DNA of 64,000 nucleotides from Bombella intestini (GTDB lineage Bacteria > Pseudomonadota > Alphaproteobacteria > Acetobacterales > Acetobacteraceae): the NCBI RefSeq assembly GCF_002003665.1, contig NZ_JATM01000005.1, positions 1 to 64,000 on the forward strand, read 5' to 3'. The notes under the pieces are model-generated. The model saw only the letters and a program-made list of their open reading frames with translations. It ran no database searches and was not told the DNA's origin. Shown here piece by piece: positions 1 through 64,000 of the stretch. Every line of letters begins with the position of its first letter. Position 1 is the stretch's first letter. A program made the translations under genes and the position numbers.

Positions 1-1480
1 GACGGTGCAGGCCTGACCGTAACCAGCAACAATGCCACCGTCGGCTCCCTCGCCGGAAGCAGTAACGGCACGCTGAATGGTACGCTGCGCCTCACCAATG
101 CCAAGGACAGCTATGCTGGCACCCTCTCCGGCAATGGCGGTCTCGCCATCGAAAACGGCACAGAGACCCTCACGGGCAAGCAGGCTTATACGGGTGACAC
201 AACCGTTGCTCAGAATGGTGGCCTGAACCTTGCGGGGTCCCTCGCTGGGGCACTGGCCAACAGCGGTAAAACCACCCTTCAGGATGGTTCTTCCGTCGCT
301 GGTGATGTCACCAATAGCGGCACACTCAATGCCACGAACGCCACGCTCAGCAGCGCTCTGAACAACAGCGGTAAGGCAACACTCACAAACAGCAAGGCTG
401 GTGATGTCACTAACGCTGAAGGAGCAACCTTCAACGCTACGGGTGGCTCTCAGGCTTCCGCTACAAACAGCGGTACCATGACCCTCGCCGGTGGAAACAC
501 AACAAGCGGTAATGTCACCAATAAGGATAAGGGAACCCTGACGCTTGATGGCAGCACCATCAACGGTACCCTCACCCATGACGGCGCAGGCCTGACCGTA
601 ACCAGCAACAATGCCACCGCCGGCTCCCTCGCCGGAAGCAGTAATGGCACGCTGGATGGTACGCTGCACCTCAACAATGCCACCGGCACCTACAATGGCA
701 GCCTCTCCGGTCATGGCGGCCTCGCCATCGATAAGGGCACAGAGACCCTTACAGGCAAGCAGGCTTATACGGGTGACACAACCGTTGCTCAGAATGGCGG
801 CCTAAACCTTGCGGGGTCCCTCGCTGGAGCACTGGCCAACAGTGGTACGACCACCCTTCAGGATGGTTCTTCCGTCGCTGGTGATGTCACCAATAGCAGC
901 ATACTCAATGCCACGAACGCCACGCTCAGCAGCGCTCTGGACAACAGCGGTAAGGCAACACTCACAAACAGCAAGGCTGGTGATGTCACTAACGCTGCAG
1001 GAGCAACCTTCAACGCTACGGGTGGCTCTCAGGCTTCCGCTACAAACAGCGGTACCATGACCCTCGCCGGTGGAAACGCAACAAGCGGTAATGTCACCAA
1101 TAAGGATAAGGGAACCCTGACGCTTGATGGCAGCACCATCAACGGTACCCTCACCCATGACGGTGCAGGCCTGACCGTAACCAGCAACAATGCCACCGTC
1201 GGCTCCCTCGCCGGAAGCAGTAACGGCACGCTGAATGGTACGCTGCACCTCAACAATGCCACCGGCACCTACAATGGCAGCCTCTCCGGCAATGGCGGCC
1301 TCGCCATCGATAAGGGCACAGAGACCCTTACAGGCAAGCAGGCTTATACGGGTGACACAACCGTTGCTCAGGCTGGCGGCCTGAACCTTGCGGGCTCCCT
1401 CGCTGGGGCACTTGCCAACAGTGGTAAGGCCACCCTTCAGGATGGCTCTTCCGTTGCTGGTGATGTCACCAATAGTGGCA
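1..1480 (+). repeat. 579-bp (193-codon) tandem repeats in the autotransporter
   Basis: The phrase GACGGTGCAGGCCTGACCGT starts at base 1, recurs with one change at 580 and returns at 1159, so the period is exactly 579 bp. Copies 1 and 2 are complete. Copy 3 runs to about 1480 and then diverges. More copies may lie left of the window. The copies are close to identical in places and mosaic in others: codons 30-45 of copy 1 resemble the diverged segment at 1669-1725 more than copy 2. This suggests gene conversion between units. Confidence 0.93.
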
Positions 1481-3471
1481 CCGGTAATCTGACAGCTACC
1501 AACGCCAAGCTGAACAATGTCACAACAGATGGGACATTGCTGCTCGACAAGGGAACAACTGTTGCCAACAAGCTCGCTGCTAATGGTGGGACATTCACCA
1601 TTGGGGAAGGTGGTGCCTCTGTCGGCTCCCTCGCTGGGAACGGCACAAGCCAGGGTATCCTCAACGACACCCTCACCCTCACCAAGGCCAAGGACAACTA
1701 TGCTGGGTCCCTCTCCGGCAATGGCGGCCTGACAATCGCTGGTGGAACTGAAGTACTGACGGGCAACAGCACCTATTCTGGTCCTACAATGATCCAGAAT
1801 CAGGCGATGTTGGAAGTAGACGGCAACAACGGTCTTGCAAGTGGCCTGGTTACCGTCGGGAACGGTGCAACCCTGCGTGGTATAGGCACTGTCGGGTCCA
1901 CACAGGTTGCCTCTGAGGGTGTGATTGCACCGGGTACTATCGGCTCTAATACGCCATCGACCCTGCATATCAATGGTGATCTAACCATGGCACAGGGCTC
2001 TATTTTGCGTATTCGTGGTACGAGCGATACGACAGGTCAGACCATCGACACAGCCAAGGGTACTGGATACCAAGAGGTCGCTTCCGACCGTCTGGCCATT
2101 ACCGGGAAGGCAAACCTGCAAGGTGGGACGCTGGACCTCCAGCTGAAAAATGCAGGTCTGGGCCTGACATATAACCAGGCTTATCGAATCCTGACAGCTA
2201 CAGGCGGGGTCAGTGGTCAGTTTGATGCCAAACTTTCCAGCAATCTGGCACCTCAATATGCCTATCTGGACCCAACCTTCGCTTACAGTGCTGATGCTGT
2301 TGACATCGTTATGCGCCGCAAGCCTAACTCCTTCAGCATAGTCGGTGAAACACGCAACCAGATCACCGCAGGCCATGGGCTGGATCGTCTTGACCAGACC
2401 TCGGCACTGAGCCAAGCCATGACAGGTCTGACTAAAACTCAGGCACGTCAGGCACTGGATAATCTCTCTGGTGAGTTACATGCCTCTATCCGCACAGCCC
2501 TGATTCAGGACAGCTTCTACATCCGCAATGCGGCCATGAACCGTCTGGCAAACAGCGACTGCGACTATGGCCGCAACGGTCAGAGCCTTTATGATCTGAA
2601 GACGCATCAAAAGAACGGTGCTTGCTCTTCCGACCATGCCGTTCTTTGGGGGCAGGCTTATGGGGGGCTGGGCCATAATGGTGGAGATAACAATGCTGCC
2701 CTTATGCACCACAACACGGCCGGGTTCATCATGGGGGCTGATGCTCCGATCAACCATAGCAACTGGCGTGTCGGCGGGCTGCTCTCTTACGGGCACTCTC
2801 AGTTCAACGTCCAGCGGGGACGTTCTTCTTCTGGCAACAGCAACAACATCTCCGTTGGAGCCTATGCCGGGACACATTGGGGCCGCGTGAACCTGCGTCT
2901 AGGTGCTGCTTATAGCTGGAATGTCATCAACACCCGGCGTCAGATCGCCGTTGGTGATTATGGCGGGCGTGTCAACAGTGGCTATCTGGGCGGAACAGCA
3001 CAGACCTTCGCCGAGCTGGGCTACAAGATGCGTGGTGAGCATGGCGTGTTCGAGCCGTTCATGAACGTGTCCTACGTGAACATGCAGACCAACAGCTATC
3101 GTGAGCATGGCAATGAAGCCGCTCTGCGCAGCCGTGGGACAGATGCTGGTGTTACCTTCTCCACTTTCGGCTTCCGTGCCGCCACGAAGCTGAACATTGG
3201 CCGGACGATCTTCACGCCGCACCTCACGGCAGCGTATCGCCGCGGGTTTGGCCGTCTGGGTTCACGCCAGCATGAGTCCTTTGCCACGACTGGTGGAAGC
3301 AGCAGCATGGATGTCGCCGGTGTGCTGCTTTCCGACAATGCCGCTATTATCGACACTGGCGTGACAGCCAGCCTGAACGACCATGTCGATCTGGACCTGT
3401 CCTATATCGGCCAGTATGGCAACCAGTCCACCGAGAGCGGTGCAACGGGCTCCTTCAAGATGAAGTTCTGA
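1..3471 (+). CDS. Autotransporter adhesin (type V secretion), 5' end outside window
   Basis: The reading frame is open from base 1, so this is the C-terminal 1156 residues of a larger protein. The passenger is rich in N, G, T and S, as expected of a beta-helix. It is built from rungs of the type NSG-x-x-TL-x-x-G-x(4)-G-x-VTN, arranged in 193-residue super-repeats. Bases 1750-2040 encode a passenger-associated repeat (GNSTYSGPTMI, then VTVGNGATLRGIGTVG). The last ~277 residues, from about base 2638, form the outer-membrane beta-barrel domain, starting VLWGQAYGGLG and ending in Phe (FKMKF) as beta-barrel proteins do. The barrel inserts in the outer membrane and carries the passenger to the surface. 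Adhesion or biofilm function is inferred from family. The final stretch uses GGT and GCT codons typical of strongly expressed genes here. Confidence 0.93.
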   Translation, partial: DGAGLTVTSNNATVGSLAGSSNGTLNGTLRLTNAKDSYAGTLSGNGGLAIENGTETLTGKQAYTGDTTVAQNGGLNLAGSLAGALANSGKTTLQDGSSVAGDVTNSGTLNATNATLSSALNNSGKATLTNSKAGDVTNAEGATFNATGGSQASATNSGTMTLAGGNTTSGNVTNKDKGTLTLDGSTINGTLTHDGAGLTVTSNNATAGSLAGSSNGTLDGTLHLNNATGTYNGSLSGHGGLAIDKGTETLTGKQAYTGDTTVAQNGGLNLAGSLAGALANSGTTTLQDGSSVAGDVTNSSILNATNATLSSALDNSGKATLTNSKAGDVTNAAGATFNATGGSQASATNSGTMTLAGGNATSGNVTNKDKGTLTLDGSTINGTLTHDGAGLTVTSNNATVGSLAGSSNGTLNGTLHLNNATGTYNGSLSGNGGLAIDKGTETLTGKQAYTGDTTVAQAGGLNLAGSLAGALANSGKATLQDGSSVAGDVTNSGTGNLTATNAKLNNVTTDGTLLLDKGTTVANKLAANGGTFTIGEGGASVGSLAGNGTSQGILNDTLTLTKAKDNYAGSLSGNGGLTIAGGTEVLTGNSTYSGPTMIQNQAMLEVDGNNGLASGLVTVGNGATLRGIGTVGSTQVASEGVIAPGTIGSNTPSTLHINGDLTMAQGSILRIRGTSDTTGQTIDTAKGTGYQEVASDRLAITGKANLQGGTLDLQLKNAGLGLTYNQAYRILTATGGVSGQFDAKLSSNLAPQYAYLDPTFAYSADAVDIVMRRKPNSFSIVGETRNQITAGHGLDRLDQTSALSQAMTGLTKTQARQALDNLSGELHASIRTALIQDSFYIRNAAMNRLANSDCDYGRNGQSLYDLKTHQKNGACSSDHAVLWGQAYGGLGHNGGDNNAALMHHNTAGFIMGADAPINHSNWRVGGLLSYGHSQFNVQRGRSSSGNSNNISVGAYAGTHWGRVNLRLGAAYSWNVINTRRQIAVGDYGGRVNSGYLGGTAQTFAELGYKMRGEHGVFEPFMNVSYVNMQTNSYREHGNEAALRSRGTDAGVTFSTFGFRAATKLNIGRTIFTPHLTAAYRRGFGRLGSRQHESFATTGGSSSMDVAGVLLSDNAAIIDTGVTASLNDHVDLDLSYIGQYGNQSTESGATGSFKMKF

Positions 3472-3498
3472 TCCTCACGCACATCTCTACTTGCAAAC

Positions 3499-3532
3499 AA
3501 AGAAGGGCGGGTCATTATGACCCGCCCTTCTT
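3499..3532. terminator. Intrinsic terminator, probably bidirectional
   Basis: A perfect stem (AAGAAGGGCGGGTCAT pairing with ATGACCCGCCCTTCTT) with a one-base loop lies 28 nt after the autotransporter stop. T and A tracts flank it on both sides. It can stop the autotransporter transcript, and also the peptide gene arriving from the other strand. Confidence 0.88.
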
Positions 3533-3612
3533 CAATTCTGGGCATTACCCAATAGCCTGCGGCACTGGGACAATACCCCCTCACCATTTTCTATCAGCTG
3601 TCCAACAGGACG

Positions 3613-3978
3613 TTAGACAAGACGACCCAGAAGGTCGGCAAAGTCTCGAATACCTGCACTGATATGTCCGGCGGCATCATGCGTTAGAGCTTCCAAAAAG
3701 CTTGCGCCATTTTGCAGGAAACTATCGAGACCCGGCCTAACACGACGTGGGAGAGGTGTTCCGTGCTCTGCCATGTCAGCCTGTGCTCCAGCGAGACTCT
3801 GGCTCATTGACGAACTGCCGCTATCCGTCAATGACGTTCCAGATGAAGCCTGACCAATCAGCTTCCGCTCGGAACTTAACAACCCGTTCAGCAGGACACC
3901 GCCAAGCGTTATGGCAGCCCCCAGCAGCAGGCACCCACCAGATACTTCATTCAACTCATGTTCATTAAGAGTTCTCAT
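3613..3978 (-). CDS. Double-glycine leader peptide A (bacteriocin-like precursor)
   Basis: The 121-residue protein begins MRTLNEHELNEVSGG, a textbook bacteriocin-type leader ending in Gly-Gly. In known systems this is cut by the C39 peptidase domain of a dedicated ABC exporter. The predicted mature part is 106 residues. It has a hydrophobic Gly/Leu-rich start (CLLLGAAITLGGVLLNGLL), a polar Ser-rich middle and an amphipathic C-terminal segment ending DLLGRLV. GGAG lies eight bases upstream of the ATG. The gene faces away from the Hint protein gene. Leader, UTR and C-terminus resemble peptide B (6081-6425). Antimicrobial, signalling or surface roles are all possible, and no exporter or immunity gene is recognisable nearby. 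Confidence 0.72.
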   Translation of the reverse strand: MRTLNEHELNEVSGGCLLLGAAITLGGVLLNGLLSSERKLIGQASSGTSLTDSGSSSMSQSLAGAQADMAEHGTPLPRRVRPGLDSFLQNGASFLEALTHDAAGHISAGIRDFADLLGRLV

Positions 3979-3985
3979 GACGAGT

Positions 3986-4074
3986 CTCCAAAACTTTCAT
4001 CATAGGAAGTCGGAGAATTGGGACCGATTCTCCAAGAATATTGAGCAACATATTCTCTATTGGAGTCAATAATA
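3986..4074 (-). promoter_or_regulatory. Promoter, 5'-UTR hairpin and RBS of peptide A
   Basis: Read on the minus strand, TATTATTGACT (4074-4064) places a -35-like TTGACT 86 nt before the start codon. The sequence GCTCAAT follows 17 nt later where a -10 box would fall. A 7-bp hairpin (GGAGAAT/ATTCTCC, 4012-4033) ends 34 nt before the ATG. GGAG (3986-3989) is the ribosome site. The same elements at the same distances precede peptide B. Promoter activity is inferred. Confidence 0.6.
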
Positions 4075-4389
4075 TTTTTGTTACTTCATGGTAGTTAACT
4101 ATAAAGTAATATAAAAATAACAATTAATTATAAACTTTACTTTTACTTATCCTCAAGTCCATTGCATTAACTCCCCTATTTTATTGATTTTTCCTCTCCA
4201 CCCCTCCTTCAAAATCGCTTTTCCTCCGCCCCCGAAAGACATTTCGGAGCATCTGGGTAGAAGAAGTAAATAAACAAAATCTATTCTGAAAAATTCAAAA
4301 GGAATGAATTAATTTTCGATAAGTAAAAATGACCTACCCTCTCTCTTCGTATCAGAAAAATTCAAAAATAGAGCCAAAGATAGTAGTTC
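4075..4389. other. AT-rich spacer upstream of the Hint gene
   Basis: No gene is seen here. It contains a perfect palindrome TAGTTAACTA (4092-4101), a CCGAAA/TTTCGG hairpin (4232-4247), and the phrase GAAAAATTCAAAA twice (about 4288 and 4359). It is much more AT-rich than flanking genes and presumably carries the Hint gene promoter, which I could not place. Confidence 0.5.
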
Positions 4390-5964
4390 ATGATCGTCCC
4401 AGCTGGCCAAGCCGTTAATTATATTCCACAGGCCCATGAAGCTCTTATCAAAGCCGCTCTTTTCATGCCTGATAACCTCCCTTCATTGTCTGAAGGTCGC
4501 CTTTTCACATTTCAGGGGGGCACGCTGGTTATTGCCCCAGCATCATGGTCGGGGCTTGTTAACTCCTCTATCGTGGCAGCCCCACACTCCCTCATCATAG
4601 ACCCCGGAACGGGCGGTCAGCTCGTCATTGATTATGCAGGGTTAGACAGCACAACACTCCAGACCAACCTGTCTCTAGAGCTGCAGCTAGTCAGCCCACC
4701 GCCGCCCAATTTTAAGCTCCAGTTTGTCTTCTCCACCACACAGGCCTCAACGCAGACGATAACACGACAACGTTACGATATCTCAACTAACCAAACCATC
4801 ATCCAGCTGAATGAAGATTATAGCCCCTACAACACAGCCCATACGAACATCTTCATTCCCGGCAATCCCTACCAAATACCGCAGGACGGGCAATGGTACC
4901 CACTTAACGGCCCAGCAACTGGGCAATCCACACAACAAAGCAGCTCAACTGTTGTCTGTTATCTCGCTGGAACCCTGATTGATACGCCTCAAGGCCCAAA
5001 AGCCATTGAAGAGCTGCGCCCCGGTGATGCTATTCATGTTTTCCAGAACAAGCAGAAATCGGTCGAATATCTTCGCTGGACCGGGCAAAAATCCGTTGTT
5101 CCGGCTTCATCTGATGACTGGCCAATACGCATACGACGCCATGCTTTCGGAGAGAACTGCCCCTTCTACGATCTCTACGTTACAGAAGAACATTGTCTGC
5201 TTCTCAAGGGTGCCTTTGTTCCTGCCCGTATGCTCGTCAATGGCCGGACAATCTTGCGGGAAAAGCGGGATCGTTACGATATTTACCACATCGAAACATA
5301 TGAACACCGCATCATCAGTGCCAATGGCGCCCTCTCTGAAACCTATTTGGATACCGGGAACCGTCCTAGCTTCACAACGCCCGAAGAACACCTGTCCATT
5401 TCCTCCCAGGCAGCCCTTCATTCCCGCGTAAAGAGCTGGCAGCATGATGCCGCCGCCCCCCTAAGGGTGGAACGAGATTTCGTAGAACCTCTTCATGCCG
5501 CCCTAGCCGCCCGAGCCACCCAGCTAGGCTTCCCGAAAGATGCGGCCCCTCATACCCTGACAAACGACCCAGCCTTGACCCTACTAGACCCACGAGGAAC
5601 AGAACTATCTCTCTATCAGCGCACTAACGGCTATTACTTATTCCGGCTGAAAGATGATCCGCCTTTCCTCATCATCAAATCCCGGACAGCACGTCTGGAC
5701 AGGGCTATCGGCCCCTTCGTAGATGATAGACGGATGCTGGGCGTTCTCATTGGTGAGATAATGTTGGTCCAACCCGATGGGACAGACCTACCTCTGACAT
5801 CCCATCTAACAGCCCCGGAAGGCACCGGCTGGGATGTCATGGAAACTGCACACTGCCGCTGGACCAATGGCAAAGCCCGCCTGCCACTCCCCGATGTCGA
5901 GAAACAAGATGGCTGCCTTCTAAAAATCGAAATACTCAGTGCTGGCCCGTATATTCTGTCCTGA
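4390..5964 (+). CDS. Hint (Hedgehog/intein) domain protein, 524 aa
   Basis: A Hint_2-type domain spans about residues 188-345. It opens with the nucleophile Cys190 in VVCYLAGTLIDTPQGPKAIE, continues LRPGDAIHV, YVTEEHCLLLKGAFVPARML and VNGRTI, and ends SETYLDTGNR, the usual motif series in acetic acid bacteria. Hint domains perform N-to-S acyl shift and self-cleavage. The N-terminal ~185 residues (FTFQGGTLVIAPASW, then a proline-rich stretch) match no family I know. The C-terminal ~170 residues (LPLTSHLTAPEGTGWDVME) resemble the tail often appended to these proteins. No signal peptide or transmembrane segment is visible. No clear ribosome site precedes the ATG, so the start is only probable. 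Peptide genes with double-glycine leaders flank it on both sides. Confidence 0.82.
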   Translation: MIVPAGQAVNYIPQAHEALIKAALFMPDNLPSLSEGRLFTFQGGTLVIAPASWSGLVNSSIVAAPHSLIIDPGTGGQLVIDYAGLDSTTLQTNLSLELQLVSPPPPNFKLQFVFSTTQASTQTITRQRYDISTNQTIIQLNEDYSPYNTAHTNIFIPGNPYQIPQDGQWYPLNGPATGQSTQQSSSTVVCYLAGTLIDTPQGPKAIEELRPGDAIHVFQNKQKSVEYLRWTGQKSVVPASSDDWPIRIRRHAFGENCPFYDLYVTEEHCLLLKGAFVPARMLVNGRTILREKRDRYDIYHIETYEHRIISANGALSETYLDTGNRPSFTTPEEHLSISSQAALHSRVKSWQHDAAAPLRVERDFVEPLHAALAARATQLGFPKDAAPHTLTNDPALTLLDPRGTELSLYQRTNGYYLFRLKDDPPFLIIKSRTARLDRAIGPFVDDRRMLGVLIGEIMLVQPDGTDLPLTSHLTAPEGTGWDVMETAHCRWTNGKARLPLPDVEKQDGCLLKIEILSAGPYILS

Positions 5965-5986
5965 CCTACCCGCCAGAACGACGTAA

Positions 5987-6011
5987 GGGGATGGCCATAC
6001 AGACCATCCCC
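5987..6011. terminator. Hairpin between convergent Hint and peptide B genes
   Basis: GGGGATGG (5987-5994) pairs with CCATCCCC (6004-6011) over a nine-base loop, 22 nt past the Hint stop. There is no T-run after it, so it is only a likely terminator. A smaller CCCC/GGGG hairpin at about 6055-6071 sits at the end of peptide B. Confidence 0.45.
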
Positions 6012-6080
6012 CATCACAGAGAGCCCGCCCTTGATCGGACAGAAACCCTACATACACCCCCTATTTGGGGATAGTACGGC

Positions 6081-6425
6081 TTAGATCAGACGTGTAACGA
6101 AGTTCACAGCCTGCTGGATGCCTTCACCAATCAGGGAAATGATGCTGGTAAGCGGGTGCTGCAGGAAGTTAGTGAAAGCCTGAACAGGCCCAAGCAGCTG
6201 CCCCAGGCCACCGAAGCCACCCAGGTTGACGCCAGAGGTATTGGCAGCAGCCGGATAACCAGCGGGTGCATAGTTAGCGGACGGAATCGTGTTGGTGTTG
6301 GCAGCCGGAGCCAGTGCGCTCTGAGCATTGTTACCAAAACCACCAAACAGACCACCAAGCAGGTTGCCTAGCAGACCTGCACCACCGGAAACGCTGTCCA
6401 GCTCACGGCTATTAAGAGCTCTCAT
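6081..6425 (-). CDS. Double-glycine leader peptide B (bacteriocin-like precursor)
   Basis: I place the start at the ATG 6423-6425 rather than five codons upstream. GGAG then lies eight bases before it, exactly as in peptide A, and the protein begins MRALNSRELDSVSGG, a double-glycine leader. The 99-residue mature part starts AGLLGNLLGGLFGGFG, has an Ala/Asn/Pro-rich low-complexity middle with repeated GGFGGLG-like phrases, and ends in an amphipathic segment (SIISLIGEGIQQAVNFVTRLI region). Its last 29 residues align without gaps to those of peptide A, with seven identities. It converges on the Hint gene. A secreted peptide or small surface protein is likely. Its actual activity is unknown. Confidence 0.72.
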   Translation of the reverse strand: MRALNSRELDSVSGGAGLLGNLLGGLFGGFGNNAQSALAPAANTNTIPSANYAPAGYPAAANTSGVNLGGFGGLGQLLGPVQAFTNFLQHPLTSIISLIGEGIQQAVNFVTRLI

Positions 6426-6432
6426 CTCAAGT

Positions 6433-6521
6433 CTCCACACAATTTTCTATTAAGAAATTGGAAGTCTTCATACACCTTCCAAAAGGAATAAGCTCACATA
6501 GTTTGACTACAGTCAACAATA
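6433..6521 (-). promoter_or_regulatory. Promoter, 5'-UTR hairpin and RBS of peptide B
   Basis: Minus-strand TATTGTTGACT (6521-6511) matches peptide A's element at 10 of 11 bases, and its TTGACT is also exactly 86 nt from the start codon, with GCTTATT 17 nt later. A TTGGAAG/CTTCCAA hairpin (6458-6482) ends 33 nt before the ATG, and GGAG is at 6433-6436. Here the TTGACT box is one half of a palindrome (TTGACT-AC-AGTCAA, 6503-6516), a possible operator absent from peptide A. Confidence 0.6.
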
Positions 6522-6895
6522 AAATGATATATTATTTTGAATTAACTTTGCAATAAGATTATATATACTATTATAGTACATCATATTATTTCGTATTTAT
6601 GTTAATAATTTAATCACAATTAGAAATTTTATATATTTTCTTCTATATTTATGAATAGACCGACAAATCGACACCAAGTTTCATAATGTGGTCATCCTCT
6701 ATCATGCGATTAACGCTACCAATAGCATGATGAAATTCATTAAACATTCCACATGCACAACTAACATCGTGACTACCGTCAGACAGTTCCTTGGGTGGCT
6801 AACTCCCCTAAAACATTACCTGATCTATCTTTTTTCTCTGCACACATAGCTTGACCATCCTACCAAAAGTCCTCTAGAAGACGGCCACGCCTTTA
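6522..6895. other. AT-rich non-coding stretch before tRNA-Glu
   Basis: About 370 bases without a credible gene. The first ~140 bases are almost entirely A and T, then composition rises towards the tRNA. No integrase, IS ends or CRISPR repeats were seen. It may be the edge of an acquired segment next to the tRNA gene, but no attachment-site duplicate was found. Confidence 0.5.
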
Positions 6896-6971
6896 GTCCC
6901 GTTCGTCTAGAGGCCTAGGACACCGCCCTTTCACGGCGGCAACACGGGTTCGAATCCCGTACGGGACGCCA
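6896..6971 (+). tRNA. tRNA-Glu (anticodon TTC)
   Basis: The acceptor arms GTCCCGT and ACGGGAC pair. The anticodon stem CCGCC/GGCGG encloses the loop CTTTCAC with anticodon TTC. The T-arm is CGGGTTCGAATCCCG, and CCA is encoded at 6969-6971. Confidence 0.97.
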
Positions 6972-6988
6972 GCAGCTAATATTTCCGG

Positions 6989-7903
6989 TCAGATAAATCC
7001 CCGTTGTTTCATCCAACGCTCTGCCAGAATAGGCCACTGCTCTGTTGGCCCACCTTTACGTCCCAGACCAAACCCATGACCACCGGTCGAAAAACGATGC
7101 TCTTCACAGGGCCGCCGGTGCCGCTGATACGCTTGAAGCAGTAACGCTTCTTGCGCTGGCAGAACAATCGGGTCATCCAACGCATAAGCCATAAACAAAG
7201 GCGGCGCATCATCCCGGACATGCGGCGGCAAAGACCAGCGTTCCGCCCGCACCGGCGTGGGGTCATTCCCCAAACATACCCGGCTGGTACGGCTACCGGT
7301 AAAAGGTGGTGCAACGCTAACAACTGGATAAAGCAACATAAGCAGAGCCAAGGGAATATCGCCTTTCTGCAAAGCAGTCAGACCCATCAAATGGCCCCCG
7401 GCAGAAAACCCCATAAGCCCCACACGCCGTACATCAATCGCTTCACCACCCTGCCCAGATTGCAGCATATGCAGGGCTTGTCTGGCATCCGCCAGCGGGG
7501 CCTCCATACCCTCAGCCCATCCCTCTTTTGGCAGACGGTATAAAAGAATGGCTGCCGTTACGCCTAACGACACCAACCACCGGGCCACGGGCAGGGCTTC
7601 ATGCCCCACGGCAATATGTCCATACCCACCACCAGCAGCGATAATAATAGCCGCCCCATTCGGGCGAGCAGGCCGCATGATATGCAGACCCGGCACATGA
7701 ATACCGAAAACCCGCCCGCCCTGCGCAACACGAGGCTGCTCCACGGCACCAACTTCCGGCCAAAGGGGATAAAAATTGGCAGCATCGTGCAACATGTGTT
7801 TCACAGGGCACATTTCTTGAGCCAGACCATACCTACCTCCCCCGGCAAGTGCTGCCACGGAGAGAACAGAGCAGCCTTTTAAAAACTGACGGCGGGCCTT
7901 CAT
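6989..7903 (-). CDS. Exported alpha/beta-hydrolase (acetyl-esterase type)
   Basis: The 304-residue protein starts with a twin-arginine-like signal (MKARRQFLKG then a hydrophobic run to about residue 28), so it is probably periplasmic. The fold is that of the BD-FAE/acetylxylan esterase group. The oxyanion strand is IIIAAGGGYGH, the nucleophile elbow is GFSAGG (Ser167), the acid is in ALDDP (Asp243 or Asp244), and the histidine is in GGHGFG (His276). AAGAGG precedes the ATG. It probably cleaves short acyl esters from sugars or glycans, but the substrate cannot be read from sequence. It ends 17 nt from tRNA-Glu and is divergent from phoU. Confidence 0.85.
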   Translation of the reverse strand: MKARRQFLKGCSVLSVAALAGGGRYGLAQEMCPVKHMLHDAANFYPLWPEVGAVEQPRVAQGGRVFGIHVPGLHIMRPARPNGAAIIIAAGGGYGHIAVGHEALPVARWLVSLGVTAAILLYRLPKEGWAEGMEAPLADARQALHMLQSGQGGEAIDVRRVGLMGFSAGGHLMGLTALQKGDIPLALLMLLYPVVSVAPPFTGSRTSRVCLGNDPTPVRAERWSLPPHVRDDAPPLFMAYALDDPIVLPAQEALLLQAYQRHRRPCEEHRFSTGGHGFGLGRKGGPTEQWPILAERWMKQRGFI

Positions 7904-8130
7904 CTATCAACCTCTTTTTCCTCTGAAGATGATGCAATCCCCCTGCCTATAGCCGCTCATCATGCAGAAACATGAAATATTCATGACATCTCCGTAAAAT
8001 ACGAAGAAACACCCCCACAAAAGCAGCGAAAACACCCCTTTTCTGCTTCTTCTAGCGCTATTATGTGGTGCTGTTTCCGCTCCCGATAAATTGCAGTAGA
8101 GTGAGCCGCCTGAAAGGGGACAGAAACGTG

Positions 8131-8838
8131 ATGCACCAGAAGCAGCATATTGTGCAGCGTTATGAAGATGAGCTGCTCCATTTACGATCCCTGATGGAAC
8201 AGATGGGCGGGTTGGTGGAGCACCAACTTTCTCTCGTGCTGGCAGCCATTACCGAAAATGATGGACAGGCTGCTCTTCTGGCCGCACAGCAAGACAGTGA
8301 CGTAGATGCGCTGGAACACAAGGTAGAGACACTCGCCATCCGTCTTCTGGCCCTGCGAGGCCCCATGGCCGCAGACCTGCGGGAGATTGTTGCCTGTATT
8401 CCCATGGCTGGCGCACTGGAGCGCATGGGCGACTATGCCAGTTCCATTGCCCGCCGTCTCAGCCAAATGGAGCAACCCATCCCCCGGCCCGCCCGCCTCG
8501 CCCTGAGTGAAATGGGCCGACTGGTACTAGAACATCTCCGCCGCATCATGGATGCCCTAGAACATAAGGACGCCGACGCCGCCCATGCCATCTGGGCCGC
8601 CGACCAGCTAGTGGACCAGTACTGCGAGGCCATGACGGCCGATTCACTAGAGCAAATGACCCGTCACCCTCATACCATCCGCCTCCATATTGCCCTGCTC
8701 TTCATCATTAGAAATCTGGAACGGATCGGTGATCACACAACCAATATAGCCGAGCGTGTGGTCTTCATGGTCACAGGATCCATGCTGCCCCCATCCCGCC
8801 CGCACGGCCATGACAGCCAACACAGCCTACCCAGATAG
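8131..8838 (+). CDS. phoU: Phosphate-transport regulator PhoU
   Basis: The start MHQKQHIVQRYEDEL at 8131 has AGGGGA upstream. A longer frame exists but is not needed. The 235 residues form two PhoU helical repeats, each with the metal-binding signature (residues around ALERMGDYA and NLERIGDHTTNIAE). PhoU tells the PhoR kinase when phosphate is plentiful and restrains the Pst transporter. The phoB and phoR genes follow directly, so the three form a control operon. The pstSCAB genes are not in the window. Confidence 0.93.
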   Translation: MHQKQHIVQRYEDELLHLRSLMEQMGGLVEHQLSLVLAAITENDGQAALLAAQQDSDVDALEHKVETLAIRLLALRGPMAADLREIVACIPMAGALERMGDYASSIARRLSQMEQPIPRPARLALSEMGRLVLEHLRRIMDALEHKDADAAHAIWAADQLVDQYCEAMTADSLEQMTRHPHTIRLHIALLFIIRNLERIGDHTTNIAERVVFMVTGSMLPPSRPHGHDSQHSLPR

Positions 8839-8852
8839 GAACCGCCTAGCTC

Positions 8853-9572
8853 ATGACAGCCCCAACATCTCATAAAGGCTCCATTCTCGTCGTAGAAGAT
8901 GAACCCGCCCTGCGTGTCCTGCTGGAACATAGCCTGCGCCAACGTGGCTATCAGGTTAGTACTGCCGTTGATGGTGAACAGGCCTTATCCTTTCTTGAAG
9001 AAAAACGACCTGACCTTGCCCTGCTAGACTGGATGATGCCCGGTATCTCCGGGCTAGAACTATGCCGCATCATCCGGCAAAAACCGGGCCTGAAGGACCT
9101 TCCTGTCCTTTTCCTCACCGCCCGGACGGATGAGCAAGATGTCATAGCTGGGCTAGATAATGGTGCTGACGACTATCTGACCAAACCATGCAGTGCCGAT
9201 AAACTGGATGCCCGCCTGCGTGCACTGTTACGCCGCACACGCCCTGTGCAGGACATCATAACCTTTGGCCCTCTCACTCTGGAGCCGGAAAACCATCAAG
9301 TCACCCGGTCTGGGCGTGCCATCGCTCTAGGCCCAACCGAATACCGCCTGATAGAACTTTTCATCCGCCACCCCCGCAAGGTCTTCTCTCGGGAAGACCT
9401 GTTAGAACGGCTATGGGGGCCTAATGTCCATGTGGAACTCCGCACGGTGGACGTGCATATCCGCCGTCTCCGCAAAGCCCTGAATGAAGGGGAAGAGAAA
9501 GACCTCATAAGGACAGTGCGAGCCGCCGGCTATGCCTTGGATGACAGCGTAACCAACCGAACCTCCAGCTAA
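8853..9572 (+). CDS. phoB: Phosphate response regulator PhoB
   Basis: A 239-residue OmpR-family regulator. The receiver domain has acidic residues in VVEDEP, phosphoacceptor Asp59 (ALLDWMMPG) and the conserved Lys in LTKP. The C-terminal winged helix contains LGPTEYRLIELFIRHP and DVHIRRLRKAL. It lies 14 nt after phoU and 7 nt before phoR. The context, more than the sequence, decides PhoB over other OmpR-type regulators. Confidence 0.9.
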   Translation: MTAPTSHKGSILVVEDEPALRVLLEHSLRQRGYQVSTAVDGEQALSFLEEKRPDLALLDWMMPGISGLELCRIIRQKPGLKDLPVLFLTARTDEQDVIAGLDNGADDYLTKPCSADKLDARLRALLRRTRPVQDIITFGPLTLEPENHQVTRSGRAIALGPTEYRLIELFIRHPRKVFSREDLLERLWGPNVHVELRTVDVHIRRLRKALNEGEEKDLIRTVRAAGYALDDSVTNRTSS

Positions 9573-9579
9573 GTCTCTC

Positions 9580-10845
9580 ATGGCCGCATCCCCCCTTCTT
9601 CTACCGGACCTCATTGCGATGGTCTGTGCCTGTCTGGCCTTGGCAGGCTGGGGAATGGTCTGGCATCTATCCCGCCGTGCCCGTCTCTCAGGGCATGAAC
9701 CACATCACCGCAACTCGGACCGCAAACCCACTCCGGATAGCAGCACCATGCTCGCCAATGCGGCCCCGTTATTGGTAGAGGCCATCCCCGGCATGGCTCT
9801 TATCCTCGGTTCCATGGGACAGATTCTAGCCTGCAACGAGGACGCACAAACCCATTACGGGAAGAGTCTCGGGGCACTGCTTCGTCACCCTAATGCACGG
9901 GACACGCTGAAAACGGCCCTCCATGCGCCTTCAGCGACCGATATGGCTCTCCCTGCGGCCTGCTCGACCACCGTCCGTCTAGATGTCCCCGTAAAATGTT
10001 CCGTCCATCTTGCCATGCGCCGGGTAGGAGGAGCATCAGAACGGGATAGTCTTGTTCTTGTCCTGTTGCATGATCGTAGCATCATGCAAGCCGTAGACCG
10101 TATGCGGGCCGATTTCGTGGCCCATGCCAGCCACGAACTGCGCACGCCTTTAGCCTCCCTAAGTGGCTTCATCAACCTAATGCGGGAGGGAGGCGACACG
10201 ACAGACCCATCCTCCCGTACCCTGTATCTGGACATCATGAACCAGCAAGCCACACGGATGCAGCGTCTGATCGATCGGCTGCTCTATCTCTCCCAGCTGG
10301 AACTAAAGGGGCACCATCGCCCTCATGAAAGACTGGATGTAGATGACCTGTTCGCCCTTGTTCTTGGTGAAGTCACACCACGATTCCACGACTCCAACCG
10401 CACACTGACTGTCGATTATGAAGAAAACCTCACCCTGCTGGCCGACAGGGATGAAATGGTGCAACTTCTCCTAAATCTCATCGAAAATGCCATCCGATAC
10501 GGCACAAAGCCAGACCATCCCCTGCATGTCCGCCTTCATGCCAGACAGGCCACCCCTGCCGAAGGGCCATCTCCCGCTACACCCGGAATCCTGATTATGG
10601 TTGAAGATAACGGCCCCGGCATTGCCGCCCATCACATCCCCCGACTAACAGAACGCTTCTACCGTATCACGGACCAACCAGAGAACAGCACCGGGGCCGA
10701 ACAGGGCACAGGGCTAGGACTAGCCATAGTTCGCCAGATTTTAGAAAGACATGGCGGGCAGATACGCTTTGCCAGCACACCGGGCCAAGGCACAGCCTGC
10801 CTTGTCTGGCTCCCAACGGCCCCCGCTCCACAGAGCCACCATTAA
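9580..10845 (+). CDS. phoR: Phosphate sensor histidine kinase PhoR
   Basis: 421 residues with one N-terminal membrane helix (about 8-30) and a PAS-like region (about 65-175). The HisKA motif is HASHELRTPLASLSGF with His185, and the ATPase domain has N box (LLNLIENAIRYG), G1 (VEDNGPGI) and G2 (GTGLGLAIV). It phosphorylates PhoB under phosphate limitation. The single membrane span and lack of a large periplasmic domain are normal for PhoR. Confidence 0.9.
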   Translation: MAASPLLLPDLIAMVCACLALAGWGMVWHLSRRARLSGHEPHHRNSDRKPTPDSSTMLANAAPLLVEAIPGMALILGSMGQILACNEDAQTHYGKSLGALLRHPNARDTLKTALHAPSATDMALPAACSTTVRLDVPVKCSVHLAMRRVGGASERDSLVLVLLHDRSIMQAVDRMRADFVAHASHELRTPLASLSGFINLMREGGDTTDPSSRTLYLDIMNQQATRMQRLIDRLLYLSQLELKGHHRPHERLDVDDLFALVLGEVTPRFHDSNRTLTVDYEENLTLLADRDEMVQLLLNLIENAIRYGTKPDHPLHVRLHARQATPAEGPSPATPGILIMVEDNGPGIAAHHIPRLTERFYRITDQPENSTGAEQGTGLGLAIVRQILERHGGQIRFASTPGQGTACLVWLPTAPAPQSHH

Positions 10846-11058
10846 AAACAGTACGAAAACTCAACAGCACATGGGGGGGGAACCGCTGGTCGTAAATCGT
10901 AGCTTTTTGTGAAAAGGACAAACCGGGCAGCATCCTGCATAACAGGGCTTTCACTTTGTTTCATAATCAGAATAATTTATTTTTTAAGGCTTATAACAGG
11001 GTCAGTTTTAGCCCATAAAAGAGGAAGAGATTCACTCAACAAGGGCCTTATATTTTCC

Positions 11059-12435
11059 ATGCTCAGCCTGTTTGATCTGTTCAAGATAGGGATTGGCCCT
11101 TCCTCCTCCCATACTGTTGGCCCCATGCGAGCCGCCCAGCGTTTTGCCGATGTACTGGCAGACCTACCCGATGGCCCGCTGGAAAAAGACCCCGCACGCA
11201 TTGTTGTTACTCTCTACGGATCACTCGCCCTCACAGCCGAAGGCCATGGCACCATAAAGGCCGTTCTCCTCGGGCTGGCGGGGGAAACACCTGAGCATGT
11301 CGACCCGGAAACAGCAAAAAAACTGGTCCACCATATTGAGAGCACCCATTTGCTAAACCTCAATGGGACAAGTTTCTCCTTCGACTATCAAAACGACATC
11401 TGTCTGGACACAGGCACCATTCCCCCCATCCATCCCAATACCATGCAGTTCGAAGCTTTTGCCCGGGATGGAACCCTCATTACACGCCAGCGTTTCTGTT
11501 CCGTTGGCGGAGGGTTTATCACACCGGAAGACCAGGCACGGACAATGTCCTACTCCCTGCCCGAAGTACCCTTCCCCTTCCGCAGTGGTGCCGCATTGCT
11601 GGCCCATACTAGACAGCAAAATACCAGCATTGCCAGCATTATGATGGCCAACGAAACCGCTACCCGCCCTCTCTGGGATGTCGAGCGAGGCATGGACCGC
11701 ATCACCGAGACGATGCTGTCCTGCATCGAAGCCGGATTACACAATACGGATACACTCCCCGGCCCGCTAAAAGTGCAGAGACGAGCCGCAAAACTCTATG
11801 CGCGCCTTCAGGCTAAAACCAATACGGCCCCTTCCCCTCATGGTGTGATGAACTGGATCAGCCTCTTCGCCATTGCCGTGAATGAGGAAAATGCAGCAGG
11901 TGGGCGAGTCGTCACCGCCCCTACAAACGGAGCAGCAGGCGTCATTCCAGCTGTCATGCGTTATTATCGAGACTTCTGCCCCGAATATTCAAAAGACGGC
12001 CTACGAACCTTCCTGCTAACCGCCGCTGCCATCGGAGGACTCTTCAAACTCAATGCCTCCATCTCTGGGGCAGAAGTGGGATGCCAAGGCGAGGTTGGTG
12101 TGGCATCCTCCATGGCCGCAGCAGGGCTGACAGCCGCCTTAGGCGGCACACCAGAACAATGCGAACATGCCGCAGAGATCGCCATGGAACACCACCTGGG
12201 CATGACCTGCGACCCAGTAGCTGGTCTTGTGCAAATCCCCTGCATCGAGCGAAATGCCTTCGGGGCTGTTAAAGCCATCAATGCGTCTTCACTGGCTATG
12301 AGCGATGATAGCGGGGCGCATTATGTCTCGCTGGATCATGTCATCAAAACAATGGCCGAAACAGGCCGAGACATGAATCATCGTTATAAAGAAACGGCAC
12401 TAGGGGGACTGGCCGTCAACGTACCGGCTTGCTGA
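11059..12435 (+). CDS. sdaA: L-serine ammonia-lyase (iron-sulfur type)
   Basis: I chose the start [20 protein letters not shown] (11059), because the family begins here. The open frame extends 50 codons further without resemblance to anything. The 458 residues include the beta-subunit-like N-terminus with GPSSSHT and the catalytic part with [10 protein letters not shown] and cluster-binding cysteines in [18 protein letters not shown] and QIPCIERNA. It converts L-serine to pyruvate and ammonia using a [4Fe-4S] cluster in the cytoplasm. It stands alone after a 213-bp AT-rich spacer. Confidence 0.95.
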
Positions 12436-12533
12436 TGGCTTACTCCAGCCATCAAGATCGCTTGCCTGAAACTGCCGCAGCCCATACGATATTGTGAATC
12501 CTTTTTCCCCCTGTGCTGCGGTACGTTCACCCC

Positions 12534-13217
12534 ATGACACGCCATCCTTTGCCCGTTTTTCTGCTCGCTGCCTCTATGCTGGCTGCCGTCTCCACCGCCC
12601 GGGCGGAGCCGGGGGATCCCCTCCCGACCAGTGCCCGCCCCGCCGCACCGGCCCTTCTCATCCCCACCCTGCCTTGCCAGAAACTGGCCAGCACCCCCCT
12701 CACCTATGCCTCCACCGGCAGTGATGATTCGCTGCATGTCCATGTGCAATGCGCTATGGAGAAGGGGCCGGACGATCTCTGGCGGGCTAAGTCCTGCACA
12801 TATGCCTCCAAATGGAACGGGTTTTACATGCCCCGTCACCATAAGGCGCACCCCTACCGGGAAGCTGTAGCGGCCTATATGAACCATGCCTGCTTTGCGG
12901 ACAGCCAGCTAACGCCCTACTTCTCGGACGAACAGACAGATCAACCTGATGCTGTCTCTAGTGAAGATGCGTGGTCTTCCCGTCTGATCGCCCCGTGGCG
13001 TGGAACACAGCCTGCACATGGAATCAGCCGAGCACAGGATGAAAGAGTCGGTGCCATTTTCCTCCACAACAAGGCCGTCACACTGAAGCTGAGCTTTACC
13101 CATGTCCCGCCCGTAACGGCGGAGGAAAACAATTTGGACAAAGCCGCCCATTCTCCCAACCGCTTTCAGCCTGCCGTCAGCCTGATTAATCTGGATGACG
13201 TATCCGCCTCGAAATAA
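12534..13217 (+). CDS. Exported protein of unknown function
   Basis: The 227-residue product starts MTRHPLPVFLLAASMLAAV and has a Sec signal cut after about ARA. I recognise no domain. Four cysteines are visible after the signal (LPCQKLA, VQCAMEK, KSCTYAS and NHACFAD), which could form disulfides in the periplasm. No Shine-Dalgarno sequence precedes the ATG, and a GTG seven codons upstream is no better, so the start is uncertain. It converges on alkB with an 11-nt gap. Confidence 0.7.
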   Translation: MTRHPLPVFLLAASMLAAVSTARAEPGDPLPTSARPAAPALLIPTLPCQKLASTPLTYASTGSDDSLHVHVQCAMEKGPDDLWRAKSCTYASKWNGFYMPRHHKAHPYREAVAAYMNHACFADSQLTPYFSDEQTDQPDAVSSEDAWSSRLIAPWRGTQPAHGISRAQDERVGAIFLHNKAVTLKLSFTHVPPVTAEENNLDKAAHSPNRFQPAVSLINLDDVSASK

Positions 13218-13228
13218 CGGGGCGGGGA

Positions 13229-13870
13229 TCAGTCCACCACCCGGAAGGTGAGATTATAACGGCACCCTAATCCCGTTCCCGACTGAGCAGAGCGAACAGG
13301 CAGGACACCATGAAAATGGCTTCGACTTGGGCCACCCCACACCACGACATCGCCATGATGTAACGGCACCTTGCGGCAAGCATCCTGCCGCCGCGCCCCG
13401 CCCCACTGGAAAAGGGCCGAAAGACCCAGCGACACCGACACGACCGGGGCCTCCATAGTGTGCTCATCACGATCCTGATGAGGCCCCATCCCAGCACCGG
13501 GTGCATAACGGTTAATAAGCCCGCATTGTGGGACGAACCCCGCATAACCAGCGGCCTGCGCTGCACGGCCAGCCAGCGCCAGAAATAGGGACGGCAAAGC
13601 GGGCCAGGGCCTGCCTGTCAACGGGTCAGTCCGCACATAGCGATACCCCTGCTCGTCACTCACCCAACCATACTCACCACAAGCCGTCATAGCAGCAGCC
13701 ATCCGGCCACCACCTACTACTCTGTAATGGCGAAAGGGGGCCTGCTGCGTAATCAGCTCAACAGCATGAAGCAACGCCTGCGCTTCTGCTTGAGCAAAAC
13801 CACCCAGCAACACCGCCCCAGAGGACAGGCTAAGCCGCTCTCTGGTCTCCGGAAACAGATCATCCATCAA
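13229..13870 (-). CDS. alkB: Alkylated DNA repair dioxygenase AlkB
   Basis: 213 residues with the Fe(II)/2-oxoglutarate fold. The iron ligands are HxD in GPHQDRDE and the distal His in GGPSRSHFHGV. The 2-oxoglutarate arginines lie in RYNLTFR at the C-terminus. The substrate-lid motif is INRYAPGAGMGPHQD. It reverses 1-methyladenine and 3-methylcytosine damage. It follows the ABM gene by 15 nt on the same strand, so the two are probably cotranscribed. Confidence 0.92.
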   Translation of the reverse strand: MMDDLFPETRERLSLSSGAVLLGGFAQAEAQALLHAVELITQQAPFRHYRVVGGGRMAAAMTACGEYGWVSDEQGYRYVRTDPLTGRPWPALPSLFLALAGRAAQAAGYAGFVPQCGLINRYAPGAGMGPHQDRDEHTMEAPVVSVSLGLSALFQWGGARRQDACRKVPLHHGDVVVWGGPSRSHFHGVLPVRSAQSGTGLGCRYNLTFRVVD

Positions 13871-13885
13871 GAACGATTACCGCCC

Positions 13886-14182
13886 TTACTGCCTTTGAAA
13901 AAAACGTATCTGCCTCGTGATGATCTTCAAGTCCTTCAACGCCTTGGAAAATACAGCGAAATGCGGTGCTGCCTCATGCGCCTGAAAAGCGGCACGGCCC
14001 GCATAAACCTCATGCAGAACGACAAGTCCCGGCTCATCCTCGCTGCACTGTATGGTAAATTCCAGACAGCCCGGCTCATCAGCCTTCGAATGAGCGGCAT
14101 CATATCGGCAGACCTCAAGGAACGCCTCCAGCGTGTCCTTTTGAGCCTCAAACTCGGCCAAAACAACCAATGGTTTGGACAT
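13886..14182 (-). CDS. ABM-domain protein (putative quinol monooxygenase)
   Basis: A 98-residue ferredoxin-like fold of the antibiotic biosynthesis monooxygenase family. Signs are the opening VVLAEFEAQ, the EPGCLEF motif, DEPGLVVLHEVYAG and the helix FQAHEAAPHF. Relatives act on quinones or reactive aldehydes without a cofactor. Many are simply uncharacterised. First gene of the pair with alkB. Confidence 0.82.
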   Translation of the reverse strand: MSKPLVVLAEFEAQKDTLEAFLEVCRYDAAHSKADEPGCLEFTIQCSEDEPGLVVLHEVYAGRAAFQAHEAAPHFAVFSKALKDLKIITRQIRFFQRQ

Positions 14183-14373
14183 GGGACTCCTCCCTGCATG
14201 ACAAACGATGACGGCTCATCCGTCTCCCCAACAGGATGTACCCGCAACCACACTTAACGCAACTGCTCTGCCATGCAACAACAGCAAGGCACCGCATCCC
14301 TTGCCAGAGAGAAACGGGCACGGTCTGATGCTGGGCGAGTTTTTTTACCCTATGAGGCAACAGGGATTCCCCC

Positions 14374-14856
14374 ATGACTGACCAGCACAATACCGCCGCT
14401 ACCCGTTTTCTCGACAGTACAGGTATTTCTTACAAAACCTGCCAGTATGATTACGCCCCACAGAAAGGTCATATCGGCGAACAGGCGGCCAGCGCTATCG
14501 GGGCGAAACCTTCAGCCGTCTTCAAGACACTCGCCGTGAAGGTCGACCGTAAACAACCTGCCTTTGCGGTTATTCCAGTCGATAAACGGGTCAATTTCAA
14601 AGCATTAGCCATCGCTCTTGGCGGCCGAAATGCCAAAATGATGCAGCCGGATGAAGCCCATGACCGCACAGGATTCGTCTCTGGCGGGACAACACCTTTT
14701 GGCTCCCGCCAAACTCTCCCTACAGTCATCGACCGCAGTGCCCAGAAGCACAAAACTATATGGATCAATGCGGGAGCCCGGGGTTTTCTAGCCTGTCTGA
14801 CACCACAGGACGTACAAACAGTAACGCAGGGCCTCTTTGCCAATATTGCTGAATGA
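14374..14856 (+). CDS. ybaK: YbaK-type Cys-tRNA(Pro) deacylase
   Basis: 160 residues matching YbaK/EbsC throughout: ATRFLDSTGISYKTCQYDY at the start, then AASAIGAKPSAVFKTLAVKV with the catalytic lysine region, VSGGTTPFGSR and the WINAGARG motif near the end. It clears cysteine mischarged onto tRNA-Pro by ProRS. It is divergent from the ABM gene across a 191-bp spacer. Confidence 0.92.
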   Translation: MTDQHNTAATRFLDSTGISYKTCQYDYAPQKGHIGEQAASAIGAKPSAVFKTLAVKVDRKQPAFAVIPVDKRVNFKALAIALGGRNAKMMQPDEAHDRTGFVSGGTTPFGSRQTLPTVIDRSAQKHKTIWINAGARGFLACLTPQDVQTVTQGLFANIAE

Positions 14857-15016
14857 CCGGTTCAAGAACGACCGCGCACCAGTGGAGATGACCGTTTCGT
14901 AACACCGATTTCACTAACATTTTCAGAGCCACCTCCTGTATTCTGCCTTTGCGATGCCCCCATGGAAGGGGTCGGTTGGGCAGCAGCCTGACAAAACTGG
15001 AACAAGGAAAACCAAG

Positions 15017-15478
15017 ATGATCCGTGTCCCCAGAATACTAAAGCAGGTGGCCACAGGCCTCGCCCTAGCCACGCTGGCCTGCGGACTAACAGCCACCCAA
15101 GCGGAAGCACATCATCACCACAGTTTCGGCCACAGCTTTGCCAGAGGGCTGGGCTTTGGTGTTGGGTCTGGTGTTGGTTACAATACGATCGACCGCGTGT
15201 TTAACGGGTTCGGCGGCGGTTCTTATGGTGGTTACGGCGGCTATGGTGGCGGCTACGCCATGCCTTATATGGCACCTAGCTACACCCCGCCCCCGCCACC
15301 CAGTACAAATGTCATTGTCGTCCAGCCGCCAGCAGCCCCGCCGCCTGCGCCCGGCTATCCTTACCCCATACCCGGTTATACCCACTATCAACCCGGTCAG
15401 GGGTATGTCTCCCAAACGGTCACCTATGTTCAGGGATATGGCTATATCCCCTCACCTCCCCAGCCAATGACCCCATAA
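15017..15478 (+). CDS. Small exported Gly/Tyr/Pro-rich protein
   Basis: The start MIRVPRILKQ (15017) has AAGGAA nine bases upstream. The upstream frame lacks one. A signal peptide ends at about TQAEA, giving a mature protein that begins with four His (HHHH). The rest is low complexity: GGYGGYGG repeats, PPPPPS, then APPPAPGYPYPIPGYTHYQP. No catalytic domain is present. It resembles small cell-envelope or surface proteins, and the function is unknown. Confidence 0.78.
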   Translation: MIRVPRILKQVATGLALATLACGLTATQAEAHHHHSFGHSFARGLGFGVGSGVGYNTIDRVFNGFGGGSYGGYGGYGGGYAMPYMAPSYTPPPPPSTNVIVVQPPAAPPPAPGYPYPIPGYTHYQPGQGYVSQTVTYVQGYGYIPSPPQPMTP

Positions 15479-15626
15479 GCCAGATGGCGGAGATAGTTTT
15501 AACCTTCTATTCGGAAACCGATATTACTTGAACAACCAGTAAAAACAGGTTGATCTAGGTGGGATAATATCTTTATGGAGGCAGAGCTTCTGCAATAACA
15601 CGGTAAGAAAGAGTTAATAACCAGGG

Positions 15627-18600
15627 ATGGTCTTCTGCCGCCTTTTCATTGACCGCCCTGTGGCGACAACATTGTTGGCGCTCGCCATCTTTCTGTCCGG
15701 GCTGATTGCTCTGCCATTCCTCCCCATATCCACCATGCCGGATATGACGGCCACCTCCATCATGGTCATCGCCAATCAGCCGGGGGCAGACCCGCAGCAA
15801 ATGGCCACCTCTGTCTCTACCCCTTTAGAACGGCGGCTAGCAGCCATTGCGGACATCCAGACGTTGGAATCTGTCACCAATAGCGGGCAGACCTCTATCT
15901 TTCTGGACTTCTCTTCTTCCCGTGATATCAACGGTGCCTTGCGGGACGTTCAAGCAGCCTTGCATGCTGCCCGAAGCGATCTACCAACCAGCACGCTGGC
16001 CGCCGACCCGCAGGCCTTCAAGCTGGATGGTGACAAACCGATCTATCTGCTCCATCTGACATCAGACCAACTTCCCAGAGCACAGCTTTATGACCTTGCC
16101 ACCATCAGGGTCCGTCCTGTTCTCGCCCAGATAGCCGGTGTGGGGCGGGTCGAGCTATTCGGTGCCTCCAACCCCGCTGTCCGGGTCGAACTGAACCCTT
16201 ACCCACTCTACCGCTGGGGCCTGAATCCCGAGGATATCCGCTCTGCTCTGGCCTCGGCTAATGCCTTCACACCCAAAGGGTTTATTAACTCAGGCAATCA
16301 GCGCATCCAGCTACAGACTAATGATCAGGCTATTGATGCGGCCCATTATAAGGACCTCATTGTCGCCTATCGTAATGGGCAAAACCCCATCTACCTAAAA
16401 GACATCTCGACCGTGCGAGATGATGTACAAGATGTCTACCAAAACAGCACATTAAACGGGAAAACGGCCATTACTATTGCTGTCATTCCACAGCCGCATG
16501 CCAATGCGGTAGAAATTGTGAATGACATCGTAAAGCGTATGCCCCGGCTCCAGCAGGCCCTCCCCGCCAGTGCAGAACTCCGTACAGGGCTGGACTTGTC
16601 CCTAACCATCCGGGCCTCTCTGGTAGATGCTAAACAGACTCTAGTCATTTCCATCTTTCTGGTCGTACTGGTCATTGCCCTATTCTTCCGCCATCCAGCC
16701 AGCACACTCATCCCGGCCATTACAATCCCCATCGCCCTTGCCGGGACGCTGACAGTTATGGCGTGGTTCAGTTTCTCGCTGGATATCCTCTCTCTCATGG
16801 CCCTCACCATTGCGGTTGGCTTTGTCATTGATGATGCCATCGTTGTGCTAGAGAACATCGCTCGGCACATGGAAAATGGCATGGACCGCTATCAGGCCAG
16901 TATTCACGGCACCTCGGAGATCGCCTTCACTATCGTCTCCATCAGCCTGTCCCTCATCGCTGTTTTTATACCCCTGCTTAGCATTCCCGGTACGCTTGGT
17001 TCCGCCCTGCATGAATTCGCCATGACGATGGCGGCAACCATCACCATCTCCATGGTTCTATCCCTCACCCTAACCCCCATGCTCTGCGCCCACTTCCTTA
17101 CGATAGAACCAGCAGGCAGCACACCAAAAGCCCCACACCGGCCCCGCTACTCTCTTTTGGAAGACCCTGTCGCATGGGCTCTCTACGGCGTGCGGCGAAC
17201 CATCCAGTCCGTGGAAACAGGCCTTGCCCGCCTTACCTCACTCTACGACCGCTCAATGCATTGGAGCTTGCGCCACCCTCGGCTCATCGGGTTGACCCTA
17301 CCAGGCAGCTTCCTGCTTATGGTCGGCATAATCGCCATCATGCCCAAAACTGCCATTCCCCGCATGGACCTTGCCATCCTTCAGGGCAGTATTAATGGCG
17401 AGCCAAGCCTCTCCTTCAAAGCCCTGACCCGCAGGATGCATCAGGTAGAATCCATCATCCAGAAGGACCCGGCTGTCCAAACAGTCGTGACCTTCAACCG
17501 CACCAGCTATACGGGCCGCATCTTCGTCACCCTCAAAGATAAAAGCCTGCGTGACAGCATCCCGGTCGTACTAGCACGGTTGCGAAAAGCCATTCCCCAA
17601 CAGGCAGGAGCGGAAGCCTTTTTTTGGGCGCTGAACAATGGTCGGCAAGGTGGTGGCGACAGTAATACCACCGGCAATTACCGTTATGTTCTCCAGAGCG
17701 ACAGTAACGGCCCCCTTTATGCCACCATCCCCCCCTTATTGACACAGCTGCGAGCCAGCGGGAAATTCCGCAACCTCTCCACCGATGCGGAGGATTTAAG
17801 CTTCTTTGCCAATATCCTCATCCATCGTGACCTCGAGGCCCGTTACAACATCACACCCCAGCTTGTGCAAAATGCTCTCTTTGACGCCTACGGGCAGAGC
17901 ATTGTCTCCACCATCCACCTCCCTCTGACCAATCACCGGGTTGTCATGGTGGTCGCTGAGCCATTCCGTGAATATCCCAACACGTTACATCATCTCTGGC
18001 TTTCCACCTCTGCTGGAACGGCAGCAGGAGGCATTGCCTCCAACCTCATCCGTGTTCGGTCCAAGGGGACACTCAGCACACAAGCATCCCTTGCACGGGA
18101 TTCCGTCACCAACTCACTCGCCAACAAACTATCAGGCAACAGCTCAAATGGTGCCGCCGTATCCTCGGCACGGGAAACAATGATCCCGCTGGATAATGTA
18201 GCCAGCATTGTCAAAACCCCTATGCCCCTGAGCATTACCCACCATAACGGCTATTACGCCACAACGCTCTCCTTCGATCTGGCAGACGGCACTAGCTATG
18301 ACGATGCCATTGCGCTGATACACAGGGCCTTGGTCAATCTGCACGCATCAGACAAAATTCACGGGGAGTTCACAGGGACAACCGGCGAGACAACCGACCT
18401 GATGCTCAACGCACTGCTCGCCTTTCTAGCGGCTGTTGCCATCATGTACATCACACTCGGCATTCTCTATGAAAGCCTCCTCCACCCACTTACCATTCTT
18501 TCCACACTGCCATCTGCTGGTGTCGGTGGCGTGCTGGGCCTCTGGATTGCTGGAGAACAGTTCAGCCTTGTGGCTATCATCGGTGTTATCCTGCTGACAG

Positions 18601-18941
18601 GGCTAGTAAAGAAAAATGCCATTCTGGTGATCGACTTCGCCTTATACATCCGCCAGCATCACCCGGACATGACAGCAGAAGAAACCATCCGCCATGCCTC
18701 CGTCACACGCTTCCGCCCTATCCTAATGACAACACTGGCCGCAGCCCTCGGCGGCATCCCACTGCTGATGAGCCAAGGCTATGGCTGCGAATTGCGCCAC
18801 CCGCTCGGCGTGGCCATTCTGGGCGGGATGGCTGTCAGCCAGCTCCTTACTTTCTACACCACACCAACAGTCTATCTCCTGCTGGAAGGGCTGAAACACC
18901 GCAGCCTGACATTAATAGGCAGAATGCGGGCTGCTCTATAA
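15627..18941 (+). CDS. RND-family efflux pump, inner-membrane subunit
   Basis: 1104 residues with the duplicated RND architecture: TM1 (VATTLLALAIFLSGLIALPF), first periplasmic domain, the TM4 proton-relay pair in VIDDAIVVLEN, second periplasmic domain, and TM10 with the conserved Lys in GLVKKNAILVIDF. It belongs to the hydrophobe/amphiphile group (MdtB/MdtC-like). No membrane-fusion or outer-membrane partner gene adjoins it, so it must recruit them from elsewhere. The second periplasmic domain carries a Ser/Asn/Ala-rich stretch of roughly 45-50 residues (around NKLSGNSSNGAAVSS) where relatives have a short loop. The ribosome site before 15627 is weak. Confidence 0.9.
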   Translation: MVFCRLFIDRPVATTLLALAIFLSGLIALPFLPISTMPDMTATSIMVIANQPGADPQQMATSVSTPLERRLAAIADIQTLESVTNSGQTSIFLDFSSSRDINGALRDVQAALHAARSDLPTSTLAADPQAFKLDGDKPIYLLHLTSDQLPRAQLYDLATIRVRPVLAQIAGVGRVELFGASNPAVRVELNPYPLYRWGLNPEDIRSALASANAFTPKGFINSGNQRIQLQTNDQAIDAAHYKDLIVAYRNGQNPIYLKDISTVRDDVQDVYQNSTLNGKTAITIAVIPQPHANAVEIVNDIVKRMPRLQQALPASAELRTGLDLSLTIRASLVDAKQTLVISIFLVVLVIALFFRHPASTLIPAITIPIALAGTLTVMAWFSFSLDILSLMALTIAVGFVIDDAIVVLENIARHMENGMDRYQASIHGTSEIAFTIVSISLSLIAVFIPLLSIPGTLGSALHEFAMTMAATITISMVLSLTLTPMLCAHFLTIEPAGSTPKAPHRPRYSLLEDPVAWALYGVRRTIQSVETGLARLTSLYDRSMHWSLRHPRLIGLTLPGSFLLMVGIIAIMPKTAIPRMDLAILQGSINGEPSLSFKALTRRMHQVESIIQKDPAVQTVVTFNRTSYTGRIFVTLKDKSLRDSIPVVLARLRKAIPQQAGAEAFFWALNNGRQGGGDSNTTGNYRYVLQSDSNGPLYATIPPLLTQLRASGKFRNLSTDAEDLSFFANILIHRDLEARYNITPQLVQNALFDAYGQSIVSTIHLPLTNHRVVMVVAEPFREYPNTLHHLWLSTSAGTAAGGIASNLIRVRSKGTLSTQASLARDSVTNSLANKLSGNSSNGAAVSSARETMIPLDNVASIVKTPMPLSITHHNGYYATTLSFDLADGTSYDDAIALIHRALVNLHASDKIHGEFTGTTGETTDLMLNALLAFLAAVAIMYITLGILYESLLHPLTILSTLPSAGVGGVLGLWIAGEQFSLVAIIGVILLTGLVKKNAILVIDFALYIRQHHPDMTAEETIRHASVTRFRPILMTTLAAALGGIPLLMSQGYGCELRHPLGVAILGGMAVSQLLTFYTTPTVYLLLEGLKHRSLTLIGRMRAAL

Positions 18942-19054
18942 GCCGCCTCTTATAAGCTCAACAGGGGAAAACGGTCAGACACGCTATGATGGGGCCGATT
19001 GCACCGCCCTGCTGCTCTTCCTATAAATGGAGGCCCTGAGGAGGAGGCCCGCCC

Positions 19055-19729
19055 ATGACCCAGAAACACGATGCCAACCCGGCCCATTCATCCCTTGATG
19101 ATGGAGAATCCCTTCTACCCCGCCCGACCCGCCGCACGGTCCTAACAGCCGGGTCTCTTGCTCTAGGTGGTGCTGGTGCCTGCACACTGGCTGTGCCGTT
19201 TCTGGATAGTCTCCGCCGCACACAAGCAAGCTCTGCTGCCAGCACGCAGGAACAGACCGTCATGGATGTTTCCGTACAAGACCTTGCGCCCGGCGCACAT
19301 AAGGTCGTTGTCTGGCAAGGAATGCCTGTAGCCATCCAACACCGCACGCCGGAGATGATTCGGGCGTTGGAAGACCCCGCCCTCCTTGCCCAGCTATTGG
19401 ACCCGCAATCCCGCATACGGCAGCAACCCCGTGAAGCCGAAAATGCCCACCGGTCCCTCCGACCAGACTATGGCGTGTATGTTACCATCTGCACCCATCT
19501 GGGCTGCGTGCCAGACTACCAGAACATCGCCAGCCTACCCGCCTCTGGCGGGTTCTTTTGCCCCTGTCATGGGTCGCAATTTGATGGAGCAGGCCGGGTC
19601 CTCCGCAACATGCCTGCCCCCTATAACCTGCCGGTTCCGCCGCTCCATTTCGTGGATGACCATACAATCCGACTGGGTGAAAGCACACTCTCACCCCATT
19701 ACAGCATGAACAGCATCCAGCAGCTCTAA
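19055..19729 (+). CDS. petA: Ubiquinol-cytochrome c reductase, Rieske iron-sulfur subunit
   Basis: 224 residues. The N-terminal anchor has a twin arginine (TRRTVLTAGSLALGGAG) that would route it through Tat. The 2Fe-2S ligands are in CTHLGC and CPCHGSQFDG. It transfers electrons from ubiquinol to cytochrome c1 in the bc1 complex at the cytoplasmic membrane. A strong GAGGAGGAGG site precedes the ATG. First gene of petABC. Confidence 0.97.
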   Translation: MTQKHDANPAHSSLDDGESLLPRPTRRTVLTAGSLALGGAGACTLAVPFLDSLRRTQASSAASTQEQTVMDVSVQDLAPGAHKVVVWQGMPVAIQHRTPEMIRALEDPALLAQLLDPQSRIRQQPREAENAHRSLRPDYGVYVTICTHLGCVPDYQNIASLPASGGFFCPCHGSQFDGAGRVLRNMPAPYNLPVPPLHFVDDHTIRLGESTLSPHYSMNSIQQL

Positions 19730-19744
19730 GGGATAGTCCGCACC

Positions 19745-20938
19745 ATGAAAGACAGCACGCCCCCGACCGGCAACTGGCTCGACTCTCGCCTCCCCTTCCT
19801 GCGGCCTTTCTGCCAGCATATGGCCCGCTTTCCCATGCCACCGGTCAATCTGCTCTGGACAATGGGGGCCTGCCTAATGGTCACCTTCGGGCTGATGTTC
19901 GTTAGCGGGCTGTTTCTGTCCCTACATTATCAGCCCGATCTCTCTCTAGCCTTTGACAGTGTAGAAGCCATAGAACGGCGGGTTCCCTCCGGCTGGCTCA
20001 TCCGCAGCATCCATACGGGGGGTGTCAGCATGTTGTTTGCTGCGCTCTATATCCATGTCGGACGGGGCCTCTGGTACGGGTCGTACAAAGCCCCACGAGA
20101 AATAGTCTGGCTCTCCGGCCTGTTCCTGATGCTTCTTTTCATGACAACCGCCTTTGCAGGCTATGTGCTGCCATGGGGACAAATGTCCTATTGGGGAGCT
20201 ACTGTTATCACCCATGCCGTGGAGGCCATACCAGGTATCGGGCACGGGCTGCTCGTCTATCTGCTGGGAGAAGACACTCTGGGCGGCGTAGCCCTGCACC
20301 GCTTCTTCATCCTACATTTCACGCTTGGCTTCATCATCGCTGCAATAGTCGGGCTCCATATACTCTGCCTGCATGGTACAGGCTCCAGCAATCCTACGCT
20401 AGACAGCCCCCATCCGGATCGCACGACCCGCCCCTTTGCCCCGTTTTATGTGACGAAGGATTGTTTAGCTGTCTGCGTATTTCTGGCTATTTTTACCGTG
20501 TTGATTTTCTTCCTACCGGGGTTGCTAAGCAAGCTGGATAACATCATCCCAGCCAACCCTCTCAAAACACCAGCAGACATCACACCGGAATGGTATCTAG
20601 CTCCATGGTTTGCCATGCTACGGGCTATTCCCTCCCGTCTCGGTGGGCTGATTGCAGCAGCCTCCAGCCTGCTGGTCCTCTTCCTCCTGCCGTGGCTAGA
20701 CCGCTCCCCCCGCCATAATGCAACCTACCGTCCGCTAGTCCGGTTAGGTATGGGGCTCTTCTTTATCGCCTTCATCACCCTCATTCTGGCAGGGATGCAC
20801 GGGGCCACACCTCTGTGGGTCTGGCTCAGCCGAGGGGCCATGTTGGTGTGGTTTCTCACTTTTCTAGTACTGCTCCCTCTGTCTGCTCACAGAGAACGAC
20901 AGGCCAGTAACGCCCCCACACAGGGAGAGACACCATGA
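19745..20938 (+). CDS. petB: Cytochrome b subunit of the bc1 complex
   Basis: 397 residues, eight or so membrane helices. Heme-binding and quinone-site signatures are present: GYVLPWGQMSYWGATVI, HRFFILHFTLGF, and the PEWY motif in TPEWYLAPWFAMLRAI. It carries the two b hemes and both quinone pockets. It starts 15 nt after petA and overlaps petC by four bases (ATGA), which implies translational coupling. Confidence 0.97.
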   Translation: MKDSTPPTGNWLDSRLPFLRPFCQHMARFPMPPVNLLWTMGACLMVTFGLMFVSGLFLSLHYQPDLSLAFDSVEAIERRVPSGWLIRSIHTGGVSMLFAALYIHVGRGLWYGSYKAPREIVWLSGLFLMLLFMTTAFAGYVLPWGQMSYWGATVITHAVEAIPGIGHGLLVYLLGEDTLGGVALHRFFILHFTLGFIIAAIVGLHILCLHGTGSSNPTLDSPHPDRTTRPFAPFYVTKDCLAVCVFLAIFTVLIFFLPGLLSKLDNIIPANPLKTPADITPEWYLAPWFAMLRAIPSRLGGLIAAASSLLVLFLLPWLDRSPRHNATYRPLVRLGMGLFFIAFITLILAGMHGATPLWVWLSRGAMLVWFLTFLVLLPLSAHRERQASNAPTQGETP

Positions 20939-21675
20939 TGCGTTCGTGCTTCCGCCCAACAGGCATGGTCTTTCTAGCCGCCCTATCCCTAACCAGCCTC
21001 TCCACCACGGCCAGAGCGAACAGCCCTGCCCCAGTGCAGGCACCCGCTACACAGGCGGCGGCTCTCACAGCCGACCCTCTGCCTACCATGCGCCCAGAAG
21101 AACGAGGATTGATGATCTTCCAGCAGGTATGTAGCTCCTGCCACAGCATGGAACGTGCCCATTATGGGGACATGATCGGACTCCAGCCCTCTGTCACGGC
21201 TCTACAGCACTGGGCACAGCAGCGTCATGCAGGGCTGGAAAGCCCTATCGCCTCTCCCTATCCCAGCGTCGCCGTGGGCAAGGCCAATAATGGCGGAGAC
21301 TATCCGCCAGACCTCTCCCACATTGCCCGGACCATCCGGGGTGGGCCGGATTATATCCGCCAGATGCTGGCAGGCTACCGCCCAACCCCTCCTGGCGTCA
21401 CACTGGCCCCGAACACCTATTACAATCCCATAGCCTTAACACATCACCACAAATTCAAGATGCGCCCGCCGTTGCATGAAGGGATGATCACCTTTCCCGA
21501 TGGGACACAGGCCACCATTCCCCAAATGGCCAGCGATGTAACGGCCTTCCTTCAATGGGCAGATGATTCCCATCGCCGGACCCGCCAGTTCATCGGCACG
21601 GCGGTACTGCTCTATCTCGCCCTACTTGGCGGGGTGCTGCTCGCCCTATGGCGGCTGCTGAAACGAACTGCCTGA
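20935..21675 (+). CDS. petC: Cytochrome c1 subunit of the bc1 complex
   Basis: 246 residues with a signal peptide (to about TARA), one covalent heme site CSSCH, the usual distal-methionine region (FKMRPPLHEGMITF) and a C-terminal membrane anchor (TAVLLYLALLGGVLLALW). It passes electrons from the Rieske protein to a soluble or membrane cytochrome c. Last gene of the operon, followed by a terminator. An ATG one codon later is an equally possible start. Confidence 0.97.
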   Translation: MMRSCFRPTGMVFLAALSLTSLSTTARANSPAPVQAPATQAAALTADPLPTMRPEERGLMIFQQVCSSCHSMERAHYGDMIGLQPSVTALQHWAQQRHAGLESPIASPYPSVAVGKANNGGDYPPDLSHIARTIRGGPDYIRQMLAGYRPTPPGVTLAPNTYYNPIALTHHHKFKMRPPLHEGMITFPDGTQATIPQMASDVTAFLQWADDSHRRTRQFIGTAVLLYLALLGGVLLALWRLLKRTA

Positions 21676-21680
21676 AACAG

Positions 21681-21719
21681 AAGAAACCCCGCCGGGAACT
21701 CCTCAGGCGGGGTTTCTTT
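21681..21719 (+). terminator. Intrinsic terminator of petABC
   Basis: AAGAAACCCCGCC pairs with GGCGGGGTTTCTT over a 12-base loop and runs into T residues, five bases after the petC stop. Confidence 0.92.
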
Positions 21720-21752
21720 AAATTTCAAGGGAAATAGTTTTCTTATATCAAC

Positions 21753-21974
21753 CTATAGGCGCCTCCCCAGCCCGAAGGCGAAAAAACGCCTAACCCAGCC
21801 TGCACCGGACGACCAAGGACGGGTGAAAAAAACATACTCAAAACCAGAATGACCACATTTTTTACACCGTATCACTTTGGGCATAAGCACATCTGACGGC
21901 TGATGTGACACATAAACAGCCCCACAGGATGTGCAGACCTGCTTCATGTATCTGTCAGGCGTATAAACCACCAT
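21753..21974 (-). CDS. Small zinc-ribbon protein
   Basis: 73 residues from the ATG at 21974, chosen because GGAGGGAG lies eight bases upstream. A further ATG at 22010 has no such site. Two CxxC pairs (CTSCG and CKKCG) about 25 residues apart would bind one zinc ion. The basic, aromatic C-terminus (WVRRFFAFGLGRRL) has no family I can name. It converges on petC and precedes nothing obvious. Confidence 0.65.
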   Translation of the reverse strand: MVVYTPDRYMKQVCTSCGAVYVSHQPSDVLMPKVIRCKKCGHSGFEYVFFTRPWSSGAGWVRRFFAFGLGRRL

Positions 21975-22098
21975 ACGAGCGTCTCCCTCCACAACAGACC
22001 ATGCCCTCATGAAGAAAACATGGTCTGTCCTGCTTCACTGAATGACCTAGTACCAGCCCGGTATGTCAGTTCCGGTCATAGGACATCAAAAAGCCCTT

Positions 22099-23148
22099 TC
22101 AGGGAGCTGGATTAGCGTTCAACTGATGGATGGCGTTTATCTTCTCTTCCAGCTCTGGAGTAATCTCCACATGAATAGAGGTCAGTGCCGTCTCAAGCTG
22201 TTCCATCGTCGTGGCCCCGATGATGTTGGAGGTCACAAAGGGACGGGACGTAACGAAGGCTATGGCCATCTGGGCAAAATCTAGCCCGAATTCCTTCGCC
22301 AGAGCCTGATAGGCCCGGATGGCATCATCCACACCCGGCTTTTCGTACCGCTGACCACGATTGAATAAAGTCGTGCGGGCTCCCGGTGGGCGGGCACCAT
22401 CCAGATATTTTCCGGTCAGATAGCCCTGCGCCAGAGGAGAATAAGCCAGCAGGCCGACATCTTCCCGCAACCCCATCTCGGCCAGACCAATCTCATAGGT
22501 CCGGTTCAACAGATTGTAGGCGTTCTGAATAGAGGCAATGCGAGGCTGCTTTTCCTCCCGTGAGACACGCAGGAACTCAGATACACCCCAAGCGGTCTCG
22601 TTGGACAAGCCAACATGACGGACCTTTCCTTCCTTCACCAACTCACCCAGAGCACCCAGTGTCTCAGCGATCGGCACTTCATCGGCATCGGAGAGCGTAC
22701 GGAATGTCGTACCGCCCTCGCCAAAGATGTTGATCTCACGATCCGGCCAATGAAGCTGGTAAAGGTCCAAATAGTCAGTATTCAGCCTCTTCAGGGACTC
22801 ATCAATGGCATAGCGTATCTGCTGCGGGGTCAAGCGGGGCTTTTCCCCACCGGGCCGGAACCAGTCATTTTGACTACGCCCGACCACCTTGCTGGCCAGA
22901 ATGACCTTATCCCGGTTACCACGGGCCTTCAGCCAGCTTCCCACGATCCGCTCGGTCGAACCCTGCGTTTCTGCCCGTGGAGGAATGGAATAAAGCTCTG
23001 CCGTGTCGATGAAATTTACGCCATGTTCGAGAGCCTTATCGAGCTGGGCATGGCCCTCAGCTTCCGTATTCTGCTGGCCGAATGTCATAGTCCCAAGGCA
23101 TAGTTCACTTACCTTAAGGCCAGTCCGCCCCAGTGTTCTGTACTGCAT
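22099..23148 (-). CDS. tas: NADP(H)-dependent aldo/keto reductase (Tas-like)
   Basis: The start MQYRTLGRTGLKVSELCLGT (23148) has GGAGAAACGGCC before it. The longer frame is not needed. 349 residues with the Tas hallmarks: FGQQNTEAEGHAQLDKALEHG, the catalytic Asp and Tyr in FIDTAELY, a Lys in ILASKVVG, and LYQLHWPDR. The chain length and the NIFGEGGT insert fit Tas rather than general aldo/keto reductases. The physiological substrate is unknown. Divergent from the response regulator at 23322. Confidence 0.88.
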   Translation of the reverse strand: MQYRTLGRTGLKVSELCLGTMTFGQQNTEAEGHAQLDKALEHGVNFIDTAELYSIPPRAETQGSTERIVGSWLKARGNRDKVILASKVVGRSQNDWFRPGGEKPRLTPQQIRYAIDESLKRLNTDYLDLYQLHWPDREINIFGEGGTTFRTLSDADEVPIAETLGALGELVKEGKVRHVGLSNETAWGVSEFLRVSREEKQPRIASIQNAYNLLNRTYEIGLAEMGLREDVGLLAYSPLAQGYLTGKYLDGARPPGARTTLFNRGQRYEKPGVDDAIRAYQALAKEFGLDFAQMAIAFVTSRPFVTSNIIGATTMEQLETALTSIHVEITPELEEKINAIHQLNANPAP

Positions 23149-23321
23149 GGCCGTTTCTCCCTGTCTGTGATCGAAGCATGTCGGGATCAGGCATCCTGAC
23201 ATGCCCGTAATGTAAGGCGATGCGACCGGAAACAGGCATACTTCCCTTTTGCCCCGGCTTGCCGCTATCCTGCCCTCATAGAAATGCACAATGCAGCATA
23301 TCAGGAAAACAGGCAGGGCCA

Positions 23322-24008
23322 ATGCGTATTCTACTGGTTGAGGATGATCCGACTGTCCGCTCCTTTGTTCTCAAAGGGCTGAAAGAGGCAGGGCACAATG
23401 TGGATCAAGCCGATAATGGTAAAGATGGACTCTATCTCGCCATCGGAGAGAAATACGACATCATCATCCTCGACAGGATGCTTCCCGGCGGCATAGACGG
23501 GCTGAACATCCTTGAGACCATACGGGGCCAGAAAAATAACACCCCTGTACTACTGCTTTCTGCCCTTTCCGACGTGGATGACAGAGTGGACGGCCTGCGG
23601 GCTGGCGGGGATGATTATGTGACAAAACCCTTTGCTTTTTCCGAGCTTCTGGCCCGTGTGGAAGCATTAGGCCGCCGTGGACATAATGAGTCCGCCCCCG
23701 AAACATCCCTCACCGTGGGGGACCTAACGCTAGACCTTCTCTCCCGCGAAGTTCGCCGCAATGGGCAAAAAATCGACCTTCAGCCCCGTGAATTCCGCTT
23801 GTTAGAATTCCTTGTCCGCCATGCTGGGCAGGTCGTCACCCGGACGATGCTGCTAGAAAAGGTCTGGGACTATCATTTCGACCCACAGACAAACGTTATT
23901 GACGTCCATGTCTCCCGTTTGCGCCAAAAGGTGGACAAGCCGTTCGAGACGGCCATCATCCACACGGTCCGCAATGCAGGCTACATCCTCCGCCCCGCTC
24001 AGGACTGA
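23322..24008 (+). CDS. OmpR-family response regulator
   Basis: 228 residues from MRILLVEDDPTVRSFVLKGL (AGG upstream of 23322). The upstream frame overlaps the divergent promoter and was rejected. Receiver: VEDDP, phosphoacceptor Asp51 (IIILDRMLPGG), Lys in VTKPFAF. The C-terminal winged helix includes LQPREFRLLEFLVRHAG and NVIDVHVSRLRQKVD. It pairs with the kinase 14 nt downstream. The overall resemblance is to QseB/PmrA/CopR-like regulators, and the signal is not evident. Confidence 0.92.
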   Translation: MRILLVEDDPTVRSFVLKGLKEAGHNVDQADNGKDGLYLAIGEKYDIIILDRMLPGGIDGLNILETIRGQKNNTPVLLLSALSDVDDRVDGLRAGGDDYVTKPFAFSELLARVEALGRRGHNESAPETSLTVGDLTLDLLSREVRRNGQKIDLQPREFRLLEFLVRHAGQVVTRTMLLEKVWDYHFDPQTNVIDVHVSRLRQKVDKPFETAIIHTVRNAGYILRPAQD

Positions 24009-24022
24009 CAAGACCAGACACT

Positions 24023-25540
24023 ATGGCAAAGGACAGAACACCCCCTCGCCGCCGCCGATGGTTCTACCGCCTTGCTATCCGCAATGGGACCGGAAAACGG
24101 CGTTGGCCCATCCGCTCGGCAGGGATCAACTTTGCACTGGGCTATGGTGTTCTGTTCCTCATTTCGGCAACGCTGTTCCTATCTTTCATCTGGTGGAGCA
24201 GCACCAGCCTGCTAAATGACCATGTCCGGGCCTTCATAGAGACCGATGCCCAAGAGCTGCGGCACCGCTGGAACCACGGGGGGGCCGAAGCTCTTGGGGA
24301 TGCGATCAACGACAGGCTGGAACAGAATATTGATGACGATGCTCTCTATCTGCTCATGGACCGCCACGGCAGACGACTAGCCGGAAATCTGCCGGGTTGG
24401 CCTGTCGCCATCGAGAAGATGAATCATTTCTATGAACTGACCATCCGTCGCTACACCTTCACCACACCAGCCCAGTTTAAGGCCTATGCCCTGCCCCATG
24501 GGTTCAGATTGATTGTCGGACACGACATACGGGGCCGTACTCTCCTCAGTACCGTCATTACCCGCACGGTCATCTGGTGTGCGGTTATGATCTCCCTACT
24601 GGCTGTAGGGGGGGCACTGGTGGTACGGGACCTCTTCCGCCGCATGGTCGGCTCCATCGCCCGCACAGCCTCCGCCGTTGCCAATGGCGACCTCAACCAC
24701 CGCATCACTCTAACAGGCAGCGAAACCGACCTTGTCGCCGAGACAGTCAACACCATGCTGGATAGGATAAACCGGCTGATGGAAGGTGTCCGGCAGGTCT
24801 CCAACGCCATCGCACATGACCTGAGAACCCCCATAACGCGGGCCCGCAACCAACTAGAAGAAGCCCTCTTCTCCTCCTCATCCCCCGATGAGCTGCGTGT
24901 GGCCGTCGATAAAGCCATTGTAGACCTAGACCACATCACCGGCATTTTTGAGGCCCTCCTCCGCATCGCCCAAATCGAGGCCGGTGCCCGACGCTCGGCC
25001 TTTACAATCGTTGATCTTAACCAGCTTCTCGCCAATATGGCCGAGCTTTATGAAGCCTCCGCTGAAGATGCCGGATTGAAGCTAAAACTAAATGTCACGA
25101 CGCTGCCTGCCTTGTTCGGCGATGAGCGCATGCTGCAACAAGCACTCGCCAATCTTCTGGACAATGCCATCAAATTTTCCCCACCTGACAGCACGCTAAC
25201 CCTAAGTGCCCATCCTGTTATGGCGACGACAGCCTCCGGCATTACCAACGAGCGACAACGCCCCCTAGGGCTTGAGATCAGCGTGCAAGATCAGGGTCCC
25301 GGTATGAATGATGCCGATATACTCCGTGCCCATGAGCGTTTCTTCCGTGCCGAGAGCGCACGCAATACACCCGGCTCCGGCCTTGGGCTTTCTCTGGTAC
25401 AGGCTGTCACCAGCCTGCATCATGGCCGTCTGATCCTCACTCAGGCCAACCCGGGCCTGAAAGTCACCCTCTTTCTCCCCCTAACACCAGAGGCCGAGCA
25501 GACTAGCAGAAGCACCACGCCAACACGTAATACATCATGA
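24023..25540 (+). CDS. Sensor histidine kinase with HAMP domain
   Basis: 505 residues. The basic N-terminus is followed by TM1 (about 36-58), a periplasmic sensor of some 115 residues, and TM2 (about 181-201). HAMP follows (RMVGSIARTASAVANGDLNH), then HisKA with His265 in NAIAHDLRTPITRARNQL. The ATPase domain has LANLLDNAIKFSP, VQDQGPGM and GSGLGLSLV. It forms a two-component system with the preceding gene. The two small exported proteins that follow could be targets or cofactors. Confidence 0.92.
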   Translation: MAKDRTPPRRRRWFYRLAIRNGTGKRRWPIRSAGINFALGYGVLFLISATLFLSFIWWSSTSLLNDHVRAFIETDAQELRHRWNHGGAEALGDAINDRLEQNIDDDALYLLMDRHGRRLAGNLPGWPVAIEKMNHFYELTIRRYTFTTPAQFKAYALPHGFRLIVGHDIRGRTLLSTVITRTVIWCAVMISLLAVGGALVVRDLFRRMVGSIARTASAVANGDLNHRITLTGSETDLVAETVNTMLDRINRLMEGVRQVSNAIAHDLRTPITRARNQLEEALFSSSSPDELRVAVDKAIVDLDHITGIFEALLRIAQIEAGARRSAFTIVDLNQLLANMAELYEASAEDAGLKLKLNVTTLPALFGDERMLQQALANLLDNAIKFSPPDSTLTLSAHPVMATTASGITNERQRPLGLEISVQDQGPGMNDADILRAHERFFRAESARNTPGSGLGLSLVQAVTSLHHGRLILTQANPGLKVTLFLPLTPEAEQTSRSTTPTRNTS

Positions 25541-25618
25541 GGCCCCACAACCCACCATATCTGTTACTGAATATTCATGCCCTGCCCATCTTTAGGGCAT
25601 ATAAGCTGTGATAGTCCT

Positions 25619-25966
25619 ATGTTCATGCGTACCGTCTTCTTCCTTACTGTCATTCTCTTGCTGATCCAGATGCCGCCTCGGTCGGGGCACGCTTGGGGGT
25701 CGCTACTGCATGATGAGGAAGCCTCCCCTCCAGCGCAGGACCTCGTTATTACCAGCGATAGTCAGGCATATTGCGCTCAACTAAACGAGCATCTGGCAGC
25801 AAAGATGCGTCTGCCCCACGATGTCCCCGTTGGCGCAATGGATGATGCACGGCATCTTCAGGAAGAAGGGCAAGAACTCTGCCAGCAGAACCACATACGA
25901 GCAGGTATAGGCCGCCTACGGCGCGCACTTGTTATACTAAAAAATCAAGAAAGGCCCCACCCATGA
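25619..25966 (+). CDS. Small exported protein of unknown function
   Basis: 115 residues from the ATG at 25619 (MFMRTVFFLTVILLLIQMPP). A second ATG two codons later is equally likely. A signal peptide ends near GHA. The mature part has two cysteines (YCAQLNEH and ELCQQNHI), and a helix with LQEEGQELCQQNHIRAGIGR resembling a family of small alphaproteobacterial exported proteins. Its stop overlaps the next start by four bases (ATGA), so the two are coupled. Confidence 0.68.
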   Translation: MFMRTVFFLTVILLLIQMPPRSGHAWGSLLHDEEASPPAQDLVITSDSQAYCAQLNEHLAAKMRLPHDVPVGAMDDARHLQEEGQELCQQNHIRAGIGRLRRALVILKNQERPHP

Positions 25967-26775
25967 GCCTCCATCGTTCCTTGTCATGCTCTGGTCTGAA
26001 AGCCTTAGCCGCCGGATGCCTACTCAGTAGCGTTGCCCTTTCCACCCCCAATGCGCTGGCTACGCCGGATGGCGGACCGGTTGTTACAACCCCCGCAGAA
26101 CCACCCCCTCATCCTCGCCCGCATGGCACGGTACTATCCTTCTCCGTCTCCGATGAGGCGCAGGCCAAAGCCGATACGCTATCTATCCATTTTGCTGCTA
26201 GGGCAGAAGGTAGCTCCCCCACCATTGCCCAACAGCACCTCAACCAGCTTGTCAGCAATGCTATGTCCATTCTGAAAGACCAACCGGGTATAAAAAGCAC
26301 GGCAGAAAGCTACGCTGTTGGGCAGGAATATGCCCCCCATGACAAGCGAAGCTGGGTTGCCCGTCAGGCTCTGGTATTGAGCAGCCAGAACCGTGATGGT
26401 CTGCTCGCTCTGGCTGAAAAACTCCAGAAACTGGGGCTCAGCATTGAAGACATGCAATGGAGCCTCAACCCCGAGGTTCGTGCAAAGTTGGAGCAGCAAG
26501 CCCGTCTTGGAGCTCTGAAAAAACTCCGCCAACAGGCTGAGGAAGATGCAGCAGCTCTCGGGCAGACCCTGCTTGGTCTGGAACGTGTACATATCGGCAG
26601 CCAAGGCATGGATGACTTCGCACCGCCTCCCCACATAAGCCCTATGCTCATGATGGCCGAAGCCCGCAGTGCCGCCACACCACCGCCTGAAAGCACAGCA
26701 GAGATGCAGACTGTCCGTGTAACGGTCAGTGCGCAGGCCCGTTTAGCACAGGCGCAAGACCTCGCTTCACCCTGA
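25963..26775 (+). CDS. Exported SIMPL-domain (DUF541) protein
   Basis: 270 residues with a signal peptide ending near ALA. A SIMPL domain fills the rest. It opens GTVLSFSVSDEAQAKADTLS, has the IKSTAESYAVGQEYA segment and the GALKKLRQQAEEDAAALGQ helix, and ends with MQTVRVTVSAQARL. Relatives form periplasmic ring-like oligomers and are linked to oxidative stress, but no enzymatic role is known. It lies 4 nt from the convergent protease gene. Confidence 0.85.
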   Translation: MSLHRSLSCSGLKALAAGCLLSSVALSTPNALATPDGGPVVTTPAEPPPHPRPHGTVLSFSVSDEAQAKADTLSIHFAARAEGSSPTIAQQHLNQLVSNAMSILKDQPGIKSTAESYAVGQEYAPHDKRSWVARQALVLSSQNRDGLLALAEKLQKLGLSIEDMQWSLNPEVRAKLEQQARLGALKKLRQQAEEDAAALGQTLLGLERVHIGSQGMDDFAPPPHISPMLMMAEARSAATPPPESTAEMQTVRVTVSAQARLAQAQDLASP

Positions 26776-26779
26776 AGCC

Positions 26780-28078
26780 TTAAAAAGCCGCTGTAGGCCG
26801 CTTGCCCAGCGCAACCGGGAGGGTAATGACCTTACCCTCCCGCCTTATGGTAAAATTGAAGATGGTCCCGGGATGAGCGGCAGCCACGCTACGCAACACC
26901 GTGCGGGCATCATGAACCGGAACATTCCCGATTGCCAAAATAGCATCTTTTTTCCGCAAACCACCTTGCCAGGCCGCCCCGTGAGGGTCCACATCCTCTA
27001 CCCACATAGGAAAGCTAGCATCGTTGAGCGTTACACCCAGCCAGCCATGCTCTACATGGCCGGTCTTGCGGATAGCTTCCACAACCGGGGCCACAATCTC
27101 CGAAGGAATACCAAAACCAATCCCCACGGAACCATCGCTGGGGGATGCGATCGCCGCATTCATCGCTACGACCTGCCCCTGAAGATTGAACGCAGGCCCA
27201 CCAGAATTACCCGGATTAATAGGCGCATCAAGCTGCATGAAATCATCCAGCGCACCACTGCCCAAATCACGCCCGACAGCCGACACGATCCCCGCCGTTA
27301 CTGATGAACCAAACCCAAACGGATTACCGGCCACCAATATCCAGTCCCCGATTTCCACCTGCCGACTATCCCCCCACGACACACAGGGAAGCGGCGTTGG
27401 GCTATCCACCTTGATGACGGCAATATCCGTCATGGGGTCATCACCTAAACTGTGAGCTGATAGAGACCGGCCATCAGAGAGGGACACCATAATGCGTGTA
27501 GCCTGCCCGATAACGTGCCGATTTGTCACAATAATGCCGGAGGCATCCACCACGAAGCCAGAACCAGCACCCGTCAGCTCATCATCTGCGGGATGCAACA
27601 CACGCCGCGCCTTACCTGCCCCATGATGCCGGGAGTGCCGCTTCTTTCTAGGGGTAGCAGGCGCTGAATGTCGCTGTTCATGGCTGGTGGACTGGGATGC
27701 CGCATCAGAATCATCATCCTCATCATCGGCAGAGGATGAAGCATGAGAGATGGAGATATTCACCACCGCCGGGATAACCTGATGTACCAGCGGAGCAAAA
27801 CTAGGCAGATTCAGGGCTTCCCGTACAGCCGGAGCCTCATGTGCAGTTCCCGCTGGAACAGACGTCCCTACCGATGTTGCAGCAGGTGGCAGCACCAAAG
27901 GAGAGGAGACTGGCACAGGCGGACGATGAACCGCCTTATACAGGCTGGTATTTTTTATCGGCTCAGGAACCTTTTCCCCACCGGGAACCCACCATAGGCA
28001 TACGCCTGCAGCCGCCATACTCCCAACGGCGGCCGGCAGCAGGACGGACCAGATCAAGTGCCTCATAACAGGCTGCAT
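26780..28078 (-). CDS. HtrA/DegP-like periplasmic serine protease
   Basis: 432 residues from the ATG at 28078. A start at 28066 is also possible, and the longer frame at 28147 lacks support. A single membrane anchor or signal (LIWSVLLPAAVGSMAAAGVC) is followed by a long acidic, then basic, low-complexity linker (ADDEDDDSDAAS; KKRHSRHHGAGKARR). The trypsin-like domain has the triad His in TNRHVIG, Asp in TDIAVIKVD and Ser in GNSGGP. One PDZ domain follows (HGWLGVTLNDASF). A single PDZ and a membrane anchor fit DegS-like proteins or short HtrA. The linker is unusual. Confidence 0.88.
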   Translation of the reverse strand: MQPVMRHLIWSVLLPAAVGSMAAAGVCLWWVPGGEKVPEPIKNTSLYKAVHRPPVPVSSPLVLPPAATSVGTSVPAGTAHEAPAVREALNLPSFAPLVHQVIPAVVNISISHASSSADDEDDDSDAASQSTSHEQRHSAPATPRKKRHSRHHGAGKARRVLHPADDELTGAGSGFVVDASGIIVTNRHVIGQATRIMVSLSDGRSLSAHSLGDDPMTDIAVIKVDSPTPLPCVSWGDSRQVEIGDWILVAGNPFGFGSSVTAGIVSAVGRDLGSGALDDFMQLDAPINPGNSGGPAFNLQGQVVAMNAAIASPSDGSVGIGFGIPSEIVAPVVEAIRKTGHVEHGWLGVTLNDASFPMWVEDVDPHGAAWQGGLRKKDAILAIGNVPVHDARTVLRSVAAAHPGTIFNFTIRREGKVITLPVALGKRPTAAF

Positions 28079-28344
28079 GAAGAACGACGCCCCCCTCACT
28101 GCGGCAAGCCCGCCGCAATGTTTTTTTACGTCCTCCCTCCCTACCACACTCCATCTCTTTTGAAAGTACCTTCCCCACCCTCGGGCGGCACACTTGCAAA
28201 AAACTATTCATCGTGGCAGTTTACTGTTTCGTAACTTTCAAGGCAGTTCTGTGGCGTCTCCCATCGATTAAAATGGGCTCATAGCTGTCGTGTGGGCATT
28301 ACAAAATCAATATTTTCACTGGCTTCTCCTAAAGGACGAATGCG

Positions 28345-29412
28345 ATGCATCATTACAATGAAAGTAATATCATCACCCTGCCTTGCCCAATTTTTCTGAC
28401 ATATTTCTTTACAGTTCTTATCATTAAAGATGGTGAAATTAAGCAGATTGATTTTTGCGACATTCAAGAATACCTGAACGATCTTCCTACGGATGAGCAG
28501 CTAAAAGCGCATGGCATCTCCGTACTGAACCCATCTGATGATACGTTCCTACTGTTACAGCATAATCATTTTCTGTCCGCTCGACCTAACGGTACGTTCG
28601 ACCTAACTAACAAAGCACATGGATGGGAAGAATTTAGAAGAATATCGAATATTCCGTTCCGATTCGTTCCAGAAAAACCCTATTCACCACGCATCCCTCA
28701 CATCATTCACCAGACTGATAACCCCCTTCAACCTCAGGATATTTACCTTGAGAACATTACATCCCTAAAAACCCTCAATGAAGGGTGGGATTATAGATAT
28801 TATTCAGAAAAAGATCGTATTGACTTCATCTATACCCACTATGGCTGGGAGATGTTGAATATCTACCTGCGGCTGAACCGCCTCTATGGGGCAGCACAGG
28901 CTGATTTCTTTAGATACCTCTGCGTGTACCACCATGGTGGCGTTTATCTAGATATGAAATCGGGAGGGACTAAACCCATTTCATCAATCCTTCATGAGGA
29001 TGACCAGTTCATCATTTCTCAGTGGGATTGGAATATTCCCCGGTATTTTGAATGGGGTAAAAAAGCGGAACTCTCCCATATTGAGGGAGGGGAATTCCCC
29101 ATTTGGTGCCTCATCTGTTCACCGGGCCATCCGCTCATGGCTAAGGTCATCAACCAGATGATTGCCAATATCTTTTTCTACACACCCGCCCTGCATGGCA
29201 CAGGTAGCGTAGCAACATTGAAGGTCACTGGCCCTATCATGTTCACACGGGTCGTCTTCAACAACCTCCATAAATATGATGTGAGGAAAGAGGATATACT
29301 ACACAAAGGGCTTAATCCCCACATGGTGGAGAATATCGTCCGTAAGAACCAGTATCACGGGCAAGTCCTACCGCTCGTTATACAGTCCTTTCATGTCGGG
29401 GATACAATATAA
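28345..29412 (+). CDS. Sugar transferase of the DXD/OCH1-like family (GT32 type)
   Basis: 355 residues, start with AAGGA upstream. Residues 115-125 read PRIPHIIHQTD and residues 188-208 contain FFRYLCVYHHGGVYLDMKSGG, the core of the DXD sugar-binding glycosyltransferase family (here D-M-K in place of a strict DXD). It probably adds a sugar to a surface glycan. The first 110 residues match nothing I know. The gene is visibly richer in A and T than neighbours, has no partner glycan genes and stands alone, so recent acquisition is plausible. Confidence 0.78.
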   Translation: MHHYNESNIITLPCPIFLTYFFTVLIIKDGEIKQIDFCDIQEYLNDLPTDEQLKAHGISVLNPSDDTFLLLQHNHFLSARPNGTFDLTNKAHGWEEFRRISNIPFRFVPEKPYSPRIPHIIHQTDNPLQPQDIYLENITSLKTLNEGWDYRYYSEKDRIDFIYTHYGWEMLNIYLRLNRLYGAAQADFFRYLCVYHHGGVYLDMKSGGTKPISSILHEDDQFIISQWDWNIPRYFEWGKKAELSHIEGGEFPIWCLICSPGHPLMAKVINQMIANIFFYTPALHGTGSVATLKVTGPIMFTRVVFNNLHKYDVRKEDILHKGLNPHMVENIVRKNQYHGQVLPLVIQSFHVGDTI

Positions 29413-29458
29413 TCATCGGTTGCAGATAATCCGTTCTGTCCGGGTATCAAATCCGGCC

Positions 29459-31948
29459 TCATGAATCATGAGCGGGATTTTCGGGCCAGTTATGCTTGGG
29501 ATAACGCCCCCGCATATCCTTCCGCATGTCCAGCCAACCGGACTTCCAGAACTGTTCCAGATCCGCTGTCACGGCCTGCGGTCGTCCAGCTGGAGAAAGC
29601 AGCGTAGCATGTAGCGGCACCTTACCCCCTGCCAACTGAGGCAGAGCCATTGTGCCATAAAAATCCTGCGCTCGGGCAGAAAGAGACGGTACAACCGTTG
29701 TATAGTCAATGCGCCTGCGCCCCACTTTCAACGTAGCATGAGCAGGTAGCTGGCGGTCCAATTCTTGCTTGTCCTCATAAGGCAGAAGGCTGGTTAAGAT
29801 AGCGACAAGGTCCAGTTCCTTCAGCTGAATCAGCCTGTCCAACCCGGCGAGCCACGGCTCCAGCCAGTCCATGGATTGGATCAGTGCCTCATCAGACAAA
29901 TCAGGTAGATGGGGAGCATAATGCGTCCGGGCCAATGCCACACGGGCCTGAAACTGCCGAGCCGGCACAGACCATTCCAAATATCGGGAGAGATCAGACT
30001 GCGCCTTTGCCAGCAAAGCTGCCGTAACATCTTCTGGCTCGGCCGGTACGTTCCGATCCTTTAGTACCAGATTACCCAGCCGTAGCCTCTGCCGAACAAT
30101 TACCTTACCCGATGTACCATCGAGAGCCGATTCCCGCTGCTCCTTAAGGCTAGCCTGCACGGAGTCAGGCAGGGTCTCCAGCGTTACAGGTGCGGCAAGC
30201 GTCATGTCCGTTCCCTTACGGATATGAAAAGCCGCACCCGCTAAAAGCCCCTCCTGCACCAACGGGTCTGTCGCCCCTATGCGGGCACTGCCACCACCGG
30301 CTAAACGGTAACGTCCGTCCGCACTGGTCCGCTGCGCTAAACGATCAGGAAATCCCGCGGCAACAAGTCGCCCAGCAGCGTAACCTGCCAGCCCCTCACT
30401 TACGAGATCCGCCAAATCATCCTGATTCACAGCCTGCCCAGCCCGACGAAGAAAACGCATTGCTGCCTGACGGAGCTGCCGTACTACATAACGAGGCACA
30501 CGGGCATCATCTTGTATGAAAAGCTTCAGACGTAACCGAAGATCGGCCGAGGCCTCCCCACCCTTGCCACCCCGCCCGCCTAGCGGGTCACGCTCTTCCA
30601 AAAGAGCGGCAAGGCAGGCCGCAACAGCTAATTCTTCTACTGTTCTGGCTGCACAGAGCATCGCCGCCAACCGGGGATGCGTGCCAAAACCCACCATCTG
30701 CCGCCCCAGAGTCGTCAGTCCCTGCTCGCTATCCAATGCCCCCAAATACTGAAGAAGAGCCTGTGCCACTGCCAACCCACCCTCTGGGGCTGGTTCGATC
30801 AAAGGGAGAGCTGCGGGGGCTGTTCCTACCGCCTGTTGCCATGCCGCCGTGACGAGAGCAAAATCGCATAGGTCCGCCTCCCGAATGGCTGGAACCTCCT
30901 GCACGATCAAGCTACGCTGGGTCATCTCCGACCAAAGGCGAATAGCAATACCGGGGGCCTGCCGCCCTGCACGGCCTGCCCTCTGTTCTGCCGTAGCCCG
31001 GGAAATACGCCGTGTATGCAAACGGGGCAGGCCCGTGCTGGCATCACGCTGTGGCAGACGCCGCCAACCACCATCCACAACAACCCGCACACCGGGAACC
31101 GTTACGGATGTCTCAGCAATGGAAGTCGCCAGCACAATCCGCCGCCCGGAAGCCGGGTCCAGCGCACGGGCCTGATCCTCAACTGACTGTTCCCCATAAA
31201 GCGGATAGATGGGCGTTTGTTCCCCAAGAAGAGCCTGAAGACTAGCCTGCGCCCTGCGGATTTCCCCCACACCGGGCAGAAATGCCAGAATGGCCCCTTC
31301 CTCCTCCTGCCATGCCTGCGCCACAGCTTGAGCACAGCTTTCTGGTAGATCACGCAGATGGGCAATATCCCGCCTATAACGGACCTCTACCGGGTACTGA
31401 CGGCCATCACTCTCAATCAGCGGAGCCTGCAAAGCAGTCGTAAAGATCCCAGCATCCAGCGTAGCCGACATGGCAACAAGCCGTAGCTCGGGCCGCAGAC
31501 TCTGTTGCACATCACGGCAAAACCCTAGGGCTGTATCCCCATCAAGGGACCGCTCATGCACTTCATCAAATAGGACGGCAGACACACCCTCCAGTAGTGG
31601 GTCGGCAAGCAGGCGGCGGACAAGCAGCCCTTCTGTCACGACCTCAATGCGGGTATGGGCTGAAACGGCACTATCAAGACGGGTGCGATAACCAATCACA
31701 CCACCGGGTTTTTCTCCCCTCAAAGCCGCCATGCGCTGAGCTGCAGCCCGTACAGCCACACGCCTAGGCTCCACAAGGAGGATACGCCCATCCCCTAGCC
31801 AATCCGGAGCCGCAGCCAGAAGAGACGGTGGGACGGCTGTCGTCTTCCCCGCACCCGGCGGAGCTACCAGAACAACATTCGGCCCCGTGGCTAGGGCCTC
31901 ATGAAGGGCAGGCAGAACAGCCGTTACAGGAAGGGTTTCTACCGTCAT
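29459..31948 (-). CDS. hrpB: ATP-dependent helicase HrpB
   Basis: 829 residues of the DEAH-box HrpB family. Motif I is APPGAGKTTAVPPSLL, then EPRRVAVRAAAQRMA, DEVHERS, SATLD, the C-terminal helicase motifs (LATSIAETSVTVPGV) and the QRAGRAGR motif, followed by the HrpB C-terminal domain (LEWSVPARQFQARVAL). It is an RNA or DNA helicase of uncertain biological role. 28 nt separate its start from the apt stop on the same strand. Confidence 0.95.
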   Translation of the reverse strand: MTVETLPVTAVLPALHEALATGPNVVLVAPPGAGKTTAVPPSLLAAAPDWLGDGRILLVEPRRVAVRAAAQRMAALRGEKPGGVIGYRTRLDSAVSAHTRIEVVTEGLLVRRLLADPLLEGVSAVLFDEVHERSLDGDTALGFCRDVQQSLRPELRLVAMSATLDAGIFTTALQAPLIESDGRQYPVEVRYRRDIAHLRDLPESCAQAVAQAWQEEEGAILAFLPGVGEIRRAQASLQALLGEQTPIYPLYGEQSVEDQARALDPASGRRIVLATSIAETSVTVPGVRVVVDGGWRRLPQRDASTGLPRLHTRRISRATAEQRAGRAGRQAPGIAIRLWSEMTQRSLIVQEVPAIREADLCDFALVTAAWQQAVGTAPAALPLIEPAPEGGLAVAQALLQYLGALDSEQGLTTLGRQMVGFGTHPRLAAMLCAARTVEELAVAACLAALLEERDPLGGRGGKGGEASADLRLRLKLFIQDDARVPRYVVRQLRQAAMRFLRRAGQAVNQDDLADLVSEGLAGYAAGRLVAAGFPDRLAQRTSADGRYRLAGGGSARIGATDPLVQEGLLAGAAFHIRKGTDMTLAAPVTLETLPDSVQASLKEQRESALDGTSGKVIVRQRLRLGNLVLKDRNVPAEPEDVTAALLAKAQSDLSRYLEWSVPARQFQARVALARTHYAPHLPDLSDEALIQSMDWLEPWLAGLDRLIQLKELDLVAILTSLLPYEDKQELDRQLPAHATLKVGRRRIDYTTVVPSLSARAQDFYGTMALPQLAGGKVPLHATLLSPAGRPQAVTADLEQFWKSGWLDMRKDMRGRYPKHNWPENPAHDS

Positions 31949-31976
31949 ACCGCCCCTATTATGCCCCGTGTCAGTT

Positions 31977-32516
31977 TCAGTCTTCGTAGGTCAGCAAAGA
32001 GGTAACGGGAACATCGACCTTCTTACGGCCGCCCAGAGCCAGAAGTTCAATCATCACAGAAGCCCCGACAACCTCGGCACCAGCCTTGCGCAGAAGGTCG
32101 ATAGAAGCCGCCAACGTGCCACCTGTTGCCAGAAGATCATCCAGCACCACTACACGTTGCCCAGGGGTCACGGCATCGGCCTGTATCTGCAACTCATCCT
32201 CGCCATATTCGAGGCTGTATTTATGAGAAATGGTCTTACCGGGCAGCTTGCCCGGCTTACGCAGCATGGTAAAGCCACAGCCCAGACGGGTCGCCAGCGG
32301 AGCGGCTGTCAGAAAGCCACGGCTTTCGATCCCTGCCAGAATATCCGGTTGGAAACGGGCCACCGCCTGCGCCAAACGCCCCGTTGCCACCTGCCACGCC
32401 TCCGGGTTACGGATCAGGGTAGAGATATCGTAAAACAGGATACCCGGCTTCGGGAAATCGGGAACCTCACGGATATACTGTTTCAGATCCAGCGGGGCAG
32501 GGTCTTTAAAGGACAT
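31977..32516 (-). CDS. apt: Adenine phosphoribosyltransferase
   Basis: 179 residues with the Apt layout: [33 protein letters not shown], the flexible loop with [11 protein letters not shown], and the PRPP-binding motif [13 protein letters not shown]. It makes AMP from adenine and PRPP (purine salvage). Confidence 0.97.
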
Positions 32517-32593
32517 AACAAGCCTTCATATTGGGTCATGATTCACACAAGGGCCCCTTATAGGCCCTTATGCATCTGTTTTAAAAGAGAGCC

Positions 32594-33856
32594 TCATGGG
32601 GCCATGCGGGCAAAAATGGCCATGACGAGGAAAGCCACCAAAAGCATCCCCCCCATTGGAATGGCCGTGCCAACCGGCAACCATGAGAACATGACACTAG
32701 CCAAAATACCAAACACATATTGCCCTGTCCCAGCCAGAGCCGTTGCCACACCAGCATTACGCCCCTGCGTCAGCAAGGCACCGGCCATAGCATTCGGGCC
32801 TATACATCCCCCCGGCCCCAGCGCACAGAGCATCGCCCCAAAGAGCGGCCAGAGATAAAGATGCTTGAGATGCCCTGCGGCATCAACATCCAGAGCAGAC
32901 CACACAGCCAGCCCCAGAAGAATGGTAGCCCCCAAACAGCTTATAGCCAGACCAGCCCGCAGCAAGGTCCGGCTGTGATAGTAATTCAACAGCCAAGCAT
33001 TAATCTGGGAAGATCCAATCATGCACACCGCCATCACCCCAAACAACACACCATATTGAAAAGGTGTGAAGGCATAGACACTCTCAAATAAGAATGGCGC
33101 CGCTGTCAGATAGGTGAACACGGCAAAACCCTGCACCATCCAAATGAGCGCATTGAAGCGGTAATTCCTGTCCTGCAATGTCTGCCCATAGCGGGTCATG
33201 ATGGCCCAAAGCCGCATGGGGTGGCGATCCCCCTCGTCCAACGTTTCCGGCAAGAAGAGGAACACAAGTAACAGGCCGACCACGCCATAAAGAGATGTAG
33301 CCCAGAAAATATCCCGCCATGTGATGAACTGAAGGGCAAACCCACCCAATGCGGGCGCCAGAATCGGCACCACCCCCTGAATCAGAATCAAGCGGGACAT
33401 CATCTTCGCAGTGGCATCACCCACCGTCACATCCCGCACGCACGCATTAGGCACGACAAGACTGGCAGCCCCCATAAGTGCCGCAAACGCACGGAAGAAA
33501 CACAGCATGGGCATGGAGGTAGACAGCGCACACCCCGCTGCTGCCAACGCATAGAACAATGTACCCACAAGCAGAGGACGGCGGCGACCAAAGCGGTCTG
33601 TCAGTGGCCCCACCATGATCTGCCCGATGGCCAGACCAGCGACCCATGCCGCCATCGTCAGGCTGCCCGTCCCCGGAGCCGAGCCAAGCTGATGCTCCAT
33701 CTCCGGCAAGGCAGGCAAGTAAATATCTGTCGAAACAGGGCCAACGGCTGTTAGCGTCCCTAAAAGAAGCGGCAGCCAAAAAGGCATCTTCCCGCCCTTG
33801 ATTAGAGGTTTGCCGATCAGAGCCTGCTCAAAAAAGCCACGCTGTGACGTCGTCAT
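32594..33856 (-). CDS. MFS drug exporter (Bcr/CflA family)
   Basis: 420 residues, about 12 membrane helices. Family marks are PVSTDIYLPALPEMEHQLG in TM1, and the motif-A loop GPLTDRFGRRRPLLVG. Motif C lies around VPILAPALGGF. Bcr/CflA transporters expel drugs or dipeptides by proton exchange. It starts 6 nt after the stop of the VTT-domain gene, implying cotranscription. Confidence 0.93.
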   Translation of the reverse strand: MTTSQRGFFEQALIGKPLIKGGKMPFWLPLLLGTLTAVGPVSTDIYLPALPEMEHQLGSAPGTGSLTMAAWVAGLAIGQIMVGPLTDRFGRRRPLLVGTLFYALAAAGCALSTSMPMLCFFRAFAALMGAASLVVPNACVRDVTVGDATAKMMSRLILIQGVVPILAPALGGFALQFITWRDIFWATSLYGVVGLLLVFLFLPETLDEGDRHPMRLWAIMTRYGQTLQDRNYRFNALIWMVQGFAVFTYLTAAPFLFESVYAFTPFQYGVLFGVMAVCMIGSSQINAWLLNYYHSRTLLRAGLAISCLGATILLGLAVWSALDVDAAGHLKHLYLWPLFGAMLCALGPGGCIGPNAMAGALLTQGRNAGVATALAGTGQYVFGILASVMFSWLPVGTAIPMGGMLLVAFLVMAIFARMAP

Positions 33857-33862
33857 GCTACG

Positions 33863-34465
33863 TTACTCTGCCTTTCCCATCTCTTTACGGAAACCCCGCA
33901 AGACCCAAACTCCAAGCCCTGCCGAAAGCAGGGCCAGCACGGCAGCAGCTAGCAAAGCCCATCCGTGGCGGAGTTCTACACCTCTGCCTGCCAGAAGAAA
34001 AACCAGATTCTGGGGCAGCCCTCCTAGCATGGTGGCCAGTATGAACCGACCAACCGCCAGACCCGCCATGCCTGACGAAACTGAAACCAGCAAAGCAGAC
34101 CCTACCGGCAACAACCTTGCACACAACACCATACGAAAAGGGGCCTGCTGCCCAGCCCGAATGAACCACGGTACCGCCTCTGTCTGCAATGGCCGTTTCC
34201 ATCGCCAGAGCCAGCCCCAACCATACCCTATAAGGGCACCGGCACCGTAAGCCAGACTGGCCTCAACAAGCCCGATACCAACCCCGAATCCCGCCCCCAG
34301 CACAAAGCAGAGTGCTTGCCGGGGCAGGCCGAAGGCACAATACAGGACAGCCAACGGCAAAACATACAACGCCGCATACGGCTGCCCTGCCCAGTGCTGC
34401 ATGAGCACCAATCCACGTTGAATGACCGGACTCTGCCACAACAGCACTGGGCCACCCACTAGCAA
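33863..34465 (-). CDS. TVP38/TMEM64 (VTT-domain) membrane protein, start uncertain
   Basis: About 200 residues with five to six membrane helices and the VTT core: CFVLGAGFGVGIGLVEASLAY, the amphipathic loop with RMVLCARLLPVG, and GMAGLAVGRFILATMLGGLP. Relatives are lipid scramblase-like inner-membrane proteins. The listed start is TTG at 34465, which cuts into the first helix. The frame stays open upstream, and a CTG at 34501 with AGGAG at 34512-34516 would give LRAVRRPALLILLLVGG, a better N-terminus with positive residues before the helix. Lies between the NUDIX and MFS genes. Confidence 0.78.
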   Translation of the reverse strand: MLVGGPVLLWQSPVIQRGLVLMQHWAGQPYAALYVLPLAVLYCAFGLPRQALCFVLGAGFGVGIGLVEASLAYGAGALIGYGWGWLWRWKRPLQTEAVPWFIRAGQQAPFRMVLCARLLPVGSALLVSVSSGMAGLAVGRFILATMLGGLPQNLVFLLAGRGVELRHGWALLAAAVLALLSAGLGVWVLRGFRKEMGKAE

Positions 34466-34515
34466 TAGAATCAGAAGAGCTGGACGACGTACCGCCCGCA
34501 GCCAAACTGAACTCC

Positions 34516-35091
34516 TCAGAGCAGACCCCGTGCCCGTATCTGCGCATAGGCAGCCAGAGTGACCATGCAGGTCATCTCACCATCAACGATCATACGGTCA
34601 AACTCAGCGCGCGAAATGTCTTTCACTTTCATGTCGGCCTCGGTGGCTTCTCGCTCGGCCTCTCCACGAACAAGATTCCGGGCGAGAAAGACGTGGCCCA
34701 TCTGGGTAGAATAGCCCGCTCCCTGATAAAGCGTGCCAGCGTGGATCAACTCCCCAGCCCGAAGACCAGTTTCCTCCCGCAGCTCGCCCAGGGCCAGCTC
34801 TCTAGCATCGGCATTAGGGCGTGTTTCCCACATCCCCATAGGGAACTCCCAAAGCCGTTTACCCACCGGATAGCGAAACTGCTGAACCAGCGTGATACGC
34901 CCATCCTCATGCACAGGCATAAGAACCGCAAAGGTTCCCCGCTCTACAACACCATATAGACCCCTTTTGCCGCCGGGATGGATGATCTTGTCCTCCCGTA
35001 CGGCCGTCCAAGGGTTTTCATACGCCATCTCAGATGAAAGAATCTGATAACCCGCTTCCTCACAGGCTTTTCTAACATTGTCATCCATCAT
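34516..35091 (-). CDS. NUDIX hydrolase (ADP-ribose pyrophosphatase-like)
   Basis: 191 residues. ITLVQQFRYPVGKRLWEFPM leads into a Nudix helix ending ELALGELREETGL, where the metal-binding EExG is intact but the usual Arg before E-L is Gly. GAGYSTQMGHVFLARNL follows, as in nucleoside-diphosphate-sugar hydrolases. It probably hydrolyses ADP-ribose or a similar NDP-sugar in the cytoplasm. First gene of a run with the VTT and MFS proteins. Confidence 0.9.
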   Translation of the reverse strand: MMDDNVRKACEEAGYQILSSEMAYENPWTAVREDKIIHPGGKRGLYGVVERGTFAVLMPVHEDGRITLVQQFRYPVGKRLWEFPMGMWETRPNADARELALGELREETGLRAGELIHAGTLYQGAGYSTQMGHVFLARNLVRGEAEREATEADMKVKDISRAEFDRMIVDGEMTCMVTLAAYAQIRARGLL

Positions 35092-35374
35092 CAGCTTATT
35101 CCCCCCGCAATAAATGGCTAGCGGTCATCATGGCCATATTTGCGTTTGCGTATCATGGAAGACGGTAGAAAGTGAAACGCTTTGCCCCGCCTGCCTGACA
35201 GCAAACCTACTGACACCGCTGCATGGCAGCCATTCACAACTATGCAAGCTGAGCAAATCATTGCCCCGTGACGGAAAAGGCTTTCTCACCTATGGTCGAT
35301 AACCAAGAAAGGCTGTGCCAGTTACAGCGAGTTGAATGGGCACGGCTTGCGGAAAACTGCAAAGGGGACGCTCC

Positions 35375-36616
35375 ATGTCTGATGAAGACGCAACCTACAC
35401 ATGCTCGCCGACTATGCGGGTCATGCCTGTAGTCCTGTTCAACCTTCTTGTCTATTTTGTCATCGGGCTGCCTAATGCTGTCATCGGTGCCCAGTTTGTC
35501 CATAACACGCTGGGTTTCACGACAGCTGTCGCAGCGAGCACCATCTCCCTGCAGTATATCGGCACAGCCATGGGCCGCATGGTCGTTGGACACCGCATTG
35601 ACGTCTATGGCCCTAAAGCCGTGCTGCGTTACGGCCTCATTTTCTGCGTCATTTCCGGTCTGCTTGTATGTCTAGCTGCCCTGATCCCTACCTTCTTGGG
35701 CTTGAATGACACATCCCGTTATATTGCCCTGGGCATCGCTCTCATCAGCCGTCTCTTCATTGGTTGGTCAGAAAGCTGCACATCCACATCCGTAACGGCA
35801 TGGAACCTGCGCCGCGTCGGCCAGGCACACTCCTCCGTGGCTATTTCGTGGAATGGTGTCACATCCTACGGTGGTATCGCCGTTGGTGTGACCATCGGTC
35901 AGCTCCTCAGCTCCCTTCTGCCGACTATCCCGCTTCTGCCTGTCGGTTTTCTGGAGGTGGCTCTGGGTATCGGCGGTGTCATCCTGCTTACCTTCTATAC
36001 AGCCATCAAGCCGCTGGCTGGTAAAGGCAAGCCAATGTCCTTCGGTCGGGCTGTCAAAAAGGTTCTGCCTTACGGTGCAGGTCTGGCTGCTGGTTCTGTC
36101 GGCTTCGGTACGGTCAACAGCTTCCTTGCCCTGTATTACACGGAAAACCACTGGACGGGTCTGGGCGTTGCTTTTGGCGTCTTCGCTGCCTGCTTCATTT
36201 TCATGCGTATCTTTGTTTCCGGTCAGATCGACAAGCACGGCGGTGTGCCGATCGCCTATATGTCTCTGGTGACGGAAGCTGTGGCTATGCTCGTCTTCTG
36301 CTTGGTGCATAACAGCATGGGCGGTCTCATCGGTGCAGCTCTGACAGGTGCTGGCTTCTCACTGCTCTTCCCCGCTATGGGCACCATGGCCGTCAAAACC
36401 GATGGGCCGGAGTATAACGGTATCCTGATTGCCGCTTATTCCATCTTCACGGACCTGACCATTGTGGTGTCCAGCTGGTTCATGGGTGGCCTGCGTGACC
36501 ATATGGGTTGGCCTACCATGTTTGCCGTTGCCGGTATCCTCTGCGTCAGCGGTATCGCCTTCAGCGCCATCTTCTCCCGTATCCCGGGCTGCGGTGTGCC
36601 AAAAGAAGCAAAATAA
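35375..36616 (+). CDS. MFS transporter of the YhhS family
   Basis: 413 residues from MSDEDATYTCSPTMRVMPVV (AAAGGGGA before 35375). It aligns with YhhS/YfcJ-type transporters: FVIGLPNAVIGAQFVHNTLG, STISLQYIGTAMGRMVVGHR, AISWNGVTSYGGIAVG and GAGFSLLFPAMGTMAVK. About 12 membrane helices. The substrate is unknown (relatives are linked to sugar or arabinose efflux and glyphosate resistance). Codons such as GGT, GCT and CTG dominate, unlike both neighbours and like dnaK or metK here, which suggests high expression. Confidence 0.9.
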   Translation: MSDEDATYTCSPTMRVMPVVLFNLLVYFVIGLPNAVIGAQFVHNTLGFTTAVAASTISLQYIGTAMGRMVVGHRIDVYGPKAVLRYGLIFCVISGLLVCLAALIPTFLGLNDTSRYIALGIALISRLFIGWSESCTSTSVTAWNLRRVGQAHSSVAISWNGVTSYGGIAVGVTIGQLLSSLLPTIPLLPVGFLEVALGIGGVILLTFYTAIKPLAGKGKPMSFGRAVKKVLPYGAGLAAGSVGFGTVNSFLALYYTENHWTGLGVAFGVFAACFIFMRIFVSGQIDKHGGVPIAYMSLVTEAVAMLVFCLVHNSMGGLIGAALTGAGFSLLFPAMGTMAVKTDGPEYNGILIAAYSIFTDLTIVVSSWFMGGLRDHMGWPTMFAVAGILCVSGIAFSAIFSRIPGCGVPKEAK

Positions 36617-36680
36617 CGAACAAGCTTCATCGCAAGGGTGAGGATATGTCTCCCGCCCCTGTGAGACTGTTCTTTCTTTA

Positions 36681-36714
36681 AAATGCCGGGCATGATCTGC
36701 CCGGCATTTTTCTT
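36681..36714 (+). terminator. Intrinsic terminator after the YhhS-type transporter
   Basis: AAATGCCGGGCA pairs with TGCCCGGCATTT over a short loop and is followed by a T-rich tract, 64 nt after the stop. Confidence 0.92.
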
Positions 36715-36734
36715 TTCAGAGGAGATAATCCGCC

Positions 36735-37289
36735 ATGATCCCCCGTTCTTGCTCTGTTTTCTGTGGTTCCCGCCCCGGACACAACCCAGCACATATGCAA
36801 ACAGCCCGGGCCCTCGGCACAGCCTTGGGAGAGGCAGGCATCATGCTGGTCTATGGTGGTGGTAAGGCTGGATTAATGGGGGCTGTAGCCGATGCCACTC
36901 TACGGGCAGGCGGTACGGTGAAGGGTATCATCCCCCGCTTTCTCGAAGCACGAGAAACCCTACATGAAGGGGTCACGGACCTTGAAGTGACAGAAGACAT
37001 GCCCAGCCGCAAGGCCAGACTCTTTGAGGAAGCCGATGCCTATATCATTCTGCCCGGCGGCTTCGGCACCTTTGATGAATTCATGGAGGTTCTCGTAAAC
37101 CGCCAGCTTGGGCTAAGCCAGCGGCCCATCATCATCCTCAACACGGACGGTTGGGCCAATTCCCTCCTTGCCCTGCTGACGGCCACGCAAGAACAAGGCT
37201 TTGCAGATGAAGGGGCACAAGCCCTCTATGAAGTCGTAAATAATGTCAAAGACGTCATACTGCGCCTGAAGGCACCTTCACACGTCTGA
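36735..37289 (+). CDS. LOG family protein (nucleoside monophosphate phosphoribohydrolase)
   Basis: 184 residues with the LOG signatures: [11 protein letters not shown]-like N-terminus ([13 protein letters not shown]), [34 protein letters not shown] and [17 protein letters not shown] enzymes remove the base from nucleotides such as cytokinin precursors and AMP. AGAGGAG lies upstream of the ATG. Its last 35 bases overlap the end of murA on the other strand. Confidence 0.93.
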
Positions 37290-38529
37290 TCTTCGCCCCG
37301 CAGGCAGAAAGCTTCTTTTCCACATGCTCATAGCCACGGTCGAGATGATAGACACGGCTAAGCTCGGTCTCCCCCTCGGCCACAAGGCCTGCCAGAATTA
37401 GAGAGAAAGACGCTCTCAAATCCGTTGCCATCACTTTGGCACCAGAGAGACGCTCCACACCGCGGATCACGGCTGAACGCCCCTGAATGGTGATATTTGC
37501 CCCCATGCGGTTCAGCTCGGGCACATGCATAAAACGGTTTTCGAAGATCGTTTCCGTAATCATGGATGCCCCCTCCGCTACGGAAAGCATAGCCATGAAC
37601 TGCGCCTGCATATCTGTCGGGAAGCCCGGATAAGGTTCTGTCGTCAGGTCAATCCCACGCAGCTTTCCATCACTCCGAACACGCAGACCGTCAGTCTCCT
37701 CCTCAACCTCTACGCCTGCCTGCCGTAGAGCATAGATGACAGCCTCCTGATCGGCCATCCGTCCACCTTCAAGCAGGACATTTCCGCCAGCCATGCCCAC
37801 AGCACAGGCATATGTGCCACATTCGATCCGATCCGGCATGACGGAATAAGTCGCACCGTGCAGCTGATCGACACCTTCCACCGTAATAGTGCCGGAATGA
37901 GCACCACGAATCCGTGCCCCCATGGCATTGAGGCAGTTGGCAAGGTCCAGAATCTCCGGCTCCCGAGCGGCGTTGACAATCTCTGTCGTGCCGTGGGCCA
38001 GTGTTGCAGCCATGAGGACATTCTCGGTAGCTCCAACACTAGGGAATGGCAGCACAACCCGCCCCCCCTTCAGGCCATTAAGAGCACGAGCATTGATATA
38101 GCCGGCTTCCAACGTGATCTCGGCCCCCAGGGCCTCCAGCCCTTTGAGGTGTAGGTCCACTGGGCGAGTCCCGATAGCGCAGCCACCCGGCAGAGAAACA
38201 CGAGCTTCCCCCACACGAGCCAACAATGGCCCTAGAACCAGAATAGACGCCCTCATGCGCGACACAATGTCATAGGGGGCTTCTATAGAACTGATGGTCC
38301 CGCCAAGGCTAAGCCGTTGGGGGCCATACAGCTCCTTCACGTCATAACCCAGCTGTCCAAGCAGGGTCCGCATGGTACGGATATCGGCAATATCAGGAAC
38401 ATTGGAGAGAATAAGCGGCCCTTCGGAAAGCAGGGCGGCGACCATCAGTTTCAGCCCCGAATTCTTGGCCCCACCAACAGAAATACGCCCCTCGAGACGG
38501 CGACCACCTTCGATCAGGAAATAATCCAT
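37255..38529 (-). CDS. murA: UDP-N-acetylglucosamine 1-carboxyvinyltransferase
   Basis: 424 residues, the normal length. It has [14 protein letters not shown] with the catalytic Lys22 and the catalytic loop [10 protein letters not shown] with Cys117 (the fosfomycin target). It catalyses the first committed step of peptidoglycan synthesis. It is the last gene of a minus-strand run that includes dcd. Confidence 0.97.
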
Positions 38530-38592
38530 CTGCTTCTCTCCATCCTCATCCCGCCATCCCAGACCGGATGGAACTTTCTGATTTTCTGAAAT

Positions 38593-39144
38593 TTAGAGCC
38601 GTGGCGGTGTCACACCGGACTGACGCATATATTTCCCGGCACGATCAGCATAGCTAACCTCGCAAGGGCTAGCCCCTTGGAAAAACAGGAACTGGCAGAT
38701 TCCCTCATTAGCGTAGATACGCGCTGGCAGAGGGGTGGTATTGCTGATCTCAATTGTCACCTGCCCCTCCCATTCTGGTTCCAGCGGCGTGACATTAACG
38801 ATGATGCCGCAGCGGGCGTAGGTGGATTTACCAAGGCACACGACCAGCGTATCACGGGGAATACGGAAATATTCTACCGTATGAGCCAGCGCAAAACTGT
38901 TGGGCGGGATGATAATATCCCCACGACGGGTCACAAAACTGTCGGCGGAGAAATTCTTGGGGTCCACCACAGCGCTGTCCACATCCGTGAAAATGTGGAA
39001 CTCATCAGCGACACGGGCATCATACCCATAAGAAGAAAGCCCGTAAGAAATAACCTTCTCACGCTTCTGTGCCTCGACAAACGGCTCTATCATGCCGTGT
39101 TCCTGCGCCATATGGCGTATCCAGTGGTCAGGCATGATCGACAT
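38593..39144 (-). CDS. dcd: dCTP deaminase
   Basis: 183 residues matching Dcd: [56 protein letters not shown] with the catalytic Glu in [13 protein letters not shown], and [10 protein letters not shown]. It makes dUTP for thymidylate synthesis. Lies 63 nt upstream of murA on the same strand. Confidence 0.97.
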
Positions 39145-39296
39145 AGCCGCTCTCCCTTATGGATGATGGTCTCTCTGAACCGATAAAAAACCCGCCAGAA
39201 ACAAGCCCGCCCCAAAGGGCAGGTCGTATCACTGGGCCTGCCCTGTCATACCATCTGTCTGCGACAGAGCAAAGCAGGGTGCAGGCTGGGCCATGA

Positions 39297-40286
39297 TCAG
39301 TCCTCCGATGAGCCACGAATAACCAAATCAGACATGCTGGGCCGGCGGCGACGCTTCCGTTCCAAAGGCGTCTCACGCACAGCACCACCACGCAGAGTAC
39401 GACGGAAACGAGGCCAACGGGGCTTTACCTCACTAGCCAGCACGCCAGCCACGATAAAGCCAGCCCCAACCAGTGTGCATGTTGTTAGAACATCACCCGT
39501 ACACCAGCCAACAAGTCCACCCCAGATAGGTTCACTGGAATAAATAATGGTCGCCTTAGTAGGGGAAACCGTCTTCTGCGCCCAGTTGAGCACCAGCTGA
39601 GTAGCGGCACTTACCACACCCATCACCAGCGCACAGCTCAGCCAGCCCCAACTAAACGGCGGGATATGCTCGCCCATAACCGGCATGGCGCAAAAAGCAA
39701 AAAGACCACCGGCCACAAGCTGCACAAACGCCATACGGCGACTATCCGTCTGGAGAGCGAACAGCCCAACGCATATAATCTCGAACGCATAAGAGAACGT
39801 GCCCAGCAGAGTGAGGCCATCCCCTGTACTCATGGTTAAGCCGCTCTTCCACGGTTCAGCCAGAAGAACTAGCCCAACAAAGGCAAGAAAAATACCAGCA
39901 ATCCCGCTCTTACTGGGTGCCTTACGCAGGATGATCCACTGAAGCAGCGGAACCAACGGGACATAAAGGGCCGTCAAAAAAGCGGAACGGCTGCTGGTAA
40001 TCGTCATCAACCCGATTGTCTGGCAGATATAGCCGAAAGCCAGCACAACGCCGATCAGCCCGCCACGCCATATTTCCGCACGGGGAATCCCCTGCATAAT
40101 GCGCTTGCGCCCGACAAAGCAGACCACAAACAGGGCAGCGATGAGGAAACGAACCCCGATGAAAAACAGAGGGCCACTGGTCTTCAGCGCCATCTGGATG
40201 ATGTAATAAGTTCCCCCCCACAACACCGTGATGATGCCGAGGGCGATTTCCTGCCGCGATGGCAGAGGCAGACGTGGTCTGGTCAC
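39297..40286 (-). CDS. EamA/DMT-family transporter
   Basis: 329 residues, ten membrane helices in two EamA halves: TVLWGGTYYIIQMAL in TM1, FIGVRFLIAALFVV, then TSSRSAFLTALYVPLVPL, and the second half with SEPIWGGLVGW. It starts with GTG directly after the stop of the 59-residue gene (TGAGTG), so translation is coupled. The C-terminal tail is strongly basic (ERKRRRRPSMSDL). Substrate unknown (family: metabolite or amino-acid export). Confidence 0.88.
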   Translation of the reverse strand: MTRPRLPLPSRQEIALGIITVLWGGTYYIIQMALKTSGPLFFIGVRFLIAALFVVCFVGRKRIMQGIPRAEIWRGGLIGVVLAFGYICQTIGLMTITSSRSAFLTALYVPLVPLLQWIILRKAPSKSGIAGIFLAFVGLVLLAEPWKSGLTMSTGDGLTLLGTFSYAFEIICVGLFALQTDSRRMAFVQLVAGGLFAFCAMPVMGEHIPPFSWGWLSCALVMGVVSAATQLVLNWAQKTVSPTKATIIYSSEPIWGGLVGWCTGDVLTTCTLVGAGFIVAGVLASEVKPRWPRFRRTLRGGAVRETPLERKRRRRPSMSDLVIRGSSED

Positions 40287-40466
40287 TCAGCGATCCTCTT
40301 GACTGGCGGCAGATGCCATTGTGCGATCATTCCCTGCTGGGCGGCTGCGCTGCTGCTGTTTGCGCCGCAGAAGATTAGCCCGTAAGGCCTGCGCCTCCCG
40401 CAGCTGACGTTCCTGCCGTGCCGTCATGGGGGTTTCGCCGGTTTTCCGCTCCTGTTCAGACTTCAT
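40287..40466 (-). CDS. Small basic protein, 59 aa, in operon with glycosyltransferase and DMT exporter
   Basis: An ATG (40464-40466) that overlaps the upstream glycosyltransferase stop by four bases (ATGA) opens a 59-codon frame. The frame ends right before the GTG of the EamA gene. The product begins MKSEQERKTGETPMTARQER and is rich in Arg, Gln and Ala, with the helix RQLREAQALRANLLRRKQQQ in its middle. The overlaps on both sides and the lack of any other explanation for the 176-bp gap argue that it is real. Short Arg/Gln-rich proteins of this type are common in Alphaproteobacteria near murA. The function is unknown to me. Confidence 0.75.
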   Translation of the reverse strand: MKSEQERKTGETPMTARQERQLREAQALRANLLRRKQQQRSRPAGNDRTMASAASQEDR

Positions 40467-41668
40467 GAGCCTGCATCCCTTTCCTCATGAAAGCGCACAA
40501 ACATATCCCGCAATCCGGTGGAAAGCAGTTCATCATAAACACCCAATGTCGCCCGCTGCATGTGCTGCTTGGTATAACGGGCAAGGGCATGGGCACGTAT
40601 CTCGTCTTGCCGCTCTGCCATAAGTTCCGGTGGCACGTCCAGCACTTCCCTCAAGGCACCAGCCAAGGCCCTGCAATCACCCGCTGGAACAAGCGTCCCG
40701 CTTTCACCATGCTGTATAGTTTCCTTCAACCCGCCACGAGCTGACCCAATCACCCAACAGCCCATCATCTGGGCCTCCACCGGTACCCGCCCGAACGGCT
40801 CGGGACGCAGGGAGGGGACCGTCACGACATGGGCCAGCCTATAGGCAGCTGCCATATCCTTGCAGACCCCAGCAAAACGCAGACGATTCGCAATGCCACG
40901 CTCCTCGGCCATCCTATGCAGCATCTGGGTATAACTATTACCCTCTCCCGGCCCAACCATAACACAGACCCAGTCCAAATCCGGATGGTGGACGGCCAAA
41001 TAGCCCAAAGCCTCAATCAGACATTCCTGCCCTTTCCAACGGGTCATACGGCCGGGCATAAGAATGATGCGACTTTCCTCGCCGATCCGCCACCGTTCCA
41101 ACAGGGTTTGCATCTGGAGGCCCCTTACAGCCTCGGGAGAAAACACCTCCGGATCGCTCCCACGAGGGATGATACGCAGCCGGTCTTCCCCGACCCGATA
41201 TTCCTGCCGCAGCCGCTCCCCGATATGCTCAGAAACAGCGATAACACGTTGCCCCCGCACCAACCCGGAATTATAGAGCTTCTTGAGCCAGAAATTCGTC
41301 TTATGGTCCCCGTGCCATGTCGTCACCAACGGCACCTTTTCCCGGCGGCACGCTACAAAGGCCACAAGGGCTGGGTAGCGGGACCGCGCATGAACAAGGC
41401 TGACACCTTCCTGCCGGATCAACCGCTGCAAAGCTTTCACGCGGCTAAAAAAATACCAAGGCGATACTTTCTTACGGAATTCTAGCTCCACATGCTCGCC
41501 ACCGACATAACGCAGGCGGGATACCAAAGCGCCACTCTCCGCCGCCACCAAGGCCCGCCCGCCGGCCTGATGAATGGCCTCGGCCATGTCGATCGCCCCA
41601 CGCTCCAGCCCGCCAATACCCAGTGCTGGCAGAATCTGGAGGATCACCGGTTTCTGCTTCATCGCCAT
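40463..41668 (-). CDS. Glycosyltransferase family 4
   Basis: 401 residues with two Rossmann domains. N-terminal: ILQILPALGIGGLERGAIDM, then VHARSRYPALVAFVACRR. C-terminal: ILMPGRMTRWKGQECLIEAL, and the donor-site motif EPFGRVPVEAQMMGCWVIG. It is a retaining, NDP-sugar-using enzyme, probably acting on LPS or another envelope glycan, as seen from its cell-envelope neighbours (murA, lipoprotein). It lies 36 nt after the lipoprotein stop. Confidence 0.92.
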   Translation of the reverse strand: MAMKQKPVILQILPALGIGGLERGAIDMAEAIHQAGGRALVAAESGALVSRLRYVGGEHVELEFRKKVSPWYFFSRVKALQRLIRQEGVSLVHARSRYPALVAFVACRREKVPLVTTWHGDHKTNFWLKKLYNSGLVRGQRVIAVSEHIGERLRQEYRVGEDRLRIIPRGSDPEVFSPEAVRGLQMQTLLERWRIGEESRIILMPGRMTRWKGQECLIEALGYLAVHHPDLDWVCVMVGPGEGNSYTQMLHRMAEERGIANRLRFAGVCKDMAAAYRLAHVVTVPSLRPEPFGRVPVEAQMMGCWVIGSARGGLKETIQHGESGTLVPAGDCRALAGALREVLDVPPELMAERQDEIRAHALARYTKQHMQRATLGVYDELLSTGLRDMFVRFHEERDAGS

Positions 41669-41704
41669 TATTCCGCTATATCCACACCATAATCCAGCGC
41701 TCGG

Positions 41705-42958
41705 TCATCCTGCCGGGATTGTCACAACGGCCCCGCCACTATGGCTGGTTGCCGCAAGATTACTCAGTACCTGAACCATGGTAAAAGCTTCCTTGCTGCG
41801 GAAGTCCGTATCGGAAATCCAGTACCAGCATTTCTTGTAGAAGACAGAAACATAACTACCATCTGGCGCACTCGCCCCAGAATGAATGGCTACCTCTGGT
41901 CGGCTCTCGATACCGACCTGCCCAATGGTTGGCAGTGTCCGACCAGAACGGACATCCCTCTCCGGTACATCCATTTCATAGGAAAGCTGAGTCAACATCG
42001 CCAACATGGAACGAGTGAGAATAGCAACCTGCCCCTGTTTCTTAGGGTAAGGCCCATAAACAATCTCTGCCTCTGTCGCATTGGGGTCCAGATGCAGGAG
42101 GCGGCGCACCTCCCCTTGAATGGCCTGAAGATTACTATCTGCCGTTGTCGTCAACACAAGATAGATATGTTCACCGGAGGCCCCTCCAGAACCGTTGCCA
42201 TTCGCACCGCCCCCGGCATTGCCACTGCCCTGACCATTACTACCGCTGCCCGATTTGCCCCCTCTGCCTGAAGCGGATGGATCGTCCGTAGAAATACGAA
42301 CCGTCATCGCCCCGGCAAGCTGGAGCTGGCGGAGGTCATGCAGCAAAAGGTAGAAGCGTACAGACCCGCCCCCAAAAGGCCCTACCCCCCGCACATTAGA
42401 AAGGCCATCAATGGACTGAGCTGTCAGCCGCAACAGGGTATCAATGGCCATGCCGCCCAAGCTGAGCGGCATAATGGCTGTGGGAGAGATGGGGCGCACT
42501 ACATTTTCTGCATACTGCTCGCCCGTCATCGGCTGGTAAGTGATGGTCGGGTTCTCCGCCTGCGACACTGTACCGCTACCAAACAGATAATTGCTTACGG
42601 CAGACGCTGGATAGCCATAATACCCCCCCGAAAAACTACGGGAGACATTATAACCCGCAATGACCTGCGTCGTGTCCAGAAAGGCCGGTGGCTCACCATA
42701 GCGCAGACGTACAATATTTAGCAGCATCTCACGCTTCTGCACTTCCCCCAACGCCCGAGAGTAGGCGAGCTGGTCGTTCTGGAGATGCTCCGGCCCTATG
42801 GGCTGGCACCCTCCCAGCAGCAGAAAACTACCAGACAATAAAGCAAGAGCTGGAAGCCGGAACAGGCCCTGCCTCCGCCCTAGCTCGGAAAACAGGGAGA
42901 GCGGAAAGCCCGCCTGGCGGAACAGGGAAAAAAGACAGGACAGAAGACGGGCTCCCAC
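41705..42958 (-). CDS. Predicted lipoprotein, start uncertain
   Basis: The 417-residue frame opens at GTG 42958 without a ribosome site. A lipobox (FLLLGGCQP) lies at residues 46-54, which is far from that start. A CTG at 42865 with GGAGG six bases upstream (42872-42876) would give LFRLPALALLSGSFLLLGGC, an ideal lipoprotein signal. The mature protein has a conserved-looking N-terminal part (VQKREMLLNIVRLRYGEPP) and a Gly/Ser/Asn-rich linker of about 30 residues near base 42180-42270. The C-terminal part includes SVFYKKCWYWISDTDFRSKE. No named domain was recognised. Probably anchored to the outer membrane. Confidence 0.75.
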   Translation of the reverse strand: MGARLLSCLFSLFRQAGFPLSLFSELGRRQGLFRLPALALLSGSFLLLGGCQPIGPEHLQNDQLAYSRALGEVQKREMLLNIVRLRYGEPPAFLDTTQVIAGYNVSRSFSGGYYGYPASAVSNYLFGSGTVSQAENPTITYQPMTGEQYAENVVRPISPTAIMPLSLGGMAIDTLLRLTAQSIDGLSNVRGVGPFGGGSVRFYLLLHDLRQLQLAGAMTVRISTDDPSASGRGGKSGSGSNGQGSGNAGGGANGNGSGGASGEHIYLVLTTTADSNLQAIQGEVRRLLHLDPNATEAEIVYGPYPKKQGQVAILTRSMLAMLTQLSYEMDVPERDVRSGRTLPTIGQVGIESRPEVAIHSGASAPDGSYVSVFYKKCWYWISDTDFRSKEAFTMVQVLSNLAATSHSGGAVVTIPAG

Positions 42959-43073
42959 GAAAAAAGCCGGTTGCGAAATGACGGAAAGACCTTACCTCAA
43001 AAAGGAGGTCCTGACCAAAAATAAACTCCTCTATGGTACTGGCAAAAATTAGTAAATCTTTTCCCCCTATTCC

Positions 43074-43102
43074 CTTGAAACCGTAAGTTCCTCTCCCCAA
43101 AT
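43074..43102 (+). promoter_or_regulatory. Sigma-32 (RpoH)-type heat-shock promoter of dnaK
   Basis: CTTGAA (43074-43079) is followed 15 nt later by CCCCAAAT (43095-43102), a close match to the RpoH consensus CTTGAA-N13-17-CCCCAT-T. It lies 117 nt before dnaK, which fits the best-known heat-shock operon. Transcription from here is inferred. Confidence 0.75.
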
Positions 43103-43218
43103 CGGGGAACAAGGGGCACAGCATACCCTGCTCCCCAAACATGATAACGTCACACATAGGGTTTCCCTACGATGCCTTGAGGGGGTCGTGAGAAACCGCT
43201 GAAAAGGGACAGATATCC

Positions 43219-45117
43219 ATGGGTAAGATTATTGGTATTGACCTCGGGACAACCAACTCCTGCGTTGCAGTCCGCGAAGGTAACGAAAACAAGGTCATCG
43301 AGAACAGCGAAGGTGCCCGCACCACGCCGTCCGTTGTCGCCTTTACAGAAAGCGGTGAGCGTCTGGTCGGTCAGGCTGCTAAGCGTCAGGCCGTCACCAA
43401 CCCCGCCAACACGCTCTATGCCGTCAAGCGTCTGATCGGCCGTCGTTATGACGACCCGACCGTCGCTAAGGACCAGAAGACCGTTCCTTACGAAATCGTA
43501 AAGGGTGACAACGGCGATGCTTGGGTGCGTGCTCGTGACGAGAACTACGCTCCGTCCCAGATCTCTGCCTTCGTGCTGGGCAAGATGAAAGAAACGGCAG
43601 AAGCCTATCTGGGCGAGAAGGTGACCGAGGCCGTCATCACCGTTCCGGCTTACTTCAACGACGCACAGCGTCAGGCCACCCGCGATGCTGGCCGTATTGC
43701 TGGTCTGGACGTTAAGCGCATCATCAATGAGCCGACCGCCGCTGCACTCGCCTACGGGCTGGAGAAAGGTGATTCCGGCAACGTGGCCGTGTATGACCTT
43801 GGTGGTGGTACGTTCGACATCTCCATCCTCGAGATCTCCGATGGCGTGATCGAAGTGAAGTCCACCAACGGCGACACCTTCCTCGGTGGTGAGGACTTCG
43901 ACAACAAGCTGATCGACTATCTGGCTGACGAGTTCAAGCGTGAACAGGGTCTGGACCTGCGCACGGACAAGATGGCTCTCCAGCGTCTGAAGGAAGCCGC
44001 TGAGAAGGCCAAGATCGAGCTGTCCTCCGCTAAGGAAACAGAAGTCAACCTGCCCTTCATCACGGCTGATGCCTCCGGTCCGAAGCATCTGGTCGTCAAG
44101 GTGACCCGTGCGAAGCTGGAAAGCCTCGTGGAAGACCTCATCAAGCGGTCTCTGGAGCCCTGCCGCAAGGCCCTGAAGGATGCTGAGCTGACACCAGCCG
44201 ACATCAAGGAAGTCATCCTTGTTGGTGGTCAGACCCGTATGCCGAAGGTCGTGGAAAGCGTGAAGGAGTTCTTCGGTAAAGAACCCGCTCGCAACGTGAA
44301 CCCGGACGAAGTGGTCGCCATCGGTGCTGCCGTGCAGGGTGGTGTGCTTCAGGGTGACGTGAAGGACGTGCTGCTGCTGGACGTGACCCCGCTTTCCCTC
44401 GGCATCGAGACGCTGGGTGGTGTCTTCACACGTCTAATCGACCGTAACACAACGATCCCGACCAAGAAGAGCCAGACCTTCTCCACAGCTGAAGACAACC
44501 AGCCTGCCGTGACCATCAAGGTCTTCCAGGGTGAGCGTGAGATGGCTGCGGACAACAAGCTGCTCGGCAACTTCGACCTGACAGGTATTGCTCCGGCTCC
44601 CCGTGGCGTGCCGCAGATTGAAGTGACCTTCGACATCGACGCCAACGGTATCGTGAACGTCTCCGCCAAGGACAAGGCTACCGGCAAGGAGCAGAACATC
44701 TCCATCAAGAGCGATGGCGGTCTCTCCGATGCGGACATTGATCGCATGGTCAAGGAAGCTGAAGAAAACGCTTCTGCCGATAAAACCCGTCGCGAACTGG
44801 TGGACCTGCGCAACAACACCGAAGCCATGATCCATCAGACGGAGAAGACCCTCTCCGAGAATGGTGACAAGGTTCCGGCTGCTGATAAGACCGAAGCCGA
44901 GGAGGCCATCAAGAAGGCCCGTGAGGCTCTGGGTGGTGAGGATGCCGAAGCCATCAAGAGTGCCAGCGAGCATCTGACACAGGTTGCCATGAAGGTTGGT
45001 CAGGCTGTCCATCAGGGTGGTGCTGCTGCTGGTGAAGAGCATCAGGCCGGTGGCAAAGCTGACGAAGATGTTGTCGACGCCGAGTTTGAAGAGGTTGACG
45101 ACAAGAAGAAGAAATAA
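43219..45117 (+). CDS. dnaK: Chaperone DnaK (Hsp70)
   Basis: 632 residues. ATPase domain: [34 protein letters not shown] and [13 protein letters not shown]. Then comes the substrate-binding domain and a helical lid with a low-complexity end (EVDDKKKK). It folds and protects proteins with DnaJ and GrpE. GAAAAGGGAC precedes the ATG. Codon use is that of a very highly expressed gene. Confidence 0.99.
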
Positions 45118-45132
45118 TCGCTAGAAGGAATG

Positions 45133-45163
45133 GAGTCCGGCATCTCTACGCCGGGCTCTTTTT
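45133..45163 (+). terminator. Intrinsic terminator after dnaK
   Basis: GAGTCCGGC pairs with GCCGGGCTC across an eight-base loop and is followed by five T residues. It would separate or attenuate dnaK from dnaJ transcription, since dnaJ starts 140 nt further on. Confidence 0.88.
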
Positions 45164-45292
45164 CTTGCGATTGGCGCCTGTTTCCCCCTCCTCTGGGGAT
45201 ACTGGCGCCCTTTTTACATTGAGGGCCCTACATCTGCCTACTGGCAGGTCACACCCCGCACGCCTTGTCCGGGTGTCCGCTCTCCTGCGTGA

Positions 45293-46447
<1,155 letters not shown>

Positions 46448-46459
46448 AGGACACCAGAG

Positions 46460-47212
46460 ATGAGCAGCACCTCTCCTCGTATCGGCATTGCGGGCATCAC
46501 GGGCCGTCTCGGCCATCTCTGCGCCGAGGAAGCCGGACCTCTTCTGGTCGGGGGGCTATCCCGCACAGCAGACCCGGCCCGTAACATCGTTACAGATGCG
46601 GCCGAGCTAGCGGGCACATGTGATGTCATCATTGATGTCAGCCATGCCAGCCTTGTTCCTGCCCACGCCAAAGCCTTCGCAAAAGCAGGGTGCGCATGGG
46701 TATTGGGGACAACAGGGCTGGACAGCACCGCCCAGCAGGCCGTGCAGGACGCTGCCGCACAAGTCGCCGTACTACAGGCGGCTAATTTCTCCCCAGCCCT
46801 GACGATGCTGCTCTCTCTGGCTCGTCAGCTTGGTGCCGCCCTGCCAGATTACGACGCCGAAATTCTGGAGGTCCATCACCGCCAGAAGCTAGATGCTCCT
46901 TCTGGCACCGCTCTAGCTATTGGACGGGCCGTTGCCGCTGGGCGGGACGACGAGTTCGAAGCCGTCAAACGGCTAGACCAAAACGGGAAGAGACCTGACG
47001 GGGCCATCGGTTTTGCCTCCCTGCGTGGGGGGCAAGTCGTGGGCGAACATGATCTGCGCTTCTTTGCGGCTGATGAAGAAATCTCTCTCTCTCACCGAGC
47101 ACTAGATCGCCGGGTCTTTGCCCGTGGTGCCCTGAAGGCTGCTCTCTGGCTGGCCGATGCCCGCCGCACAGCCGGTCTTTATGGCATGCAGGATGTGCTG
47201 AACACACCCTGA
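46460..47212 (+). CDS. dapB: 4-hydroxy-tetrahydrodipicolinate reductase
   Basis: 250 residues. The nucleotide-binding loop is GIAGITGRLGHL, VIIDVSHASL follows, and the catalytic signature is EVHHRQKLDAPSGTALAIG. It makes tetrahydrodipicolinate for lysine and peptidoglycan. It is shorter than the E. coli enzyme (273), chiefly in the N-terminal domain. Probably cotranscribed with dnaJ. Confidence 0.95.
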   Translation: MSSTSPRIGIAGITGRLGHLCAEEAGPLLVGGLSRTADPARNIVTDAAELAGTCDVIIDVSHASLVPAHAKAFAKAGCAWVLGTTGLDSTAQQAVQDAAAQVAVLQAANFSPALTMLLSLARQLGAALPDYDAEILEVHHRQKLDAPSGTALAIGRAVAAGRDDEFEAVKRLDQNGKRPDGAIGFASLRGGQVVGEHDLRFFAADEEISLSHRALDRRVFARGALKAALWLADARRTAGLYGMQDVLNTP

Positions 47213-47224
47213 TCTACCTTACAG

Positions 47225-47258
47225 CAGGCGAGAGCACCCAGTATAATGCTCTCGCCTG
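47225..47258. terminator. Inverted repeat between dapB and the restriction genes
   Basis: CAGGCGAGAGCA pairs perfectly with TGCTCTCGCCTG over a ten-base loop, 13 nt after dapB. The absence of a T-run makes it a weaker terminator, but it sits between two converging transcripts and could serve both. Confidence 0.6.
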
Positions 47259-47280
47259 TCATTCCGTAAAATACGATTGG

Positions 47281-47994
47281 TTAGTGCTCTCTTAAATGGA
47301 ATCTCTCTTTTCCATAGCGGGAGAAGTAATAATAGATGCTCTTCTCGGCGATGCTGTACATACGCTCTGCCATTTCACTTTCACTCCATTCCTCAACCCT
47401 GAAGTAGAAAGTCCCTCTATCAAACTCTCCTCGTGCGCCCTGATCATATAAATGTTCATGATTTAACTGACCAAACTGAGCAATCGTGACGACCCGATCC
47501 AAAATACTGGACCGCTCGTCAAAGTCGCAGCCATCACCAAAACAGACAAATGGAAAAATTGCCTCCATCTTCATGGCCGTTCTGAACCCAATGACATTCT
47601 TGCCCAGTCGTTCAATAGCATTTCCTTTAGCCTGTCTGGCCTTTCCCTCAGCAAGACGAAGATCGTTCGTCCCCTGATTTTTCTTCTCCGAGATCAAAAT
47701 CGGATACAGGCCGCCATCGTTCGATTTTAACGATAAAATCCCTCCATCAGGCCGCATTGATGACGTATCAAAGTAGCAACTAAAATCTACACCAGGAAAT
47801 ATGGAGATGAGATTTTCTATGATGTATTTCAGTTTCCATTCAGAAACATGATCAAGCTCAATAAAAGGAAACTGCTCACCTAATCTCTCAACCACATCGA
47901 GAACAGCCGTCATGAGAGACTTTTCCTGTATCTTCGACCTAGCATTAAGTATTGTTCCCAAATGCTGAACCCGAAGCTCATTCTTTTTTGACAT
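47281..47994 (-). CDS. Type II restriction endonuclease, EcoRI family
   Basis: 237 residues. The catalytic triad is laid out as in EcoRI: Asp83 in RPDGG, Glu103 and Lys105 in SEKKNQG, with the same 20-residue and 2-residue spacing as EcoRI D91, E111 and K113. The recognition segment GNAIER (124-129) is identical to EcoRI N141-R145, and Gln107 matches Gln115. EcoRI His114 is Asn here, and the loop between catalytic and recognition segments is shorter. The AATT core is therefore likely recognised, with GAATTC as first guess. The methylase gene lies just upstream (3-nt gap). Both genes are AT-rich, indicating transfer. Confidence 0.88.
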   Translation of the reverse strand: MSKKNELRVQHLGTILNARSKIQEKSLMTAVLDVVERLGEQFPFIELDHVSEWKLKYIIENLISIFPGVDFSCYFDTSSMRPDGGILSLKSNDGGLYPILISEKKNQGTNDLRLAEGKARQAKGNAIERLGKNVIGFRTAMKMEAIFPFVCFGDGCDFDERSSILDRVVTIAQFGQLNHEHLYDQGARGEFDRGTFYFRVEEWSESEMAERMYSIAEKSIYYYFSRYGKERFHLREH

Positions 47995-47997
47995 ATC

Positions 47998-49125
47998 TTA
48001 CCTTTTATCAACCAGATACAAATTCTCTGTTACATATATCTCTCTATCAGACAGATTACGACAACCGCGGAATGTATTATACTGCCTGTCCATGACACTC
48101 ACTTCACCCAGTGAAGACAGCTCCGACATGAAACGATCCTGTTTTATGAATCCTTCCGAATTGTAGGAAATAAGCACAAAATCAGCCTTCACCTTTTCAA
48201 TGGCATCAAACAGGCTCTTTTCTGCATAACGTTCCTTGTTATAGGAAGAACGGTTCCATGATTTGGGGATGCCGGAAACTCTACTGATATCGTGTGGTTC
48301 TTTATAGTCACAGAGAAGATTCAGCATGAAATAGTTCGACCCGTAAGGGTGCTGATTATAAGGGGGATCAAAATAGGCAATATCCACCTTTTCCAGCCCG
48401 TTCACGATGTCATTTGCATCTGATTTATAAACAAAAGACTCACAGTTAAAATTACTCAGAACAGGTTCAACCACTTCGATATTACGCATAATCCGAGAAA
48501 GGGCATTGCGTGAATTGCCGCCAAACTGTCCAACCCCAGCCCGATTCTTATAAAACCCTTTGAAAACCCCGGACGTATTTGTATGCACCGAGGCCTGAGC
48601 AATAACAGGAGCAAGGACATAAGGTCTTAGATGGTCAGGTGTCTGGGTAAGCACTCTACAGAAACTATCCAGAAATATGGCGTTCCGTCTCGTATAAAAA
48701 ACCCGTTCCCCATATTTGATATTATCATCATCCTGGGGAGCATATAAAGCGGCAATGAACCCCGGAGAAAAAGACTCCTCAATAGCCGCTCTGACTCGCT
48801 TTATCTCATGGTTCAATTCACGAAAATCAATATCAGCCCTATTAGTCTGATAACAACTATTCGTCACAAAACTATAGTCTTCAAGGTCATTGCAATGGAT
48901 AGATCGAGCGTGGCGCCTAGCCATACGGGCCACAACACCCGTGCCTGAAAATAGGTCTAGGAAATCAATACGCTCCTTCCCCAATCTCGCTTTCACATCG
49001 ACAATGGCTGTCTCGATAAACCCAAGAAGTGCCCTCTTATTGCCCAAATACGTGATCAGCTGGCTTTTCAGAAAATCCGTCTCTTCCTGAAAAAGGCTCC
49101 CCTGCCCTCCCATACATTCAGCCAT
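47998..49125 (-). CDS. Adenine-specific DNA methyltransferase (D12 type)
   Basis: 375 residues. Motif order is X (LITYLGNKRALLGFIETAI), I (FLDLFSGTGVVARMARR), a recognition region, then IV (VDIAYFDPPYNQHPYGSNYF), as in Dam/D12 alpha-class N6-adenine methylases. It would protect the host from the nuclease directly downstream. M.EcoRI and M.RsrI, the usual partners of EcoRI-like nucleases, are not of this type as far as I recall. AT-rich codon use marks it, with its partner, as acquired. Upstream lies the 236-bp gap before metK. Confidence 0.88.
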   Translation of the reverse strand: MAECMGGQGSLFQEETDFLKSQLITYLGNKRALLGFIETAIVDVKARLGKERIDFLDLFSGTGVVARMARRHARSIHCNDLEDYSFVTNSCYQTNRADIDFRELNHEIKRVRAAIEESFSPGFIAALYAPQDDDNIKYGERVFYTRRNAIFLDSFCRVLTQTPDHLRPYVLAPVIAQASVHTNTSGVFKGFYKNRAGVGQFGGNSRNALSRIMRNIEVVEPVLSNFNCESFVYKSDANDIVNGLEKVDIAYFDPPYNQHPYGSNYFMLNLLCDYKEPHDISRVSGIPKSWNRSSYNKERYAEKSLFDAIEKVKADFVLISYNSEGFIKQDRFMSELSSLGEVSVMDRQYNTFRGCRNLSDREIYVTENLYLVDKR

Positions 49126-49361
49126 CTAAAAACACACCCTCCATATCCGTAGCCTTCCCCCATACAACACATTACAAACAATGCTAACTCTGGATGTTTT
49201 CAGCCATTCACTGCCCCGACCCAACCCAGCCATCTGGTAGCCTGCTCTTGACCTCGAGGGTATTTTCAGCCAAGCGGTAAGACTCTTAATTCCTGTCACT
49301 TGTGCCTTTCGGGGGGCAGGGGCAGCCTCTTTTCACCACTCATTCCCTGCGAGGTCCCTGA

Positions 49362-50546
49362 GTGCGCAATCACGGCGATTTTCTCTTTACGTCTGAATCC
49401 GTTTCCGAAGGTCATCCTGACAAGGTGGCAGACCGTATCTCCGATACCGTCCTGGACGCCTATCTTGAAGCCGACCCAGAAGCCCGTGTAGCCTGTGAAA
49501 CGCTGGTTACCACCAATCGGGTCATTCTTGCTGGTGAGGTCCGTGGCCCCAAGGCCGTGGAAAACACCCTGATTGACCGTGCCCGTCAGGCCATCAAGGA
49601 CATTGGCTACGACCAGGAAGGCTTCTCCTGGAAGAAGGCTGAAATCACCTCCTTCCTCCATGCCCAGTCTGCCGATATCGCTGTCGGTGTGGACAGTGCA
49701 GGCGATAAGGATGAAGGCGCAGGCGACCAGGGTATCATGTTTGGTTTCGCTACACGTGAAACCGAAGAGCTAATGCCCGCCCCCCTCTTCTACGCTCAGA
49801 GCATTCTGGAGCGCATCCGTGACTACCGTAAGCAGGGCGATGCCCGTGGCGTTGGGCTGCTGCCGGATGCTAAGAGCCAGGTCACACTGCGCTATGTGGA
49901 TGGCAAGCCGATTGGGGCAACCTCCATCGTTGTCTCCACCCAGCATGCCGAAGGTATGCGGCAGAATACCATCCGTGAGATGGTGCGTGAGACCGTGCGT
50001 GAGGTCCTGCCAGAGGGCTGGATGTGCCCAGAGCATGAATTCTACGTCAACCCGACTGGCAACTTCGTCATCGGCGGGCCGGATGGTGACGCCGGTCTGA
50101 CAGGTCGTAAGATCATCGTGGACACTTACGGTGGTGCTGCTCCTCATGGTGGTGGTGCTTTCTCCGGTAAAGACCCAACCAAAGTGGATCGTTCCGCCGC
50201 TTATGCCGCACGCTACCTCGCCAAGAACGTGGTAGCTGCTGGTCTGGCAGATCGCTGCACCATCCAGCTCAGCTACGCCATCGGCGTGTCCCGCCCGCTA
50301 TCCGTCTATGTCGATCTGGATGGCTCCGGCAAAGATGTGGATGAAGTCCGCCTCGGTTCCCTGCTGAACGAGATGGTCGATCTCTCCCCTCGTGGCATCC
50401 GTGAGCGCCTGCGCCTAAACCGCCCGATCTACACCAAGACGTCCGCTTACGGGCATTTTGGCCGTATTCCGGACCCGGCTCTGGACAACTTCACATGGGA
50501 GAACACCGACCTAGCCGAGCAGCTTAAGAGTGCGCTCAACCGCTAA
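49362..50546 (+). CDS. metK: S-adenosylmethionine synthase
   Basis: 394 residues from a GTG start (GTGCGCAAT; GAGG upstream). Motifs: [32 protein letters not shown] and [19 protein letters not shown]. It makes SAM from methionine and ATP, here also the donor for the neighbouring methylases. I looked for a SAM riboswitch in 49126-49361 and did not recognise one. Codon use is that of a highly expressed gene. Confidence 0.98.
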
Positions 50547-50590
50547 GTCTTTCTCCGTGGAGGGGGTTTTTCCTACCCCCTTCCACCTGT

Positions 50591-50639
50591 AAGCCCCTTC
50601 CCTGCCCGCATGATCATGCGCCAAGGGCGGGGCTTTTTG
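50591..50639 (+). terminator. Intrinsic terminator after metK
   Basis: AAGCCCC (50591-50597) pairs with GGGGCTT (50629-50635), and a nested CGCATGATCATGCG hairpin (50607-50620) closes the loop. A T-run follows. Confidence 0.82.
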
Positions 50640-50652
50640 CCATTTTCAGACT

Positions 50653-51360
50653 GTGTATCGACCATTGCCTGACGACATCAAACCCCAACCCGAACGTCTC
50701 TATGGCCGCCAGCGTGGCCATCCTCTTCGCCCCCGCCAGCAGCGTCTTCTAGATGAAGCCTTGCCCCGTGTGCACTTCCGGAATATCGCCGAGCCACTGA
50801 AAGGCTTTGGTAAACCCGTTTCCAAACTATTTCTGGAAATCGGCTTCGGCGGTGGCGAACATGCATTCGATCAAGCCGCCCGGAACCCCGATACCGGCTA
50901 TATCGCCGCTGAAGTGTTCGACAACGGCGTCTGCTCCCTCCTCTCCCGCATCATTCCAGAAGGTGAAGAAGCCACCGCCCTAGGGCCGGACAATCTGCGC
51001 CTCTGGGCAGAAGACGGCCGCCAGTTGCTAAAAGGCCTGCCTGATAGCTGCTTAGACCGGGCCTATCTTATGTTTCCGGACCCATGGCCAAAAGCCCGCC
51101 ATGCCAAGCGGCGTTTCATCCACCCCGAAAATATCCGGCAAATGGCTCGACTCCTCAAACCCGGTGCCCATTGGCGTGTCGCCAGCGACCATCCCGTCTA
51201 TCAAGAATGGGTAACAGAAGTGATGGGCCAGCAGGACCTCTTCGAGGCCCCAGCCCCCGCACTGGAGCGACCAGAAGGCTGGTCCCCCACCCGTTACGAG
51301 GCCAAGGCCTTCCGTGAAGGGCGGCAGCCTTTTTACTGGACCTTCACACGGAAAGGGTGA
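50653..51360 (+). CDS. trmB: tRNA (guanine-N7-)-methyltransferase
   Basis: 235 residues from a GTG start. It has LYGRQRGHPLRPRQQ, the SAM site LFLEIGFGGGEHAF, the catalytic YLMFPDPWPKARHAKRR and RFIHPENIR region, and a C-terminal TRYEAKAFREGR. It makes m7G46 in tRNAs. No ribosome site is evident, so the exact start is not certain. Confidence 0.95.
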   Translation: MYRPLPDDIKPQPERLYGRQRGHPLRPRQQRLLDEALPRVHFRNIAEPLKGFGKPVSKLFLEIGFGGGEHAFDQAARNPDTGYIAAEVFDNGVCSLLSRIIPEGEEATALGPDNLRLWAEDGRQLLKGLPDSCLDRAYLMFPDPWPKARHAKRRFIHPENIRQMARLLKPGAHWRVASDHPVYQEWVTEVMGQQDLFEAPAPALERPEGWSPTRYEAKAFREGRQPFYWTFTRKG

Positions 51361-51417
51361 GATACCTCACCCCCGTACACCCCTTCATGTTTCAGACAAC
51401 CCGCAGGAGAGTACCCC

Positions 51418-53067
51418 ATGACACAGCCACAGAGCGATAATTCCGCCATCGAACGGGAAGAAATGGCCTTTGATGTCGTCATCGTGGGTGGGGGTCCTGC
51501 GGGCCTGACCGCTGCCATCCGGCTGCGCCAGGAAAACCCGGAACTCTCCGTCTGCCTGCTGGAAAAAGGCAGCGAGGTCGGTGCCCATATCGTCTCCGGT
51601 GCCGTGTTAGAGCCCACAACACTGGCCGAACTCTTTCCAGACTGGAAAGAACGGGGGGCACCGCTGGATACACCCGTCAGCGATGAAAAATTGCTCTTCC
51701 TGACCGAAAAATCCGCTCTCCCCGTTCCCGCTCTGCACCTGCTCATGCCGCAGATGGACAACCGGGGCAATTATGTCATTTCCCTCGGAGCCTTCTGCCG
51801 CTGGCTAGGCGAACAGGCCGAAGCTCTGGGCGTGGAAATCTACCCCGGTTTTGCCGGGGCTGATCTCTTTATTGAGGATGGCAAAGTCTGCGGTGTCATC
51901 ACGGGTGACATGGGTGTTGGCCGCAACGGGGAAGAAAAGCCGGACTATATGCCGGGTATGATCCTACGGGCCCAACAAACCATTCTTGCCGAAGGCGCAC
52001 GAGGCTCCCTCAGCAAGAAAGCTATGGCAGCTTATGACCTCCGCAAGGAGGCCGACCCACAGACCTTCGGCCTCGGCATCAAGGAGGTCTGGGAAATCCC
52101 GGCGGAAAAGCACCGTCCCGGTTTCGTGCAGCATAGTTTCGGCTGGCCATTGGATACCCATACCTATGGCGGAGCCTTCCTGTATCATTTCGGCAAGAAT
52201 CTCGTTTCATACGGCTTCATCACCGCTCTGGATTACCGCAATCCGTGGCTATCCCCTTTTGAGGAAATGCAGCGCACCAAGCAGCATCCAGCTTTCCGGA
52301 AACATTTTGAAGGCGGACGGCGTATCATTTACGGGGCACGGGCCATCTCCGAAGGTGGCGTGCAGTCCCTCCCTCATCCCGTCTTCCCCGGTGGGGTGCT
52401 AACGGGTGACTGCGCTGGCTTCCTCAACATGCCTAAGATCAAGGGCATCCACACTTCCATGAAATCCGGCATTATCGCTGCCGAGGCCGTGATAGAAGCC
52501 ATCCAGAACGGACAGAGTGAAGCGACCTCCTACATGGAACGCCTCAAAAATTCGTGGCTCTGGAAGGAACTGCACGCTGCACGCAACATCCGTCCTGCGT
52601 TCTCCCACTGGGGTATGCTGGGCGGTGCCCTCTACAGCGGGATCGACAGCATGATCTTTCGTGGAAAAGCCCCGTGGACACTGCGCCACCGCCATGCCGA
52701 CAACGAGACCCTACTCCCCGCCGAACAAGCCCCGAAGATCAGCTACCCCAAAGCTGATGGCAAGCTAACATTTAACCGGGCCGAGTCCGTCTTCCTCAGC
52801 AATCTCAGCCATGATGAAGACCAGCCCGTGCATCTGAAAGTGCAGGACATGGCCACATGGAAGGCCACCAACCTTGCCCGCTTTGCCGCACCGGAGAGCC
52901 GCTACTGCCCTGCAGGTGTCTATGAAACCAGCGAGACAGAAGAACTGGTCATCAACGCCCAGAACTGCGTGCATTGCAAGAGTTGCGACATCAAAGACCC
53001 TACACAGAACATCAACTGGTGTACGCCAGAAGGCAGTAGCGGGCCCAACTATCCTTCCGGGATGTGA
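51418..53067 (+). CDS. Electron transfer flavoprotein-ubiquinone oxidoreductase
   Basis: 549 residues. FAD-binding N-terminus (VVIVGGGPAGLTAAIRL), membrane-associated ubiquinone domain, and the [4Fe-4S] ligands in YCPAGVY, CVHCKSC and NINWCTPEGSSGP at the end. It passes electrons from ETF to ubiquinone, and the ETF genes follow 69 nt later, so they form one functional unit. Confidence 0.96.
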   Translation: MTQPQSDNSAIEREEMAFDVVIVGGGPAGLTAAIRLRQENPELSVCLLEKGSEVGAHIVSGAVLEPTTLAELFPDWKERGAPLDTPVSDEKLLFLTEKSALPVPALHLLMPQMDNRGNYVISLGAFCRWLGEQAEALGVEIYPGFAGADLFIEDGKVCGVITGDMGVGRNGEEKPDYMPGMILRAQQTILAEGARGSLSKKAMAAYDLRKEADPQTFGLGIKEVWEIPAEKHRPGFVQHSFGWPLDTHTYGGAFLYHFGKNLVSYGFITALDYRNPWLSPFEEMQRTKQHPAFRKHFEGGRRIIYGARAISEGGVQSLPHPVFPGGVLTGDCAGFLNMPKIKGIHTSMKSGIIAAEAVIEAIQNGQSEATSYMERLKNSWLWKELHAARNIRPAFSHWGMLGGALYSGIDSMIFRGKAPWTLRHRHADNETLLPAEQAPKISYPKADGKLTFNRAESVFLSNLSHDEDQPVHLKVQDMATWKATNLARFAAPESRYCPAGVYETSETEELVINAQNCVHCKSCDIKDPTQNINWCTPEGSSGPNYPSGM

Positions 53068-53136
53068 CTTTTGAAAGAAAAGCGGATAGTCTGACTACAG
53101 TTTTACGTTGAGCTGCGACAGCAACGAAGGATGACC

Positions 53137-53886
53137 ATGAAGGTTCTTGTCCCCGTCAAACGGGTTGTTGATTACAACATCAAGCCGCGTGTTGCGGCTG
53201 ATGGTAGTGGTGTCGAAACGCAGGGCGTGAAAATGTCCATGAATCCGTTCGACGAAATTGCTCTGGAAGAAGCCCTACGCCTCCGTGAAAAAGGTCAGGC
53301 GGACGAAGTGATTGCTGTTTCCATCGGCCCGCAAGTAGCTCAGGATGTTCTGCGTACGGCCATGGCCATGGGGGCCGATCGGGCCATCCTCGTTCAGACC
53401 GATGCCGAGATCGAACCCCGTGTCGTCTCCAGCCTTCTCAAGGCTGTTGTGGAGAAAGAACAGCCGGGCCTTATCTCCATGGGCAAACAGGCCATTGATG
53501 ATGACATGAATGCCACCGGCCAGATGCTAGCCGCTCGTCTGGGTTGGCCGCAGGGAACCTTCGCCAGCAAGGTGGAGATTGCAGACGGTAAGGTCAGTGT
53601 CGCCCGTGAGGTTGATGGTGGGACAGAGACCGTTTCCCTCACCCTCCCGGCTGTCATCACGGCGGACCTGCGCCTCAATGAACCACGCTATGCGTCCCTG
53701 CCCAACATTATGAAGGCCCGCAAAAAGCCACTGGAGACGATCGCAGCCGACTCCCTCGGTGTGGATCTGACCCCACATCTGAAAATCATCAGCGTGGCTG
53801 AGCCACCGGAGCGCAAGGCCGGTGTCATTGTCGAAACAGTGGAAGAGCTGGTCGAAAAGCTCAAGACGGAAGCGAAGGTGATCTGA
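53137..53886 (+). CDS. etfB: Electron transfer flavoprotein, beta subunit
   Basis: 249 residues from the second ATG of ATGACCATG. AAGG then sits at the right distance, whereas it touches the first ATG. It has [24 protein letters not shown], the AMP-binding [16 protein letters not shown] and [19 protein letters not shown]. Its stop overlaps etfA by one base (TGATG). Confidence 0.97.
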
Positions 53887-54800
53887 TGACCGCACTTGTT
53901 CTGATTGAAGCCGAAAACGGCGTAATCCGTCAGGCCTCCCGGTCCGCCATTGCAGCGGCTTCCCGCTTCGGCGATGTCGATGCCCTGCTTCTGGGTGAAG
54001 CCGGTGCAGAGGCAGCCAGCAAACTGCCCGGCATCCGCAAGGTACTGCACGTGCCTGCCCTAAAGCACGCTCTGGCCGAACCCGCTGCTGCTCTACTGGC
54101 TGGTCTTGCCAGCTCCTACAGCCATATCCTGTCTGCAACATCATCCACCGGCAAGAACATCCTACCCCGTTTAGCCGGTCTGCTCGATGCACAGCCGATC
54201 TCCGATGTTGTGGCTATTCAGAATGACGCCACCTTCGTGCGGCCCATCTATGCGGGCAATGCGCTGGCCACTGTACAGTCCAGCGACAGCGTCAAGATCA
54301 TGACCATCCGTTCCTCCAGCTTCGACCCTGTGAACGAAGATGGCGGCAGTGCCTCAATCGAAGTTCTTGATGCTCCCGCAGATGATGGGAAAAGCAGCTT
54401 CGTAAAGCTGGAGCAGAGCGAGTCAGACCGTCCTGAGCTTGAAGTGGCCCGCGTGGTCATTTCTGGTGGTAAAGGCCTGAAAGATGCCAGCAACTTCCAC
54501 ACCCTGCTGGAACCAATTGCTGACAAGCTGGGTGCTGCCATCGGGGCATCTCGTGCGGCTGTCGATTCCGGCTTCGCACCGAACGAGATGCAGGTTGGGC
54601 AGACCGGCAAAGTTGTGGCACCTGAGCTTTACATCGCTACCGGCCTTTCCGGTGCTATCCAGCATCTCGCCGGGATGAAAGATAGCCGTGTGATCGTGGC
54701 CATCAACATCGACCCAGAAGCACCAATCTTCAAAGTGGCCGATTATGGCATGGTGGGCGATCTCTTCGAAGTTCTCCCCGCTCTGGCCAAAGCCCTCTAA
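53886..54800 (+). CDS. etfA: Electron transfer flavoprotein, alpha subunit
   Basis: 304 residues. FAD-binding C-terminal domain: [63 protein letters not shown] and DPEAPIF. It forms the ETF heterodimer with EtfB. A terminator follows 47 nt later. Confidence 0.97.
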
Positions 54801-54847
54801 AAAATCAGAGAACAAGAAGAGCTTTCCTGCTCATTCCATCTCTTCAG

Positions 54848-54880
54848 AAACCCGCCCCTATCTTCCTAGGGGCGGGTTTT
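54848..54880 (+). terminator. Intrinsic terminator of the etf operon
   Basis: AAACCCGCCCCTA pairs with TAGGGGCGGGTTT over a six-base loop and ends in T residues. Confidence 0.93.
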
Positions 54881-54989
54881 CTGTATGAAAAGCCGCAAAC
54901 CTGTAAAGAAGGCTTCATTTTTCTATAAAAACAGCCCGTTTGCCCCTTGCACCTTTACCTGAGGAAGGGTAGGAATAGCCCCACAAAGT

Positions 54990-55066
54990 CGGAGTGTAGC
55001 TCAGCCTGGTAGAGCACTGTGTTCGGGACGCAGGGGCCGGAGGTTCGAATCCTCTCACTCCGACCA
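54990..55066 (+). tRNA. tRNA-Pro (anticodon CGG)
   Basis: Acceptor arms CGGAGTG and CACTCCG. The anticodon stem CTGTG/CGCAG (one G-T pair) closes the loop TTCGGGA with anticodon CGG. T-arm AGGTTCGAATCCT. CCA is encoded at 55064-55066. Confidence 0.96.
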
Positions 55067-55359
55067 TTATTTTCCCCAGACAAGTTCATCTGTTAAGCGT
55101 TATGTAGAGTAGACGTAACCTGTGCGGACCCTTCACGTAGTAAGACCCTCTATACAAGTGACGTGATCATATTCTTAAAGTAAAAATTATACCCCACGGG
55201 TGTTCTGTCTTTCATCTATTCACCATATCGTTAGGGCGATGGACGCCCCCCTCCTTTATAGGCAATAAGGGGACGTGCTTTTTCCATTGTTGAGTGGAAG
55301 ACCGACCCTCTCTTCCATGGAAACGAAACCGGTTATATTTTTTCTGCAAGGATCATAAC

Positions 55360-55722
55360 ATGACCCGCAAGATTTACTCTCTCATTGCTGCTGCCGTACT
55401 GGCTGGCTCTGTTGCTCCAGCCATGGCCGAACCGGGTGGTTGCCTGAAGTATGGTGCTGCTGGTGCCGTTGCTGGCCATGTGGCCAATAAGCATAGCGTG
55501 ATAGGCGCCGTTGGCGGTTGTGCCGTTGGCATGTATCAGCGTCATAAATACCGCAAGAGCATCGCCGAAAAAGCAGCTCAGTGGGACAAGGAACACCCTG
55601 TCGACAGCAAGCAGACTGGCTCCGGCTGGTGGCAGAACAACCATTCTGCTGCTGCTCTTAACCAGAAGGCTCAGTGGTATGATGCTGAACATCCCAACAG
55701 TGATGCTCCAGCAGCTCACTAA
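55360..55722 (+). CDS. Small exported protein with glycine-zipper-like stretch
   Basis: 120 residues from MTRKIYSLIAAAVLAGSVAP (AAGGA before the ATG at 55360). The signal ends at about AMAEP. The mature part has GAAGAVAGHVANKHSVIGAV, a glycine-zipper-like segment, then a repeated motif, AAQWDKEHPVDS and KAQWYDAEHPNS. Two cysteines (GGCLKYG and GGCAVGM) may form a disulfide. GGT/GCT codons suggest strong expression. Probably an outer-membrane or periplasmic protein. Function unknown. A hairpin TGGAAGA/TCTTCCA (55295-55317) lies in the leader. Confidence 0.8.
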   Translation: MTRKIYSLIAAAVLAGSVAPAMAEPGGCLKYGAAGAVAGHVANKHSVIGAVGGCAVGMYQRHKYRKSIAEKAAQWDKEHPVDSKQTGSGWWQNNHSAAALNQKAQWYDAEHPNSDAPAAH

Positions 55723-55742
55723 GGCTTGAGCCTGCCTACATG

Positions 55743-55777
55743 AAAAACCCGGCCATCTCTGGCCGGGTTTTTTTATT
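55743..55777. terminator. Intrinsic terminator
   Basis: A stem AAACCCGGCCA/TGGCCGGGTTT with a tiny loop followed by seven T residues lies 20 nt after the small exported protein. The A-rich 5' side would also let it serve hemH from the other strand. Confidence 0.92.
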
Positions 55778-55800
55778 ATTACGCCAGATTCCAACGTTAA

Positions 55801-56832
55801 TCAGAACTGAAACCCCTTTATCGCCTGCCGGGATAATGCCTCTAAAAGGGTGACAGCCTCCGGTGCGTCATTCAAGCAAGGAACAAAGGCGAACTCCTCA
55901 CCGCCTGCCTCCATAAACTCTTCCCGAACTTCACGACCAATCTCATCCAACGTTTCAATACAATCCGCCATGAAACCCGGCATGATGACGGCAATCTTTG
56001 TAATGCCCTGTTTCGGCAAAGCCGAAATATAAGGGGCCGTATAAGGCTGCAACCATTCCATCGGGCCAAAACGGGATTGAAAGGTCAGAGGAACCTCTTC
56101 CTCGCTCATACCCAATGCCGTAGCCAGCGCCTTGGTCGTACGGACACACTCATCCCGATAGGAATCACCTTTCTCCACGAACTCCTTCGGCAAGCCATGA
56201 TAGGACGCTACAAGACGCTGCGGTTTAAAGGACAGCGTGTCATAAACCCGGCGCACAGAAGCCGCTAGGGCCTCAATAAACTGTGGGTGATCAGGAAAAG
56301 AAGGAACTGTCAGCACCGAAGGCTGCCGCCGCAGGCGCATCAGCGCACGGAAGAGCTGGTCATTGGCTGTGGCGGTCGTTGTCGCTGAGTACTGCGGATA
56401 GAGCGGAATGCTGACGATACGATCACACCCCTGATCCATCAGCTCTGTTAAAGCCTGCTTTACGGAGGGCTGGCCATAGCGCATCCCCCAGGCCACCGGG
56501 ATTCCATCCGGTGCTAAACGCTCTGCCAAGCCTTCAGCCTGTTTACGGGTGAAGACACGCAAAGGAGACGCATTCTCCTCCTTGTCCCAAATGCGGGCAT
56601 AATTTGCCCCACTGGCAAAAGGTCTGCGGGCCAACACCAGCGTGTTGAGGATTGGCTGCCAAATAAGCGGATGTGCTTCAATCACCCGGCGATCTGAAAG
56701 GAATTCCTTCAGATAACGGCGAACGGAAAAATAGCCCGTATCATCTGGTGTACCAAGATTAACGAGCAAAACACCAACCCGCCCCCCTAAGGGAACAGGC
56801 GTGCGAGGAGGCGTGTAAGTAAAATAAGACAT
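55801..56832 (-). CDS. hemH: Ferrochelatase
   Basis: 343 residues. It has VGVLLVNLGTPD near the start, the metal-binding histidine region LVASYHGLPKEFVEKGD, and MPGFMADCIETLDEIGREV with the active-site Glu. It inserts Fe(II) into protoporphyrin IX, the last step of heme synthesis, consistent with the cytochromes in the window. Confidence 0.97.
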   Translation of the reverse strand: MSYFTYTPPRTPVPLGGRVGVLLVNLGTPDDTGYFSVRRYLKEFLSDRRVIEAHPLIWQPILNTLVLARRPFASGANYARIWDKEENASPLRVFTRKQAEGLAERLAPDGIPVAWGMRYGQPSVKQALTELMDQGCDRIVSIPLYPQYSATTTATANDQLFRALMRLRRQPSVLTVPSFPDHPQFIEALAASVRRVYDTLSFKPQRLVASYHGLPKEFVEKGDSYRDECVRTTKALATALGMSEEEVPLTFQSRFGPMEWLQPYTAPYISALPKQGITKIAVIMPGFMADCIETLDEIGREVREEFMEAGGEEFAFVPCLNDAPEAVTLLEALSRQAIKGFQF

Positions 56833-56956
56833 AGCTCCTCCACTATGGAGACAGCACCACCTTTTGGAAAGAGGATTTCACTTACACTCTTTTACAAGCA
56901 TAACTTATGTAAAGGTTCCGTATAGAGGGCGGAACCTTTACAAACCGTAACGTCTC

Positions 56957-58021
56957 TTATGCCGGTTCTTCCGGGCGGGCCACTGGCTGCCAGAGCGGCG
57001 AATCCTTGCCGATCAAATGCTGTTCATCAAGGCTCTCGGCAATCTGCACGGCATTCAGTGCCGCACCCTTGCGAAGGTTGTCCGACACGCACCAGAAAGC
57101 CAAACCGTTCTCCACGGTCGGGTCGATACGCAGACGGGACACATAAGTGTCATCCTCACCCACACACTCGATCGGCGTGACGTAACCGCCATCTTCCCGC
57201 TCATCACGCAAGATGACGCCCGGTGCCTTACGCAGAGCGGCACGGGCTTTCTCCAGATCAACCGGCTTCTCACACTCAATGCTGATAGCCTCGGAATGGC
57301 CGATGAAAACCGGCACACGCACGCAGGTGGCCAGCACCTTGATATCCGGGTCCAGAATCTTGCGAGTCTCGACCGCCATCTTCCATTCTTCCTTGGTGGA
57401 GCCATCTTCCATGAAACGGTCGATATGCGGAATCAGGTTAAAGGCAATCTGCTTGGTGAACTGGGCAACGGTCGGCGCATCATTCACGAAGCTACCTTTC
57501 GTCTGGCTGAACAGCTCATCCATACCGGACTTCCCAGCACCAGACACAGCCTGATAGGTGGACACCACCACACGCTTAATGCGGAACAGATCATGCAGCG
57601 GCTTCAGAGCCACCATCATCTGGGCTGTAGAGCAGTTGGGATTAGCGATGATGCCTTTACGAGCCTTCTTCAGGGCAGCGGCATTAACCTCCGGCACCAC
57701 GAGCGGCACGCCCGGTTCCATGCGGAAATGCGAGGTATTGTCCACGACCAGACACTTTGCTGCCGCAGCCTTGGGCGCATATTTGGCAGACACCGCCCCA
57801 CCGGGAGAGAAAAGCGCAATATCCCAGCCTGTGAAATCGAACGTCTCCAGATTCTGAACCTTTAGAACCTTCTTATCCCCGAAGGACACCTCGCGGCCAG
57901 CAGACCGGGCAGACGCCAATGCCACGATCTCATCCACTGGGAACTGACGTTCTGCCAGTGTCTTCAGAATTTCACGCCCAACAGCCCCTGTCGCACCAAC
58001 GACGGCAACCCTGTAACCCAT
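56957..58021 (-). CDS. asd: Aspartate-semialdehyde dehydrogenase
   Basis: 354 residues from the ATG at 58021 (MGYRVAVVGATGAVGREIL). The 15-codon upstream extension was rejected. Catalytic Cys130 is in ANPNCSTAQM, with the substrate motif KSGMDELFSQT and IECVGEDDTYVSRLRID downstream. It makes aspartate semialdehyde for the lysine (with dapB above), threonine and methionine pathways. Confidence 0.96.
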   Translation of the reverse strand: MGYRVAVVGATGAVGREILKTLAERQFPVDEIVALASARSAGREVSFGDKKVLKVQNLETFDFTGWDIALFSPGGAVSAKYAPKAAAAKCLVVDNTSHFRMEPGVPLVVPEVNAAALKKARKGIIANPNCSTAQMMVALKPLHDLFRIKRVVVSTYQAVSGAGKSGMDELFSQTKGSFVNDAPTVAQFTKQIAFNLIPHIDRFMEDGSTKEEWKMAVETRKILDPDIKVLATCVRVPVFIGHSEAISIECEKPVDLEKARAALRKAPGVILRDEREDGGYVTPIECVGEDDTYVSRLRIDPTVENGLAFWCVSDNLRKGAALNAVQIAESLDEQHLIGKDSPLWQPVARPEEPA

Positions 58022-58103
58022 TCTCTCATTCTCCCTCAGGCGGGGTCTAACCTCGCCCTGTTTCATTCAGAAACCCATCCGGGCCTCATTATAAGGATTG
58101 TCT

Positions 58104-58742
58104 CTACCCGATGAAGGGCAACCGCTTGAAAAAGGCGGAAAAACGATGGCGTTGCAACTCACGGCGTGCACGAACATCCTGCGCCATGTAATTGAGCTGG
58201 ACCGTATAACGTGGCCCCACATAAGGGCGGTGCCCATGCCATGTATCCGGCCCGTTCGGGAAAATGACCAACGTCCCCCCTGTAGGTGGAATCTCGCTGG
58301 CATAGTCCTCCACATCATCCGGCCCATTAAGAAAACGCAGGCAGCCTCCCTTATGGCCCCAATCCTTTGCCGGATCATTCAGATAAAGCAGGATAGTCAC
58401 ACGCTTGGAGGCACTGTCCCTATGTATCCGCCCATCTTTTGCCCGTGTCTGGCCCCGCATCGTCACCATGCTAGGAGCAGAGCGGACATCCAGCCCAAAT
58501 TTTTCCGAAACGATCTCTTTTAGCTGCGGTCCGGCAAATTCCTCCATCATGACTTTTAGCTCTGGATGCAGCTTCAAAGCACCGAGAGGAAAAGACCCGC
58601 CTGCCCGTATCTCCGGCAGTAGAGAAACCGCCCGGGCAAGGGGCGGCCCCGCAAGAAAATCCGGCACTACAATGTGAGGGCATGGCGCCTGACTGACCGT
58701 GGCTTGCCTTACGGCTTCATAATTGAGAGAAATCGCACTCAT
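58104..58742 (-). CDS. 2-oxoglutarate/Fe(II) dioxygenase family protein
   Basis: 212 residues from MSAISLNYEAVRQ (58742); a start 13 codons earlier cannot be excluded. Iron ligands: HRD in DGRIHRDSASK and the distal His in DTWHGHRPYVG, followed by RYTVQLNYMA with the 2-oxoglutarate Arg. The motif VTILLYLND precedes the GGCLRFLNG strand. It resembles prolyl-hydroxylase-like and phytanoyl-type oxygenases. Target unknown. Divergent from sucA. Confidence 0.85.
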   Translation of the reverse strand: MSAISLNYEAVRQATVSQAPCPHIVVPDFLAGPPLARAVSLLPEIRAGGSFPLGALKLHPELKVMMEEFAGPQLKEIVSEKFGLDVRSAPSMVTMRGQTRAKDGRIHRDSASKRVTILLYLNDPAKDWGHKGGCLRFLNGPDDVEDYASEIPPTGGTLVIFPNGPDTWHGHRPYVGPRYTVQLNYMAQDVRARRELQRHRFSAFFKRLPFIG

Positions 58743-58885
58743 AACGGCTACCACGCTACCGCCCCCCGGCAGGGCAAGCAAGCCATCCCGGTATTGTCGA
58801 CTGACATAATGAGGGAAGATTTTGCCTTCACGTCATGATCGGTTAAAAATACGGCCCCAACGAGGCAAAAAGGAAAGAGGCCAGC

Positions 58886-61588
58886 ATGACGGGCTCACCG
58901 CACCATCAGAATGCGATCAACGGCGAGAATATTGCCTATCTCGGTGAGCTATACGCCCAGTGGCTGAAAGACCCTGCCGCCGTCCATCCCGAGTATGATG
59001 CACTATTCACCACCATGGGCGACCCCACGGAGGCTGAAACAGGCACTCACACCCCAGCTTCAGAAGCGAGCCTTCGGGATGAACGGCTGAAAGAAGCCTT
59101 CCGCCTCTGCGGCCATTTGCAAGCGGAGCTGGACCCGCTGGGCCTGCGCCCTGCTCGCCAGATTGATGCCCTCACCCCAGACAGCCGAACAGACCCCGCC
59201 CTTCTGGCCCGCCTAAAGCGCACTTATTGCGGGCCTATTGGGGCCGAGTTCATGCATCTTCAGGACAGCCAGCAGCGGCAATGGTGGATCGACCGGCTGG
59301 AGGAAAAACCAGCAACGGCCCTCCCCCTTTCGCAGGAGCGTATCCTCAGCCTGCTGACCCATGCGGAGGGCTTCGAGACCTTTTGCCAGCAACGCTTCAC
59401 CGGTATGCGCCGCTTCGGACTGGAGGGCGGGGAAAGCCTAATTGTCGCCCTTCAAGCCCTGCTGAATGAAGCGGCACGAGATGGCGTGCAATCCGTCTCG
59501 CTCGGTATGCCTCATCGGGGGCGGCTGAATGTCATGGCCAACATCCTGCGCAAGCCTTATGCGGCCATCTTCAGCGAATTTGCAGGCAAGGCCTTCTACC
59601 CGGAAGGAATCCGGGTATCTGGCGATGTGAAATATCATCTCGGCACCACGACAACCATCCGTCAGGGCCGCCACGAAATCCGCATCTCCCTCCTGCCCAA
59701 CCCCTCCCATCTGGAGGCTGTAGACCCGGTCGTTCTGGGCCGTGTCCGGGCTGATCAGGACAAAAATAAGGACGAGGAACGCCAGAAGCATCTAGGGATT
59801 CTCGTGCATGGTGATGCCGCCTTTGCTGGGCAGGGCGTAGTGTATGAAACGCTCCAGCTATCCAAACTGGAAGGCTACCGTACAGGTGGGACAGTCCATC
59901 TCATCATCAATAATCAGGTCGGTTTCACCACCAGCCCGGACGCCGCTCATTCCGGCATCTGGAACACCGATGTCGCCAAAACAGTGCAGGCCCCCGTCCT
60001 GCATGTAAATGGCGACAACCCGGAAGCCGTGGCCCGCTGTGCTGCCCTCGCCCATGAATGGCGGAAGACCTTCGCCAGCGACATCGTAGTAGATATCATC
60101 AGCTACCGCCGCCACGGCCATAATGAGACGGATGATCCCGCTTTCACACAGCCTGCGATGGTGCAAACCATCAGCCAGCATCCGACATTACGGACCCTCT
60201 ACGCAAAGAAAATTCTGGCCGAAACAGACATCCACCCTGCCGAAGTAGATGCGCTCTGGGATGATGTACAATCCCAACTGCACCGAGCTTTTGAAGACGC
60301 CAACACCTACCAGCCCGACCCGACCGATTGGCTGGATTACAGCCCGCAGGACCCCACCCGCCTGCTGGACACACCAGAACGCATCCAACCCATGACCGGC
60401 GTCCCCCTCCCCCGGCTCCAGCAGGTTGGCGAAGCCATGACGGCCATTCCAGCGGATTTCTCTGTTCATCCCCGTCTGGCACGGCTGCTCAAGGCCAAGC
60501 AGGCCACGTTAGCCGCTGGTGGCCCTGTGGACTGGGCCACGGCAGAGGCTCTCGCCTTCGGCACATTGGCCCTTGATGGCCACGCCATCCGCCTCTCCGG
60601 GCAAGATTGTGGCCGGGGTACTTTCAGCCAGCGTCATGCCGTGCTGACAGACCAGCATACGGGCCATCATTATACACCATTGGCCCATATCGCCCCCCGT
60701 CAGGCCCCTGTGAATGTATGGAACTCCCCCCTCTCCGAATATGGCGTGATGGGGTTTGAATATGGCTATTCGCTGGGCAATCCGGATGCGCTGGTGCTGT
60801 GGGAAGGGCAGTTCGGTGACTTCGCCAATGGGGCACAGATCATCATTGACCAGTTCCTCGCCGCTGGGGAAACAAAATGGCTGCGGACATCCGGCCTGAC
60901 CTTGCTCCTGCCCCACGGCTATGAAGGGGCCGGGCCAGAACATTCCTCTGCCCGGCCGGAACGCTTCCTCCAGCTCTGTGCTGAGAACAATATGCGGGTT
61001 TGTATGCCTTCCAGCCCGGCGAGCTTCTTTCATCTGCTCCGGCGGCAGATCGCCCGCCGCTGCCGTAAACCGCTGATCGTCTTTAGCCCCAAATCACTCC
61101 TGCGGCACAAGCAGGCTGTGTCCCTGCTTAGCGAGATGGGGCCACAGACACGCTTCGTACCCGTTATTGCTGATGCCACTTGTGGTGGTGGGGCAAAGCG
61201 GGTCGTACTGTGCAGTGGCAAGGTCTATTACGACCTCCTCCAACAACGGGACGAAGCCGGGCTGAAACACTGCGCCATCATCCGGCTGGAGCAACTCTAC
61301 CCCTTCCCTCATCACGCTCTTGCCGAAGAGCTGGGCCACCACCCGCAGGCAGAAGAAATCATCTGGTGCCAAGAAGAGCCAGAAAATGGCGGGGCATGGC
61401 AATTTGTGGATCGCCGCATCGAGGCCTGCCTGCGCGAGGCTGGGCACGCCTGTGCCCGCCCGCATTACGCCGGACGCAAAGCCTCTGCCTCCCCGGCGAC
61501 CGGTCTACCCAGCATCCATCAGGCCGAACAAGACACACTCGTCCGGCAGGCTCTGGGGCTGGAAGCAACACCCACAACCATCGACTGA
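58886..61588 (+). CDS. sucA: 2-oxoglutarate dehydrogenase E1 component
   Basis: 900 residues. N-terminal E2-contact helix region (YLGELYAQWLKDP). Thiamine-diphosphate site: LGMPHRGRLNVMANIL, the GD-x-N motif region HVNGDNPEAVARCAAL, and RRHGHNETDDPAFTQP. C-terminal transketolase-like part with HGYEGAGPEHSSARPERFLQ. It decarboxylates 2-oxoglutarate in the TCA cycle. The partner genes sucB and lpd, usually adjacent, are not here: trpB follows instead. Confidence 0.97.
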   Translation: MTGSPHHQNAINGENIAYLGELYAQWLKDPAAVHPEYDALFTTMGDPTEAETGTHTPASEASLRDERLKEAFRLCGHLQAELDPLGLRPARQIDALTPDSRTDPALLARLKRTYCGPIGAEFMHLQDSQQRQWWIDRLEEKPATALPLSQERILSLLTHAEGFETFCQQRFTGMRRFGLEGGESLIVALQALLNEAARDGVQSVSLGMPHRGRLNVMANILRKPYAAIFSEFAGKAFYPEGIRVSGDVKYHLGTTTTIRQGRHEIRISLLPNPSHLEAVDPVVLGRVRADQDKNKDEERQKHLGILVHGDAAFAGQGVVYETLQLSKLEGYRTGGTVHLIINNQVGFTTSPDAAHSGIWNTDVAKTVQAPVLHVNGDNPEAVARCAALAHEWRKTFASDIVVDIISYRRHGHNETDDPAFTQPAMVQTISQHPTLRTLYAKKILAETDIHPAEVDALWDDVQSQLHRAFEDANTYQPDPTDWLDYSPQDPTRLLDTPERIQPMTGVPLPRLQQVGEAMTAIPADFSVHPRLARLLKAKQATLAAGGPVDWATAEALAFGTLALDGHAIRLSGQDCGRGTFSQRHAVLTDQHTGHHYTPLAHIAPRQAPVNVWNSPLSEYGVMGFEYGYSLGNPDALVLWEGQFGDFANGAQIIIDQFLAAGETKWLRTSGLTLLLPHGYEGAGPEHSSARPERFLQLCAENNMRVCMPSSPASFFHLLRRQIARRCRKPLIVFSPKSLLRHKQAVSLLSEMGPQTRFVPVIADATCGGGAKRVVLCSGKVYYDLLQQRDEAGLKHCAIIRLEQLYPFPHHALAEELGHHPQAEEIIWCQEEPENGGAWQFVDRRIEACLREAGHACARPHYAGRKASASPATGLPSIHQAEQDTLVRQALGLEATPTTID

Positions 61589-61618
61589 TCCTTCATTCAA
61601 GACGTAAAGACACATATC

Positions 61619-62851
61619 ATGCCAACAGATACATCCATCAGCAGCCAGCTCAATTCTCTCCGCACTGGGCCGGATGAACGGGGGCATTTCGGAATTCACG
61701 GAGGCCGCTTCGTTGCCGAGACCCTCATGCCCCTGATGTTGGAGCTGGAACAGGCCTATAACCACGCCAAAACTGACCCACAGTTTCAGGAGGAACTGGA
61801 TTATTACCTCCGTCACTATGTAGGCCGTCCTAGCCCGCTCTGGCACGCCAAGCGGCTGAGTGAAACACTCGGCGGGGCGCAGATTTACCTCAAGCGGGAA
61901 GAGCTGAACCATACAGGCTCCCACAAGCTGAACAACGTGATGGGCCAAATTTTGCTAGCCCGCCGCATGGGTAAAACCCGCATCGTCGCCGAAACCGGAG
62001 CAGGACAACACGGTGTCGCCACCGCTACCGTCTGCGCCCTCTTCGGACTGGATTGTGAAATCTACATGGGTGCCACCGATGTGGAACGGCAGAAACCAAA
62101 TGTCTTCCGCATGCACCTGCTGGGGGCCAAAGTCCATCCCGTCACGGCGGGGGCTGGCACACTAAAAGATGCCATGAATGAAGCCATGCGAGACTGGGTG
62201 GCCAACGTGGACAACACCTACTTCCTTGTCGGCACCGTAGCGGGGCCACATCCCTACCCGGCCATGGTGAGGGACTTCCAGTCCGTTATCGGGACAGAGG
62301 CCCGTGAGCAGATACAAGAACAGACAGGTCGCCTGCCAGATGCCGTTATCGCCGCCATTGGGGGCGGGTCTAACGCCATGGGGATTTTTCATCCCTTCCT
62401 TGATGATGCCGATGTTCCCCTTTACGGCGTAGAGGCAGCCGGTCTGGGGTTAGATAGCGGCAAAACGGCGGCCTCTATCGCCCGTGGCAAGCCCGGCGTC
62501 CTGCATGGCAACCGCACCTATCTGCTTCAGGATGAACACGGCCAGATCACAGAAGCCCATTCCATCAGTGCAGGGCTGGATTATCCCGGCATCGGGCCAG
62601 AACATTCATGGCTCAAGGACATTGGCCGGGTGAACTACGTCAGTGCTACGGATGATCAAGCCCTTGAAGCTTTCCAAACCCTCACGAAACTGGAAGGTAT
62701 CATTCCAGCACTGGAAAGTGCCCATGCCGTGGCCCATGCCATCATGATGGCCCCGACCATGACAAAGGATCAGACCATCATCGTTAATCTGTCTGGCCGG
62801 GGGGACAAGGATGTCCCCACCGTTGCGGCCCATCTGGGCGTGAAACTGTAA
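61619..62851 (+). CDS. trpB: Tryptophan synthase beta chain
   Basis: 410 residues. The PLP lysine is in [16 protein letters not shown], then [15 protein letters not shown], the phosphate-binding [13 protein letters not shown] and [16 protein letters not shown]. It joins indole and serine to make tryptophan. trpA follows after 11 nt. Confidence 0.98.
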
Positions 62852-62862
62852 GGAGACCCATC

Positions 62863-63678
62863 ATGAGCCGCATTAAAGCCTGTTTCGACCGCCTGAAAAA
62901 AGAAGGCCGTGGTGCCCTGCTGCCTTATCTGGAAGCCTTCGACCCGGACCGGGAAACCTCCCTTGCCCTGCTACGCCAGATGCCCGAAGCCGGGGCCGAT
63001 CTCATCGAAGTTGGCGTGCCCTTCTCCGACCCCTCCGCCGATGGCCCAACTATCCAGCTTGCCGCCCGGCGTGGCCTAAAGGCCGGTGCCACCCTAAAGG
63101 GAACGCTGGAGCTTATTGGTGAATTTCGCAAAGGGAATGACCACACACCGATCATCCTTATGGGCTATTACAACCCGATCGACCGTTACGGTGTAGAACG
63201 ATTCTGCCAAGATGCCCGCTCCGCCGGTGTGGATGGACTCATTGTCGTGGACCTACCGCCTGAGGAATCCGAGGAGCTGGCTCCTTATGCCAAGGCGGCA
63301 GGGCTGGACATAATTACCCTCACCGCCCCAACCACACCCGATGACCGGTTAAAGACAATCCTTAAGGATGCTAGCGGCTTTGTCTATTATGTGAGCATTA
63401 CGGGCATCACAGGCACACGCAGTGCTACAGAAGATCAGCTAAAAGCAGCCATGACCCGTCTCAAAGCCGCAACGGACCTCCCCGTTGTGACAGGCTTTGG
63501 CATCAGCACGCCGGAACAAGCCCGCATCGCCTCCCGTATCAGCGATGGTGCGGTGGTGGCCTCTGCCATCATCAAGGAGATGGCGGCCACCTACGATGAA
63601 CACGGCCACGCCACCGACAGAAGCATCCCCACAGCACTGGAGAAAATCCGCTCCTTAGCCAAGGCCGTGCGGGACTAA
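62863..63678 (+). CDS. trpA: Tryptophan synthase alpha chain
   Basis: 271 residues. The catalytic Glu is in IEVGVPFSDPSADGPTIQ and the Asp in the same block, followed by PIILMGYYNPIDRYG and VVTGFGISTPEQAR. The usual AGDPD near the start reads AFDPD. It releases indole for TrpB. AAGGAGA lies before the ATG. Confidence 0.97.
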   Translation: MSRIKACFDRLKKEGRGALLPYLEAFDPDRETSLALLRQMPEAGADLIEVGVPFSDPSADGPTIQLAARRGLKAGATLKGTLELIGEFRKGNDHTPIILMGYYNPIDRYGVERFCQDARSAGVDGLIVVDLPPEESEELAPYAKAAGLDIITLTAPTTPDDRLKTILKDASGFVYYVSITGITGTRSATEDQLKAAMTRLKAATDLPVVTGFGISTPEQARIASRISDGAVVASAIIKEMAATYDEHGHATDRSIPTALEKIRSLAKAVRD

Positions 63679-63693
63679 AAAACAAGGCACAAG

Positions 63694-63725
63694 AAAAACC
63701 CCCGGCCTTTCGACCGGGGGTTTTT
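63694..63725. terminator. Intrinsic terminator after trpBA
   Basis: AAAAACCCCCGG pairs with CCGGGGGTTTTT over an eight-base loop, 15 nt past trpA and between convergent genes, so it can work in both directions. Confidence 0.93.
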
Positions 63726-63759
63726 CAATGCATCTTTTTGTAGAGTTCGCCTTAAAGAC

Positions 63760-64000
63760 TTACTTCTTCAGCCAGCGACCGATAGCACAGAGGCCCGCTA
63801 GAGCAGCGACAACAACACCACCCCACAGCAGTGTATGACCAACACACTGGCAACGGCTCTTCGGCTCTTTCAGCTCTTCACTGACAGACTGCAACGTCTC
63901 CTGAGCGCGTTTAGCGTACTGCTCAGCCTTGGCTTTGAGCTCATCGGTGTTGATAGCTTCCTCAGCTTTAGACTTGAGCTCATCAATATTGATAGCGTCT
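63760..64000 (-). CDS. Membrane-anchored helical protein with 13-aa repeats, 5' end outside window
   Basis: On the minus strand an open frame enters from the right edge and ends at TAA (63760-63762). The 79 visible residues start DAINIDELKSKAEE then AINTDELKAKAEQ, two copies of a 13-residue unit. They continue YAKRAQETLQSVSEELKEP and end in one membrane helix (TLLWGGVVVAALAGLCAIG) with RWLKK. The charged helix followed by a C-terminal membrane anchor resembles the ElaB/YqjD (DUF883) ribosome-linked stress proteins. More repeat units probably lie beyond 64000. Confidence 0.72.
   Translation of the reverse strand, partial: DAINIDELKSKAEEAINTDELKAKAEQYAKRAQETLQSVSEELKEPKSRCQCVGHTLLWGGVVVAALAGLCAIGRWLKK

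Follow-up and report, generated by a model that had tools for sequence, protein, structure and literature searches.

A Hint_2-domain protein between two double-glycine-leader peptides in Bombella intestini, and the recurrence of Hint genes at C39 exporter loci of Acetobacteraceae

In a 64,000-nucleotide stretch of Bombella intestini DNA (contig NZ_JATM01000005.1; hereafter the window), a gene for a Hint-domain protein lies between two genes for small proteins with double-glycine leaders. A sequence-only reading had described this arrangement, and we found both peptides and the Hint gene where it had placed them. The first peptide gene, pep1 (3613..3978, minus strand), encodes a 121-aa double-glycine-leader precursor recognized by its leader and a profile match, and the second, pep2 (6081..6425, minus strand), encodes a 114-aa precursor and is convergent with the Hint gene. 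The Hint gene itself (4390..5964, plus strand) encodes a 524-aa protein that matches the Hint_2 profile (PF13403) with 118 bits, above the gathering cut-off of 28.4. By their coordinates, pep1 and the Hint gene diverge, with an intergenic region of 411 bp (3979..4389) between their starts.

Each leader comprises 15 residues ending in GG (pep1, 3934..3978; pep2, 6381..6425; both on the minus strand), with MRTLNEHELNEVSGG at the N-terminus of pep1 and MRALNSRELDSVSGG at that of pep2. Cleavage is predicted after the GG, which would leave Cys as the first mature residue of pep1. The start of pep2 is likely the ATG at 6425 rather than the in-frame GTG at 6440. The leaders are of a shared type, as had been claimed, and calling them near-identical is slightly strong, since only 10 of the 15 positions are identical. 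The mature parts are indeed unlike: any similarity between them is weak and lies toward the C-terminus (29% over 42 residues, E 0.10). A scripted search for the leader pattern returned no matches in 40 control regions, in 39 distinct unlinked Hint stretches or in the window from 10 to 64 kb, so the leaders at this locus are not a product of chance. The pep1 precursor also matched TIGR03949, the lactobin A/cerein 7B family of class IIb bacteriocins, with 22.3 bits against a cut-off of 21.5, in a match that spans residues 3-30 and falls roughly half in the leader; the profile search gave no TIGR03949 match for pep2.

The Hint protein begins with a variable N-terminal passenger (residues 1-189; 4390..4956, plus strand), for which we obtained neither a Pfam match nor a confident structure model. 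The Hint domain follows (about residues 190-325; 4957..5364, plus strand), containing Cys190, Thr265 and His268 and no C-terminal His-Asn. Across the Hint family, Cys190 is kept in 62 of the 62 modules that have this position and His268 in 63 of 63, and position 265 is a conserved Thr or Ser. The predicted model of the domain, with pLDDT values of ~62-88 inside it, aligned to 2lwy with a Z of 15.4 (119 residues, 2.2 Å). The remaining beta-rich domain (5365..5961, plus strand; 202 aa, model pLDDT 65) is conserved across the Hint family and has no Pfam match; as Foldseek returned nothing at or below E 0.001 and the best VIA-align Z was 5.2, we assign it no fold. Some passengers of the family match AIDA adhesin repeats, which suggests a surface role for these proteins.

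A C39-peptidase ABC exporter with an HlyD protein was to be sought elsewhere in the genome, and there is one, together with TolC, on a contig other than that of the window peptides. Two further peptides with GA leaders adjoin this exporter, and the proposed secreted-peptide system is therefore plausible. The exporter residues C25, H98 and D114 have the spacing of the catalytic triad of CvaB. In a PADLOC analysis, the best match of the exporter fell in its ATPase part, and the Hint protein, pep1 and pep2 were all without a match. In Bombella a Hint gene also lies on the exporter side, 4-6 kb from the exporter; judged by eye, the genes between the two look copper-related.

On these data and the recurrence described below, we tentatively favor, at somewhat less than an even chance, a reading in which the locus is a satellite of the C39-type I secretion system encoded in this genome and the Hint protein, either secreted or at the surface, acts as a partner to the exported peptides. 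The C39 domain of the exporter would cut pep1 and pep2 after the GG, and the products, bacteriocin-like peptides possibly with antibacterial activity, would pass out of the cell by way of HlyD and TolC. The type-B-like Hint domain would cut itself from the N-terminal passenger at Cys190 via a thioester, and the conserved C-terminal domain probably serves export or anchoring; the protein is predicted to lie at the surface or outside the cell. Peptides and Hint protein may act together, with competition or colonization as the most likely setting.

Of the 52 C39+HlyD exporter loci that we retrieved, 17 contain a Hint gene; 7 of these are from Bombella, and without that genus the count is 10 of 45. 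The 17 loci represent 6 of 20 genera. None of 14 further C39 loci has a Hint gene, nor has any of 40 control regions, the latter all drawn from genomes with a retrieved exporter locus. The Fisher P for exporter loci against control regions was 1.6e-5 with Bombella and 0.001 without, with loci of the same genus not being independent. As the control regions held no Hint gene where an estimated 2 to 3 were expected by density, a test based on Hint density is safer: 6 genera had the pairing against ~0.85 expected (Poisson P 2.5e-4), an expectation that uses one genome's Hint count per genus and a candidate count for some many-copy genera. The exporter loci were chosen by C39 match strength, not randomly. 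A first sample took 19 of 39 listed places plus G127, leaving out 12 of 31 non-Bombella matching genomes, mostly with weak C39 matches, and a second took 40 places from the 128 of 397 genomes with a match, favoring small genomes of acetic acid bacteria. G070 and G040 were already known to have Hint and C39 coordinates near each other when they were selected, though the C39 matches of both are among the strongest, and at least 12 of the 66 fetched stretches end at a contig end. The pairing is not universal, since 35 of the 52 exporter loci lack a Hint gene (including 9 of 10 in genus g40 and 4 of 4 in genus g85), as do the plasmid exporter-match loci of Gluconobacter thailandicus and Kozakia baliensis. 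That Hint relatives repeatedly neighbor peptide exporters of one kind suggests a partnership not described so far, and because pairing with double-glycine peptides recurs in other genera, "partner" fits best among the four roles (partner, carrier, processing factor or immunity component) that had been offered for the Hint protein.

It is also conceivable, if unlikely, that the genes of Hint surface proteins and of peptide exporters are both accessory and gather in the same plastic or mobile regions without a joint function. Hint_2 proteins form a large paralogous family, found in 95 of 120 Acetobacteraceae genomes, often in several copies and mostly far from leader peptides, and Hint genes on plasmids of Acetobacter, Gluconobacter and Commensalibacter have no leader peptide beside them; the Hint protein is thus not specific to these peptides. 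To this extent Hint genes do occur apart from the peptides, which the sequence-only reading had held would speak against it, though the exporter, whose absence it had also named, is present. Two of the three plasmid Hint genes looked at adjoin site-specific recombinases, a tRNA and an autotransporter gene are found close to the window Hint gene, and the exporter-side Hint of Bombella is not tightly linked. (Plasmid annotations call Hint_2 proteins "Hint domain-containing protein" or "outer membrane protein".) Against such co-residence, the link outside Bombella is tight: in all 10 loci the Hint gene is 131-1008 bp from the closest gene of the exporter. Six of the 10 (G040, G177, G248, G299, G374 and G377) share with the window a Hint gene head-to-head with a leader peptide, and in 3 the Hint gene has the same orientation as the exporter genes next to it (G255, and G161 and G393, where it is 131 bp from hlyD). 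In 9 of the 10 loci a leader peptide is found no more than 1.6 kb from the Hint gene, compared with none of 39 unlinked stretches holding 45 Hint genes; these stretches mostly have 0.5-1.5 kb of flank per side and would miss more distant peptides, which makes 1.6 kb the appropriate limit for the comparison. In the family tree, exporter-linked Hints are polyphyletic, with 7 label changes (gains or losses), 6 of them forced by well-supported branches, and a single clade of linked Hints is rejected (P 3e-11); the 38 modules scored as unlinked come from genomes with no C39 match or with the match elsewhere, and most have short flanks.

We regard as improbable an orphan pair of microcin-like peptides between which an unrelated Hint paralogue landed in a Bombella ancestor. 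Consistent with this history, the Hint orthologue and pep2 are kept in only 6 of 11 Bombella genomes, and pep1 comes and goes: pep2 adjoins the Hint gene in all 6, and pep1 is at the locus in 4 of the 6 and hence dispensable (both peptides were searched for in the stretches upstream of a PhoU-like gene in G124, G125, G126 and G127, and throughout G032). Among the loci read, moreover, Hint/peptide pairs with no exporter nearby occur only at the 6 Bombella loci. Independent Hint/peptide pairings elsewhere argue against this history, as does the nearest non-Bombella relative of the window Hint in the tree (support 96/87), the Hint of G070, flanked by TolC on one side and by two leader peptides on the other. 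In comparisons of the window with other Bombella, leaving out the closest relative, B. favorum, dN/dS was well below 1 for all three genes (pep1, 0.09-0.18, 2 comparisons; pep2, 0.26-0.46, 4 comparisons; Hint gene, 0.12-0.18, 4 comparisons). Upstream of the PhoU-like gene in G124, G125, G126 and G127 the autotransporter gene was not found, which leaves synteny on that side unproved. Hint paralogues are present even in four Bombella genomes that have no C39 exporter, and the joint presence of the exporter and the Hint orthologue across the genus may follow the species tree.

The Hint protein could also be read as an immunity or self-protection factor for bacteriocin-like peptides, on the ground that no other candidate is encoded beside them, a role we think quite unlikely. 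Among the 40 small ORFs in 3472-6980 we recognized no immunity gene; those matched in at least two relatives all overlap the three genes, and a few outside these genes match the close relative L059 alone. In the compact loci of genera g31, g54 and g40, the Hint gene is the extra gene. An immunity role fits poorly with a family widespread where leader peptides are absent, and with a protein that is large and has some relatives with adhesin-like passengers; known class II microcin immunity proteins measure 51-216 aa (PMC9746304).

Very improbable, finally, is a chemical action of the Hint protein on the peptides, either cutting them or using its thioester to link the freed passenger to the N-terminus of a mature peptide: the Hint fold and the conserved Cys190, Thr/Ser265 and His268 would suit it, as would the predicted mature Cys of window pep1, L059 pep2 and the G299 and G374 peptides, but the pep2 peptides of B. 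apis and B. mellum would begin with Phe and most Hint relatives have no leader peptide nearby. Native ligation through an N-terminal Cys was rated low because this residue is not general among the mature peptides. We likewise give very little credence to a hitherto unreported two-part export system of acetic acid bacteria, a Hedgehog-like conjugation in which the thioester would hand the surface passenger to a freshly matured double-glycine peptide, arming or anchoring it.

With the Hint protein taken as a partner of exported peptides, the locus can be compared with known systems. Class II microcins are described as having precursors with GG or GA leaders (PMC9746304), and the present system resembles those of the microcin V type in its leaders, its C39 triad spacing, its HlyD and TolC and its glycine-rich peptides of ~100 residues. 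It differs in that the peptides are split over two loci, with the exporter not adjacent to pep1 and pep2, in the pairing of peptides with a Hint protein and in having no known activity. As the window locus also has no recognized immunity gene, which may lie elsewhere, we do not file pep1 and pep2 as class II microcins. Type B bacterial intein-like (BIL) domains have no similarity to intein block G, and their cleavage is uncoupled from splicing (PMC4031507). The window Hint domain shares with them the fold, Cys1, the TxxH motif and the lack of a C-terminal His-Asn, and is probably type-B-like and self-cleaving; it differs in lying between a variable passenger and a conserved C-terminal domain, and part of its family is linked to peptide exporters.

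Like PT-HINT polymorphic toxins, the window protein has a Hint domain in a variable, probably surface or secreted, protein, but those toxins vary after the Hint domain and this one varies before it. We rejected its assignment as such a toxin, as it has no variable domain after Hint and no PT-HINT match, PT-HINT being matched only in two relatives, below cut-off. Comparison with Hedgehog-type proteins draws on general background apart from the fold match and a review (PMC5874633). The window protein differs from them in being bacterial and in its extra C-terminal domain, and sterol transfer is a Hedgehog feature; it resembles them in that a passenger at the N-terminus precedes a Hint domain bearing Cys1 and TxxH.

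In the open-licence literature we found no paper combining "Hint domain", "double-glycine" and "bacteriocin", no description of a Hint/leader-peptide/exporter pairing and no role for Acetobacteraceae Hint_2 proteins. The recurrent pairing with a peptide exporter thus offers a first testable context for these widespread proteins. A BAGEL4 screen of Bombella, a genus of bee symbionts, reported no bacteriocins (PMC9147383), and despite this result peptide loci are now visible in the genus.

The Hint_2-domain gene of the window (4390-5964, plus strand) encodes a protein of 524 residues, with the domain at residues 189-322 (118 bits), and lies between two minus-strand precursor genes, peptide 1 (3613-3978) and peptide 2 (6081-6425). 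Each precursor starts with a 15-residue leader ending in GG, and the two leaders are identical at 10 of 15 positions. Peptide 1 and the Hint gene form a divergent pair with a 411 bp gap, and peptide 2 and the Hint gene a convergent pair with a 116 bp gap. To the left is an autotransporter gene (478-3471; barrel plus internal repeats), in whose place the relatives L058 and L061 have open frames of ~3000 residues; to the right is a tRNA-Glu gene. Comparing this genome (2,023,176 bases, 12 contigs) with other Bombella, we obtained dN/dS values of 0.09-0.18 (peptide 1) and 0.26-0.46 (peptide 2); the Hint gene gave 0.12-0.18 (N-terminal part, 0.14-0.26; Hint domain and C-terminus, 0.09-0.14). All three are real genes. 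Both peptides are most conserved in their leaders and C-termini. A weak likeness between their mature C-terminal ends (29% over 42 residues, E 0.10) suggests that they might be old paralogues.

The sequence-only reading called for a C39-peptidase ABC exporter elsewhere in the genome, and we found one, with HlyD and TolC, as the single C39 match of a whole-genome search (125.7 bits). In its locus (L012), two GA-leader peptides are followed by the C39 ABC protein, HlyD and TolC, and the exporter residues Cys25, His98 and Asp114 have the same spacing as CvaB Cys32, His105 and Asp121. The two GA-leader peptides are relatives of one another, and leader peptides of genomes G255, G070 and, weakly, G040 are related to them as well. 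An exporter-side peptide (L012 11035-11445) resembles DUF5862, of unknown function, at 28.7 bits (cut-off 33.3), a likeness by which DUF5862 may include exported double-glycine peptides.

Hint orthologues (63-100% identity) occur in six of 11 Bombella genomes. Peptide 2 adjoins the orthologue in all six and peptide 1 in four, being absent at the locus in B. apis MRM1 and B. mellum. C39 exporters are present in seven of the 11 genomes, namely these six and G127, and missing from four of the five without the orthologue; this co-occurrence may track the species tree. In those five, the stretch upstream of a conserved PhoU-like gene holds neither the peptides nor Hint. In B. apis and B. mellum a hydrolase-like gene (window 6989-7903) has its full length; in B. 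favorum it is fragmented (L058 12599-12892). In G127, several short GG-leader peptides, different from other Bombella peptides, adjoin the exporter (L122 7209-8820), and some carry repeated FFPPE-like motifs (by eye).

Across the 66 C39 loci that we fetched, a Hint gene was present in 17 of the 52 with an HlyD gene (stretches of at most about 19 kb): Bombella 7/7, genus g70 1/1, g40 1/10, g31 4/7, g54 2/4 and g96 2/4, and none in 14 other genera. None was present in the 14 loci without HlyD or in 40 control regions from the same genomes. Hint density predicts 3.5 such loci and 0.85 genera, against 17 and six observed. In all ten non-Bombella loci the distance from Hint to the closest exporter gene is 131-1008 bp; in Bombella it is 4-6 kb. 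Counting the window, 16 of 18 linked loci contain leader peptides, the exceptions being L140 and the 4.4-kb contig L170. A leader peptide lies within 1.6 kb of Hint in ten of the 18 (nine of ten non-Bombella loci and the window) and in none of the seven Bombella exporter loci, nor was one found that close to a Hint in 39 distinct unlinked stretches holding 45 Hint genes.

The window peptides share leader and exporter type with class II microcins; however, we do not class them as such, because the immunity-gene feature failed as tested. A BAGEL4 screen of 22 Bombella genomes found no bacteriocins, and the available part of that report does not mention peptides 1 and 2 (PMC9147383). We found no description of the Hint/leader-peptide pairing in the open-licence literature.

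Relatives of the Hint protein occur in 95 of 120 genomes of the family, often in several copies. Among 63 distinct modules, catalytic residue Cys190 is conserved in 62 of the 62 that hold the position and His268 in all 63; position 265 is Thr in 59 and Ser in four. The domain has the fold of intein-like domains. It lacks a C-terminal His-Asn, a feature shared with type B BIL domains, whose cleavage proceeds without splicing (PMC4031507). Family members differ in the length and sequence of the region that precedes Hint, and the conserved domain after Hint has invariant D-R-R, W and G positions and gave no clear match in a fold search. Of six other family members searched, three matched AIDA adhesin repeats, one of them above the cut-off and two below it, so that a surface role is likely. 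Our best reading is a partnership in which the peptide would be exported and the surface protein would process itself. The analysis establishes the pairing and the conservation of the catalytic residues; cleavage, export and function are inferences.

Of the 63 modules in the Hint tree, 25 are linked. The linked state changes seven times, six of them forced by well-supported branches, and a single clade of linked Hints is rejected (P = 3e-11). The window Hint clusters with that of G070 (support 96/87), which lies between TolC and two leader peptides, and we infer that the window locus split off from an exporter locus of this kind. G070 also has a stand-alone gene (L112 14251-14844) with 50% identity to the neighbouring Hint's passenger domain and no Hint domain. 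The Hint protein also matched 189 plasmid records (41 from Acetobacter), 54 of them covering at least 80% of the query. Plasmid Hint genes lie near recombinase genes in Commensalibacter melissae (L202) and Gluconobacter oxydans (L205), neighbours that might mean switching or mobility.
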